Origin: Spongilla lacustris
Lineage: Eukaryota; Porifera; Demospongiae; Spongillida; Spongillidae
Direction: 5' to 3'
NCBI GenBank assembly: GCA_949361645.1
Contig: OX442417.1
Location: 17,669,503-17,733,502, forward strand
Length of the DNA: 64,000 bases
A program made the translations under genes and the position numbers. Position 1 is the stretch's first letter; every line of letters starts with the position of its first letter. The notes under the pieces are model-generated. The model made no database searches, was not told the origin of the DNA, and saw only the letters and a program-made list of their open reading frames with translations. Positions 1-64,000 of this stretch are shown piece after piece.

Positions 1-1
1 C

Positions 2-1984
2 GGGGAAAAGAACCAGGCTAAGGGAGGTTCCACATGCATCATAGCCTTCATATATAATGACCCAGTACACTTTCCTGATGCCAAAACATTCTCCATCACC
101 TTTATCAATAACCACGCAGTACAAAGTGGTCATGCTGTATATGCCACACCCATTTATAACTGTAATAATAATTGCTTTTACAATGATTATCGTTTTGAAT
201 GCAACAATGGTCCTAACTTGACCAGTTATTTCACCATTACATCATCCCCAGGAGACAGCTGTGACCTCAAGATAGTCACCTCTCCAACAGATGTGCACTT
301 GTGTGGCTGCAGTGACCCTAAGTTGTGCAATGTCCCAAGTCAGTATCAAGGAAAGGTTACCACATATCCTGGTGGGACTGTGAGACTTAATGTTACCTCA
401 GTGGGTGCTGGAAACACCCTATCACCCAGTGTGGTTTATACACAAATTGATACCAGCAGTAGTACATCTCAAAACATAACACTTGGACCGCGGCAGGAGG
501 CTCAGTGGATACGAACAGTATGTGGTACGATAGAGTACCAAATCTATGGACCGGAAATGGCTTCAGCTAAACCGCTTCTGTTCAATGATCCTATTAACTC
601 AGCAGCTGTCATTGAGGTAGAGCTGTTACCATGTGAGCCAGGGTTCGTACTGATGTCAGATTTCTCTACTGGTGTGATAAAGTGTGACTGTTCACTGTTC
701 TTCACATCACGTGGAGTGGTCTGTGATACATCAGATGGTACTGTGATTAGAAATGATAAAAATAACTGGATTGGCGTATACAATAACACTCTTCCAGCAC
801 TGGCTTCAACCTGTCCTATGGACTACTGCAATACTGCCATAAATAGGCTGTCTCTAAGTAGGTCTGGGGACTTGTGCAATGGAGGGCGTACTGGCATTCT
901 TTGTGGTCATTGCCATAGTAACCATAGTGTGATCTTTGGTTCTTCCAAGTGCCAGGTGTGCATAGATATGTGGCTGATCACACTTGTGATGTTTGCAGTG
1001 CTGGGTGTCTTACTGGTGGCAGCACTGTTCTTCCCCAACCTCACTATAACACAAGGCACACTCTATGGGCTCATCTTCTATGCCAACATTATTCAAGTCA
1101 ATCATTCAATATTTTTCAGCCAATCCATTTTAAACCATATGAAGGTTATTGTGTCTTTTGTGAACCTTGACCTTGGGCTCCCTCTGTGTTTCATGTATGT
1201 CTGGTTCTATGATGGAAATGTGAAGTACCTTCATGGGAAGCACACTGTTTTGTTTGTGGTTGCCATGGTGACATGTACCCTGTTCCTCCTCCCCTACACC
1301 TTTGCCCTCACTTTCATTCCAATCATTGAACACTACAGTGAACACAACAGACTGTTCAACTATCTCCACAAGAAGGCCAATCAGATGAAACCAATGATTG
1401 ATGCCCACTATGCCCCCTATAAGGGGGAGTGGTGATGGTGGCTGGGAGCAAGGCTTTGGCTTCTGGTTGTGATGTACAGTTTAAATCCAGTGTACAGTTC
1501 TGACAAGCCATCTCTGCTTCTGTCTATCCAGGCTACTGTGGTGACCTTGTTTGGCTTAACACAAGCAAAAATAGAGCCATTTGGACAGTCACATCAACAG
1601 ACAGATAAGTGCACTATCTTCTGCAATCAATTGTACAATTGTCTTGACCTGTTTTACCTCATCAACTACATTGTACTAGCTATGTCAATGTCTTACATTC
1701 TAGACCACAGTTCAGACCAAGCACAGATGACTGCAGTATCTGTTGGTGTTTTGGTGGGTCTCTATGTAGTGGTGTTGATGGTGACTGTCTTGTACCATCT
1801 CATTGTGGTCATCCTCAAGGCTTGCAAGATGTATGACAGAGCCAGATAGAAGATAAATGGATTATTTGAAAGGAAATATGAATTAATGGTTCCTATAGAG
1901 CTGGATGACCCCACCACCAATACTGTCAGCACCACCACTGTGACAGTCAACTATGGTCTGAGGGAACCACTGTGTGAAAATTAA
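2..1984 (+). pseudogene. Cysteine-rich multi-pass membrane receptor-like protein, 5' end off window, two in-frame stops
   Basis: The reading frame is open from base 2 and continues to TAA at 1982-1984, interrupted only by TGA at 1433-1435 and TAG at 1847-1849. The first about 320 codons are a Cys-rich, Asn-glycosylation-rich ectodomain. A C-x2-C-x2-C cluster (GILCGHCHSN, about 896-925) leads into the first membrane helix (about 965-1036). Further hydrophobic segments follow near 1050-1115, 1165-1205 and 1240-1325. After the TGA come segments near 1436-1475, 1515-1555, 1650-1700 and 1735-1815. The tail after the TAG reads as an acidic cytoplasmic end finishing REPLCEN. Frame and hydrophobicity persist past both stops, so this was one gene of at least 660 codons. 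It resembles a sponge-expanded receptor-like family (inference from memory). It may be a pseudogene, a null allele or contain sequence errors; readthrough is unlikely since the stops differ. Confidence 0.75.
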
Positions 1985-2451
1985 AGAACATGCCATGTGG
2001 AGTGTAATTAAATGCTTGCTTTGATTTCATTTGTAGTGCCAAATTGTTTTTTTTTTTCCAATTTGATCTTTTGCTAACATGGAATTTTGTAGTACATAAT
2101 GGTGGAGGATAGAAAAACATCCATTCCTCCATGACATCTTGCCCTATCCTTACCATCATGTAGTACAACATGACCACTTCTGGTCCAGTCATATTTGTCA
2201 CAAGTGCAGTGTCCAGATCTCAAGGGCAGTAGGTTGCTCAAAGCATTCCCTTGTGTCTGCAGTATGGTCCACCGCTTCCATCTGATGGGGCTAGGAAATA
2301 GAAGCAGGAGAGGGCCTATGTACCTGATGCAGCAGTTCTGTTTTAATCCTTCTGGTATGTTCCTCTTCCTTGGAACATCTGTGGCAGTTTTGACATTTAA
2401 GGAGTGAGGGGGCAGCTGTAGCTAATTAATGTGGGTGGATAATCAGTTTAG
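1985..2451. other. Intergenic, no feature seen
   Basis: AT-rich sequence with one T-run near 2047-2058. I see no convincing exon, repeat or RNA gene. Confidence 0.5.
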
Positions 2452-3088
2452 ATGGTGGGCAGCCAAGCCAATATAAATATTGAGGGTTGGAGGGAGGGAG
2501 GGAGGGAGGGAGGGAGGGAGGGAGGGAGGGAGGGAGGGAGGGAGGGAGGGAGGGAGGGAGGGAGGGAGGGAGGGAGGGAGGGAGGGAGGGAGGGAGGGAG
2601 GGAGGGAGGGAGGGAGGGAGGGAGGGAGGGAGGGAGGGAGGGAGGGAGGGAGGGAGGGAGGGAGGGAGGGAGGGAGGGAGGGAGGGAGGGATGGAGGGAG
2701 GGAGGGAGGGAGGGAGGGATGGAGGGAGGGAGGGAGGGAGGGAGGGAGGGAGGGAGGGAGGGAGGGAGGGAGGGAGGGAGGGAGGGAGGGTGGGAGGGAG
2801 GGAGGGAGGGAGGGAGGGAGGGAGGGAGGGAGGGAGGGAGGGAGGGAGGGAGGGAGGGAGGGAGGGAGGGAGGGAGGGAGGGAGGGAGGGAGGGAGGGAG
2901 GGAGGGAGGGAGGGAGGGAGGGAGGGAGGGAGGGAGGGAGGGAGGGAGGGAGGGAGGGAGGGAGGGAGGGAGGGAGGGAGGGAGGGAGGGAGGGAGGGAG
3001 GGAGGGAGGGAGGGAGGGAGGGAGGGAGCAGCTCTGCCCTTCCTCCCCTCCCTAGGACAAAATTTATATTGGCTTGGCTGCCCATCAT
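2452..3088. mobile_element. Inverted-repeat-bounded element with microsatellite core
   Basis: The left end (2457-2478) and right end (3062-3083) are perfect 22-bp reverse complements; with one mismatch the match extends to 27 bp (2452-2478 and 3062-3088). Between them lies almost only the tetranucleotide array. This is the architecture of a MITE whose interior has been replaced by an expanded repeat. No target-site duplication was recognised. Confidence 0.5.
2486..3028. repeat. (GGGA)n tetranucleotide array, about 540 bp
   Basis: Near-perfect GGGA repeats, about 135 copies, with only three or four substitutions (for example near 2691, 2720 and 2791). Long open frames here on both strands are products of the repeat, not genes. 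The G-rich strand could form quadruplexes. Confidence 0.97.
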
Positions 3089-3091
3089 ACT

Positions 3092-3192
3092 ACCATGTTC
3101 CCACTGAGGAAGTGGCATCACCATGTTCTCACTGGGGGAGGGGCATCACCATGTTCCTACTGGGGGAGGGGCATCACCATGTTCCCTCTCAG
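3092..3192. repeat. 28-bp tandem repeat, about 3.6 copies
   Basis: Consecutive copies begin ACCATGTTC and end GGGGCATC. It starts just outside the right inverted repeat of the preceding element. Confidence 0.85.
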
Positions 3193-3473
3193 TTGTATTG
3201 ACACATTATTGCACAAGCTTCCATGCCACACCCTCATTTCTTTAACAATGGCTCAGACCACACCCAGGTCATGTGATGAGTTTAGCAGTGAGTGTACATC
3301 ACCGATGGCTCCATTGAGATGATCACCAACCACCACATGATGGAGTAGTGTATCAGGCAGCAGCTAACTGCCTTCTTTATAAAACTAAATTTAGTATTTC
3401 CCTTCTGTCTGCCCACTGATTAGACACTAATCAATGCTGAGAAATACCACTTTTGATCTACCCAGAAACCCCT
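3193..3473. other. Spacer, no feature seen
   Basis: Unique-looking sequence between two tandem arrays; no convincing coding signal. Confidence 0.5.
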
Positions 3474-4803
3474 ACATGGTACCCACACAGTACAGTGTAC
3501 ATATCAAAGCCTACATGGTACACACACAGTACAGTGTACATATCAAAGCTTACATGGTACACACACAGTACAGTGTACATATCAAAGCCTACATGGTACA
3601 CACACTGTACAGTGTACATATCAAAGCCTACATGGTACACACAGTACAGTGTACATATCAAAGCCTACATGGTACACACACAGTACAGTGTACATATCAA
3701 AGCCTACATGGTACACACACAGTACAGTGTACATATCAAAGCCTACATGGTGCACACACAGTACAGTGTACATATCAAAGCCTACATGGTACACACAGTA
3801 CAGTGTACATATCAAAGCCTACATGGTACACACAGTACAGTGTACATATCAAAGCCTACATGGTACACACACAGTACAGTGTATATATCAAAGCCTACAT
3901 GGTACACACACAGTACAGTGTACATATCAAAGCCTACATGGTACACACACAGTGCAGTGTACATATCAAAGCCTACATGGTACACACAGTACAGTGTACA
4001 TATCAAAGCCTACATGGTACACACAGTACAGTGCACATATCAAAGCCTACATGGTACACACAGTACAGTGCACATATCAAAGCCTACATGGTACACACAG
4101 TACAGTGTACATATCAAAGCCTACATGGTACACACAGTACAGTGCACATATCAAAGCCTACATGGTACACACAGTACAGTGCACATATCAAAGCCTACAT
4201 GGTACACACAGTACAGTGTACATATCAAAGCCTACATGGTACACACAGTACAGTGTACATATCAAAGCCTACATGGTACACACACAGTACAGTGTATATA
4301 TCAAAGCCTACATGGTACACACACAGTACAGTGTACACACAGTACAGTGTACATATCAAAGCCTACATGGTACACACAGTACAGTGTACATATCAAAGCC
4401 TACATGGTACACACAGTACAGTGCACATATCAAAGCCTACATGGTACACACAGTACAGTGTACATATCAAAGCCTACATGGTACACACAGTACAGTGCAC
4501 ATATCAAAGCCTACATGGTACACACAGTACAGTGCACATATCAAAGCCTACATGGTACACACAGTACAGTGCACATATCAAAGCATACATGGTACACACA
4601 CAGTACAGTGTACATATCAAAGCTTACATGGTACACACAGTACAGTGCACATATCAAAGCCTACATGGTACACACACAGTACAGTGTACATATCAAAGCC
4701 TACATGGTACACACTGTACAGTGCACATATCTAGGCTTACATGGTACACACAGTACAGTGTACATATCAAAGCCTACATGGTACACACACAGTACAGTGT
4801 AAA
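3474..4803. repeat. 37/39-bp minisatellite, about 35 copies
   Basis: The unit runs TACATGGTACACACACAGTA then CAGTGTACATATCAAAGCC. Copies alternate between 39 bp and 37 bp (one AC fewer). Variants include GTGCAC for GTGTAC in the second half. None of the forward frames meets a stop, which creates false open frames of about 450 codons. Confidence 0.97.
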
Positions 4804-5377
4804 GGCCTCACAATGACACCATTAAGATACAATGGAAATGCACACATAAATTGAACACACAATCTTAGCAATAAGTAAACTACACGTCTAGAAACAATGC
4901 ACGTGACAAAGAGAAATGGACAATGGCTCGAGATCATGTTGGCATAATTATAACTGAACAGGATCTATGCATGGACCCAGCTCAATTGAGAAGAATCAAT
5001 TCTACATTTTTATTGTTGATAGATCTTTTTGCATGGAATTGTTCCCAACTGATAACATATACAAGTAAGTACAAAAGCATTCTTTAGAAAGTTGGTGTTT
5101 TTAAAATTATCCTATATGTAGCTTATGATAAACTACAACTTGCTAAATATAGGGCTTTATTATTGTTAGACCCTAGTTTCGCAGTCTTTTATACTCCATC
5201 CTATAGCAGCTTGAAGTGCAGTAAATCTAGCAGCTAGAAGTGCATGCTTGACATCTCAAGTTAGTACTCTATAGAAGTACCTCCATGCTTGCTAAAGGTG
5301 AATTGAGACTCATACCTACCAGTCGAGTCAAATGTGATGCCCATGGGATATAGCTATGACATTACAAAAAAAATTTT

Positions 5378-5410
<33 letters not shown>

Positions 5411-5616
5411 TAGTATCTAAAATGAATTATTTAATTGCACCAAATGTTTGGTCCAGGACGATCATTATAAGACCAAAAACATGGTGACAAGTTTTTTTTT
5501 TTTAAATAATTATTCCTCATTCGCAAAGAAATCTCAATTTTTATATTATTCCATTCTGAAATCGCTGAAATGTAGGCTCGATACACCTCTTTTATGTACA
5601 CATGCTTTGACATATA
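4804..5616. other. Non-coding AT-rich stretch with a 30-G run
   Basis: No exon recognised. A run of 30 G lies at 5380-5409, preceded by an A-run and a T-run. Confidence 0.5.
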
Positions 5617-5890
5617 GTGCTGTCACGGAGGAAAGTGTCCGTCAGAGTAAATTATCCTAACCGGACATTTTACTCCGGAGTAAATTGTCCTAACCGGACG
5701 TTTTACTCCGGAGTAAATCGTCCTAATTATAACCGGACGTTTTACTCCGGAGTAAATTGTCCTAACCGGACGTTTTACTCCGGAGTAAATCGTCCTAATT
5801 ATAACCGGACGTTTTACTCCGGAGTAAATTGTCCTAACCGGACAATTTACTCTAGAGTAAATTGTCCCCCAACGGAGTAAGTGGTCCGAC
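5617..5890. repeat. Quasi-palindromic 33/39-bp tandem array
   Basis: About seven copies built on the perfect 14-bp palindrome TTACTCCGGAGTAA, spaced by GTCCTAACCGGAC segments that are themselves partly complementary. Copies with an extra TTATAA-type insertion are 39 bp. Because the unit is close to its own reverse complement, nearly the same peptide can be read on both strands. Confidence 0.9.
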
Positions 5891-6039
5891 ATTGTGCCGT
5901 AAATTTTGATTTCAAACTATACATAGTCCGCAGCCAGGTGGTGTAAGTTTTGAATCACTACACCGATAAAGGCGATAAGGATTAAGGAGCGTAGCTGGCT
6001 TTTCAGATATTGCATGTGACTTATACTACAGCTGCTTAA

Positions 6040-6912
6040 ATGGATGAGAGGACAGATGCATATGACAACGAGGAACGAGAGTTTTCTGATGTCCACACTC
6101 CACAGGTACCCTGCGCCGCTAATGAAAAGAGAATCCTTCCCTCGAAAAAAAGCAAACAGGTATAGATCGTCCACTTGTTAATACACTCGCTTACGTCAGT
6201 GTTCAGTAGCACGAGTTACAACTGAGCAATATTTAAATGCAAGCATGCTTAGTGAAGTAGACTACTACGGAATAATTGTGTTTAATACTACTGAGTCAGA
6301 GTGGAAGTTTTTAAAAAGCAGTACAAGACATGCAAAGAAAGGCATGTGAGTGGAAGTGATACTGATTCAGCAAACACCAGAGGAAGCAAATCATGGAGTC
6401 CTGCCACAGTGATCATACAGCTGGTAACCTAGCTTATAAATAAGGTGTCAGAATTAACGTTTTTACTGGCCTAGCTGGTGCTCGCATGCATGACAGGTGG
6501 CAGCTGTTTTGGCATGCCCAAGGAAAGTGATTAGCATCAAAATGATAAAAGTTTAACAACAAGAAGGGGAAAATGACCTGGCTTATTTTGCAACAGCTAT
6601 AGCTCACCCGGCTAATAAATGCAACATGGTCATTGCATGTTTCAGCAGAGTGAAATTAGTCAGAATTTATCACTAGGCCTTGGAGAACAAGTTCTCTCCA
6701 TGCAAGTTTCCAGTGGAGAAAAATGAAGAGAAGAGTTAGTGTTAACTAGCTCAATTAACAACTGAGTATAGAAATTTTCTGAATGCCTATTGACAAAAGG
6801 AAAATGATTGACTGTTCAGGATGCAAGGAGTGGTACCACTGTGGACTGTGTGACGGATATTCTAGAAAGAGCCTCAAATGAGTTGGATTGTGTGTGGTCT
6901 TGTACTTCATGT
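6040..6912 (+). pseudogene. Possible exons of a PHD-finger gene, degraded
   Basis: The clearest part is 6783-6912, reading MIDCSGCKEWYH then, one base shifted, a stretch ending in W-x-C-x2-C. This is the second half of a PHD zinc finger (C-x2-C, H, C, then the W-x-C-x2-C end), a histone-tail reader in nuclear proteins. A one-base frameshift lies at about 6843-6850, and a stop sits just upstream at 6780-6782. Two upstream stretches look exonic: 6040-6159 (ATG, acidic, ends CAG before GTATAG) and about 6301-6423. Their splice phases do not join cleanly, so whether they belong to one gene is open. The call rests mainly on the zinc-finger spacing. Confidence 0.4.
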
Positions 6913-9119
6913 AAGTGATGAAACTGAATATGAATACTGACCTATATATAGCTCAAGAACATTGATTGTGGGCACATCAATTCGTGGCGAAGAGCAAACT
7001 CTTGGCCTACGAGTCAGTTCAGAATTTAACTGACATCTATACGTTACAAAACTTGTATACATGTAGGTCATGAGGGTAAATTGTCCCCCCCCCCCCCCCC
7101 CCCCCCCCGTATAGAATGAAACTACATTCCACACTAGGATGACTCACCCGATTGTTTTCCTATACTGTTCTTCCTGCCTACAGCGTTCTCATTATGTCAT
7201 CCAAACTAATAACATCTGCACAGCTGAACAGTGATGATAATGATAGCTCATTACTGAAGTAGTGTCTCAATAATAAAAAAGCACTATCAGACAAGATCTT
7301 TATTAGTTAATCAGCTCACAATCTTTTTTATAATTTGCTAATCTTTAGCCGACAAGCTGAAGTGCAGAAGGCATATTAATCTATTACTGGGACACATATC
7401 ATGCTAAGTAAAGGCAGGTGGTGAAATGTCTGCATCCGTAATATTATTCAGTACCGTTTGAATGGGACATACTGGCAACATTTTTGGTCAAGGAAAGCTG
7501 ATGCTTACAAGCAATATAGATTATTAAATTTATAAATCATATGGATTATGCTAAATAACAAACTGATTCATGGATCAGGCCAATCAACGCTGTCAGAGGA
7601 TGTAACAGTAAGGGGCAATTACTTCCAATGCGTGTGTGTACTTTCCGTAACTGATCAGTAATTACATGTAAGCTTAAGGTTCATCTTCGCAACTTGTCCA
7701 ATTAACACTCCATGCAACATGGGGGATTTAGGCGGTACAGGTTGCAATATATCTATCTTCGTATCACTGAACAGGCTTGGGTAGTAAAAGGACATCCAAG
7801 TTTGGGAATAACCTTTGCATTATGTAACCTTATTCCTGAAGTATGCCAGGCACGACAAACAATGTGAATTTGTGTTTATGTGACATTACTATATACACTC
7901 AGACTATATGGATCCTATTTATCTCAATATATTTCAGACTCTCGTATCAGATTTCAGCCATACATTATATATATTTTTTAATGAAATGCTCGTGTATGTA
8001 CTAAGTAATGCTTTCAACTGGTAAGAATTTAAAGAACAAGCTAGAGCTCCACTTGCTGAGTACAGTGTGTGATACAATATTTGAAAATACCACCAGTCCA
8101 CCACTTCATACCCATATCATATTGGGGTTGCATAAAAGGTTTCCCAGCTTTGAGATAAATGTAATATATTAATATGCACAAGTAGGTTACCGTTACCAGA
8201 CTACAATGTAATACAAACTCCAACAGTGGTCAGTACCATTTCAGGTGCATTCAGCAAAAAAGTGTTCCTCCATCATGGTTGTGCACTAAATATCAATCTG
8301 TGTAAGTAGCAAGTAGATTGTGATATTATTTATCTTGGCGCGAATTATTGGCCAGCGTTTAGCTACTAGTACTGACTAGGAATCTATGACACTGGCTCAT
8401 TCAAGGCCTTTTTAAAAACCATCTTCTTATATTGCTTCGAAACTTGCCTAAACTTTAAATAGCAAGTTTGCTCCATAGTTGTTAACGTTTGACATCAGTC
8501 ATGACATGAACTGTTCAACGTTTTATCCGAAACTACTTACCAGTATCAAATGAATTCACCGTAGACCACAAAGCCACGTGCGCGTATTAAAATGGCGTCG
8601 CGACAACAACAAACGCTCGCAGTCCGACCTGTCAGACCAGGGTGCGAAAAGCACTTGAACATTGCAGAAATACTCCGTTGTGGAAATTTGGAGTCATCAT
8701 TAAGACGGTACATGATGAAACCCGAGCTCATGCACAGCGACGTAATTGGTATTAACGTGTTTAATATTAACAGATGACGAGGAAAGGGGCTCAGATTTGT
8801 TTTTGGATCTGATCACATGCAACATTTGGGCTCAATATGGATGTGGTTTTGCTATGACGTAAGTCAAGCGCATGTAAGAGACAGTGGTTGTTCTGGAAGA
8901 TGAAATGGGGAGAGCCAGAGAGAGCGGGAGGGAAGACACGTGGTATCACCTTGGTTTACGTGCATTATTTCCCTTCATTAATTTCACTATGTAATGTGCT
9001 GCACTATTAGTGTGCTACACGTAGCAGTAGGGTTTCTGAGCTTAGCTTCTGCTGATCATTACCCATGTGGCAACAACATAGTTGATTACATCATTTCTGT
9101 ATTGTTTGGAAGTTAGGTG
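6913..9119. other. No recognised gene; 24-C run and one short ORF
   Basis: A run of 24 C lies at 7085-7108. An open frame at 8592-8777 (+) starts MASRQQQTLAV in a GC-rich patch and could be a first exon, but I do not recognise it and it has no clear donor. The rest shows nothing supportable. Confidence 0.4.
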
Positions 9120-9593
9120 TTCTATTTCAGTTTGGGGAGGCTGTATGACATTGATGAGCAATGTGGGTTGCATGGTAGAAGCATATGCAACTATCATTGT
9201 GTGCTATCTCTGGTCTGATGTCATCCTAATCTCTCCCCCCCCCCCCCCCCCCCCCCCTTAGGAGATGAATTTGATGCTGTGTCAGTGTAGGGCATGGGAT
9301 CCACTTACAGCATTGTGAACTTTCAGTGTGCATCAAAGTCAGGCTACACAACACAAGGTGATGTCCACTGAGTGATTGTGTGTGTGGGACTGTTGTGGAT
9401 ATGAGGATGGTAAGTGTTCTGTGTGGGGAAGCTATGTGATATATTGTATATGATGCATGTGTGAGGTATCATCATTTGTGCAATTGTGTGATATTCTCCC
9501 TCAAGAGTATCGAAATGAATTTGATGTGTATGGCATGTGGTCCACCTTTGAGTTATTAAGTGTGTGGACGAAAGTGAACGAGACAGCACTTGC
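9120..9593. repeat. Dispersed repeat, related to 16020-16140
   Basis: The stretch with GGATATGAGGAT and TGTGTGGGGAAGCT (about 9397-9470) recurs in the same orientation near 16037-16110. A 23-C run lies at 9235-9257. The repeat type is not known. Confidence 0.55.
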
Positions 9594-9969
9594 GAGTAAC
9601 TTAACAAGACAGCACTCTTGTGGTTACTCACTTGTGCTTGCGTACATACATATCAGTACTTTTTAACCAAGCTATGTAACTTATTACTTACGCATATGCA
9701 TATTGTTTATGCTGCTTGCATATTAACCGCTAGAATGTTCACCTGTACCAAGTGCAGGTATAAGTATTGGGCTATCTGCGTGCTGAAAAAAGCAGCCTGT
9801 ATATTTCAAACCCTGTAAATTCTACTAAGGGGTGCTCAAAGCTCCACGCGCACATACTGGCCAGACTGTCCATGCAGCATGAGTCATGTCCTCACCAAGG
9901 CAATAGTTAGCTCTTTGACTTGGATTCACTAAATGGTATACAGCGAGTGAAGGAATACATACATCATAT
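9594..9969. repeat. Duplicated segment A, copy 1
   Basis: Closely matches 11947-12322 in the same orientation, ending in both cases exactly at the start of a foldback element. The short open frames here are not conserved as proteins. Confidence 0.85.
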
Positions 9970-10761
9970 CGGACAGTTTCCGAAAAAATGGCCCTTCATT
10001 TATGATTATAAAATCTTATAAAATTGCTTTCCATTTGAATCATAATAACTTCTGAATGGTTAAGGCTATCGACTTCCTATTTTCAACACTTCGTACCACA
10101 CCATTTCTCTACGGTAAAATACATTTTGGGTTCTTGCACTTGCTCCGTGCCAGTATTGCAACGTTCGATACCCCACCGGGTTCAAACCCAACATAACCTT
10201 CTGTAGGAGTAATCAAATCGCTTCAAATTTGGTTTGTAAGTGGAGAGGTCCTATATGTTCTGTTTGTTAATTTTTATGCCATCCGTTACGGAGGTACAGT
10301 TGAACAAACTACGTGCACGTTTTCCCGCTTGATTTGCGCCAATGTTATAATCCCTGCCTCCCCATACATTGAACGGAATGCAATTTGCCCAAATCAGTGG
10401 TGTGAATCTAGCGCGAAAATGTGCACGTAGTTTGTTCAACTGTATCTCCGTAACAGATGGCATAAAAATTAACGGACAGAACAAATAGATTGGTATAGGA
10501 CCTCTCTACCTACAAACCGAATTTGAAGCGATTTGATTACTCCTACAGAAAGTTATGGCGGGTTTGAACCCGGTGGGGTATCGGACGTTGCAATACTGGC
10601 ACGGAGCAAGTGCAAGACCCCAAAATGTATTTTACTGTAGAGAAATGGTGTGGTATGCAGTGTTGACAATAGGAAGTCGATAGCCTTAACCGTTCCGAAG
10701 TTATTACGATTCAAGTATTTTATAATTATAAACGAAGGGCCATTTTCTCGGAAACTGTCCC
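9970..10761. mobile_element. Foldback element 1, GGGACAGT family
   Basis: Two arms of about 350-380 bp (9970 to about 10345, and about 10400 to 10761) are reverse complements. The ends are GGACAGTTTCC and GGAAACTGTCC, flanked on both sides by ATAT (9966-9969 and 10762-10765), a likely 4-bp target duplication. The inner stem carries CATCCGTTACGGAGGTACAG at 10280. No transposase is present; this is non-autonomous. Confidence 0.9.
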
Positions 10762-11225
10762 ATATAATAATATATGGGCCAATGTACACAACGTATACAA
10801 ACATAATGGAGAAAGGCTGTGTATAGAGTGCATTAAAAATGGCTGAGAGTTGTATCTTGCATGAAACATTAGCACATTTGCTTTTTTTTTTACTCACACT
10901 AACTAACCGTTAATCTCCAGGCATTGGTCCTAGATCTAGAACATTAGTGGTCCTAGATCTAGAACTACTACATTTCAACTTCGAAATTAATTCAAATAAG
11001 CATTGTATATTTCAACTTATGGTCTTGGATAAATAGTAGTTAAGAAGAAAACACTTTAATGATAGATTGTCACCTACGCATACATGTAGGCATTGCGAAT
11101 CACTTTTTGTTTTCCAAACAGTGACAAACAGTTTAGCCAACGTTTGAAATAATGAGGATCAATTTACCAAAGAAGGCTACTTGCAATATGGCGGCAGAAA
11201 ACAACGCCAACATGCTGCTAGTGCT
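10762..11225. other. No feature seen
   Basis: AT-rich spacer between the foldback and the duplicated segment B. Contains a short direct repeat of GGTCCTAGATCTAGAAC (10926 and 10949). Confidence 0.5.
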
Positions 11226-11931
11226 ATGTATGCTGTTGGGGCACGCCCCTCATTTAGCTGGAGTTGTTCCGATTTGCAAAAAACTTACAAGAAGCATTCT
11301 TCGCTTTTTTAGGCAGATATAATTTTTAACTCTTTTTGCCAAACACACACGATTTCCTACCTTTCATTAGGATCGTAGGCAATTTTTGTACACTCCTCCA
11401 TCTTAATTGTGTATCTAAAGAGCCAATGGTAGAATGAGCTCCAAAGCAAATTAAAAACGAAGCCCTATGATGTTACATTATTCAAGTTCAACATTTTACA
11501 TTATATGGTATTGAATGCAAAGACCATAGGTTGCAATAGAACACCTACACGTAGGCTAAAACGGCACTTTTTGCCTACAAGGCTACATGTAGGTGTTTGT
11601 TCGATCTACCATTAACAATTCATTTATTTTTTGATAGTACTGTAGCAGAATGAGTTTTTTTTTTGTAAAATTAGTGGAGAAAGTGAATCAGTTGGTTTTT
11701 TTGTTTTTTGTTTTTTTTTGCTTTTAACTTCACACCCATATGTGCTCTATTTCAGGGGGCATACATTGTGCTTCAAACTATAAATGATTGCATTTACATG
11801 AAGAGTAAAATTAGCATTCAGGAGGAGAATTTATATTTGAGCTAGCCATACCCAATTCTACTTGGCACTGTGAGTTTTATGAGCCCTCTTTCCATTAACC
11901 AATTAAATTTCATGATTTTAATACACAAATG
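11226..11931. repeat. Duplicated segment B, copy 1
   Basis: Matches 12456-13131 nearly base for base in the same orientation, offset about 1,230 bp. Non-coding. Confidence 0.9.
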
Positions 11932-11946
11932 TTGCTAAACGTGAAC

Positions 11947-12455
11947 GGCGAGTAACTTTAACGTGAACAAGACAGCACTCTTGTGGGTACTCACTTGTGC
12001 TTGCGTACATGCATATCAGTACTTTTTAACCAAGCCATGTAACTTATTACTTACGCACATGCATATTGTTTATGCTGCATGCATATTAACCGCTAGAATG
12101 TTCACCTGCACCAAGTGCAGGTATAAGTATTGGGCTACCTGCGTGCTGAAAAAAGCAGCCTGTGTATGTAAATTCTACTAAGGGGTGCTCAAAGCTCCAC
12201 ACGCACATACTGACCAGACTGTCCATGCAGCATGAGTCATGTCCTCACCAAGGCAATAGTTAGCTCTTTGACTTGGATTCACTAAATGGTATACAGCGAG
12301 TGAAGGAATGCATACATCATATGGGACAGTTTCCGAGAAAATGGCCCTTCATTTATGATTATAAAATCTTATAAAATTGCTTTGCATTTGAATCATAATA
12401 ACTTCTGAATGGTTAAGGCTATCGACTTCCTATCTTCAACACTTCGTACCACACC
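11947..12455. repeat. Duplicated segment A, copy 2, with truncated foldback
   Basis: Copy of 9594-9969 followed by the first about 130 bp of the left foldback arm (from GGGACAGTTTCCGAG at 12323). The foldback is cut at about 12453 and joined directly to segment B copy 2. The shared insertion point shows that the foldback inserted before the duplication. Confidence 0.85.
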
Positions 12456-13131
12456 ATGCTGTTGGGGCATGCCCCTCATTTAGCTGGAATTGTTCCGATT
12501 TGCAAAAAACTTACAAGAAGCATTCTTCGCTTTTTTAGGCAGATATAAATTTTAACTCTTTTTGCCAAACACACACGATTTCCTACCTTTCATTAGGATT
12601 GTAGGCAATTTTTGTACACTCCTCCATCTTAATTGTGTATCTAAAGAGCCAATGGTAGAATGAGCTCCAAAGCAAATTAAAAACGAAGCCCTATGATGTT
12701 ACATTATTCAAGTTCAACATTTTAAAATGCAAAGACCATAGGTTGCAATAGAACACTTACACGTAGGCTAAAACAGCACTTTTTGCCTACAAGGCTACAT
12801 GTAGGTGTTTGTTTGATCTACCATTAACAATTCATTTATTTATCGATAGTACTGTAGCAGAATGAGGTTTTTTTTTGTAAATTAAGTGGAGAAAGTGAAT
12901 CAGTTGTTTTTTTTTTTTGCTTTTAACTTCACACCCATATGTGCTCTATTTCAGGGGGCATACATTGTGCTTCAAACTATAAATGATTGCATTTACATGA
13001 AGAGTAAAATTAGCATTCAGGAGGAGAATTTATATTTGAGCTAGTCATACCCAATTCTACTTGGCACTGTGAGTTTATGAGTACTCTTTCCATTATCCAA
13101 TTACATTTCATGATTTTAATACACAAATGTA
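12456..13131. repeat. Duplicated segment B, copy 2
   Basis: Second copy of 11226-11931, with small indels in its T-runs. Together with the first copy it brackets segment A copy 2. Confidence 0.9.
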
Positions 13132-13142
13132 GGGTTATTTAT

Positions 13143-14066
13143 CACCGCATCCACGAGAAACGGGGGGAAATTTAGTCTATTTTGGGGCAAACCGAAAAAT
13201 GATTAATTCCCTCTAGATTGAATTGCTTGGTTTTAAGTGGAGATTTCACTACATGTACCATTATGAGGCATGTTGCATTTTTTGTATCTCAAACAGACAT
13301 ACCATTGGCTCGAAACTTCATTGCATAGTTGATTGGTTCTAGCGTTATCGCGTAAGAGGTACAGATTTTTAAAATAGCATATTGCTTCTAGAGCATTACA
13401 ATAAATGCGTAAAAACTGTATGATACTATGTGAAAATGGTTTAAAATTATGGCTCTAAGTTATCAACTCTCACGGTCAGTGTGATATGCAGTGCAAGGTA
13501 ATGAAATAAGAAAACGGCATTACCGCGAGTGAATTTTTGCGTGGGCGGACTTCAAGAATCTTTCTTCCTGTTTTACTAAATAACATACCATGACTCTATC
13601 CAGACAGGTACAGACTGTATGTTTTGGTAGAACTAGCAAAACCTGCCTTCGCTGGCACTTTGGATGAGTGGACCACGCCCCCTGTCTATTGCGAGCGAAA
13701 ATGTCTTGTAACTTACTGCTGAAATCGAGTGCAATAGAAGCTTTGGCTTGTTTGAAAAAGGAATTTATGTACCCTCCTATAGTTGTATAACCCAGCAATT
13801 TTGATTCAATAATACTCAAGGTGGTGGGAAACATGACCCTGAAAAAAGTGTATGCGAGGGCATTTACCACATCACGTACCCATTCGATATTTTCATGTAA
13901 CAGGGAGTTATTTATAGAGCACCATTGCAGAAAAATTAGAAATTACTATTTACAAATGGGTGAGCTTTCTGATCATATTTTTTTTCCAGTCAAAAAAACG
14001 ATAGGAGGGAATTATCAATATTCACAAATGCCCCAAAATTTCCCCGTGTCTCTCATGGATGCGGTG
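13143..14066. mobile_element. TIR element with TTAT flanks, 924 bp
   Basis: The left end CACCGCATCCACGAGAAAC and the right end are imperfect inverted repeats over about 80 bp, both including a GGGGAAATTT block and a TAATTCCCTC block. TTAT lies immediately outside both ends (13139-13142 and 14067-14070). A 116-codon frame on the minus strand (13520-13870) is not recognised. Confidence 0.65.
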
Positions 14067-14205
14067 TTATAAAGTGTTAAACATGGATATAAAATAGTAA
14101 TTACACATACATACTTTGAATACCATTATTACCATTATTGTGTTTGCAGCAATATTACTGCAACCAACAGCAGTAGGAGCATTTCGAATGGCATGCTGTG
14201 CACTT

Positions 14206-14640
14206 TCATTGCACATAAGGTGTTGATTCAGTTTTCGTCTGATACATTGGTTGTACATAATTAGTGGTGAGTAGTATGACCGTCATAGGCCTAAAATGCA
14301 GAGAAAAAATAATACATTTACATACATGTACATCTAGAAATAGAATTATAGTTGCCTCCTCAATGACTTCCCCTTCATTTGAATGCCGGCAAACTGTTCG
14401 CCCATCTTCTAGGAATTCATTAAGAATCAGCTGGTGACCCAGTTTGCCAATTAATGCAATAAAGCTATCAACATATTTGGGATCTGAAAAAGCCTGCTCA
14501 GACTCATATTTGTAGGCCATATAGGCATCGACAGTGCAGATCCCAAAAAATGGTTCCAAACATGTGATACCACCAACAGTCAGTGTACCATGTCACATTC
14601 CATTGCCAGCGAACCTTGGTGCAATATCAATTACACTAAA
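14206..14640 (-). pseudogene. piggyBac-like transposase, C-terminal fragment
   Basis: The minus-strand frame 14206-14559 reads FGICTVDAYMAYKYE then a stretch with FIALIGKLGHQLILNEFLED. This resembles the end of the DDE domain in piggyBac-like (DDE_Tnp_1_7) transposases, where a TVVDAYxAYK-type segment precedes an acidic helix (family knowledge, read by eye). Coding character fades upstream of 14560 through a frame change, and I see no catalytic aspartates. It could be the distal part of the same family as the relic at 18.6-20 kb, but the two are not contiguous. Confidence 0.4.
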
Positions 14641-16747
14641 GTTTTCACAATTATGTGCGGTCGTTTGACATGCTACCTCTTATGGTGACATGGGTGAATG
14701 CTTGGCTGTGGAGCTGCAGTTTGATATGATGAATTTGAGGTTCTTCTTGGCCTGTATGGACAGTTGTTGCCTCAAGCAGAATGTGATCACCAATTCATAT
14801 CCTCAGACTCTCCTGTAGCCCACATGGTTAATAAATGCTTAGGGAAACCTTAAGTTGCTCCATGGCTGTTTAGAGCCTCCAGTGTTTTCACAGAGGAAAA
14901 GACACTATTGACATGTACAACATGCAAGGATCCAAAATAGTGCTATGTTAATAATAAGGTGCACCCCCCCCCCCCCCCCCCCAGTCATTGCATCACATGC
15001 AAGCCAATCTCATTCGTCCTTGTATGCGCTGAACATTTCTTATTTTACGAGCACTAAAGGAATTGTTTGTACATGAGGCATTGAGGTTAATAATAGCCTT
15101 TGTAAGGATTCTTAAGAGTTGTACTTCAATAGCACCTTGGCATTACATATAGCAATCTTGAACATAGGACACCAAGACTAGGTACTTAATATTGCTTCAA
15201 GAAAAAATGAGGAAAAAAAAAAGTGTCCATTTATAGTTGGTAGTAAAATCTAGGCTTCAAATTGATATTGGCACGTACTTATCTGTTCCTAAGCTGAATT
15301 TGAAAGATAGGAAGGTAGCTATTGATGCCAGCTGTGCATGTAAAAAAAAAAGTCACAAAGGCACTTATGTAGAAAAAGATAATAGTCTTGTTTACATAAG
15401 TGGTTAGAATTTATCAATGCCCCGAACTGTTTCATCCGTGGTTGTGCCATCCGACCACTTTATGCGATTCCGACACTGGTGACCTGCTCCGATGATCTGT
15501 GCAACACTTCTAGAGCAATTCTGATTCTTTTTATATCTTTCCTATAACAGCATCACCAACGATGAAGTTGTTTCCCATTTTCGCTGTAATGCCCACAAAT
15601 TGATGGATGTGCAATGTCTGGATGCTTTCATCTTGTGACACAAGATGAAAGATATTGGAAAACCAAGTAGCATGCACTAAATACTAAATAAGACGAAACA
15701 TTGTTAGAGTTTTAAAAGCAGCCATTTGTTATTTTCAGCACTTTAGTTAGTCCTAGGGCGATTGGAGGTTAAAAAGGTTGAAGTATATTATGACTGAGGT
15801 TTCTAAAGATGTTTCAGTAATAGAACAATGCACGAATTTGATCATGTAGGCCCTTTCAAAATGGGTGTGTACCTTATAGGCAAACCAATATGACCTAATA
15901 ACACTGTATTGTATATATAAACCACATATCCACTGTTGTGGGCAAACCTGGTAAATGTTTTGCGTGTACCAAGTAGTGTAATTTAGGCTACCAAAAAATG
16001 TACCACCTGCATGGTACAATTTTTGTGTGCCAGACTGTGGATATGAGGATAGCAGGTGTTCAGTGTGGGGAAGCTGTGTGATGAACCTTGTATATGGTGC
16101 ATGTGTGACAGAGTAGAAGCATACAATGTATGCAATCTCTTGTGTGATGTCATCTTATTCACCCCCTCCTCTCCCGCACAAACAGTGTTGGTGTAGGGAA
16201 TTGAGTCCACCTATAACTTTGTATGTTGTGACCTGCTGGGCATCTTGAGCACATTCATTGTGCACCAATGGCTACCAATAAAGGTGAATATGAGGATTGT
16301 AGGTTTTCTGTGTACTAATATTGTGGGGATGGTGTAAAATCATTGATTGGGTAAGGGTGTGCAAACAAATAATACCCATAGTACAGTATACATGTACACT
16401 GTAGCATGCATGCAGATTAATATAAAGGATTGGACGGTACTATTGTAGTGTGGGTTGTATTGTAGACGCATATGCAAGTATTATTATATCACCTATTCTT
16501 CCCTCTTCCTTCAGCGCAGAGATGGTTTTTATGCTGCATCAATGCATAATCATATATATCAGTGAGGATGTCTAGTGGTGCTGTGGGAACCCAATGGGAT
16601 CATCCTGGTGTTCACAGTGGATAGATCAAGTGGAGGTGGTAACTACTCTGCTATGGCAACAGTTGCTGTTCTTGCATCCCCCAGTTACCTTGGTAGCCAG
16701 ATACTGTAGCTGCAAGCAGCATTGGTTCCACCAACCCCAAACACACA
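14641..16747. other. No gene recognised
   Basis: A 19-C run lies at 14964-14982. The segment near 16037-16110 is a copy of a repeat at 9.4 kb. No exon was supportable. Confidence 0.45.
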
Positions 16748-16755
16748 AGTAGGTT

Positions 16756-17864
16756 TAGGGTGTGTAACCGGTTATCAGGTTATTCGGGTTATTCGGATAT
16801 TCGCAAAAACCTATCCGTTCGAATAGTAATTTAGCATTACTCGGAAAAATCGATTATTGGATTTGTTCTATTCGAAATAACCGGTTTGTGAATCTCCATT
16901 CGGAGGTACTTAGGTATTCGTCGTCCGCATCGACAATTCGCCCATTATTCGAATACCTTTTTATGACGATATCCGGATACGCGTTTATGATATTACACGT
17001 ACGATGATAATAACATGAAACGTAACTTAAATAACGTCATTATTGTTACTATTTATATATACGTGGGGACGAGATCAGGTGCAGTTTACACGTACGGGCA
17101 GTAATTCGAACTAGCCAACAGATCTCCCTCTTCACGAGTCATGACGACGGACAGCTCCAGCTACAGATCAAAGTTAGTTCGCTTAGTGCATTTCGAACTA
17201 GCTGGTTTCTTGCATCACTCTCTCTCTGAGCTGATATTGCCGCGATCGTACTATAGTTAGGCCTACTTAGTTACTAGTATTTTAAAAACTCGCGATGGTG
17301 AAATGGAGGCTACATGGCCGGCGGTGCGTAAACTACATCTGTGGTTCTACTCTTTTGGCATCGGGTGCGATTTGAAGGTAGACCTCAGCGTGGCCACGCT
17401 AACTTAGGTCAGGACACGCCCATCTAGGTATGTGGTTAGGCCAAGCGATTTAGGCCTATATAGGTAGCTGTGGTTGTGTGCTGAGTGCATCTGGTGTGAT
17501 GTGGGTAGCTGTGGATGCATGCTGTACTGATCTGGTGTAATGTGGGTAGTTGGAGGGTGTCTGACCAGTGTGATGGGGGTAGCTATGGTTGTGTGCCTCA
17601 TGAGGGCATCTGGTGTTATGGTTTAGCTGTAGGAGGGTCTCTGGTGTGATGTGTACATTTAGGTGGCTCAGTGAGCTGAAAACCTGAATAACCTAGGTAT
17701 TCGGCAGGCAAATTGTCAAAACCTATTCGGAAAAATCGATTTTCTTTTTTAAAGTATTCGGAAAAATCGATTTTCTGATCCAGAAAAACCTGAAAAATCG
17801 ATTAGTGTTTTAAAAGTATTCGGAAAAATCGATTTTCATTATTCAGGGGAGGTTACACACCCTA
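16756..17864. mobile_element. Non-autonomous hAT-type element with 8-bp target duplication
   Basis: Termini are the perfect 14-bp inverted repeat TAGGGTGTGTAACC. The flanks are identical 8-mers AGTAGGTT (16748-16755 and 17865-17872), the hAT signature. Both subterminal regions carry many copies of ATTCGGAAAAATCGATTT-like motifs in both orientations, probable transposase binding sites. The interior (about 17430-17650) is a loose repeat of GTAGCTGTGGTTGTGTG. No transposase frame remains. Part copies lie at 28391-28745 and about 53325-53415. Confidence 0.88.
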
Positions 17865-17872
17865 AGTAGGTT

Positions 17873-18583
17873 TGCAGCATGTCCTTGCCAGATTGAGTAG
17901 GCTGTGGGCTTGTAAACTCTTTTTTCTGTGGAACAGGGGTGTATTTATTTCTATGTCTACAAAACCTACTTGCAATTCATGAGGAAAAAAATCTAGGATT
18001 TCAATTAGGACAGTTTCAAGGCAGGGGGAGGATTTGGGAGGGAATGTGCCCTCCCACACAAAGTTTTAATGTGATAGTTGGTTTATGCAGCCTCATACTA
18101 GCACTAGCTTTGCAGTGCATTGTACTGCGATATTCAACCAATTAATTTTACCTTTAATCCCCCGTTGTCCTACGCGTAGGACACAAGTAAAAATTAATTT
18201 TTAGCAAACTCACGTAAGCAGAGAACAAATCAAAATCTCATTGTATTGTAGCAATTCAGAAAATACTGGTGCTTCCTTGCAATTCAGATTCAACTACAGT
18301 CAATAGTGCATTGCTAAAAGATGCATTTTCGGTAAATCGCAACCAACTTCAAGTACCAACACATAATGTTACAAAGAGCAGAATAACATGTTAACGGAAA
18401 ACAGCACTAAGCAAATAAAAATGTACATTGTAGATTTGGAATTTGCTAGCTTGACAAATGTATGAAGGATAGGTATTTGTTGATCGCTTGTTGCTGGAAT
18501 AGCAAATAGAATGGACAAAATCTTGAAAACGTACAGTGCGTTTTTGGTAAATATGGCAAAACCAATCACTGCCATAGACTGTT
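17873..18583. other. No feature seen
   Basis: AT-rich spacer between two transposons; no supportable exon. Confidence 0.5.
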
Positions 18584-18587
18584 TTAA

Positions 18588-20031
18588 TCATAGATTGACG
18601 GATCGTGACTTAAGTCATTAATTAGTGACTTAAGTCACTGAACTTTTGGAACGATAAAACACTCGAATTGGTGACGCCAGTGCGTTTTTTTTTTTTAATT
18701 GTGCACGTACTGTGTGGCATGCAGCTTTAAACTGTTCTAAAATGGTTGTATTTTAAGCCAGAGGAGCGTAGCAAATAGGGCAGCTTGTATCGCTGTTTGG
18801 CGGCAAACATTACAAAATACGCCCCTTTTTTGTGTTCAAACCGCGATGCCTTTCCTTGTTGGCGATCGTGTTGCATGCAATGGAGCTAAGATATTAGGCA
18901 ACAAACATGCAAAGCAGAGGTACGGAAGGCTTTTTAACGAAACAAAACTCCTTGGGGGTGTACAGAGAATTAACGGTAAAGGGCGTAGTGTAAAACGCAT
19001 CATTTATTTTTATGAAGTCGCTACTTTGAAGGCGTTTTCCGCACGCAGCATTAGGCGGCACAGCACTGCAGCAGGCGGCTATGCTGAAGCATCCATTCCC
19101 ACAGCCATTTCTATAGCAATTAGTCCCCAAACCCGGCGATTGAAGAACCACATGAGCAAGAAAGCGATGACGTCGGTGATGGCAGTAGTTTATCTTGTCA
19201 TGGCGTACAATGGAAGGCAGTAGATGGCATTGTTGTAGGCTGGAGATCCTCACCTCAGTTTGATACACACATTTTGTGGGGTAATGATGTAGAAGAGGTA
19301 CACAGGACTACTGGAAATTGTCTTTTCCATTACAAATGCATGCTGCCAGATGTGATTTCAATACCGATTGCCTGTAGGATGCCCTAAGGCCACTGAATAC
19401 TTATTGGTTTGATCATGAGAGCTGCAAATAGGTATCATATTTTGAACGACGCGTACTCTCTGTTCAATGGTTTCACCCAGGCACAGAAGCAGTTGCTGTA
19501 GCTTTACTTATATACATGCAAGTACCAATAAACGTAAACCTATACTCATGCACGCTCAGCAACAGGATTAACATGAAACATTTCCACACAACATTGCCCC
19601 ATTGTGCCTGCATCCATTGTATGACAAAAACTCTGCTACTTGTGTAGATACCAATGCTAGTAGAGCTTGCAGTGTATGCAAAAGCCTGTGCAAGAACTAT
19701 TGTACTGTGTGCTCTGAAATGGAAAATGGCAACATTGTTGCCTTATGTGGACTGAAGTCTAAGTAAGGAGTGCCTGTATAGTAAAGCACATATATAATCA
19801 GTGATTTACCATGCCTTTGTACACGCAAGCATGCGTATACATGTACTCCCGAAGTGATCATGTGTAGCCTAAATGAAATTCATTTATGTGAACCTGCTGT
19901 TATCTGTATTAACAATCAACCACATGTAAAGAATTTGTTTGAATAGCTGGGTATAAATCTCATTTCACCATATCCCAGGGTAGTGACTTAAGTCACTGAC
20001 TTAAGTCACTCCCGTTTCAGTCAATCTATGA
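18588..20031. mobile_element. piggyBac-like element flanked by TTAA
   Basis: The 12-bp ends TCATAGATTGAC and GTCAATCTATGA are perfect inverted repeats, and TTAA lies directly outside each (18584-18587 and 20032-20035). TTAA duplication is diagnostic of piggyBac-type insertion. Just inside each end are two GTGACTTAAGTCA palindromes (about 18605-18640 and 19982-20011). The interior holds degraded coding DNA. At 1,444 bp it is too short for a full transposase of about 600 residues, so it is internally deleted. Confidence 0.75.
18846..19765 (+). pseudogene. Degraded piggyBac-like transposase remnants
   Basis: The frame from ATG 18846 reads VGDRVACNGAKILG followed by a small beta-rich segment, then meets a stop at 19223. 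A shifted frame over about 19166-19385 continues with an acidic stretch and QFDTHILWGN, then a stop. The catalytic core appears deleted. A cysteine-rich end lies at about 19600-19765 (RACSVCKSLCKNYC then ALCGLKSK), as in the C-terminal zinc-binding domain of piggyBac transposases. The coding character is moderate; the TTAA flanks are the stronger argument. Confidence 0.45.
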
Positions 20032-20035
20032 TTAA

Positions 20036-20888
20036 GTAGCACACACATCACGCTTCAAAAAACATTCAAAAAAAGTTATACTTGTTGTACGTTTTCTTTT
20101 TTCTGTGAGAATTAAATTCTCCAATGCATTTTTAAGAACCACATGCATTTTTTTTACATCATGTATAACCAAGCGTGTGATTTAAAAATTAGATTTGAAA
20201 TTTAGCGCGATAGACACATCAAACAACAGTACAGAATTGGATGCCAAACACCTGCAGAATTTTCAAATATTGGTCCTATGCGTAGGGACTTGGACCTGGG
20301 GATTTAAGGTTTAACACATCTGAGTAAGTCTGGGGAGGAGAGGGGACAATGGCAGGGGGCAATCTTGTATAAGATGGTTATTACAAGCTTTTATCATGAT
20401 CTCATTTTCCCCTTGCAGCTCCTTCTACTGTTAGCCAGCACTGTGTGTTCACTGACACACGAATTCGTTTGACATTCGTGAGCGCGCTGGGACATACTTA
20501 GACATCTCCAGATGTATTAGATCTCTGCATGAATATATCTACACAGTTACCAACTGAACACCATTGATGTCTGTAACTGTTTCCATTGGTAAACGAGCTG
20601 AGTTATACAGATCGTCGTCATATGCATGTGACTTGCATGGTCAGAACGTACCGTTCCTACGTACTGTCCAATTAGAAGATGCACGGAGAGGAAGGAAGCT
20701 GAGCGTACTGCCGGCACTCGGCTGATTTATACAAGCAAAACAAATTCCCTGGATCCAAACCGTAGCCTGGTACGGAACGATGGCAATGGTATTATGCAAT
20801 CACGACAATAAACGGCTAAGAGATATCATGTCTGTAACGGAGCTGTAACAGAACGTTCTTACCTAACGTACTGTTACGGAGCTGTAAC
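20036..20888. other. No feature seen
   Basis: Mixed-composition spacer without recognised exon or element ends. Confidence 0.45.
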
Positions 20889-21017
20889 GAGATGGCACCA
20901 CCCAAATACGAGACGGCACAACCCGAATACGAGATGGCACGACCCGAATACGAGACGGCACGACCCGAATACGAGATGGCGCGACCCGAATACGAGATGG
21001 CGCGACCCGAATACGAA
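20889..21017. repeat. 21-bp tandem repeat, about 6 copies
   Basis: Unit ACCCGAATACGAGATGGCACG with GAGACGG and GGCGCG variants. Since 21 is a multiple of three, frames stay open on both strands. Confidence 0.9.
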
Positions 21018-21430
21018 AAGCGAGCGCGTGTCGAATTATGGCAGTGATCACCCCCCATACATATATTACATCCCGCTACAACTTTCATCTAACGGATCAG
21101 TCACATTCTGTAACGCTTATCTGATCCGTACCGGTTGGAATTTCTGATCCGTAACCGTATGTTTGCCAAAAATTGTAGCCGAACAAGAGTGTTGTATATC
21201 ACGTGATTTGATGTCACGTGAGGAGATAACTGAATAGATGATGGCGGTCTACGATGATTACCGTTTCAGACCTTTATCCAAAGTTGCGTCGACTCAGTAG
21301 ATCTACTAGGTAGCCTAATACGTAAGAAAAGGCGCCTAGAAAAAAGCTGATGATGGACATGGTTGCTCGATGGACTGGGACACGCGTACGATCTTTTAGA
21401 AATATTAAATGGTGTGCCATGTGAAACATT

Positions 21431-21479
21431 AGTCTGGGGACCAGACAGATGGCTGTACTGCAGTCTGGTCCCCAGACTA
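21431..21479. repeat. Hairpin with 16-bp perfect arms
   Basis: AGTCTGGGGACCAGAC and its exact reverse complement are separated by about 17 nt. The right-arm sequence TCTGGTCCCCAGACTAGT recurs at about 31368, suggesting a repeat end. Confidence 0.75.
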
Positions 21480-23167
21480 GTGAAACATCTGACGGAATCA
21501 TACAAAATGGGCTCGAATGTGCAGCAGAAGACTTTTTTTCAATCTTTGGAGTAAGTATTTGCCCGATGAACCTGAGCTACCGACCGATTTTAGCGACCGA
21601 CCTTCAAGCGCTAATACGCAGGGACTTAAACTCCTCTAAAAATCTAGCATACATTTATGCAATAGTCTCTTCGTCACAATCTCACTTTTAAAAAGCTTTG
21701 TCAGACCTTATAAAACTTGTACATGTTTCAAATGAAGCCCTTCATGGATTACGATTTTCCAATTGTAATTCACTACGTATTTCTGTAACAACTTTATATC
21801 TATGATAGATTTTTTTTTTTAATGAAATGAAATGTTGTGTAAGAGTTAGTCAAGTTGAAAAATCGTTTTAGAAAGTAAGAATTCATATTCCTGCGTGTAT
21901 ATACGTAGATGTCATTCATATGACTTAAGGCTTGCTGGATGCTGGAATTATATTAGATGCGAGAGAAGAACTAATTACACAGAGTTATATGATGTTGCTG
22001 TCTACCAGGCACTTGAATAATTAGGAATGGATTTTTAGTATGGAGATTGCAATGAAGATGGAATACGAAGATAAATATATAGTGAAAGGTGTTTTATTAA
22101 TTATTGAAAGATAAGCTAGAAGCTATTCATAATGCTGGGTTTCAGGGTACAGATGATGCTGTGTCAACCTTTAAATCATACTATTTGAAAAACACTTCAT
22201 ATCATGTAAAAGATAAGAAGACACTACGAGACAGTTCAGTTTGTGAGTTTGAGGATGAAGGAATCAGAAGGCTTGGGTCAGTTAGAAAATTCTGTATATT
22301 GATAGAAGGACCTTTTGCTATACTGAATTGATGTCTTCATTTGAGTGAGAGCAGGATGGCATTTTGAACGACATACCATTTAGCAAGCCTGACTTAGCAA
22401 ATGCAGCAACAGATATAGTCTTTGTAAAAGTGAAGAAAGTGTCTATTGCAAAGATTATTACAGTAGCTTCCGTCATTAGTACAGAAATGCATATACATAT
22501 CCCTATAGCTATCAAACATTCTCATAGTGATATAATAGTTAAATAATGAGAAATAATGGAACTGAGCTATACTTGTATGCTGTTTTGACATTATAAATGT
22601 AATTTGCATCAGTGTAATGTACAGAAACCTCACTAAAAGGGGCAGTAAATTAATGAGTACCTCTTGTCCTATGCTCTGATGCAGAACTCAAAGTACCTTA
22701 CACATTTCTTGCCTGTGAAGGCAAGATCTTGAGTAATCTTGGGCAAGACTTGCCCAAGAAGGCAAGATCTTGGGCAAGTCTTGCGCAAGAACTTTTTGCT
22801 GGGAAGTGATCTAATGCATGTTAATAACTTTGGAAAGCAGTACAAGTCAGTGGATTTTTGCATTTGACAGTTGGGATGTCATCACAGTAAGGTGATATAA
22901 GTACTTGGGTTGCCATGGGGACGGTCATTGTGTTTTGTGGACAAAGTAATGTGGCCATGGATATGTTTGTGATGGGCATTAGTATTATATGTGTGCATTG
23001 CCTAATAAGTCTGAGGGCCATTGACTGAAGGGGACCACTCTTCAGGTTTATATGACTTGTGTGTTAAATGCTGTACTTTAATATGAAAAGAGCCAAAGGA
23101 GTCAGCCTTACTTATTGGCTATTTGTGTATTTCCACTCTTAGTGATTATGTGCGTATTTTGAGCCTT
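21480..23167. other. No gene recognised
   Basis: A frame at 22104-22331 (+) has mildly coding-like composition but no match or splice context I can support. Around 22700-22800 are overlapping inverted and direct copies of GGGCAAGACTTGCCC and GGCAAGATCTTG. Confidence 0.4.
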
Positions 23168-23925
23168 ATTGGCTGTGTCCTTAGAAGCTATGTGTGTATT
23201 GTTAGCCTTAGAAGCTATGTGTCAGCCTTGATGGCTATGTGTCAGCCTTGATGCCATGTGTCAGCCTTGATGGCTATGTGTCAGCCTTGATGGCTATGTG
23301 TCAGCCTTGATGGCTATGTGTCAGCCTTGATGGCTATGTGTCAGCCTTGATGGCTATGTGTCAGCCTTGATGGCTATGTGTCAGCCTTGATGGCTATGTG
23401 TCAGCCTTGATGGCTATGTGTCAGCCTTGATGGCTATGTGTCAGCCTTGATGGCTATGTGTCAGCCTTGATGGCTATGTGTCAGCCTTGATGGCTATGTG
23501 TCAGCCTTGATGGCTATGTGTCAGCCTTGATGGCTATGTGTCAGCCTTGATGGCTATGTGTCAGCCTTGATGGCTATGTGTCAGCCTTGATGGCTATGTG
23601 TCAGCCTTGATGGCTTAGTGTCAGCCTTGATGGTTATGTTGTCAGCCTTGATGGCTATGTGTCAGCCTTGATGGCTATGTGTCAGCCTTGATGGCTATGT
23701 GTCAGCCTTGATGGCTATGTGTCAGCCTTGATGGTGGCTATGTGTCAGCCTTGATGGCTATGTGTCATCCTTGATGGCTATCTGTCAGCCTTGATGGTTA
23801 TGTGTGTATTATGGTCAGCCTTAGTGGCTATGTGTGTATTATGGTCAGCCTTAGTGGCTATGGTCAGCCTTAGTGGCTATGTGTGTATTATGGTCAGCCT
23901 TAGTGGCTATGTGTGTATTATGGTC
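23168..23925. repeat. 20-bp minisatellite, about 35 copies
   Basis: Unit TCAGCCTTGATGGCTATGTG, almost perfect between 23260 and 23640 and more divergent (AGCCTTAGTGGCTATGTG) at both ends. Degenerate copies continue into the start of the recombinase region (to about 24190). Confidence 0.97.
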
Positions 23926-24246
23926 AGGCTTAGTATTCCCAGCCTATAATCAGCGGCTATGTGTGCAATTATCAGCCATAGTGGCTAATTGGGCAGCTAG
24001 GTGCAGTTTCAGCCTTGCGTGCAACGGTGCTGCGTGTGTATTTTCAGTAGTGGTTATATGTATGTAATTGTCAGCCTTAGCGGCTGGTGATTCCCTGCCT
24101 CGGTGGCTAGGGACATGTTGCAGTTTCCGATCCTCGGTGGAAAGGTTACTGGTGTGTATGGTCAGGCCTCGGTGGCTGTGACATACCAGTGTTTGAGTTG
24201 ATTTAGCATACTGGCATGACTTACTGTAGTCTTTTCTCTTCTGCAG

Positions 24247-25229
24247 ACATATTCTCCTCAGGCATGTGGCCATTGCTCAGCAATCTAAAAGACCCTGAGT
24301 TACGGAGGCTTGCCCAGGCACTACCTGCGACAGTGCTAAAGAGTAGGGCAGACAGCACTTCGAAGAAGTATCTTGGTGCATATCGGAGATGGAAGGTCTG
24401 GGCTGATGAACGACAAGGGGTGCCAAGTTTTCCTGTAAAGGAAGTCCATCTAGTGCTGTACATGCAGCACCTCAGTGAGTCCACAGGGTCTAAGGCAGCA
24501 GTAGAGGAGGCAGTGCATGCTCTTTCACGGTTGCATGGGCTGGCAGGGCTGCAGCCATTGGGGGGATTACCATTAGTGCAAACCACCTTGGAAGGTTTAA
24601 AGCGCACATTGGCTAGACCAAAAGTCCGCAAGGAACTTATCACGGCCGATATGCTGAAGGCCATGGTGGAGGCAGCTGGGCCAGACTGAGATTAGGTTGT
24701 TGGCAGTGTGTCTGTTAGCCTTTGCTGGGTTCATGCGCTGTGACGAGTTAGTTAAATTGAAGTGTGATGACATCACCTTCAACAGTGAGAGCATGGTGGT
24801 TAGGGTACAATCTAGTAAGACCGATCAATATCGGGATGGAGCATCCCTAGTCATTGCACGTACAGGTTTGCCAACCTGCCCGGTAGCCATGATGGAAAGA
24901 TATTTCCATAGGGGGGAATTGGAAAGCCCACACAAAGATTTTGTGTTTCGTGGAGTAACTCCAACAAAAGCTGGAGAGCGATTGAGGAAGACTGGAGGGC
25001 TAGGTTGAGAGAACTGCTGCTAAGCAAAATCTCACAGTTAGGTTATGACCCCACTTTGTTTAGCATGCACAGCCTTCGGGCAGGCGGGGCCACTGCAGCA
25101 GCTAATGCAGGTGTAGAGGACAGGCTATTCAAGCGTCATGGTCGTTGGAAGTCCGAAACAGCCAAAGATGGTTATGTAAAAGACTCAGTGGAAAGGCGTC
25201 TGGAGGTTTCTAAGCAATTGGGCATTTAA
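24247..25229 (+). pseudogene. Tyrosine recombinase of a eukaryotic mobile element, two frameshifts
   Basis: An XerD/phage-integrase-like recombinase, which cuts and rejoins DNA through a tyrosine. The N-terminal SAM-like DNA-binding part is at about 24290-24640. The catalytic part keeps all hallmark residues: Arg in GFMRCDELVKL, Lys in SSKTDQYRDG, H-x2-R in MHSLRAGG, His in RHGRWKS and Tyr in KDGYVKDS. The frame shifts near 24687 and shifts back near 25000, so no full protein can be made. A pyrimidine tract and CAG at 24231-24246 look like a splice acceptor, hence the chosen start. The family fits DIRS/Ngaro- or Crypton-type elements; no reverse transcriptase was found beside it. Confidence 0.82.
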
Positions 25230-25253
25230 GCATCACCCCGTTCTTTGTGTCTC

Positions 25254-25364
25254 TAAGTGGTTGTGTGTGTTTGGTGGCAGCGTGCACAATGAAGCTAAAC
25301 CAATATTCTATTTTGGTTATTTGGGGGGAAGGCAGGTGCTATACAGTGGGCATGTGGGAGGGAG
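25254..25364. repeat. Direct repeat, copy 1 (recombinase element terminus)
   Basis: 111 bp starting TAAGTGGTTGTGTGTG, nearly identical to 25925-26036 in the same orientation. It lies 24 bp after the recombinase stop codon. Confidence 0.9.
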
Positions 25365-25466
25365 ATATACATTTCTGACGTTTGAACACGTGAATTAGGC
25401 AGAAATTTAGCTCCCTCCCAAATGTGATTGGTTGTATAGCACGTGATTGGGCCACGTGGTTGGGGG

Positions 25467-25474
25467 TTTAAAAG
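25467..25474 (+). promoter_or_regulatory. TATA-like box between the direct repeats
   Basis: TTTAAAAG about 30 bp upstream of a TTCATTC initiator-like site, inside the unit between the two direct repeats. It could drive an element transcript; prediction only. Confidence 0.25.
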
Positions 25475-25795
25475 GCTGGTACCTTAGTATGAGTGTTCAT
25501 TCTAAGCTTGTGTGCACGTGCTGCAAACTTTTTCTTGTTGTTTGTTTTGGTTTTGTGGTGTTTTATCTGTCCTATAGGTGCAACACTTGATCAGGGAGTA
25601 GACCTTGAAGATTGGCTGGATCTTTCTATGAACTAATTGTGTGTGTACCTGTTTGCAGAGCGATTGTTGGGTTATTTTTCCTGCTTTGAGGTTTTCTCCC
25701 AAAAAATGGGTTTTTCCTCACTGTGGATTTTTTCTGTGAGGGGGTGTGGGCCCACCCCCTCTAAATCAAATCTTGTTTGTGGTCCCGCTCTAAGG

Positions 25796-25872
25796 GTTGT
25801 GTGGTGTTTTGTAATGCTGTGTGGTGTTATGTAATGCTGTGTGGTGTTATGTAATGCTGTGTGGTGTTATGT
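25796..25872. repeat. 22-bp tandem repeat, about 3.5 copies
   Basis: Unit GTGTGGTGTTATGTAATGCT, repeated within the segment between the direct repeats. Confidence 0.85.
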
Positions 25873-25924
25873 GTGTGTGGTTGGATCAAGCCTTGGTGGC
25901 TGTGATAGCGTCTTGTGGTTGTTG

Positions 25925-26036
25925 TAAGTGGTTGTGTGTGTTTGGTGGCAGCGTGCACAATGAAGCTAAACCAATATTCTATTTTGGTTATTTGGGGGGG
26001 AAGGAAGGTGCTATACAGTAGGTATGTGGGAGGGAG
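25925..26036. repeat. Direct repeat, copy 2
   Basis: Second copy of 25254-25364, 671 bp downstream. The arrangement recombinase, repeat, unique segment, repeat resembles the B1-A2-B2 split direct repeats of Ngaro/DIRS-like elements. The left A1 copy was not found. Confidence 0.9.
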
Positions 26037-26130
26037 TAAAGGAATTCCGTTGATATGCTACAATAAAGTGACCCTTCCTTGTGATTAATGGACACATTGT
26101 AGTCATGGCAACATAGCTAGCAGGATCAGC

Positions 26131-26231
26131 ATGAGTTGTAGCAACCAGTTTTTTAAGCCCACTCGACATGTATTTAGAAGGAGGGCATTACTAAATTCGA
26201 CAACGTGGCCTTTGGTGACTGAACTGGATGG
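26131..26231 (+). other. Possible short exon, unknown
   Basis: ATG at 26131 opens a frame reading MSCSNQFFKPTRHVF that reaches a donor-like GTAAGC at about 26232. It could be the 5' exon of the zinc-finger relic that follows, but no homology is recognised. Confidence 0.2.
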
Positions 26232-26409
26232 TAAGCGTACAACAGCGATGATCAGAGGCATGTGGCTATCAGACCTTAAGCTAGTGGTAACGAATTTTCT
26301 ATCACCACAGCGTACGTATTGCATGATCAATCTTTGGTGTTGCCCCTACACGTACACATTGTATACATGATTATACCCATATATACATGATGTAGAGTTT
26401 GGCTAATCA

Positions 26410-26870
26410 AGTACGAACAAGTGCAAAGCATTGTCAGCCGAGCTGAAAATAGCTTTTGGCATTGACACATCTCACCCTAAGATGTTCTGCATGCGATGTA
26501 AGTTGAGCATGAAGAGATCACCCTGTGCCATCGCAAAGGGTGTGCATCACAAATGTGCAGGTGCTATTTGAGTGGCATAAACATACACATGTACAGATCA
26601 AGAATGCAAGGTATACATTTGCTTTCTCAAGTGGACACAGCAGGAGGCCAACACTTGGTAAAGGTCTTCAGGCTGGCATCACAACTAATAGCTCATCTTG
26701 AGAACATTGCCGCTCCACCAGCTTTCCATATAGTGAGCCCAGCCCACCTTTGGCAAGCGCTATCAACCTGTCAATGTTAAAGGAGCTGAAGTGTGCATTG
26801 TGCTCCAACTCTCACATCCACTGGAACTGCAGTGTGGTGCACTGGTGTGCTCCAAATGCCAAAATTATAT
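26410..26870 (+). pseudogene. RAG1 N-terminal-like (N-RAG) zinc-binding relic
   Basis: Three blocks occur in the order found in the non-core N-terminus of RAG1 and N-RAG-like invertebrate proteins. First, ALSAELKIAFGIDTSHP with HPKMFCMRC (about 26422-26499). Second, FEWHKHT (26567-26587). Third, a RING start, LKCALCSN (26789-26809), then in another frame [13 protein letters not shown] (26821-26859). At least two frameshifts and a TGA at about 26567 break it. In RAG1 this region is a zinc-binding E3-ligase-type module; here it is non-functional. N-RAG-like domains are known from animal transposons outside vertebrates. The block order and spacing are the evidence; no catalytic core of RAG1 is visible nearby. 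Confidence 0.55.
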
Positions 26871-26885
26871 GTCTTATGTGCACAG

Positions 26886-27593
26886 GTGGTTGCTAGGGGA
26901 GACCCATACCTGGCTGCCACGGTACAGGCAGTCATGCACCAGCTGGAGTACTCCAATCCCTACAGGCTGGTCTGGTAGTCCAAGGTAGGCCACATCTGGG
27001 CTCCTCCCACCATACAGGCACCTCCCCCTCCCTGTGCAAGGTTGGACCCCTCCCCTGGCTCAGTCCCCAGACCGATGAGGTGATAAAGGGCTTTGCAAAG
27101 CTTGGACGTAAGAACCTCCTCCTAGTCCCCATCGCCTTCACCTTCGATCACATTGAGACACTTCATGAGTTGGACGTGGAGTATGCAGGAGTGGTGGCCA
27201 AGGAGGTAAGGGGTGTGGTCTAGGAGGTAATGGGTGTGGCTCTGGATAAGGGGTGTGGCTCTCTACACAGTGTGGTATCACCAGCATCAGACGAGCAGCC
27301 TCACTCAATGATAGCCCTGTGTTCCTCCAGGTGAGTGGGATGGTTCCCAGACCTTACTAGCATAGTTGTTCAGTGCTTTTGAAATATTGTTGAAAACCTT
27401 CCCCTCCACCCACACATCCTCACCTCAGGCACTAGCTGAAGTGGTCTATGAACACCTGCAAGCAGGGTAGCCACACACCTTGAGGTGTCCCATGTGCACC
27501 AATGCAGTATGTGGTGAGATGAGGAAGTACTTTTGTGGCCACACCCCCAGGAACAGGTTACATGATCAGATGGTTAAGAGGGAGGGGCTATGA
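26886..27593 (+). pseudogene. FECH: Ferrochelatase 3' exons, 5'-truncated with two in-frame TAG codons
   Basis: Ferrochelatase inserts iron into protoporphyrin IX, the last step of heme synthesis, in mitochondria. Four exons with GT/AG introns are readable: 26886-26984 (VVARGDPY and SNPYRLVW), 27041-27205 ([23 protein letters not shown]), 27271-27330 (SIRRAASLN) and 27429-27593 (RCPMCTNAVC). All exon joins keep phase 0. The C-x2-C-x4-C of the last exon matches three of the four [2Fe-2S] cluster ligands of animal enzymes. TAG at 26976-26978 replaces a normally conserved glutamine; a second TAG is at 27468-27470. The first half of the enzyme, including the SAHSLP-type catalytic histidine region, is absent; an unrelated zinc-finger relic ends 16 bp upstream. 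Confidence 0.88.
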
Positions 27594-27739
27594 CCTCCTG
27601 GCTACATGATCAGATGGTTACATGGGCTGCAGTTTCATTTTCACTATTCATGTACACAACAACAGCAAGATTTACTTAATCTGAGCCATGCGGACTGATT
27701 AGGATTTCTGCAGGTGTAGCTTATTTCAGGGGTTGTGGC

Positions 27740-28178
27740 TTGGAGGTGATAGCCCCTCCCTCTTAACCATCTGATCATGTGACCTGGAGGTCATAGCCCC
27801 TCCCTCTTAACCATCTGATCATGTGACCTGGAGGTCATAGTCCCTCCCTCTTAACCATCTGATCATGTGACCTGGAGATCATAACCCCTCCCTCTTAACC
27901 ACCTGATCATGTCACCTGGAGGTCATAGCCCCTCTCTCTTAACCATCTGATCATGTGACCTGGATGTCATAGCCCCTCCCTCTTAACCATCTGATCATAT
28001 AACCTGGAGGTCATAGCTCCTCCCTCTTAACCATCTGATCACGTGACCTAGAGGTCATAGCCCCTCCCTCTTAACCATCTGATCACGTGACCTGGATGTC
28101 ATAGCCCCTCCCTCTTAACCATCTGATCATATAACCTGGAGGTCATAGCCCCTCCCTCTTAACCATTTGATCATGTAA
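27740..28178. repeat. 44-bp minisatellite, about 10 copies
   Basis: Unit contains GGTCATAGCCCCTCCCTCTT then AACCATCTGATCATGTGACC. Two reverse-orientation part copies lie at about 27560-27622, overlapping the end of the ferrochelatase pseudogene. Confidence 0.95.
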
Positions 28179-28243
28179 TGGTGTGCAACTGTTAAAAGGT
28201 GCGATAGGGGCAACCAGCATTTGTCAGGCAAGTTTCATCAGTT

Positions 28244-28263
28244 AACAGGATGGCCATCCTGTT
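28244..28263. repeat. Perfect 20-bp palindrome
   Basis: AACAGGATGGCCATCCTGTT, followed 1 bp later by CTATATATAG. Its role is unknown. Confidence 0.7.
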
Positions 28264-28390
28264 CTATATATAGAACCGTTCGCATACCAACTGCACTAGC
28301 ATCATATCTGTTTTAAGGACACATGCATGCTCCAAGTTTGGGGTAAGCAAGTGCAGGGTCCTGAAATTAGCATGTGAGTGTCCACTAGTG

Positions 28391-28745
28391 TAGGCCAAGC
28401 GATTTAGGCCTATGTAGGTAGCTGTGGTGGTGTGCCAAAGGCATCTGGTGTATGTGTGAGATGTTGGTAGCTGTGGGGGTGTCTGGTGTGATTAGGGTAG
28501 CTGTGGTTGTGTGGGAGGGTGTCAGTTGTGATTTGGTTAGTTTGCACATGTAAGTTTCGAGTGACAGCTAACTCGGTGAGCCGAGAAAACCTGAATAACC
28601 TATGTTATTCAGCAGGCAAACTGTCAAAACCTATTCGGAAGAATCAGTTTTATTTTTTTCTTTGACAGATCCAGAAAAACCTGAAAAATTGAAAAGTATT
28701 TGAAAAAAATCGATTTACATTATTCAGGGGAGGCTATACACCCTA
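28391..28745. mobile_element. 3' part of a hAT-type element
   Basis: Diverged copy of 17433-17864: the GTAGCTGTGG repeats, the CCTGAATAACC and ATTCGGAA motifs, and the end ATACACCCTA. The 5' part is missing. Confidence 0.8.
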
Positions 28746-28909
28746 ACCCCATGAGTGTACATGTAGTATGTATGGTTACGTGTCAATCATGTGACTTGCA
28801 CCTCAAACTGTTACTACAAGAGTTTCTCCCCCATACCAAATGTCCACATCTATAGTGAGGAATGTCAACAGTTTATGTAGCATTAATTTGCAGAATACAC
28901 AAGTAAATA

Positions 28910-29030
28910 AAAACTAAAGTTGGTGGTATATAGGATTTGAAGGCGATAGTGGTGTAAAAAGCAGGGAAACAAGGGTTGAATGATAAGGAAAAACGAAATA
29001 GTCCTATATTTAGCCCAGCACACATTGTAC
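28910..29030. mobile_element. Half copy of a MITE related to 32610-32852
   Basis: Shares GTTGGTGGTATATAGGATTT and the following GAAGGC segment with the MITE arms at 32.6 and 32.8 kb. Confidence 0.6.
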
Positions 29031-29083
29031 GACAATATATTATGCATGCCTGTAGAACTTTTTCATTTTTCACTAGCATAATG

Positions 29084-29830
29084 AGGCTATGATCCACTTC
29101 CTGAGATGTTACAGGCATGATGAGGCTATGGTCCACCTCCTGAGATATTACAGGCATGATGAGGCTATGGTCCACCTCCTGAGACATTACAGGCATGATG
29201 GGGCTATGGTCCACCTCCTGAGACATTACAGGCATGATGGGGCTATGGTCCACCTCCTGAGACGTTACAGGCATGATGAGGCTGTGGTCCACCTCCTGAG
29301 ATGTTACAGGCATGATGAGGCTATGGTCCACCTCCTGAGATATTACAGGCAAGATGAGACTATGGTCCACCTCCTGAGACATTACAGGCATGATGGGGCT
29401 ATGGTCCACCTCCTGAGACGTTACAGGCATGATGAGGCTGTGGTCCACCTCCTGAGATGTTACAGGCATGATGAGGCTATGGTCCACCTCCTGAGATATT
29501 ACGGGCATGATGAGGCTATGGTCCACCTCCTGAGACGTTACAGGCATGATGTGGCTATGGTCCACCTCCTGAGACGTTACAGGCATGATGAGGCTGTGGT
29601 CCACCTCCTAAGACGTTACAGGCATGATGAGGCTATGGTCCACCTCCTGACACGTTACAGGCATGATGATGCTATGGTTCACCTCCTGACACGTTACAGG
29701 CATGATGATGCTATGGTTCACCTCCTGAGACGTTACAAGCTGTGGTCCAACTTCTCGATCATGATGAGAATGAGGCAAGCATGCTTAGGCTGTGGTCCAC
29801 CTCCTGAGATATTACAAGCCTTAGCATGAT
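29084..29830. repeat. 39-bp minisatellite, about 19 copies
   Basis: Unit includes GAGGCTATGGTCCACCTCCT then GAGACGTTACAGGCATGAT. As 39 is a multiple of three, frames stay open on both strands; these are not real proteins. Confidence 0.95.
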
Positions 29831-31549
29831 GAATCGTTGGTCCACCTGCTTGGAATTAGTGCATCAACAAGCAAAAGCTATGTAGATTGGCCGCCAAATC
29901 TCCAAAGAGGGCTGTGGCATGTATTTGTATGAGTTCAATGTCTTTGATAACCAATGAGTTAAGGAGGAAGGAGGAGTGTGGTACATAAACTAATTGTGTG
30001 GTTCGAAGAAAGTAGTACAACTCTTTAAATTCCAGCAACACTACATAAACTGTTATTGGTGCATCCCACAGGTCATATGCTAGGTGTGCTCATTTTTGGT
30101 GGGTAACACAACTGGTAATAAGCATTTCACAGTTTGTGAAGCAAATCATACAGCAATTTGATACATTGTGCAGGGTACCACTACCTTTTGTATTATTATT
30201 CACACCAGGTACCCTAAGCTTTAAATGAAATGGATGTATAATTTCCATAATTCCTTGTCTCAATTGAAATCCTACATCTCTAATTTTATCTTGTTTCACG
30301 ATCTAACCCAATTGTGTCTACAAGAGGCCATGTATGATGGGACCAGAGACCGGAACGCCAAATAGAGCTGGTCCGAGTACGGTTCGATCTCCTAAAGTGT
30401 ATAACTTGTAATAATTTAATATGATTTTAACATCATAATAGCGGTCACTGAGCTTGAGCGTCTCGTTGTTCGCGGTATGCCCAAAATATCATCGTAAGAA
30501 GTAAGCTGTATAGTACTCATTTTGTTGTCTCCTGATTTTTTCATGGCTCTAATATTTCCCGTAGCTCTTTGTACAAACTTTCTATTGGTCTCTTTCACCG
30601 TCTCTGTGCATAGCAGTAGCTTTCAAAATCGACGCGTAAACCATCGTTCTTATACTGTGTCACGTGAACCATCAGTGTGAACGGGTTCCCGAAGCGTTCC
30701 GTGGAATGGTTCTAGCGCGGGGTGTTAGTAATATGTAGTAAAAACTGTTGTCACATATTCTGTTAACATATGTACATGTATCATTTATGTTACATACAAT
30801 AATTGTAGTACAATGCATCTGGAGTTATGCACTTATCAATGCCATCCGGTACTCCCCCCCCCCCCATTGCATTATAAAAAGAAAGGTTCTGTTCATTATA
30901 TTCTGAGCAGTTGCGCATTAGTTGGTGGATAAGATTTGTTTTGTTGTCGGTGGAAATTGTGAGGTGAGCATTTACGGACTGTTTCATATAAGCTAATTTG
31001 TGTATGTAACTAAGCGTTGAAATGGTACAGGCCTTAGGACAGCAGTTTTCTTTTATGTAACACGTAGTGGTGTTGTGTTGTATAGGACTGAGGTCTTGCA
31101 GCTAGGCCAGCTACTCAAAGGCAAGGTGTGTGGGAGGGCAGAAGTTGTAGAGAATTAAGCCAATAGAACTACTCTTTCTTTTCCACCTAGTGGTTATTTA
31201 GGTGGGGTGAACCTACCCCCATAGTGCTCATACTATAAGGTTAATAATTATAAAGTGCGTGCGAATGAGCTGCAATCGTGTAAACGTCGGGCAATGTTTT
31301 GTTTTGCAACGTATGATTATGTCCGGACACGCAAACCGCCTTTTCTTATTTGCTGAATGCCAGTCATCTGGTCCCCAGACTAGTTTAAACCCGAAACCCG
31401 TCTCTAAACAAAACTGGCCGACGTGTTTTGCACAAAACCCACAAGTGTAGTGTTTGCTCGTGACCTGCAGGGCCACCGTACAATATGGCCTAGTGCTAGT
31501 GTAATGCTTTGTTGTCGTTGAGCCATATAAACTACAATAGCGTCGTCCC

Positions 31550-31584
<35 letters not shown>

Positions 31585-32609
31585 CTATTTGTATAACTAA
31601 CTCGTTCCCAGAGCTGGCTTTTCCTCGTCTCAGACCGGCGTACTTGTATCATGATGTATGTACATCGCCCGTAGAAATTTTCATAGCGCTCCATTTAGAT
31701 ATACACATCGCTTACATGTACACAAGAAGTTACAAGAGTATCTCTACTGTTGTAGTTAACCATGGCTCCCACACTGACTACGGAGAAGTCGTGCGCTTCA
31801 GTTAGAAGTCAAACATGAACGGTAGGAGTAATCGAACACATCTCGGCCCCTGTAAAGATGGAACATAAAGAACTTCCTCCTGCTTAGCCTTGAGTGTAAG
31901 GCGTTGAAGGTGAATAAGAATGGAACCTTTTCCATTGTGGGCGTATATAAACCGTCTGTATACATGTAAGATTAAGACAGGTTAGAAACATATAAACCTC
32001 GCTCAAACTAAAACATTTGATGTCATCGGTGTATGCTAATGGTTTGGATCTTTTGGCGCAAGATATTTTCAGAAGCTGCAAGTGGATGAATTAAGATGTC
32101 TTTCCCGATCCTTACTATACATTGGCATTGAGAGGATGATGTAAGAAAATGGCCAGATTTACAATTCGGCGATTTATATAGTGGATTTGCACAAATGACG
32201 TCATAGTTTAGGCCTACTTTGTTTTTACGTTTTGCCGATAATATCTGAACATACTTTTTTTTGGCTGTCTCAGGTAACATCTCACCCTCCATATAAAAAA
32301 AACCGCATAAAAAAAAATGTTGTTCCTGACATCGATAAGATGTTGCTAGGCAAGGACATGTTTGGCTACAGCTGGACATGTGGATTAGGGACATATCAAG
32401 TCATCAATTCAAGTGTAACAATTTGGTGGGTATACCTCTAAATGATCCTTCCTTTCCTCTGTCTAGCACATTACATACATGTGCATGCAAGTACAGGTTC
32501 TTAGGAATATACTTGCCTGTACTAGAGGCAGATACTCAATGTCACACTGCATGGTGATTGGCTATATAAAAGGCAACCCTATGCCACTTATTTCAGCCCA
32601 TGGAAATAA
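29831..32609. other. No gene recognised
   Basis: A minus-strand frame at 30416-30598 is weakly coding-like but unassigned. A 26-T run lies near 31554-31581. The segment at 31366-31385 repeats the arm of the hairpin at 21.4 kb. Nothing else was supportable. Confidence 0.4.
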
Positions 32610-32852
32610 GATATAAAACACTTTCTCTGGCTCTGAAAAAGTTGGGGGTATATAGGATTTCAAGGCAATGTTGGTGTAAGGGAATAAGGGATTGGAGATA
32701 CATATATTTAGGACTTTGTAGAATGGCATTACATTTATGTTAGTTGCTAAATATAGGAATGATTATCGTATCTTCAATCCCATTTTTTACAGTACCATTG
32801 CCTTCAAATCCTATATACCACCAACTTTCTCAGAGAGAATGTTTTTTCTATA
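32610..32852. mobile_element. Short palindromic MITE, about 240 bp
   Basis: Ends are imperfect inverted repeats of about 80 bp, including AGTTGGGGGTATATAGGATTT-type and TCCTATATACCACCAACTTT segments and GGGATTGGAGATAC with its complement. Non-coding. Confidence 0.8.
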
Positions 32853-33008
32853 TATTGTACATTAAAACATATTAAAGTCTGGGTACGAGACTATTCCTAC
32901 TACTGGCCATGAAGCAGGTTGTGCATGCGAGCTAGCTAGGTCCTCAAACAAAGGTGATGCTGTCTGTGAATGAACTATTAATGATTTCTTTTCTTTAGAA
33001 CATAAAAA

Positions 33009-34511
33009 ATGTTCCATTTCGAAACATGTGAAAATATACCAGAGCGAGGTGGTCGAATAATGGAGATTGGTAGTGGTGGTCTAGTGGAAGTGGAGGGTAG
33101 GGTTGTGTGGGGACGAGGAATAGTAGGAGGAGTGTACAGGTTAGAGGAGGATAAGTGGAAGAGATGGATTGATGGTGTTGAGGTAGGGGCCACACTAGGA
33201 GTGTGGGGGGAAAAGTTAGTAGCGGTGGGAGGTGAGAAGAGTGGTGTGTATAGTAAGAAGGTGGTGGTGCATATAGGAGGGATATGGTCCCTAATGTCAG
33301 ACATGTTGGTAGAGTGTAGGAGGTCCTGTGTAGTTAGTGTTGGTGGAGGTGGTCTGGTGGTGATGGGAGGGAGAAATGATCGGAACAGTGGTGATAAAGG
33401 CAATCGCTTGGCTGCTGTTCAGGTATTTGATGGTAAGACACAGACCTGGCACTTTGGACCATCACTACCTAAGCCATGTGGGGCCATGTCAGCAGTCGTC
33501 CACAGAGATCGGGTCTTCGTGATGGGAGGTGGGGGTATGGCCACAGCTGTGTGGTGTGCCAACATCAATGACCTGGTGAGCTACTGAGCATTGTGCAGCA
33601 TCTCTGCCCCTTTGTTTAGCATGTATGTAGCTGACCTGTGGGTAGTGCATGGACACTTCATGCATAACACGCACGCTCAGTGTGGTCCTACAAACACGCA
33701 CACATGTTGAGTGCATCCACACACCACACACACACACACAGTGTGCACTTTTGCTGTAGTAGCTCTACTGGTGGAGACGCACACACTCGCAAGTGTCTCC
33801 ATCGCTTCACACATGATCCCACATACCAATGATGTCCGCACATGCACACAATGTGTACCCCGTGGGGCACACATCCACATGACTGCTAGTACATCACTCA
33901 TCTTTAATGTGGATCGTCACACACTCACACACACACAGATTGCTATACAGTCACAAGTAGACACACAGCAATCTATCTGGAGAAAGCTACCAGATGTACC
34001 ATACAGGTATTCAACTGCATGTGTGGTTGATGGTGTGCTACTTGCCATTGGAGGAGATGATGGATCAAAGAAGACCTCTGCCATTTATGCCCTCCACCCC
34101 GTTGATCAGAAGTGGCAGCATGTTGGAGACATGCCATTTGAGTGTTCCTTTGTAGAAACTGTACTTCTGTCAGGAGGAAGGTTTTTGGTGGTTGATGGGG
34201 ACAGTCAGATGGTCTTGAGGGTCACTGTGGAAGGTAAGCCATGAAAGTGTTATGTCAGTGCTACTAACCAGACTATTTCAGGTTTTGCTATGGTCTTCTC
34301 TACTCCTGTGAACACAGTGAATACAGATGACAGGTGTGTGAATGTTTGGAGTGTGCCTGTGAGGGGAGTGGAGTTGTGTCATTGGGATCACTTCCCCAAA
34401 TCTCCCAGGGGTAAGGATGTGTCCTTAGTAACACATTCAATACATCATTTGTGGAAGGAGACTTCATGGTTAATATGTGCACACTTTAACACTCATCAGG
34501 GATGGTATTAA
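33009..34511 (+). CDS. Kelch-repeat protein, three exons
   Basis: A beta-propeller protein, probably a protein-interaction module; the ligand is unknown. Exon model: 33009-33575, 33939-34233, 34282-34511 (phases 0 and 1), giving 363 residues with no stop. Introns begin GTGAGC and GTAAGC and end ACACAG and TTTCAG; the second is 48 bp. At least six kelch-type blades show a hydrophobic run plus Gly-Gly or its variant: VVWGRG, LVAVGGEKSG, LVVMGGRND, VFVMGGGG, LLAIGGDDG and FLVVDGD. A stop lies in frame upstream of 33009 (33003-33005), and a good acceptor (TTCTTTAG, ends 32998) precedes it, so an untranslated first exon is likely. The third exon has no kelch motif and is the least certain. There is no BTB or BACK domain in view. 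Confidence 0.75.
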
Positions 34512-35073
34512 TGTGTCAGGGGTACAATAGTTCAGACAAATAGTGTGAATGTCTTCTTGAAACTGCATGTTTGTGTGGTGCCAAAAATGGTCAGCTAATC
34601 ACCATATTGTTAACATAGAGAGCAGCAACAATAGGGGTGAACTGTCTTTAGGATCACCTGCCTAAACCAAATCTCCCAGAGGTGGGGATGCATTCTTAGT
34701 ACACACCAGGGTGAGGGCTTTCACCTCAGAGGTGAATTCATTTTAGATCTCTTTGTAGTCACAATGGAGGCAGTAATAGTCGCTTTGAGAATACCTACTA
34801 ATAGTAACCCAGCACACCCACACATTTTGTGATGTGTGAAACTGTGTACAAGGATAGTACCCCACAGTAGGAAGAATAGAGGACTAAGGGATCTATCTTG
34901 CTGTAGTACTACCATGAGCATATTCCCCTCCTATATCTATTGTAACTTCACCCAACCCACTTTGATAACTGCATCTGCTGTGCATGTCAATGCCACGACC
35001 AACTAGAACCAACCAAATGTACATTGCACAACACTATGCATGTGTACAGGGGCCTGGATTTAATTGTTCGGGG
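34512..35073. other. No gene; diverged duplicate of kelch exon 3 segment
   Basis: 34645-34705 (GATCACCTGCC then CAAATCTCCCAGAGG) resembles 34387-34440 in the last kelch exon. The rest shows no feature. Confidence 0.45.
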
Positions 35074-35200
35074 TGTAGTAATATTTATCTTTAGACAATA
35101 GCGGAAGTGATTCGCGCAATCTGATTGGTCAATTGCAGGTATCTAAACGCGGTAGAAACCTCGAGAGGGACTCTAAGTGCCAGTGGGGGGGGGGGGGGGG

Positions 35201-35235
35201 GGGGATTCTAAGTGCCCTGGGCACTTAGAATCCCC
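35201..35235. repeat. Perfect 17-bp-arm hairpin after a G-run
   Basis: GGGGATTCTAAGTGCCC and its reverse complement flank a single central base, next to 20 G (35185-35204) and followed by two further CTGGCACTTAGAATCC copies. Confidence 0.85.
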
Positions 35236-35447
35236 CCCACTGGCACTTAGAATCCCCCCCACTGGCACTTAGAATCCCTCCCGCTGGTACTTTTAAAAAA
35301 ATTTGAATACTCCTTTTTAAATATTAAATACATGTAACATGAGTTGCGTACATGATATATTGAAGTGTTAGCTCAGTGCTCATTGATACTCTGAGCATTA
35401 CTAGTACATGCTGTATGTTAAAAGTTACGTTTGCACAAGAGTGGAAA

Positions 35448-35830
35448 TTATACGTTCCAGGTACGACTGACGCATTTGGAGACTACGCCAGCATGTTTTG
35501 ATACCATCGGCAAAGGCATGGACACGGTACGGTCGGTACCCACTCGTTTTGATGCATTGCAATTCAAAATATCTGAGATATTCTCACGCTGAAAATCAGC
35601 GGTTCTTTTATAGGAGCGAATACCGTCGATACTGCGATGCCCCGTTCGTTCCATAAAACCAACTGCTCGTCAACTCCTGACTGGTACAAGCGGGTATCAG
35701 CAGTGGCTCTAAATGAATGATTGGTTTTAAACCCACTGATTCCTGCAGCGTTGCACATGCGAGCTTATTTCCGGTGTGCTGTCCACTTGTGGTAGGCAAA
35801 TCTGACGGCAAGTTTAAACTTCAAAAACAT
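35448..35830 (-). pseudogene. Crypton-type tyrosine recombinase, C-terminal relic
   Basis: The minus strand reads CNAAGISGFKTNHSFRATAD (from about 35758 down), containing the H-x2-R pair. One frame over it continues MERTGHRSIDGIRSYKRT (from about 35654 down), containing the second conserved His and the catalytic Tyr. This pattern matches the Crypton/DUF3504 recombinase family, domesticated copies of which occur in vertebrate genes. The two parts are in different frames and a third frameshift lies near 35765, so it is dead. The upstream catalytic arginine region was not found. Confidence 0.75.
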
Positions 35831-36000
35831 CCAATTTAAAAGCTTCATTCACATCGGAACCATCGCATAACCAGTCAAAAAAAATCGGCACCAAGGATTT
35901 CCATTGTATACCTTCAAACGGTTGCTATGTACGTATCTATAATTGCTGCGTTGAGTGATAATTTATTGGTTGCTACGTACGCGTTGCTATTGTCTAAATT

Positions 36001-36146
36001 GGTTAGACACTGTCACCTTCGGGATCCACGTGATTTAGAATCCCCTCGGGCCCCTTAGTAGCGCCCTCGCTACCGCTCGGGACGCTACAGCCCAGGGCCC
36101 TCGGGGATTCTAAATCACGTAGATCCCTCGGTTTCAGTGTCTAACC
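36001..36146. repeat. 146-bp hairpin MITE-like element
   Basis: Ends GGTTAGACACTG and CAGTGTCTAACC. Inner arms ACGTGATTTAGAATCCCC and GGGGATTCTAAATCACGT are also complementary, around a GC-rich loop. Confidence 0.75.
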
Positions 36147-36156
36147 TATATAAATA
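36147..36156 (+). promoter_or_regulatory. TATA-like box in 5' LTR
   Basis: TATATAAATA lies about 80 bp before the LTR end. The 3' LTR lacks it. A possible promoter of the retrotransposon, or fortuitous. Confidence 0.3.
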
Positions 36157-36288
36157 TGCGTGAACGGGAATTAAGAACGTGTAGAGATACATTGGTGTGG
36201 ACTAGTTTTGTATCTGTTGGAATCCGACATATTACATGGTGGCAGCTATTGGAATACATTTGAACAGAGGGAACAAGTGGGAATAAGT

Positions 36289-37098
36289 ATGGCGACATAC
36301 CAATTACAGCCCCCTGAGTGCTTTAACTTTTCTCAGCCGGACGAATGGCCAAGGTGGATCAGGCGTTTTGAGCGCTTCTGACAAGTGTCAGGTTTAGCAG
36401 GAAAAGAAGAGGAGAAGCAAGTTAATGCATTGATTTATGTGATGGGGGATGAGGCAGATGATGTTATGTTGTCGTTTGGCCTGAGTGACTCTGAGAAGAA
36501 AGAGTACGGGACCGTAACAAGTAGGTTCGAGCAACACTTCACCAGAAGGAGGAACACTATATTTGAGCGGGCCAAGTTTAATCAAAGAATACAGAACGAG
36601 GGGGAAGTGGTGGACAGTTTCATTACAGCGTTGTATTGTTTGGCAGAACATTGTGGGTTTGGCACGCTAAAGGGGGAAATGATTCGTGATAGAATTGTTG
36701 TGGGGGTACGTGATGGAATGCTATCAGAGAAGCTCCAACTAGACTCTGACCTTACCTTAGACATAGCCATTAATGCAGCCTGCCGAAATGAAGCTGTTAA
36801 ACAGCAGCAAACTGTTGTTAGAGGTGAAGATTTGAATGCTGTTGGTTTGAAACCCTCAAAGCAATCACCATATTCATCAGAAAGCAGAAGTGTGATCCAA
36901 AAGGGTACCTCAAAAAGCAAGAGCTGCATCAGGTGTGGCAGAAGCCCTACACATTCTTTGATGTTGTGTGCTTTAAGTGCCAGAAGAAGGGGCATTTTCA
37001 AGCACACTGCTTGTCCACACATACATCGGTCAGAGGAATTGATGCAGAGGAAGAATCAGAAGAGGGTTGTGAACAGGATCAATACATTGGAGGAGTAG
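36289..37098 (+). pseudogene. Retrotransposon gag, broken
   Basis: Starts at ATG 36289. TGA at 36379-36381 interrupts after 30 codons, then the frame is open to 37098. It has capsid-like helices and a C-terminal zinc-knuckle region (about 36920-37010) where the frame shifts. Gag packages the element RNA. The opening stop and the knuckle frameshift make it non-functional. Confidence 0.8.
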
Positions 37099-39735
37099 AG
37101 GTTGAAGTGCCGATTGTCAATGCAGGGGGAAATTCATGGAATGTAAGCATCATTCTGAACAGCTTGCCAGTAGAATTCAAAATTGATACTGGAGCGAACG
37201 TCACTGTAGTGTCGAATATAACAGTTGCAAAACTTACTAATGTGGTGCTGCAGAAAACCAAAAGGATTTTGACGGGCCCAGGCCAGCAGTGCTTGCTAGT
37301 TTGTGGTTATTTTACTGGTACTCTCCGTTATGGAACTCAGGTAGTAATTCAGGATATATATGTGGTAAAAGGGGTAAAAAAAGGCTCTTCTTGGTCGCCC
37401 TGCTATTGACGCCCTGTCTTTAGTGTCAAGAATTAACTCATTGGAAACTCCAGGAAACCAGTTTATTGCTGCGTACTCAGAACTTTTCCAAGGTCGGCTT
37501 GGGACTATGAAAGGTGAATATTGTATCAAACTTAGACCAGGTGCTCAATCCTTTTCTCTTTCTACCCCCAGAAGAATAGCTTTACCACTGCTGCTGAAAA
37601 TAAAATCAGAGTTTGAGCATATGGAGAAATTAAGTGTTATCACAAAAGTTGAGAAACCAACTGATTGGTGTAGTGGAATTGTTGTTGTACCATAACCAAA
37701 TGGCAGTATTCGCATTTGTGTAGATCTGTCTAAGTTGAATGATAGTGCATGTCATGAGCGCCACATACTGCCGTCAGTGGAGCAGATATTTTCACAGCTT
37801 GGAAATGCCAAAGTTTTCACAAAACTTTGATGCCAATTCAGGCTTTTGGCAGATAAAATTGTCTAAAGAATCTTACCACATTTATTACCCCATTTGGGAG
37901 ATACTCGTTCAATCGGCTACCTTTTGGAATCACATCTGCCCCAGGGCATTTTCAACGGCGCATGTGTGACATTCATGCTGGTTTGGAAGGGGTGGTATGT
38001 ATGATAGATAATGTTCTTGTTCATGGTCAGACAATGGAGGAGCATGATGAATGTGTACTTGCTGTGCTAGAAAGAATCAAGCAAGCAGGGGTCACATTAA
38101 ATGTTGAAAAGTGTGAATTTTTCAAATCATGTGTTAAAAGTTCTTGGGCCAGTTAGTTGAAAAAGTTCAAGCTATCTGTGATATGAAAGAACCCAGAAAT
38201 GTAACAGAAGTGAGACATTTTCTAGGAGTGGCTAATCAGTTAAGTAAATTTACACCAGATCTTGCTTGCAAGCAAAACAAAACCGTTGCATCCAAGAAAA
38301 ATTGTTGGGTATGGAGTGATCACCAACAACGTGCATTTGAGGACATAAAACATGAACTCTCTGCTCAACCGGTGATGGCTCTATATGATCTTCATAGTGA
38401 AACCGTGGTCTTTGCAAATGCTTCAGCATACGGTCTGGGTGCAGTCCTCATTCAACGTCAGCGGGATGGGAATACAGGGAATTGCAGACCTGTGGCATAT
38501 GTCTCTCGGGCTATGACAAACACTGAGCAAATGTATGCTTAAATTGAGAAAGAGGCTCTTGCTCGCACACGGGCTTGTGACAGATTCAGTGGCTACTTGA
38601 TAGGAAAACATTTTCATCTTTAAACGGACCATAAACCTTTAGTGCCTCTGTTAAGTTCAAAGCATTTTGATGAACTTCCTGTTTGTGTCCAGCGTTTTCG
38701 GATGAAGCTCATGCGTTTTACTTATTCAATTGTGCATGTCCCAGGCAAGGATCTCTGCATAGCCGATACTCTATCAAGAGCACCACTTCTCACTAGCAGT
38801 GCCAACGAGGCATATCAGCACCAGGAAGTCAAAATGTTTGTAAACTTTGTGGTCAAAAACTTGCCTGCTACTGAAAGACGTCTATCACAAATCATGAAGG
38901 CTCAAGAGAGTGATGAAATCTGCAAGCAGATACAGATGTTTTGTCAAAAAGGATGGCCACATCGCAGTCAGATAAAAGGGACTCTAAAGAAATATTTATC
39001 TGTCTCTAGTGAGCTTTCTATACATGGAGGTCTTCTTATGTGGGGAAGCAGAATTGTAATTCCACCAACTCTTCGTCAGGAAATATTGAACAGATAACAT
39101 ACTGGTCATCAGGGCATAACAAAATTCAGAGAGAGAGCACGACATGCAGTATGGTGGCCAGGTTTGAACTCAAGAGTTAGAAGATTTAATTCAGAAATGT
39201 CCACTGTGTTGTAAAGACCGATTTCAACAAGCAGAACCCTTGATACCAAGTGCATGTACTTTTCCACAGCTACCATGGCAGAAAGTAGGAGCAGACTTAT
39301 TTTGTTGGAAGTGATCCACATATTTACTCCTCTGCTAGCAGACCTAGGTATGCTCAAAGCAATGGGGAGGCTGAGAGAGCTGTAAAGACCACAAAGAGCT
39401 TGCTAAATCATTCTGAAGATCCATATTTGGCAATTTTAGCATACAGAAGCACTCCCCTTAAAAATGGCTATTCTCCATCAGAACTGTTGATGGGTAGAAG
39501 GTTGCGTACAACAGTGCCGATTTGTGCAAGTCAATTGTCACCAAAGTTACCTGACTACGAGAAGCTTCAGAAGAAGAAAGAACTGGACAGAAGAAAGCAG
39601 AAGAATAACTTTGATAGACAACACAAGACTAGAAGTTTAATGCCATTACTACCAGGGGACAAGGTATGGATTGCTGATCAAAAGACTACTGGTACTGTAA
39701 ACATCAGATAGCTCCTCGATCCTATGAAGTACATA
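36933..39735 (+). pseudogene. Retrotransposon pol (protease, RT, RNase H, integrase), broken
   Basis: Order: second zinc knuckle (CFKCQKKGHFQAHC, 36980-37020), aspartic protease (IDTGANVTVV, about 37183), reverse transcriptase (37420-38150), RNase H (38340-38640), H2C2 integrase zinc finger (39100-39215) and integrase C-terminal part (39357-39710). Breaks include stops at 37407-37409 and 37693-37695, and frameshifts near 37820-37960 and 38150. The RT catalytic box reads IDN instead of IDD, and the first RNase H acidic residue reads N in FANASAYG. Stops follow at 38540 and 38622. A deletion near 39320 removes most of the integrase DDE core. Confidence 0.85.
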
Positions 39736-39780
39736 CTCACATGCAGAGGTTCCTATAGAAGGAACAGAAGGCAATTGTGG

Positions 39781-40067
39781 CTAACTGCATAGAGATGATG
39801 ATGTGACACCACACACTGTTTCAGAGACATCCCCTACTAGTACAGATGAGCAGCAGTTACAACCAACAGTTGATGCAGGTGTAACACCTGAAAATGTGGC
39901 AGTATCACCGGAGCATTTAGAGACACCAATAGCCCCTCCTATTGAAAATAGTCCTGTAAGACAACCAAATACCACAGATACAATTGAAAGGAGGTTATAG
40001 GACAAGGAGTGGATGGGTTTCAATACCACCTGTGAAGCTTTGAAGAAATATGATAGTGAAAGGGAGA
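39781..40067 (+). pseudogene. Pol tail region
   Basis: A Thr/Pro/Glu-rich stretch (about 39803-40000) then, one frame over, an RSG-type motif before the 3' LTR. This matches the low-complexity C-terminal tail that follows integrase in this retrotransposon type. Broken by a TAG. Confidence 0.5.
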
Positions 40068-40165
40068 TGTAGTAATATTTATCTAATTATGCGTGAACGG
40101 GAATTAATTAAGAACGTGTAAGGATACATTGTAGTTTTGTATCTGTTGGAATCTGACATATTACA
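40068..40165 (+). repeat. 3' LTR, 98 bp
   Basis: TGTAGTAATATTTATC to CTGACATATTACA, preceded by the purine tract AGGGAGA. Differs from the matching parts of the 5' LTR by several bases and small indels, consistent with an old insertion. Confidence 0.85.
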
Positions 40166-41140
40166 CGGGGGAGGGGCTAACCTAAGGGGAGGGCAGGGGC
40201 AAGGACGGGAGGGGACACTCCTCCCTCTCCCCAGCATTTGTAACTTTTGCATTCCGATAAGTATGCCACACTTTCCTGTAGTCTTACAAACAGGTCCATA
40301 GGCTGGTCGGGAGAGGGGGGGGGGGGTTCTGTAAGCTCCCCCAGGGTCTGGGGCGGAGCCCCAGCCGCTTTGCAACTTTTAGCCACTAAACATAGCATAA
40401 TTGCATAGAAACATGGATAGCCCAGTTTGTGTTAATTCCCGTTCAATTAAGGCTTTAACGGATCGGATCCGAATTCGGATATCCTATCTGACAGGCCAAC
40501 GGATCGGATTCAGTTTCGTTACATTAATCATTCGGATTGATGTTCCAAAGTCGGAACAGATTGGATGCTAACGTGCATATCTAAATATCCGATGGTCTGG
40601 GACCGAGAGAAAGCAGCCACTTTTTTTTTTCCAGGTTCAACAGACGCGTGCGTTTTGTATGCTTGGCAAAAGACAGTTGACGGTGTGTGAAATAAACGTA
40701 GGCATTTATTTCTTCCTTTTTTGTACTGTATACTTTTTTCTATTTTAATTTTTGCCACCGCCTTCTTCCAATTTGGGCATTTCCCTGCTCACTTATATAT
40801 GGGGTGTGCGTACTTTTTACAAGCATTGGTTTCATTTTCTCACGTACGTTCTACTCTATTATCTATGGTTTGAGACAGGTTGCCGCACTTAAAAGCCATC
40901 GTCCAGTACTCGCCTGAGCCTGTCCTTTGTTGCACGCGTGCGTATGATGGATTTAGCATAGATGGATAACGATTGTGAAAATGGTGACGAACCAGCGCAA
41001 CTTATCTTTGAGAAATAATAGGATTGGTCTGGGTGGTGTAAAAACAAGACACTGTACCACGTGCAACGAAAACTGTTCTACAACTTAGCAGAACGGTCTT
41101 CATTTGATCGAAAACCACGTCCATGGAGCCAATCCTACAT

Positions 41141-42015
41141 CATAGATATTAGACTGGAAGGGATTGGAAACCAGACCAATTAACACCAATCAACAAGTAC
41201 AGTCCTGGCAGTTCAAGTCCCCAGGCCTTTACGGATAAAATGGCGGGTACCACTTTTGCACAGGAGCGAGCGGAAAAGAATGTATCCGTGGATTGTGGTA
41301 AAGGGAACACTTTTCATAAAGTTCATGGTTTTGTAGGTTGTTTTATTTCACATTCAGATGATTTTCAGGGTGCAATCGACCACATTATTGACGATGACCT
41401 GTTCATTTCATTTACCAAAAATTGCGCGCGAATTAAAGGCTTGGCTTTTAGATTTTTTTTTTGGTCGTAGAAAAGACACAGATGGCAAACTAACTATCCG
41501 TTGGCACATATTTTTCATCTGGCTATCTGGTGGTCAAGTTCTCAGAATTTTTACGACAAAGCTACGGTCGCTATACCGGTGAGTTTCACACCTAGTCGAA
41601 AGTAAGTTTTTTTTTTTTTTTAATCGAGTACGACGCATTCATGTCACAAAAACTATACTGTGGTACGTAAAACACAGTGCTCAATCTGCCTATCGTAACG
41701 CCGTACCTTTACGTCCCTTTGTTCGGGCGTAGTACCGGTGAGTTTTATTCTAGACATGGAGCGCTTTAAGTCGAATATCTTCTCTTAGGAATGGAGTATT
41801 AAAAAAAATACTTACTTCTTTGTGATCCACAGTTCGTGCACTACCTTTTACTACTCTTCTTATTTGCCTCTTGCGTACTTGACCAAAAACTTTTGAGGGG
41901 CGAGGTGCCAGACTAACCAATTAGCACTGAACTGCCAGGAGTGTCCCCGCTACGTTGCATTGAAATGTATGGCGCACGTGCGCGGTTTCCAATCCCTTCC
42001 AGTCTAATATCTATG
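41141..42015. mobile_element. Nested TIR element with 7-bp target duplication
   Basis: The ends are perfect 32-bp inverted repeats starting CATAGATATTAGACTGGAAG. CCTACAT lies outside both (41134-41140 and 42016-42022). Inner parts near 41200 and 41925 are also partly complementary. An open frame 41240-41470 (+), starting MAGTTFAQERAEKNVSV, is not recognised. Confidence 0.88.
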
Positions 42016-42174
42016 CCTACATATAGGACCGTTCAGATATTCAGATATCCGATGGTCGTTACCTTCAGATTCAGATCATGTATCCTGGATCCGTCTGCTA
42101 AATCAGATCAGATTCAGATATGCGCCTTAACTAAACAGATCAGATCAGATTATAATGCCAAATCTGATCTGTTA

Positions 42175-42694
42175 GGGGGCTTGTCCAAACTACTTTTAGA
42201 AAAATTGTGACGTTAACATTTTAACCCCTCCCCTCTGAGTTTTTGTATGGAACCAGCTACACAATGACATATCACAATGCCAAGTTGCAAGTTCCGCATC
42301 GAGCGATTTTCCCTTGCCAAACATGGCTGAGCTCAAACTTCGGAATAGCTTTATTGCAACGTCCAGTAAAATCTTGGAGTGGATATTGAGAATCCTCAGT
42401 TCGTGTTCTTTCTTTACATGTATAGTTTAGGTGCTTTCATTATAGTAATCTGAAAGAAAAATAACCAAGCGTAACATGCATTTTCAAGCTATAGTTTTGA
42501 TTACATTATGGGGGGGGGGGGGGGGCACGACCTAAATTGCGTTGAGTAGACATAACTGTTGCCACTGCAGTCAACGCAGATAGTATTATAAAAACAATAC
42601 TTGCGTACAATAAAATTTTTCTTAGCGTCATGGCTTCCCCACCCTAACGTCACAATGACGCTAATTTTTCCAAAAATCGTTTGGGCAAGCCCCC
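42175..42694. mobile_element. PIF/Harbinger-type MITE, TTA target duplication
   Basis: Ends GGGGGCTTGTCCAAAC and GTTTGGGCAAGCCCCC are inverted repeats extending imperfectly for about 55 bp (GTGACGTTA included). TTA flanks both sides (42172-42174 and 42695-42697), the typical 3-bp duplication of this superfamily. A 16-G run lies at 42510-42525. Confidence 0.85.
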
Positions 42695-42713
42695 TTAAAG
42701 CCTTACGTTCAAT

Positions 42714-43337
42714 AATGAAGTACATGTAGGTCTGGCTTGTGAGTTGCGAGTCTAAAGGCTGGCATACACGGGGCAACTTCCGGGCGATGCAACTCAAATG
42801 ACTACATGTAACAGTATGCATGGGTAAAAGTTCCGCAATTCTGATGGTCCATATTAATTTGAGTTGCATGGGAACCCATAATTTAATTCACGGACCCTCC
42901 CCATGTTCCGCCGCTGCTGTTTGTTGTGGGCGGGGCGTGGGCGCCCCATTTAGAATGGATGTCCAGCGGTTGCTAAGGCTATAGCTATACACGTACATGT
43001 ATAGAAGTAATGAATAAATTATTTTGATGGCAAGCTACTAGTTCTGACGGGGGGGGGGGGGGGGGAGGGGTCGACCGAACCTACCGCGACCCCACGGGCC
43101 TGACAAACCAATTTGTTGCACAGCACGGGAACACTTTTGGTCCCCAGTCCATTGATTGTTGTGCCATGCTATAACGATTCTTTGAAGTAGGTGATTACAT
43201 GTATAGAGGACTCTGTAGTAAATGTATATGGGATATTATTGTTTATATATAGGGCAGCCCACTATTGCCTCACTGATATTATCACCTTTGTTCCATGCCA
43301 CTATCTCTGCATACAAGTAAATCCAAACTTGTATACA
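42714..43337. other. No gene; 17-G run
   Basis: Unique-looking sequence with a G-run at about 43050-43066; no exon recognised. Confidence 0.5.
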
Positions 43338-43493
43338 GGGACCACTAACACACTGCATGTGTACACATCTGAGCTGGGACCACTAATACACTGCACTGAG
43401 CAGGGACCACTAACACACTGCATGTGTACACATCCGAGCAGGAACCACTAACGCGCTGCATGTGTACAGGGACCACTACCACACTGCATGTGT
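43338..43493. repeat. Short minisatellite, about 5 copies
   Basis: Copies of GGGACCACTAACACACTGCA, with or without TGTGTACACATC, in 26-43 bp units. It runs directly into the truncated left arm of the next foldback. Confidence 0.85.
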
Positions 43494-44110
43494 ACCATTT
43501 TGGAGTCTTACACTTGCTTCGTGCCAGTATTGCAACGTTCGGTACCTCACCGGGTTCAAACTGGCCATAACTTTCTGTAAGAGTAATCAAATCGCTTTAA
43601 ATTTGTTTAGAGAGGTCCTATATTACCTATCGATTTATTCTGTTCGTTTATGTCATCCGTTACGGAGATACAATAGAACAAATTACGTGCACTTAAGTCT
43701 TTTTCCCGTTCGATTCGCGCCAATGATTTGGGTGTAAGAGAGGCGGTGATTACATCATTGGCGCGAATCGAGCGGGAAAAACTGCACATAGCACCTCCGT
43801 AGCGGATGACATAAAAATTACCGAACAGAAAAATCGATAGGTATAGGAACTTTCTACCTGCAAACCGACTTTGAAGCGATTTGATTACTCCTATGCAGTA
43901 AGTTATGCGGGTGGGTTTGAACCCGGTGGGGTACCGAACTTGGCACGGCTACGGAGCAAGTTCAAGACTCCAAAATTGATTTTACGATAGGGAAATGGTG
44001 TGGTATGAAGATTTCAAAGTAGAAAGCTTTAAAATCGTTCGGATGTTATAGTGATTCAAACGTAAGAGAATTTTATAACATTTAACACCGGTTCCGTGAG
44101 AATCGAATGT
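43494..44110. mobile_element. Foldback element 2, GGGACAGT family, left end truncated
   Basis: Arms 43494-43730 and 43745-43980 are reverse complements, with the shared inner stem CATCCGTTACGGAGATACA at 43654. The middle stem (GTGCCAGTATTGCAACGTTC) is shared with foldback 1. The right arm continues to about 44110 with no left counterpart, so the left end is lost. Confidence 0.85.
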
Positions 44111-44355
44111 TTTTTGGGCTATTTTGTCGAACTCAAGTTTTAGAAAATTAGTCGGACGACCTTTTTTAGCCACAAAAGCATTTGAACATAGTAGTGCAAC
44201 TCTCTGCATGAGGGTTTGCGCTATTTCTAGCGTCCTATGTACTTCTCGTTGTAACCTGCATTTGTTTTTAGTCAAACGGTTGGACGCTTCACAGATAAGA
44301 GTACACTTTTTTCTGAAGCCTTTTCTAACATCGAAAACAGTCCAAATATACTTAC

Positions 44356-44578
44356 CTTTGTAAGATGCGTCGGTTTTGTACACATTTAGACCGTCTAACT
44401 GTATGCGAGCGTTAAAACGAGCACTTTTTGTTATATCGATCTTTGTGGCCGCGTTCCCAGACCGATGTATTATTCCGTGTGTGCTGCGTAGTGTCGAACT
44501 TTGGCTGATATATAAGTCTACGCGTGCGCTATTTTCCATTTGCATACAGTCATATATAGTAGCGTTCATACTACACAT
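44356..44578 (-). other. Possible first exon of unknown gene
   Basis: The minus-strand frame starts MCSMNATIYDCMQ at 44578 and keeps a protein-like composition up to a good GTAAGT donor (at 44355 reading leftward) after codons reading KTDASYK. The frame stays open beyond the donor to 43982, crossing into the foldback arm, where it is probably not coding. I do not recognise the protein. Confidence 0.25.
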
Positions 44579-44934
44579 CAGAACATATATGTCATCACTG
44601 CTGCTAAACAGAAGCTGCTTGCATGTGCTCTGTCTGTTACTCGCTCTGGCTTATTTCCCGTCTTTTTGATGTAGTGGTGGCTGCAGAGATATACCTCCAG
44701 TTCCACTTGGAGATAGATATATCCTTATCCATATCCAAATGCTTACCCTTGCCTTCTTTTGCCTTCCAGAGCTCCCTTCATCCCTTTGATGCTTTAGCCT
44801 CATGCAGATATCCTGCATGCCAATGCGACACACTCCTGGCAGTGGAACTTTACTCACTCTGATAGCTTTCTGCAACTGCAGCTCAGCCAGGCAAACATAT
44901 GGCTTGCTGTCAAATGACTCTGAATATTACTGGC
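44579..44934. other. No feature seen
   Basis: Spacer between a possible exon and the satellite; no support for a gene. Confidence 0.45.
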
Positions 44935-46420
44935 AAAACAGCAAGCCATGGCCATGTGCTTGTCCATGTGTAGTCATATGACAGCAAGCCACAGCCATGT
45001 GCAGTCATATGACAGCAAGCCACAGCCATGTGTAGTCATATGACAGCAAGCACAACCATGTGCAGTCATATGACAGCAAGCTACAGCCATGTGCAGTCAT
45101 ATGACAGCAAGCTACAGTCATGTGCCGGCAGTCATATGACAGCAAGCTACAGTCATGTGCCGGCAGTCATATGACAGCAAGCTACAGCCATGTGTAGTCA
45201 CATGACAGCAAGCCACAGGCATGTGCAGTCATATGACAGCAAGCTACAGCCATGTGCAGTCATATGACAGCAAGCACATGTGCCGGCAGTCATATGACAG
45301 CAAGCTACAGCCATGTGTAGTCACATGACAGCAAGCCACAGGTATGTGCAGTCATATGACAGCAAGCTACAGTCATCTGCAGTCATATGACAGCAAGCAC
45401 AACCATGTGTAGTCATATGACAGCAAGCTACAGTCATGTGCCGGCAGTCATATGACAGCAAGCTACAGCCATGTGTAGTCACATGACAGCAAGCCACAGG
45501 TATGTGCAGTCATATGACAGCAAGCTACAGTCATCTGCAGTCATATCACAGCAAGCACAACCATGTGTAGTCATATGACAGCAAGCCACAGTCATGTGCA
45601 GTCATATGACAGCAAGCTACAGCCATGTGCAGTCATATGACAGCAAGCCACAGCCATGTGTAGTCATATGACAGCAAGCACAACCATGTGCAGTCATATG
45701 ACAGCAAGCTACAGCCATGTGCAGTCATATGACAGCAAGCTACAGTCATGTGCCGGCAGTCATATGACAGCAAGCTACAGTCATGTGCCGGCAGTCATAT
45801 GACAGCAAGCTACAGCCATGTGTAGTCACATGACAGCAAGCCACAGGCATGTGCAGTCATATGACAGCAAGCTACAGCCATGTGCAGTCATATGACAGCA
45901 AGCACATGTGCCGGCAGTCATATGACAGCAAGCTACAGCCATGTGTAGTCACATGACAGCAAGCCACAGGTATGTGCAGTCATATGACAGCAAGCTACAG
46001 TCATCTGCAGTCATATGACAGCAAGCACAACCATGTGTAGTCATATGACAGCAAGCTACAGTCATGTGCCGGCAGTCATATGACAGCAAGCTACAGCCAT
46101 GTGTAGTCACATGACAGCAAGCCACAGGTATGTGCAGTCATATGACAGCAAGCTACAGTCATCTGCAGTCATATCACAGCAAGCACAACCATGTGTAGTC
46201 ATATGACAGCAAGCTACAGTCATGTGCCGGCAGTCATATGACAGCAAGCTACAGCCATGTGTAGTCACATGACAGCAAGCCACAGGTATGTGCAGTCATA
46301 TGACAGCAAGCTACAGTCATCTGCAGTCATATGACAGCAAGCTACATCCACGTGCAGTCATATGACAGCAAGCCACAGGCATGTGCAGTCATATGAAAGC
46401 AAGCCACAGCCATGTCTGAC
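44935..46420. repeat. 31-bp satellite with 628-bp higher-order repeat
   Basis: Unit AGTCATATGACAGCAAGCTA followed by CAGCCATGTGC, with variants (CCGGCAGTCA, CACATGACAG, AGCACAACC). The order of variants from about 44993 to 45560 recurs from about 45621, giving a period of 628 bp, about 20 units. CATATG and CACATG are E-box-like palindromes in every unit. Confidence 0.95.
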
Positions 46421-47058
46421 CTTCAAAATGTGTGCCTGAGTTTCCATCACTGGTGTCTATCTGGGTTATGCCCGCGAGCTACACATTCAGGATTTTACCG
46501 ATCTGGTGATGGTTCAGAATTAGATAAAGCTATTGTCTTGCTTGGTTGACCATGCTTACGTGGATGCCGCATGCAGCACTTTATGCAGTCTGTTCCTGCA
46601 TGGCACTTGTTGCACGCTGGCTTCTGGAAAAAATGTTTATTTTCAATAACTTACATGCGCATGCGTAAAATAATAGGTGTAAGTCTGGGAACGAGTTTAT
46701 GTACCTAACAGAGCAGTTTGTACGTAAACTATGCTAGCTATGAACATGCTATTCACTAGGCCTCTATTTGGTATCTAGAAGAATCCAAAAATGCCATCAG
46801 ATTTTCTTGAAAAGCGATAGAAAAAAAGTGTACCGATCACCTCTCGAACATCCAAAAACGGGAAAGTGCGTAAGTCTCACCCGATACAAGTATGTTGTTA
46901 TATATGCCACAAAGCTAAAATTTATACCAAATGACTCATCGAGAGTTGGCCTATCAGAAAATATGCTTTATAAAGCATACAGACCTTTTCCGACTAATTT
47001 TCCAAAACGTCGGTTCGACAAAAAATACACTCGATTCTCACGGAAGCGGTGTTAATAT
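46421..47058. other. No gene; 75-bp inverted match to 44088-44165
   Basis: 46982-47054 is an imperfect reverse complement of 44088-44165 (shared TTCCGACTAATTTTCCAAAAC and CGATTCTCACGGAA). The frame 46768-47055 (+) is probably not a gene. Confidence 0.45.
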
Positions 47059-47814
47059 GGGACAGTGTCTAGCAAAATCGGGGCTTGTGGGGTTATAATT
47101 TTATCACTATGCATGTTACACTAAACAACACATCTTTGCAACCGTACAACCTTTTCTTTCAAGTTTCGTACACTTGTTCTATGTTCGTGTCGATTTTGAA
47201 GCTCTAATCATTTTCCATGGCGTCATTGCAAAGATCGCTAACACAACAGGCCAGGTTAGAATTCCTCATTTCTCCACGTACAGTGTTGAAAACGTGTCAA
47301 ATTCGGGTTCTACATAGAGGAGTCCTGTAGCTATTGGTTTGTTCTGTTCGTTAATTTCCATATCATCCGTTACGGAAATACAGTTGAACAAATGCACTTT
47401 TTCCCGCTTGATTCGCGCTAATGATTTTGGCAAATCGCGTCCCGCTCGATGATTATGTCATTGGCGCGGAATCAAGCGGGAAAACGTGCATGTAGTTTGC
47501 TCAACTGTATCTCCGTAACGGATGATACAGAAACTAACGAACAGAACAAATCAATAGCTACAGGACTCCTCTATGCACATTCCGAATTTGACGCGTTTTC
47601 AACACTAAATTCTAACTTGTTGGATTAGCGATCTTTGCACTGACGCCATGGAAAATTATTAGAGCGCCTAAATGGATAAGAACATAGAGAGATGATGTAG
47701 GAACATATGTACGAAATATTTTTTAAAAGGAAAAGGTTGGACCGCTGCGAAGATGTGTTGTTTAGTATAACGTGCAATTTTTATAGTAACCCCACAAGCT
47801 CTGGACACTGTCCC
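47059..47814. mobile_element. Foldback element 3, GGGACAGT family
   Basis: Ends GGGACAGTGTC and GACACTGTCCC, arms of about 350 bp, flanked by ATAT on both sides (47055-47058 and 47815-47818). The inner stem CATCCGTTACGGAAATACAG is at 47364. The middle of the arms differs from foldbacks 1 and 2 (contains CCATGGCGTCATTGCA). Confidence 0.9.
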
Positions 47815-47952
47815 ATATATACATGGATATGACTGACATTTTATCAAAAACCGCATGTCCCATATTATATTATATTATCTGGTGTAAGGGCCTAACATAG
47901 AACCCTACCATCTGTTTGTTACACTCAAATGGAATTCATGGATTAATTTCAA

Positions 47953-50697
47953 ATGACATGCAGAAAAGTGTATAAGCTTGCAGAGTGGAGCTTCCCTAAT
48001 TCAGTATACTGTGCATGGGAATGGTGGCTGTGGCTAGCCGCCTTTTCCATACCTGATTTGATACCTTTATTCAGGAGGCTCTATGAGGAGGCCATGACCA
48101 AGGGATATGTGGAAACTTCTGTGACCAAGTGTCTCATCCTTGGAGCTGTTGGTGTTGGCAAGACTCACCTCAAACGCCTCCTTCTCAAGAAGGACCATCC
48201 AAAGCAACGTGTCAGTACAGGACTGGCTGACAACCCTGTTAGAGCCATCTCCTTCACACTGGCTGGTGTGGGTGGACAAGAGGAGGATGACTGGTTTGTA
48301 GTTGAAGATGACCAGGCACTGATGAGTGTTATTGGAGAAACCATCAAAGGTGGTGTATCCATGGCACCATCATTGGCTGATGTGATGAGAACTCTCCCAA
48401 AGATGGCCATAGACCATTCCAATGTACCCAGTGATGGAGCTGTTGGTCCCACCCCTGCTGGTGTGAATATCACCAAGGACACCACCCAGCCTGAAAAGAG
48501 CAAGACTGCAGATATAGAGGATGAGCTGGTTCATCGCATCAACCAATCCTCAGGTAAGAGCAGCAGGCCTTGTTATTTGCTTGTATTATAATACTCCCCT
48601 GTAGACAACAAGAAGTTGTTTGGTGTGAAGTGGATCCAGTTCATTGACAGTAGTGGTCAGCTGCAATACCATGACATCCTTCCTTTGTTCATTCAAGATC
48701 CCATGGTAACAATATTTGTACTAAAGCTGTCAGAAGAGCTATCACATCACCCCACCATTAAGTACTATGGAGCAGATGGCAAGACCGTTGGTAAACCATA
48801 TCGATCATCTCTCACTCATAAACAGATCCTTCAGAACTGTCTTGGAGCAATTCACCGCTCCCAAGATGCTCATCCTCTGATCATTGTCGTGGGAACACAT
48901 CGGGATGCCTTACGTTGGAGGTTTTGGAAGGAATCAATGGAAGAGAAGAACAAACAACTCAAGGCATTACTGGATCCCTCTGACTTGAAAGTGCTGTATG
49001 TTGGTGAAGGAAAGGATGAACTAATATTCGCTGTGAATGGCCTTTCCCCTGAAGATGTGGACAGACATGTTGCCCAGGTACTTAGAGAGGAAATAGTATC
49101 TGAGTTCCCCCAACAGTTAGTAAAGCGGCCAATAGCATGGTTTGGGCTGGAAATTGTACTCCAAAGGACATCCCATGATGGACTTCTGAGCCTTGAAGAG
49201 TGCAAAGTGTGTGCTAAAAGGTTTCATATTGAGGGAGATATGTTCTCTGCTGCCTTGCACCATCTTATCGAACACAATGTGTTCTTATATTACCCAGAGG
49301 TTCTTCGACAGACAGTGTTCTGTGACCCTCAGATAGTCCTCACCAAGGTGACTGAACTGGTGCAGTACCACCACAAGCTGAGGGATAGTCCAGAGGAGGG
49401 TCTGGCAGTTAGAGGTTGCCTGATCATGTTCAGGGACCATGGCCTGTTGTCAGTGGAGCTACTGAAGAAGTTTCCAAAGCACTACAAAGAGGGTCTGTTC
49501 ACTCCACAAGATCTAGTGAAGTTGCTGATGAGTCGTGGTGCCATAGCTATGATCAGAGATGGTGAGTACTTGATGCCTGCTCTGCTCCCTCACCTGGACT
49601 CCACCCAAGTGTCCAAGTACCTTGAAAGAGGTGCCTCCATGATGATTAGGTTTCCCCATGGCTATATTCCTAATGGTCTGTTTTGCTGTCTTGTGGCCCT
49701 TCTACTTTCATCATCTTGGAAGGTGTGTATGGATGGAAATCAGCCATTGTGTCTGTATCGCAACTGCATCACATTGATACAAAGGGGCACTCCAGAAAAT
49801 GTGACCCTTGTTGACATGTTCTCCTATATAGGAGTGCATATTGATGAGGCTTCAATTATGGTGCGTAGGGGAATAAGATGTCTTGTCCACAGTGGTATCA
49901 AGAGTGCCTATAGTGTGCTCAAGTACCATAATGTCCAGTTAGAAGATGCCTTCATGTGTGCAGGAGCCCGTTGTACCTCAGACCCTCCTCATGTAGCTGT
50001 AGTAGTATCCAGAGGGGCAGTGTACAAATTGAGGTGTTCCATCAGAGGTGATCAGGTTGGAGACCTGAGCAAGGACCAGTTGATGTGGTTACAAGGTTGT
50101 CCTTTGGGTGAGAGTGTTATCCCAGAGCAAGAAGGTTCAAATGGTGAGTCTCCCTTCTTCCACTCGTTATCATCTGGGGGAGGGGCCTGGTTACCTGGGG
50201 AGAAGTAAGGGTGGAGATGTTCCTGGCCTGGGGATGTTGTATAATGTATTATTCATTGAAGCATCACTTGCCATTGGTGGGAAGTAATAAATTGTACAAA
50301 AAATTGTTAATTGTAATGAATTCCAGTGAATTTAATTGAATAAAATTCCTTTCATGCACACACAGGTGTGCCCACTATCAAACTGTTGACTAGCATACCA
50401 AGCCTTGCTGATGGTGTGAGGAAGAACCTTAACATCATACAGAGGACCAGTACTAGCTATATCAAGCTGGGGATGCACCTCCTGGATGATGATAACTGTG
50501 ATATAGTATATGCTCTTAGGGAGAAGTACTACCATGACCCTGTGGAGATTGTTACAGCTGTCTACAAGATGTGGATCTCTGGTTCTGGAAGGAGACCAGC
50601 AACATGGCAAACATTGGTTGGTGTGCTTAGAGACATTGAGCTGAACAGTTTAGCAGATGATATTGAACATGCATGTGTGCTGAACCCTTCTAAGTGA
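47953..50697 (+). CDS. Roc-COR-Death domain GTPase-like protein, three exons, 5' end uncertain
   Basis: A signalling protein of ROCO type: GTP-binding Roc, COR dimerisation region, then a Death domain for homotypic contacts. Exons: 48075-48553, 48605-50143, 50366-50697 (stop TGA 50695-50697); introns of 51 and 222 bp, both phase 1, no stops. The P-loop GAVGVGKTHLK is at about 48150-48180, QFIDSSGQLQYHD at about 48640, and a G4-like VVGTHRD at about 48888. COR-like winged-helix sequence runs from PIAWFGLEI (49130) through FCDPQIVLTK (49319). The Death domain is in exon 3 (TWQTLVGVLRDIELNSLADD). TTATTCAG at 48067-48074 looks like an acceptor, so earlier exons probably existed. The start at 47953 is only the limit of the open frame. 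A foldback sits 140 bp upstream. No leucine-rich repeats or kinase domain are visible. Confidence 0.8.
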
Positions 50698-51034
50698 CCA
50701 TTGTGTTCATGAGCATATTATGTTTTTAACCATCGCCATGGGAACATGTAGGCATGTGGTAAATCTAACATTATAACCAGGGTGATCATCTACACGATTG
50801 GGCACAGCAGGTCCCCAGGCCATCCACTGCTTCAAGTGCTATCGTATACCACCACAAGGATGGCTGTGTTCTGAGGTGGCCCACCCCCTTAGTTACACCT
50901 GCTGCAGAAGGCCATAGTGGCTGGCTGCCTGGGGAAGCCTCCCCCATCATGTGCATGAAAACTGGATGGCATAATTATCAAGAAGCTTCCAAGAAGAAGG
51001 CAAACTGTATTGATGATTTGAATGTAGGTGAGGG
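50698..51034. other. No feature seen
   Basis: Downstream of the Death-domain exon; no exon or repeat recognised. Confidence 0.45.
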
Positions 51035-51205
51035 GAGGAGGGGTTTAAATCAGTGGATGAGTTGGTCTAATGGTGTTGGGTGGGGGCCACACTAGGTAGG
51101 AAGGTTAGTGGTGGAGGGAGATGTGAAGGTAGTGAGAAGGTGATGGTGTGGGGAGAAGGGAAGTGGTCCCTTATGTCAGAGGCTGGTCCTCACCAGTGTA
51201 AGTAC
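51035..51205 (+). pseudogene. Kelch gene fragment
   Basis: Degenerate match to 33140-33305 of the kelch gene: GGGGCCACACTAGG, GGAGGGAGATGTGAAG and GTGGTCCCTTATGTCAGA occur in the same order with deletions and frameshifts. A single broken blade pair, without introns or flanking exons. Confidence 0.7.
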
Positions 51206-51957
51206 TTTATTCATTCCTAATCCTCCAATCCCACCTGGCCATCGCCTTAAGAGAGTTCATCCTTGTTGTTTACCTCATGCCTACATGCATGATCCCATGG
51301 CGATGGTATATAATATGCTCATTACTGTTGGTAACAGCTGACCCCTGCATGGTGGCAGCTCTGGGATAATGGTGGCACACTCATTGAGAACTGCATGCCC
51401 GGCTGGGCCTGGAGATGATATTAATAGCATTCCTCATCCACCTTCAAAGCGACAAAATCTGTATCCCTCCACAATGCACCTCCTGAGAGTATGGGCCACC
51501 TTCTTAGCCAAGCTGCAAGGGGCTGGAAGAGCTCAGCTGCCTTGCCACTCACCTGGGCACCAGGTGGGCAGTTCTTCTTGATGATGTCCGAAGCAATCAA
51601 GCTGCCTCTTGCCTAATACTATGACGCTGATGTGGGCACAGCTGCCAGGCTGCCTGTATGTGCCTGAGGAGTGGTATGTTATCCACATCAAGCACTCCAA
51701 GACCAGAAGGACCAGCCGCAGTATCCTTGGGACCGGAAAGATGGTGAAGTGAGCAACTGTGGCTACTGTGTGGAACAGCTGGGGTGTTTGGACCACTACT
51801 AGTCTGAAGGACTGCACATACTTTGCCCATCATGCCAGTCCTGCCCAATGACACAGATTGATGAATGACCTTTAAGTTTGCAGAATGTTTAATTTGCTAC
51901 GTACACTCCATTAAGGTGGCTGCAAACGAGCTACGTCAACCTTATGCAACGTTATGA
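51206..51957. other. Unassigned, possibly 5' part of a non-LTR element
   Basis: Leads into the reverse transcriptase fragment. Open frames on both strands are short and not recognised. Confidence 0.35.
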
Positions 51958-52380
51958 ATGGGAAAAACCATGGCTCTAGTCACTGGGGGTGATGTTCAAG
52001 ACTTATGTGGTGCAGAGCAACTGGCTACAGGACTGAAACCTGGTGTCGAAGGTGCTATCCATGCTATGACAGATTTATATGATGAGTTCTCTAGTGATGG
52101 CTGGGGTTTTCTACTAGTGGATGCAGTAAATGCATTTAATCTTGTGTCCCGGGTGACTGCTCTGTGGAATGCAAGAATACTATGGCCTAGATGCAGTAGG
52201 TTTCTTTTCGACACATACAAAGGTTTTGCTGTGTTGCTGTTACGGAATTCTGAGGAATTCCTTTACAGCAGAGAGGGAGTAACACAGGGTGACCCTTTGT
52301 CCATGTTGCTATATGCTGTAGCAATGATGCCACTGGTGAACTCTCTTTGCTGCAGAGAGCAATATCAACAGAGCTGGTAC
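51958..52380 (+). pseudogene. Non-LTR-type reverse transcriptase fragment, cut before the catalytic box
   Basis: Palm-domain motifs: LLVDAVNAFN (motif A with its Asp, about 52112-52141), a fingers/palm helix, then REGVTQGDPLSM (motif B, about 52270-52305) and a hydrophobic helix. The sequence reads up to QSWY at about 52379, where the YADD box should begin. There it is joined to the end of a hAT element, so the catalytic aspartates are lost. Thumb, endonuclease and element ends are not visible. It copies element RNA in intact relatives. Confidence 0.78.
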
Positions 52381-53340
52381 AGGGTTCCCACACCAAAAAT
52401 ATGGGTCAAAATAAGAACTTTTCAAGACTTTTTCCATACCCTACAGTTGTATATCTAATGCCTCATGCACACATTACAAATCACAATTGTAAAACAAGAC
52501 ACACTGAAAATACATAAAAAAAGGTGGACAACTCATTTTAAATTAGCTTTTTTTCTTCAATTGCTTTCTCAATTAATGCAATTTCATTCAGCTTGCTTGT
52601 AACAGCCTTAAGCATTAGTCATCGGCCGAAGACTGCAATGCAGTGGCATCATATTGAAGCCTTTTCTTCTTTGCCTTTAGGTCATCAACTTCCTCCACTA
52701 AAGTCTCCCATTTGCTTATCTGCTGTTCAGTTTTTTTCAATTCCATTTGATTTCATATACTTCTGTCTAGCTACAATGTAGGCTACAAGACATAAGCATT
52801 TCTTTCACCACTAGCAATGGGATTTTCTATATTGCCCCTGCAGATGAGATGGCATCACAAACTATCCTTTGGGGTACAATGTTTTCTTGTTTTTCAAGTT
52901 CTATACTTCTACCTCCTTTTTTATAGAGAACCCACGCTCCACTATAGCTTGGCCATGAGACAATACTATTATCATCTTGACAAATGAAATAGCTCGGAAC
53001 CATGGTTCAGATGGAAAATACATCAATTCGGTAATGGTTGGATCAAAATTCTTAAATGTATATGTATTCCAACGATTTATCTAAATAGCAAGAAAATTGA
53101 CTTGCAAGTTCCGGCATCACAGTCACATTCCTTCACTTTTTGCGCTTGAATGCAACATGTAAGGATTGTTCTAAAATCTGCATTGCACTTGGAAGGGTTT
53201 GCAAATTGTTCCCGTGGATCCATGCAACAAATATGTTGTGCAAATGCATAAGTCAGTGGGCTCTTGTGCATCATTGTTTTAACAAGTGCTACTAAAAATG
53301 CTTTGCAATCCATTTTAAACCATGGCCACGTGGATGTCTG
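52381..53340. mobile_element. 3' part of a hAT transposon
   Basis: Begins CAGGGTTCCCACACC, a hAT-type terminal sequence, exactly at the breakpoint of the reverse transcriptase. The transposase 3' end lies inside on the minus strand, so the left end here is the 3' end of the transposon. The other terminus is missing; at about 53325 it meets a fragment of a different hAT element. Confidence 0.65.
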
Positions 53341-53345
53341 GCCAC
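52610..53345 (-). pseudogene. hAT transposase, C-terminal part, broken
   Basis: Reading down the minus strand: about 53345-53110 has LVKTMMHKSPLTYAFAQHI and a KCNADF block. About 53070-52850 has FPSEPWFRAI and the hAT dimerisation signature SHGQAIVERGFSIKKEVEV. About 52760-52610 is a Lys/Glu-rich coiled coil (LVEEVDDLKAKKKRLQYD). The dimerisation region holds transposase subunits together. In-frame stops (for example right after EVEV) and frameshifts disable it. Confidence 0.7.
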
Positions 53346-53415
53346 GCCCAACTAGGTATGTGGTTATGTCCGAGCGATTTGAGCCTATGTACATGTAGGT
53401 ATAGCTGTGGTGCGT
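53325..53415. mobile_element. Fragment of the 16.8 kb hAT-type element
   Basis: Matches 17392-17475: GGCCACG, CACGCCCA, CTAGGTATGTGGTTA and GAGCGATTT follow in the same order and orientation. Confidence 0.65.
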
Positions 53416-53806
53416 GGCATGTAAACATTAGAAATTCGTTGCTGCATGTCTCGAGGCAGATAAAATATTGTGTTTGCGAATACATGATGTCAATCAGCTA
53501 ATGTATATGTTTTATAGGAACTGCATGCTTGTTGCTAGTGAGCGCCCATCCAGATCGAAGCTTAGTACATGTTTAAAAACAATATTATAAGTGTTATTGC
53601 AGTACCGAAGTATACATGTATAATCGACAGCGAATAATTGTGTAGACTAGTTGCATGTGCATGCATATGGTGTGTGTATTATACATTTATTGCGACAAAG
53701 CAGCATTAAAAAGCAAAGCTAGCTAGCTAGTATCTAAGTTAATTGTATATATCCATCAGGCAGTATGCAGAAAGTCAATAACAACTATACATGTATTTAT
53801 TATCTC
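53416..53806. other. No feature seen
   Basis: AT-rich spacer. Confidence 0.45.
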
Positions 53807-54015
53807 TCTCGCACTGGATCATATGAGATAGTTTTGCGGGACCCCAGCAGAAATTCATTGAATAGTGTTGTTCCCTTGTTTGTACACTCTTAACACATGC
53901 TCTAGAACCATCTCTCTCCCACTGGATCATATGAGACAGTCTTGATCCCAGCAGAAAGTCATTAAGTAGTGGTGTCCCCTTGTTTTGCACCCTTATCACA
54001 TGCTCTGCATGGGCA
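53807..54015. repeat. About 105-bp tandem duplication
   Basis: Two copies starting CTCTCTC and ACTGGATCATATGAGA, with moderate divergence. Confidence 0.8.
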
Positions 54016-54841
54016 TTGGCCATTGGGTAAGGTCTCAGATAGCAAAAAAGTTAAAATTATGTCGCTTTCCCAAACACATGACCTTAATTGGCGGTTCATG
54101 TTTGCAAAAAGAGGTGTACATGTGTAAATCAATCAAAGAAGTCTCTAGTTCCTAAAGTAATTATTACAAATTGGAAGAATGATGAATGTAGGGGAGAACA
54201 TTATGATATCGCTATAAGGGCATTGCCGTATTGGCAGCTAGATTTATATATATACATGTATAATGAGATACCTAAATTTAGATGTAATGTGTATTTAACC
54301 TGTGAACCTTATAAAGAGTACCTATGTTGTATTTTATGCAATTATAGCATCATTATCTTGAATACTTTTACAGTAGTCGCATGGAGAAGTCAAGCGGTCA
54401 CAGTTTTTTATATCGCGGTCCATTCACATTGCGTACATTGTTAGTCACCCGAGACGCAATGTTTGAAACGTTTTAACTTTTGAAATAGTAATTTTTTTCC
54501 GTGGCAGAACCATAATTTTGATGCATCAATTTGCTCTTTTAGGCTATGCATAAAACCGGTTCTAGTTTTATTCATTTTGAAAAATTTATTAAAGTGCCTA
54601 GTAAGGCTCCAATGTTAAGAATTTCTTCTCGATTAGAAGAAGTGCATGCATGTATACGATTTGGTTCGTGTACCCTACAGTAAAGGTTAGTGAAATCTTC
54701 AAAACCACTTAGCTTTTTCGTACTCCCTGATGGCAGTGTTGGGAGTGTATCAAATTATCCGGTAAGTCATTTGTGTAGGCTAGCAGCTAAAATGCTTAGT
54801 ATTCTGCAGGCCCTGTGTTGGAGCTAGAACATCATACGGAT
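54016..54841. other. No gene recognised
   Basis: A frame 54088-54444 (+) is open for 118 codons but AT-rich, Cys/Tyr-heavy and unrecognised; probably chance. Confidence 0.4.
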
Positions 54842-56889
54842 ACAAGATATAAAAATTTAATTTTTAAAAATAAAATTGGTGATGTAGGATTTATAGACAG
54901 CAATTGAATAAAAAGTATGGAAACAAGGAATTACGGATATTATGCATTCATTAAATTATAAATATTACATACCTACATTTAGCACAGAATTTCAGGCAGG
55001 TAATTTGCTAAATAATGTAGGTCTGTAATATTCATAATTTAATGAATGCATAATATCCGTAATTCCTTGTTTCCATACTTTTTATTCAATTGCTGTCTAC
55101 AAATAGGGGGGGGGGGGACTTATTACACTTTTTTTTTAATTTTTTGTTTCTACCACTCTGAAAATATGTACTGGGTCACACTGAATGTGAAAATAAATTT
55201 CAAAGAATTTTTAACCCCTCACAACCCCCCTGTACATACCCCTTGAAGTTCTTGCATATATCGTGAATGGATAAAACAGAGGATGGCATGAGTAGAAACA
55301 AGGTCTAAAGGGGGGAAATGCCTTGGAGGTGTAGGCTACTTTAAATCAGGTGATCTTACTCATGGTGTTTTGCCAAAAAAAAAAGACTGTAGCATTTTGT
55401 GCATTAATACATGTACTTAGTTGAGCTATTTGTGATATATTGCCAACATCTACTAGTGCAATGTACTCCTGCTTTTCAATGGCTTTATCTCTTGCCTGCT
55501 AGAACTGAATGCTTTAAGCTCCTAAATTTGGAAAAGGCTGCATTTAACTGTGCCACTGATAGTCAATTATGCATTCTAGGTATGCTTTTGAAATGTGAAG
55601 GGGTATAGTAATGTGAAGGGGTATAGAAGCAATGTACTTATACTCTTATAAACCAGTTTTTCACATTCAGTGTGACACAGTACATATTATCAGAGTGGTA
55701 GAAAAGGAAAATAGAAAATAACATACACACACACACACACACACACCTCTACTCTTATGTTACTGATGTTTTTATGTCATGGTGTGCTTATCAACTCAAT
55801 TGTCTCAAGTTTTTGGCTAGATTTTCATAGAAAGACTGCTCTTTTAAGAGAGGGAATGCATGCAAGTTCCCAGGTCAGAGTGGACCAACATATCTCTTGT
55901 TTTGTTATGTGAGGGTGTGCATTCTATACCTAACAGTTAAGTAATCTTGCACAACATGATTGCGCATACTGTTCAGGTATTAAAACCTCTGTACTAAATA
56001 AAGTGTGCTTTCAAAATGTAATATTGTGAGCTTCTACATGTAGCTGTGTGCATTATTCATTTAAACACCTGTAAGTTTTAGATAATGGGGAAGATTGCAG
56101 TTTTATAGAAAGGTGTGCTTTGCATCATCATATTGGATCATAGTGTGTGCTATTGCTAATGTTTCCGCTTTTACAGTTTGGTTCTTATATGGCCATAGCA
56201 TCTCAACAAAAGTTAGAAAGAGCACCAGTACATAATCTTGATGCTGACCAAAGTGTTGGCTTTATAAAATTTTAAGAGGATCAAAGCAGTGAATTACAGC
56301 TTCATCAACACAAGTTAAATGTGCAGCACATTATATAATTGATAATACTGTTACCACGCAGGATGATACAAAGGATATTCCAAGGTAGCCAAAATGTGTA
56401 AAACCTGAATTGTGCCTCTTGCTAAATTGCAAATCTAACCTTGGATAGAACAATCTAGAGAAACTTGTTTACGCATGGGTGGACTGTATAAATGACTACC
56501 CTTGAACTTCTATGTTTCTTTCATTACGCAATTTTTTATTATGCTCTTGCCAATGCCTAAATGAAAGACAGATGTAAATCAAGGCAGTATATTACTAGTC
56601 CACATACCTAATTCCTTAGTTTATCTTTTACTGCTATATGGTGCCATAGGTGGTGTATATACCTATGTACATGTATACATCCGTGTTTTGTAAAACTTCA
56701 AGGGTACTGTACAGGGGGGTTACTCTTAGTATAAAAATTTAAAATACATGTTTTCCTATGTTTCTTAATGCCCTCCATATTCTGAGAGGGGTAGAAACCA
56801 AAGTCATACCTAAGACCCCCCCCCCCCCCCCTACTACAAATCCTACATCACCAATTTTATTTTTAAAAAATAAAATTTTTATATCTTGT
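54842..56889. mobile_element. Palindromic MITE split by an insertion
   Basis: The left arm (54842 to about 54992) starts ACAAGATATAAAAATTT and includes GGTGATGTAGGATTT. Its complement is in two pieces, 55012-55104 and 56842-56889. Removing 55105-56841 restores a palindrome of about 310 bp whose arms end ACAAGATAT and ATATCTTGT. Confidence 0.75.
55105..56833. mobile_element. Element with poly-G ends inserted in the MITE, 7-8-bp target duplication
   Basis: Starts (T)AGGGGGGGGG and ends CCCCCCCCCTA; inverted similarity continues for about 60 bp (TTTCTACC block). CTACAAAT occurs at both borders (55097-55104 and 56834-56841). It contains an inverted copy of its own left end at about 55650-55715 and a (CA)n run at 55724-55745. 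No transposase. Confidence 0.75.
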
Positions 56890-56892
56890 TAC

Positions 56893-57611
56893 ACTCCTTT
56901 TTTTTCCCCGGCGGGTTCCTAGTTACACGTTGCATGCATGAGAGCAAACAAAGAAAGAAGGGCAATCTTGGAATATGATATAGAGCATCACATCACAGCA
57001 GTATAAGACAGTTTGATCTGCTCACTTGCTATCATCAGTAAATCACATCACAATCAAAAAATTCTTTCTTTTAGACAGCCAAGTATCTGAACTGGCATGT
57101 GAGCAACACCCAGTCTCTCAGCCAGATTATTTTGAAAGGCGAGGGGACTCATATAAAAGAAGTAGTAGTGGAGGAGAGGAGGTATTAGTAGTGAAGGAAC
57201 AAAATATTATGCTCAGACCACAAACCCAGGCTCCAACCAGAGCATTATGATATTTAATGCTATTTTCTAATGCCTATAGCCTAACACGCTTTTCATTAAA
57301 CCACTATGGATTACCAGCTACCAAATTGGCTTATCAGGATCGCACACACACACACACCCCGTCATGAAACTATCCTCACATGATTCAAAGCCCTCGTCTC
57401 TTGACTGAAGGTATGCATGCATTCTCCAAAGGCAGTAGCAAAGGCATCAGGATTGATCACCTTCCTTAAATGTCTGTAGCAATTGGCCATTTACAACAAA
57501 GATGCTTACCAGATTGCTTGCCATCTTTATAAGGGGTAGGCAAAAGGATCACAACTGAGTATAGCACAGAATAGGTCTACCATCATGGCCAAACTGTATG
57601 TTCATTATATC
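56893..57611. other. No gene recognised
   Basis: A frame 57026-57250 (+) is short and unassigned. There is a short CA run near 57344. Confidence 0.45.
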
Positions 57612-57854
57612 CAGCTGTGAGGGAGGAGGATGGGAGGTGAAGAGAGGATGGGACAGGAGGAGGGGAAGGGAGAAGAGAAGGGGGAGAGGAGAGGAGGGGA
57701 GGATGGGAAGGAATTGAAGGGGGTTCGGAGGGGAAAGAAAATAAGAAAAGGGAGGGGAAAGGGAGAAGAGAAAGGGGAGAGGCGGGGAATGGAAAAGGGA
57801 AGGGGGAGAGGGGGAGGAGGTGAAGGGAGGAGGGGAGGTGTAGGGGGAGGGGAG
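57612..57854. repeat. Polypurine satellite, left part
   Basis: Irregular GGGGAGAGGAG and GGGAGAAGAG repeats, purine-only for long stretches. The retrotransposon begins at its right edge. Confidence 0.9.
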
Positions 57855-57972
57855 TGTTATGTTCTAAGAGAGCTCTCACAAAGACGCCATGACTATTACA
57901 AAAAGAGCATAATGCAATGGCAAAGCGCATGCGCGTACAGATATGCATATACATATACAATAAGATACTACA
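57855..57972 (-). repeat. 3' LTR, 118 bp
   Basis: Downstream LTR in the sense of the element; begins TGTAGTATCTTATT and ends GAACATAACA on the minus strand. Identical to the other LTR. Confidence 0.95.
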
Positions 57973-57999
57973 GTTTCCTCCCCCCTAAAATTCAGACAT

Positions 58000-60900
58000 T
58001 CAGAGCTCTTCAATGAGGCGCCGCGGAGGCCTTGATGGCCTAGTAGAGTGTCTCCTAGGTGGTGACATGTGGCTCTCCTGAGTTGTGCCAGTGGTATCAG
58101 TTTCCGGCCCACCAATGCCTCTGGTGCCAGTGGTACCAGTTTCTGGCCTGCCAATGTCTCTAGTCTTCTCAACAGTCCTTCCTAGGCTAGATCTTGGCTG
58201 TGAATCAGACCCAGGTGGACCAGTTGTTGTAACATCTGTCGTTTCCTGTTGTGCTGCTCTTGGCTGAGTATTTCCTTGCAATGGTGTCAGTGGCTTCCTT
58301 GTTGTACATGGATCAAACTGCTCTGTGACATCTGTAGTCTCTTGTGGTACATCAGGGAAGTCCTGTACCAATGATTCAGACCGACTCAGTAAATGATCAA
58401 CATGTACTTTCCTCTGTGAGCCCCCTTGAGTGCTGACAGTGTAGTGCAAAGGACCAACTGTTGACAGTATGGTACCTGGCATCCACTTGTAGGGAGCATT
58501 TGGTCGGAAATCTCTGATCCACACATGTGCACCTGGAATAAACAATCGTGGGACAGGTAGTCCTTCCTGTGGTTGCAACTGCTCTCTAACCCTCTCACTC
58601 ATACAAGGTAAGACGAACGACAGTCGGGTACGAAGAGCACGTCCAAATACAATTTGAGCTGGTGATCTCCCAGTGGTGGAATGAGGAACATTGCGGTATG
58701 TACGCAAAAATTCAGACAAGGAAACCCCAACTCGTACGTCCCAATTCTGCTTTGACAGCCACTGTTTGACATTCTTCACCATGTTCTCAGCTAGTCCATT
58801 CGTTGATGGATGATAAGGAGCTGATCGTCTGTGGAGAACGCCGTTATGTGCCAAGTACTCAGAAAATTCTTTTGATGTGAATTGTGGACCATTGTCGGAG
58901 ACCAGAATTCGAGGAAAACCATGTGTTGCAAAGATGTCCTGCATCACTTCAATGGTATACTGAGCAGTCGTGGACGACATGACTCTAACTTCAGGCCATT
59001 TGCTATAAGCATCTACCATCACCAAAAAATGTCTCTTATTCCATTCCCCAAAATCCACATGGACCCGGTCCCATGGTGCACTTGGATACTGCCAAGGATG
59101 ACGTGGTGCTAACTCCGGCATCGATGCTACCCTTTTGCATTGATCGCAAGAAGCCGCCAAGTCTTCTATATCTTTGTCTAACTCAGGCCACCATATATAG
59201 CTTCTTGCTAGTGCTTTCATTCTACTGATACCTATGTGACCTTGGTGTAATTCTTCAAGCAGTTTATGGCGCAAAGATTTGGGTATAATCACCCGCTGAC
59301 CCCACAGCAAACAATCATCCTGACAGCTCAACTCATTCTGTCTCCTGAAATATAGCTTGTAACTTTCTGCCAGAGATGAAGGCCATTTACCATGACGAAC
59401 AAATTGAAGTACAGTTGACAAGTCCTTGTCTGTTCTAGTGCCCTTAGAAATATCTGTAGCAGTCACTGGTAGTGAAGACACGTCCATAGCTAAGATGTCA
59501 TTGCCCTTGGCTACTGTTGCCTGAGCTGGCAACCGTGACATACAGTCGGCACACACATTTTCTGACCCTGGAATATACTCAATTTTATACTGATATGCCC
59601 CTAATATTATTGCCCATCTCTGCATACGTGCTGCAGCTAGTGTCGGAATGCCTTTGTCGTGCCCAAAAATGGTGCACAATGGTTTATGGTCTGTAACCAA
59701 TACAAACTCTCTGCCGTAAACATACTGATGAAACTTTTTTACAGCAAAAACAATGGCTAGTGCCTCCCGTTCTATTTGGGCATACTTCATTTCTGCCTGT
59801 GACAATGTTCTAGAAGCATAAGCAATAGGTTTTTCTTGACCTCCTATAACGTGCACTAAACAAGCACCAACACCATATGATGAAGCGTCACAGTAAACCT
59901 TTACCGGCTTTTCAACATCATAGTGCACTAAAGTAACGACCTCACACACCAACCTCTTAGCTTCTTTAAAGGCTTTCTCATGGCAAGCAGTCCATCCCCA
60001 TTTTTCATCCTTCTTGAGCAACTGATATAAGGGGTGAAGCACACTAGACAACGCTGGCAAGAACCTTGCATTATAAGTCATCAATCCCAAAAAGGACTTT
60101 AATTCCGACTTGTTTCGCGGAACTGCAGCATTCTGAATTCCTTCTACTCTCTCCTTGGTTGGTCTAATTCCTTCTGATGAGACGTTGTGACCCAGAAATT
60201 CCAGCGATTCTTGGAAAAATCTGCACTTTGGCAGATTCACACGTAACCCATACTGCTGAAGACGTTGAAAAACAGCACGCAAATTCTGTTCATGCTGTTG
60301 CCTTGTTTTTCCGGTCACCAATATATCGTCCATGTAGTAGACGACCTTCTTGCAGCCTTGCAACACCAGTGACATAGCCTTCTGCCACATGGCAGGGGCG
60401 GTAGCTATTCCAAAAGGTAAGCGGCAGTAGCGGAATAACCCCAAATGTGTGTTGATCGTAAGAAGTGGTCTATGACTTTCAAGCACTTCCATCTGTTTAT
60501 ACGCTCGAGCCAGATCTATCTTTGAGAAGGATTCCCCTCCTGCTAAGGTGGAGAACATTTCGTCCACAGTAGGTAACGGAAAAGTCTTAGGACAGAGATG
60601 TGGATTAATAGTCATTTTGAAATCAGCACATATTCGAATATTGCCATCCTTCTTTCTTGCAATGACAATAGGGGCTGCCCAGTCACTCCTTTCCACTGGC
60701 TCCAGCTCTCCCTCCTTGACTTGTTGCCTTATCATCTCTTCCACCTGTTCCCTTAATGCAAATGGCACTGGTCTGTACTTGCAAAACACCGGGACTGTGC
60801 CCTCTTTCAGTTGAATCTCAGCCTTGGTTCCTTTCAATAGCCCCAACTTTTCATCCATTACATCCGGGAACTCGTTCAACAAGTTTACACTGTGGATAGC

Positions 60901-62109
60901 ATGTATCCTGGAACTATCTGCTTTGTTACTCCTTAGCATTTTAGACCAGTCCAAACGAAGCTTACACAACAAATCACGGCCCAGCAAGGGAAGTTGCTTG
61001 TCTGCATTTTCCACAACGATGAAGCAGCCTTCTGCTGACTGTTTTTCGATCGAAACCCTTGCTCTCAACTCTCCCAAGGTAGGAAGGATGGTTCCATCGT
61101 ATTGACGGAGCACTATTGACGTTGGTTGCAGATTTACTTGTTTCAGCTTTTGCCTGTACGTCTTCGCTGGAATTGTAGATACTTCTGCTCCTGTATCAAC
61201 TTCGAATTTTACTATACTACCATTGATGTCCAAATCAGCAGTTAGCTTGGGATATCTATCCCTATTAGCTACTCTATGTACACATACTGGCGCCTCTTCA
61301 TCACTGGTTTGGCAATCACTGAGGTCCTCATCTGGTTCCACTAAATGTGCCTTACGAGCTGCATGACGTGTATCCCCCTTGTGACGTCCTGCTGACAACT
61401 TGCTTCTACATACTCTGGATAGGTGACCCAGTTTTCCACAGGAATTGCAGGTTTTATCCTTATGAAAGCATGTAGATGCTGAGTGGCCCGTTCCCCCACA
61501 TCTGTAACAACTGTCCTTATTCTTGGAGGCGAACACTCTATGGGCAGCTGCATCGTCAAGTTTACTTTCTGCTGTAGGATTCCCTATTTCCCGTATACTC
61601 TGTGTCTCCTTATGGACAACTTCCATTGAACGACTTTTATCCAAGGCTTTTGTTAGCGTCAAATCACTTATGCACAGCAGCTCCTGTTGTATGCGCTGGT
61701 CCTTTAGACCACAGACAAATTGATCTCTCAACGCCGTATCCAAATATGCCTCAAACTTGCAGATCTTCGCCAAGCTGCGTAGCTGAGACATATATTCTAC
61801 AACACCTTCGTCGTCTCTTTGGAGGCGCTTAAAAAAACGATATCGCTCTGCTATCTCAACTATTGCAGCACTGGTTTGACTTTTAAGTTGAGCCACTATC
61901 TCGTCAAGGGAGAGTTCGGAAAGTTTCTTTGGGCTCACCCAGGTCTTTAGCTTCAGATACATCGTCTGCCCAATCCTTGTAAGGAATAGCGCCTTTTGTT
62001 TTCCTTCAGTTATGCCATGGGCAATGCAAAAATAGTCGAATCGCTCTTTATAGTCATCAATCTGCTCTAACGTTGGGTCAAACGGTTCTACGCCCCGTGA
62101 AGATTCCAT
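58000..62109 (-). CDS. Gag-Pol polyprotein of Ty3/gypsy element
   Basis: One uninterrupted frame. The first ATG is at 62109 (1,369 residues); the frame itself is open from 62130. Counting from 62130: capsid region about 10-180; two CCHC zinc knuckles about 208-221 and 228-241; aspartic protease VDTGAEVST about 311; reverse transcriptase with YYMDD at 598-602; RNase H with CDAS at 747 and DHKPL at 814; integrase H2C2 finger 961-998; catalytic D in HVDF (about 1026), D in VSDNGPQF (about 1089), E in GLAENMV (about 1115); then a Thr/Pro-rich tail to RRLIEEL. Gag and Pol are fused without frameshift, so Gag:Pol ratio must be set by other means. No envelope gene. Confidence 0.96.
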   Translation of the reverse strand: MESSRGVEPFDPTLEQIDDYKERFDYFCIAHGITEGKQKALFLTRIGQTMYLKLKTWVSPKKLSELSLDEIVAQLKSQTSAAIVEIAERYRFFKRLQRDDEGVVEYMSQLRSLAKICKFEAYLDTALRDQFVCGLKDQRIQQELLCISDLTLTKALDKSRSMEVVHKETQSIREIGNPTAESKLDDAAAHRVFASKNKDSCYRCGGTGHSASTCFHKDKTCNSCGKLGHLSRVCRSKLSAGRHKGDTRHAARKAHLVEPDEDLSDCQTSDEEAPVCVHRVANRDRYPKLTADLDINGSIVKFEVDTGAEVSTIPAKTYRQKLKQVNLQPTSIVLRQYDGTILPTLGELRARVSIEKQSAEGCFIVVENADKQLPLLGRDLLCKLRLDWSKMLRSNKADSSRIHAIHSVNLLNEFPDVMDEKLGLLKGTKAEIQLKEGTVPVFCKYRPVPFALREQVEEMIRQQVKEGELEPVERSDWAAPIVIARKKDGNIRICADFKMTINPHLCPKTFPLPTVDEMFSTLAGGESFSKIDLARAYKQMEVLESHRPLLTINTHLGLFRYCRLPFGIATAPAMWQKAMSLVLQGCKKVVYYMDDILVTGKTRQQHEQNLRAVFQRLQQYGLRVNLPKCRFFQESLEFLGHNVSSEGIRPTKERVEGIQNAAVPRNKSELKSFLGLMTYNARFLPALSSVLHPLYQLLKKDEKWGWTACHEKAFKEAKRLVCEVVTLVHYDVEKPVKVYCDASSYGVGACLVHVIGGQEKPIAYASRTLSQAEMKYAQIEREALAIVFAVKKFHQYVYGREFVLVTDHKPLCTIFGHDKGIPTLAAARMQRWAIILGAYQYKIEYIPGSENVCADCMSRLPAQATVAKGNDILAMDVSSLPVTATDISKGTRTDKDLSTVLQFVRHGKWPSSLAESYKLYFRRQNELSCQDDCLLWGQRVIIPKSLRHKLLEELHQGHIGISRMKALARSYIWWPELDKDIEDLAASCDQCKRVASMPELAPRHPWQYPSAPWDRVHVDFGEWNKRHFLVMVDAYSKWPEVRVMSSTTAQYTIEVMQDIFATHGFPRILVSDNGPQFTSKEFSEYLAHNGVLHRRSAPYHPSTNGLAENMVKNVKQWLSKQNWDVRVGVSLSEFLRTYRNVPHSTTGRSPAQIVFGRALRTRLSFVLPCMSERVREQLQPQEGLPVPRLFIPGAHVWIRDFRPNAPYKWMPGTILSTVGPLHYTVSTQGGSQRKVHVDHLLSRSESLVQDFPDVPQETTDVTEQFDPCTTRKPLTPLQGNTQPRAAQQETTDVTTTGPPGSDSQPRSSLGRTVEKTRDIGRPETGTTGTRGIGGPETDTTGTTQESHMSPPRRHSTRPSRPPRRLIEEL

Positions 62110-62130
62110 TCTGTACACCCTCGTCGCCAC

Positions 62131-62248
62131 TGTTATGTTCTAAGAGAGCTCTCACAAAGACGCCATGACTATTACAAAAAGAGCATAATGCAATGGCAAA
62201 GCGCATGCGCGTACAGATATGCATATACATATACAATAAGATACTACA
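62131..62248 (-). repeat. 5' LTR, 118 bp
   Basis: Upstream LTR in the sense of the element; contains GCGCATGCGC and an alternating ATATGCATATACATATA stretch that may act as the promoter. Confidence 0.95.
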
Positions 62249-62880
62249 GGGAGGAGGGGAGGTGAAGGGAGGAGGGGAGGTGAAGGGAGGAGGGGAGGTG
62301 AAGGGAGGAGGGGAGGTGAGGGAGGTGAAGGGAGGAGGGGAGGTGAAGGGAGGAGGGGAGGTGAAGGGAGGAGGGGAGGTGAAGGGGGAGTGGAGGTGAA
62401 GGGAGGAGGGGAGGTGAAGGGAGGAGGGGAGGTGAAGGGAGGAGGGGAGGTGAAGGGAGGAGGGGAGGTGAAGGGAGGAGGGGAGGTGAAGGGAGGAGGG
62501 GAGGTGAAGGGAGGAGGGGAGGTGAAGGGAAGTGGGGAAGTGAGGATGGGAGGTGAAGGGAGGATGGGAGATGAATAGAGGATTGGAGGTGAAGGGAGGA
62601 TGAAAGGGGAAGGGAGGGAGGGGAAGGGAGGATGGGAGAGGAAGGGAGCATGGGAAGGGATAAGTGAAGGGGAAGAGGAGAGGGAGAATGAAAGGAGAAA
62701 GAAGGGGGAGAGGAGGGGAAGGGAGTAGGGGAAGGGAGTAGGGGAAGGGAGGGGGAAGGGAGTAGGGAAAGGGAGGGGAAGGGAGATGAGAAAGCGGAGA
62801 GGAGGGAAAGGAGAAGTGAAGGGGGAGAGGAGGGGATTGGAGATCGGAGAGGATGAGACAGGAGGGAAGAGGACAAGCAA
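62249..62880. repeat. Polypurine 18-bp satellite, right part
   Basis: Near-perfect GGGAGGAGGGGAGGTGAA units to about 62530, then degenerate GGGAAGGGAG purine repeats. Long frames here are repeat artefacts. Confidence 0.93.
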
Positions 62881-63201
62881 AGGGGATAGCAAGCACAACA
62901 TCACACCTGTATAGATAATTCGGCAACATATCCGTTGGACATAGCACACAAAAACATACACATACACCCACCCTTCCAGAGTGGTCCACTCCTCATCCTG
63001 GTAGGATGTTGTTCCCTTTCCTCTTCTCCATCTCCACCTAATAACATTGACCAAGAGCAGCTCACAACTGGCAGACACACATATTTGAATGAAAACAATA
63101 TACCTTCCCCTGAGCAGCAGTGCTTGTGGCCATGTGATGAACAAAGCTTTGTAGCAACTATACTATGGGGTTAGTTCCAAGGATGCTCTATCATGGAAGA
63201 G
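62881..63201. other. No feature seen before the gap
   Basis: Unique-looking sequence; no exon recognised. Confidence 0.45.
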
Positions 63202-63401
63202 NNNNNNNNNNNNNNNNNNNNNNNNNNNNNNNNNNNNNNNNNNNNNNNNNNNNNNNNNNNNNNNNNNNNNNNNNNNNNNNNNNNNNNNNNNNNNNNNNNN
63301 NNNNNNNNNNNNNNNNNNNNNNNNNNNNNNNNNNNNNNNNNNNNNNNNNNNNNNNNNNNNNNNNNNNNNNNNNNNNNNNNNNNNNNNNNNNNNNNNNNNN
63401 N
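63202..63401. other. Assembly gap, 200 N
   Basis: A run of exactly 200 N, probably a scaffolding gap of nominal size placed at a CA repeat. Confidence 0.99.
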
Positions 63402-63548
63402 CACACACCACACACACACACACACACCACACACATACCACACACACACACACACCACACACACACCATATACTCACACACCACACACACACACCACACA
63501 CCATATACACACACACACACACCACACACACACACACACACACCATAC
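63402..63548. repeat. (CA)n-rich microsatellite
   Basis: CACACACCACACACA-type imperfect dinucleotide repeat adjoining the gap. Confidence 0.95.
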
Positions 63549-63654
63549 CACAGCAGGGAGTTCTTGATGGGGAGGAGCCTGCACTTCCACCCCTGGGGGG
63601 CGTGGGGGAGGAGACATCGCGTTGCGGCTGCCTGCTCAGAGGTATGCCTAGGGA

Positions 63655-63932
63655 GGGGCGGGGGGAGGGAAGGAGGGGGGAGGAGAGGGGAGGAGGGGGG
63701 AGGGGAGGGGAGGGGAGGAGGGGGGAGGGGAGGGGAGGAGGGGGGAGGGGAAGGGAGGGGAGGAGGGGGAGGAGGGGAGGAGGGGGAGGGGAGGGGAGGG
63801 GAGGAGGGGGAGGGAGGGGAGGAGGGGGGGGGAGGGGAGGAGGGGGAGGGGAGGAGGGGGAGGGGAGGGAAGGAAGGGGGAGGGGAGGAGGGGGGAGGGG
63901 AAGGGAGGAGAGGGGGAGGGGAGGGGAGGAGC
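63655..63932. repeat. GGGGAGG-type polypurine satellite
   Basis: Purine-only GGGGAGGAGGGGG repeats, similar in composition to those at 57.6 and 62.3 kb. Quadruplex-prone. Confidence 0.93.
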
Positions 63933-64000
63933 AGATGGCTATCACAAATGTGCTGGGAAGATGGGAGGGCAGCAAATAAAGCACAACAAAGTCCCCGGCC

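What the first reader, a model, noticed from the sequence alone, without database searches (positions are those of the whole stretch)
26410..26870. RAG1 N-terminal-like relic in a sponge-type genome
HPxxFCxxC, then EWHxHT, then a CxxC...CGxLVCxxC RING start appear in the order and rough spacing of the non-core RAG1 N-terminus. An N-RAG-like sequence here, near a tyrosine recombinase element, bears on where the RAG1 N-terminus came from.
Basis: partly seen in the sequence, partly recalled or inferred. Interest (0 to 1): 0.75.

Follow-up and report, generated by a model that had tools for sequence, protein, structure and literature searches.

The report
RAG1-like jumping gene in a sponge
The spot is a broken fragment of a mobile DNA family in a freshwater-sponge-like genome whose enzyme is built like RAG1, the enzyme that assembles our antibody genes, and whose two ends differ by one turn of DNA much as RAG1's own target sites do.

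Summary

The unexpected part is the ends. In seven subfamilies a block shared by both ends lies 11 bp deeper at the 3' end, as in 12/23 RSSs. Spacings in two genome-wide pattern counts are bimodal; among the listed places (100 of 576, 100 of 824) 60 of 62 facing pairs are exactly short+long. I found no report of this for Chapaev; function is untested.

Verdict: a real relic of a known kind, with an apparently new one-turn end asymmetry.

The parts
26148..26860 (+). Decayed fragment of a Chapaev-type transposon (about positions 231-1100 of a 4442-bp relative); both transposon ends, the second zinc finger and the catalytic core are missing
   Evidence: 69.7% identity to L023 element, E 4.6e-118; 66 listed genome matches
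26407..26568 (+). First coding piece: RAG1-like 'Chapa' zinc domain with HPKMFCMRC at 26473-26499
   Evidence: homologous to open exons of alignment A1, whose profile hits RAG1 21wb at 1e-6
26570..26587 (+). EWHKHT, counterpart of EWHPHT in RAG1 (RAG1 letters shown in the alignment), in another frame
26702..26893 (+). Remains of the RING exon: CALC 26792-26803 (one frame) and CGALVCSKC 26833-26859 (another frame); homology to the element stops at 26860
   Evidence: (weak sub-threshold RING hit, E 0.024, for 26737-26898)
26898..27560 (+). Neighbour, not part of the element: ferrochelatase exon remnants; 27068-27208 is confirmed, the other pieces were recognised from memory
   Evidence: PF00762, E 3.7e-11, 27068-27208

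Best explanation
Window 26148-26860 is a dead fragment of a Chapaev-type cut-and-paste DNA transposon of a freshwater-sponge-like genome. Shown: the family has CACGG...CCGTG ends, mostly 4-bp target duplications, near-identical copies, and longer copies whose exons encode a ~900-aa protein with, in order, a RAG1-type N-terminal zinc domain (Chapa), a RING, a second zinc finger, and a DDE core with the C(2)C/H(4)H pair, predicted in an Ephydatia relative to fold like RAG1/Transib. The ~3-kb copies lack most of the core and have a minisatellite and broken frames. Also shown: a second block shared by both ends sits one helical turn (11 bp) deeper at the 3' end than at the 5' end. Inferred: the transposase binds both ends as a RAG1-like dimer, contacts the terminal CACGG block with its core and the second block with its N-terminal DNA-binding part, cuts and reinserts the element; the 3-kb copies are moved in trans; the RING may act as a ubiquitin ligase; the 11-bp difference enforces pairing of one short and one long end, as the 12/23 rule does for RAG.
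Confidence: 0.92

Rival explanations
1. It is a relic of a RAG1-like/RAG2-like (RAGL, ProtoRAG-type) or Transib transposon rather than a Chapaev.
For: Profile and fold match RAG1 best; CAC ends resemble Transib/RSS heptamers; one copy has a 5-bp TSD.
Against: Sequence identity in the core alignment to RAG1 is about 15%; 14 of 14 subfamily-1 copies have 4-bp TSDs, none of the 13 tested has 5 bp; DUF1280 matches (that DUF1280 marks Chapaev-type cores is recalled); the RAG1 core family PF12940 has no match in the genome, but its control rang nowhere, so this is weak; by eye the 4.4-kb element holds one transposase gene.
Confidence: 0.05
2. A free-standing N-RAG transposon (like Aplysia N-RAG-TP) that carries only the N-terminal part and is unrelated to a DDE transposase.
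For: The ~3-kb copies keep Chapa and RING pieces but little of the core.
Against: The same ends flank a 4442-bp copy with core exons, so the 3-kb copies look like internal-deletion derivatives.
Confidence: 0.02
3. The 11-bp end asymmetry is an accident inherited from one ancestor and has no function.
For: All copies are related and many ends are near-identical. Shuffles reach the inner-block score in 259 (b), 226 (c), 255 (d), 122 (subfamily 2) and 81 (e) of 2000; only subfamily 1 (0 and 1) and a (0) stand out alone; b ties with offset 1. Covariation of the inner block between the two ends is only partial: subfamily 2's left end matches subfamily 1's right end (8 of 8) better than its own (6), b's left matches a's right (8) better than its own (7).
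Against: Subfamilies a-e, 35-62% identical to L023 in the pieces scored, keep the 11 bp while the spacer letters change; intermediate spacings are rare (5 of 576; 3 of 100 listed for the second pattern).
Confidence: 0.45
4. Chance motif similarity or an unrelated RING gene.
For: The window piece alone has no RAG1 profile hit.
Against: homology at E 1e-103 to a transposon family.
Confidence: 0.01

Closest known systems
Chapaev DNA transposons with Chapa domain and RING finger (Kapitonov and Koonin 2015, PMC4411706, passages; it cites Kapitonov and Jurka 2007, not seen)
   Same: Chapa domain followed by RING and a DDE core with C(2)C and H(4)H; CA...TG ends; 4-bp TSD in 14 of 14 subfamily-1 copies (4 bp as the Chapaev value is recalled)
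   Different: Host is a sponge (none is among the species abbreviations in the figure legend shown; 'sponge' and 'Amphimedon' occur 0 times in that text); 11-bp difference between the two ends, for which I found no report
Vertebrate RAG1 with 12/23 recombination signal sequences
   Different: About 15% identity in the core; spacers about 10/21 counted from a 7-bp CACGGNT to GGAAA or GGACA, not 12/23; inner block is not the RSS nonamer; 4-bp TSD; a transposon, no RAG2 seen (not searched for)
N-RAG-TP of Aplysia (Panchin and Moroz 2008, not held; known here only from passages of PMC8355894 and PMC2996935)
   Same: Mobile element carrying a RAG1 N-terminal-like sequence without the core, like the 3-kb copies here
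   Different: Here the N-terminus belongs to a full Chapaev-type transposase; that N-RAG-TP is a similar derivative is suggested, not tested
Transib (HzTransib)
   Different: Canonical Transib lacks the N-terminal domains and has 5-bp TSDs (PMC4411706, passages)

Membership tests
Chapaev | DDE core with C(2)C and H(3-4)H between second D and E (CMC signature, PMC12730594) | tested here: met
   P0070 D345, D415, C434/C437, H742/H747, E764; same motifs in P0130 and P0097; many other gene models are incomplete (first D in 41, second D in 33, C(2)C in 19, H(4)H in 35, E in 32 of 59)
Chapaev | 5'-CA...TG-3' termini | tested here: met
   CACGG...CCGTG
Chapaev | 4-bp target site duplication (recalled) | tested here: met
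   14 of 14 subfamily-1 copies; against it, in subfamily 2 one copy has 5 bp and one none; a-e were chosen by TSD, so not counted
Chapaev | Chapa domain, in some subgroups followed by RING (PMC4411706) | tested here: met
   (through similarity to RAG1; no Chapa reference sequence was at hand)
Chapaev | Core clusters with Chapaev in a tree | not tested
   no reference Chapaev sequences at hand
RAG1/RAGL | Core fold of RAG1 | tested here: met
RAG1/RAGL | 5-bp target site duplication | tested here: not met
   4 bp, not 5, in 13 of 13 subfamily-1 copies; one subfamily-2 copy does have 5 bp
RAG1/RAGL | PF12940 RAG1 recombinase match in the genome | tested here: inconclusive
   none, but the control genomes gave none either
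RAG1/RAGL | Companion RAG2-like kelch gene | not tested
   ORFs of the 4.4-kb element looked at by eye only
RAG1/RAGL | GGRPRQH nonamer-binding motif (seen in the RAG1 line as ggrprqH) | tested here: inconclusive
   TGGTP after the second zinc finger in many sponge proteins, TGGRP in P0106 and starfish P0130; equivalence of place is inferred
12/23-type end rule | Two ends with the same bipartite blocks at spacers differing by one turn | tested here: met
12/23-type end rule | Recombination needs one short and one long end | not testable with these tools
   needs excision assays

The most novel reading that the evidence does not exclude
Chapaev transposons of sponges carry a whole RAG1-like protein (N-terminal zinc domain, RING, core) and obey a working short/long end rule of one helical turn. 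The 12/23-type rule, together with the RAG1 N-terminus, would then be older than RAG and Transib and already present in the last common ancestor of Chapaev, Transib and RAG, before animals diversified.
Probability: 0.3. Interest if true: 0.85.

Novelty: new variant of a known kind. Interest (0 to 1): 0.62.

Why it matters
Where the RAG1 N-terminus and the 12/23 rule came from are open questions. One paper states that, besides V(D)J recombination, 12/23 asymmetry is known only from some Transibs (PMC8355894, passages), and another argues that invertebrate RAGL is probably insensitive to end asymmetry (PMC7204232, passages), while amphioxus ProtoRAG prefers unlike ends (PMC8289069, passages). 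A high-copy family with near-identical copies in an early-branching animal that combines a RAG1-like N-terminus with a one-turn difference between its ends gives both questions a testable system. It also offers a simple account of N-RAG-only elements: internal-deletion derivatives of Chapaev.

Tried and rejected
The window piece alone against PDB and Pfam: nothing for RAG1. First structure (P0062, 21 sequences): pLDDT 52, not used. RAG1 core family in the genome: no match, control silent. The PF12560 genome search was asked once and not answered. Association with the tyrosine recombinase was rejected: none of four element copies aligns there. Species identification by mitochondrial genes was not attempted. 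Kapitonov and Jurka 2005 and Panchin and Moroz 2008 are not held. That Chapaev end asymmetry, or a sponge Chapaev with a RAG1-like N-terminus, was not found in print rests on listings and on passages read; Repbase itself was not searchable.

Weak points of the end analysis: subfamilies a-e rest on one copy each, and their ends were picked by requiring a 4-bp TSD (best candidates match 10-12 of 14 bases between the ends; next-best 5-7 of 14, none for a). The offset window was set after seeing subfamily 1. Subfamily c has 11 for CAATAGG but 10 for TTGG. L034/L035 (99.8% identical to each other) have a right end one base shorter. The cross-comparison of inner blocks supports covariation only partly. 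Both patterns presuppose the blocks, so they measure spacing within these families only, and the lists show the first 100 places (contigs C1-C2 and C1). The second pattern was designed from a, b and d and then counted, so it is the nearest to a prospective test; 8 of its 824 matches are expected from its reversed control.

Full report
What is in the window. The stretch is repetitive in its own genome: 66 matches listed for the 491-bp query (40 of 255 candidates scored), including a 100% identical inverted copy about 54 kb away and others at 70-89% identity. Against a longer relative the homology spans 26148-26860, element positions 231-1100 of 4442, 69.7% identity, 157 gap positions. The 5' end with its terminal repeat, the rest of the RING, the second zinc finger and the catalytic core are absent. 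The fragment stops 38 bp before ferrochelatase exon remnants (27068-27208: PF00762, E 3.7e-11; the piece at 26898 was recognised from memory and has TAG in frame).

What it belongs to. Twenty regions were fetched. The ~2985-bp element of L009 is 99.1-99.6% identical to those in L010, L013 and L015 and 96.8-96.9% to those in L011 and L018. Ends are CACGGTTGTATGC... and ...GCAGACCACCGTG. Of the 20 regions, 14 gave both ends and 14 of 14 had a 4-bp duplication (13 of 13 with a stricter end pattern); L016 and L020 share their flanks, and L010, L011, L013 lie in simple repeats. The 3-kb copies have broken frames and a minisatellite in the RING region. L023 is a 4442-bp copy with the same ends whose exons encode the Chapa domain, RING plus a second zinc finger, and the transposase core through to GFGLMGEQGAESIHARF. 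The three pieces searched are open in the C22 (L023) and C10 copies; in the C4:13.0-Mb copy the 146-aa piece is split over two frames. Diverged relatives are many (152, 150 and 135 matches; at most 150 candidates were scored in each call, so these are lower bounds).

The protein. A 945-aa exon model of another copy (C4:9.02 Mb) matches DUF1280 (E 1.2e-11), RAG1_imp_bd (3.3e-4, 20.8 bits against a cut-off of 23.3) and a RING (3.1e-3, below its cut-off). It has 48 homologs at E<=1e-3, 45 with Em or EMCRGX names (Ephydatia muelleri); RAG1_imp_bd passes its cut-off in 3 of the 5 relatives scanned. A profile of 21 relatives searched against the PDB sequences puts full-length mouse RAG1 first, residues 102-419 on profile 3-257, E 7.2e-17, covering the N-terminal zinc motifs, the RING and the following zinc finger and reaching the ggrprqH line of RAG1; the best non-RAG RING has 1.3e-6 (domain names of RAG1 from general knowledge). 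The Chapa domain alone (10 sequences) hits RAG1 21wb at 1e-6 and zif268-type fingers at 5.7e-4. A 989-aa starfish protein (Asterias amurensis, P0130) is 28% identical to P0062 over its whole length, so the layout is not restricted to sponges; alone it hits generic RINGs (8.2e-6) before RAG1 (0.012).

Comparison with what is known. PMC4411706 (passages) names the Chapa domain, reports that in two Chapaev subgroups it is followed by a RING 'similar to RAG1', and proposes that both were already fused to the core in the common ancestor of Chapaev and Transib. The finding is thus a new host and new members of that kind. The 3-kb copies suggest (inference) how an N-RAG-only element such as the Aplysia one can arise.

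The ends. Reading inward, subfamily 1 has CACGGTTGTATGCGGC-TGGAAACTAAG at the 5' end and CACGGTGGTCTGCTCTCATTGAACGCG-TGGAAACTAAG at the 3' end: the shared block starts at base 17 and base 28. Subfamily 2 (C4 and C14 copies) has the same spacing. Five diverged subfamilies a-e (identity to L023: Chapa 36-43%, 146-aa piece 35-47%, C-terminal piece 48-62%; ends) have other inner blocks, yet the best 10-base match between the ends lies at offset 11 in 8 of 8 rows (7 subfamilies; b ties with offset 1); in shuffles offset 11 is best in 59-72 of 2000. Inner-block scores alone stand out for subfamily 1 (0 and 1 of 2000) and a (0), are marginal for e (81) and 2 (122), and are not remarkable for b (259), c (226) and d (255). 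Cross-comparison of the blocks supports covariation only partly.

Genome-wide counts. Pattern CACGGNNGTNTGC-N{0,24}-TGGAAANTA: 576 matches, 0 in the reversed control; spacer 3: 318; spacers 4-13: 5; spacers 15-30: 3, of which two contain a nested end and two fall within 0-24. The remaining 251 have spacer 14 or 0-2; among the 100 places listed all are 3 (58) or 14 (42). Among listed neighbours in facing orientation within 7 kb, 34 of 34 are short+long. One of the short matches is a 3'-type end that has lost 11 bp. A second pattern, designed from a, b and d, CACGGNTGTTNC-N{0,25}-SGACANT, gives 824 matches against 8 in the reversed control; of 100 listed, 46 have total length 24, 42 have 35, 8 have 34, 1 has 36, 3 are intermediate (27, 27, 28); of 28 facing pairs, 26 are 24+35, one 24+36, one 24+28. 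None of the 62 listed pairs is short+short or long+long.

Reading of the asymmetry. Spacers from a 7-bp CACGGNT to GGAAA or GGACA are about 10 and 21; RSS spacers are 12 and 23. The difference, one helical turn, is the same. PMC8355894 (passages) states that apart from V(D)J recombination only some Transibs show 12/23 asymmetry and that amphioxus has 27/31 (its figure legend also lists asymmetric ends in the eastern oyster); PMC8289069 (passages) reports that ProtoRAG prefers unlike ends; PMC7204232 (passages) argues that invertebrate RAGL is relatively insensitive to asymmetry. I found no report for Chapaev in the searches listed under Tried and rejected. Shown: the spacing. Inferred: that it serves to pair one short with one long end. 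Common descent alone could also keep it, which is why the functional and ancestral reading gets 0.3.

Limits. The Chapaev label rests on motifs, ends, TSD and domain order, not on a tree. Exceptions in TSD length (subfamily 2: one 5-bp, one none) are unexplained. No transcript evidence was available for the exon model.

Noticed in passing
24216-25229 (+): Tyrosine recombinase ORFs in broken pieces; 24697-25005 gives a sub-threshold Phage_integrase hit (E 1.3e-4); the other two pieces gave none. Not related to the Chapaev fragment.
   Followed up: partly
26898-27560 (+): Ferrochelatase exon remnants directly downstream, with TAG in frame after ...YRLVW; looks like a pseudogene or partial duplicate.
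   Followed up: partly
23455-31315 versus G000:C3:17637500-17645403: Inverted duplication of at least 7.9 kb, 98.9% identical, including the fragment and the ferrochelatase remnants.
   Followed up: partly
27734-28178 and 29076-29816: Tandem arrays; the second is open on both strands, read as HDEAMVHLLRRYR-type repeats on + and SQEVDHSLIMPVT-type on -.
   Followed up: no
G000:C1:14005071-14005095: A 3'-type end (TGTCTGCTC...GTGGAAATTA) that has lost 11 bp and so has the short spacing.
   Followed up: no
L009 4430-5151: Minisatellite inside the RING part of the 3-kb copies.
   Followed up: no
3' ends of subfamilies 1, 2, a, b, d: A CATTGAA motif lies inside the longer spacer of the 3' ends.
   Followed up: no
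P0096, P0101, P0103, P0104: Ephydatia gene models that join Chapaev pieces to other domains (PF00530; PF07714/PF00069; PF00443; by recall scavenger-receptor, kinase, ubiquitin protease); probably annotation fusions, possibly exaptations.
   Followed up: no
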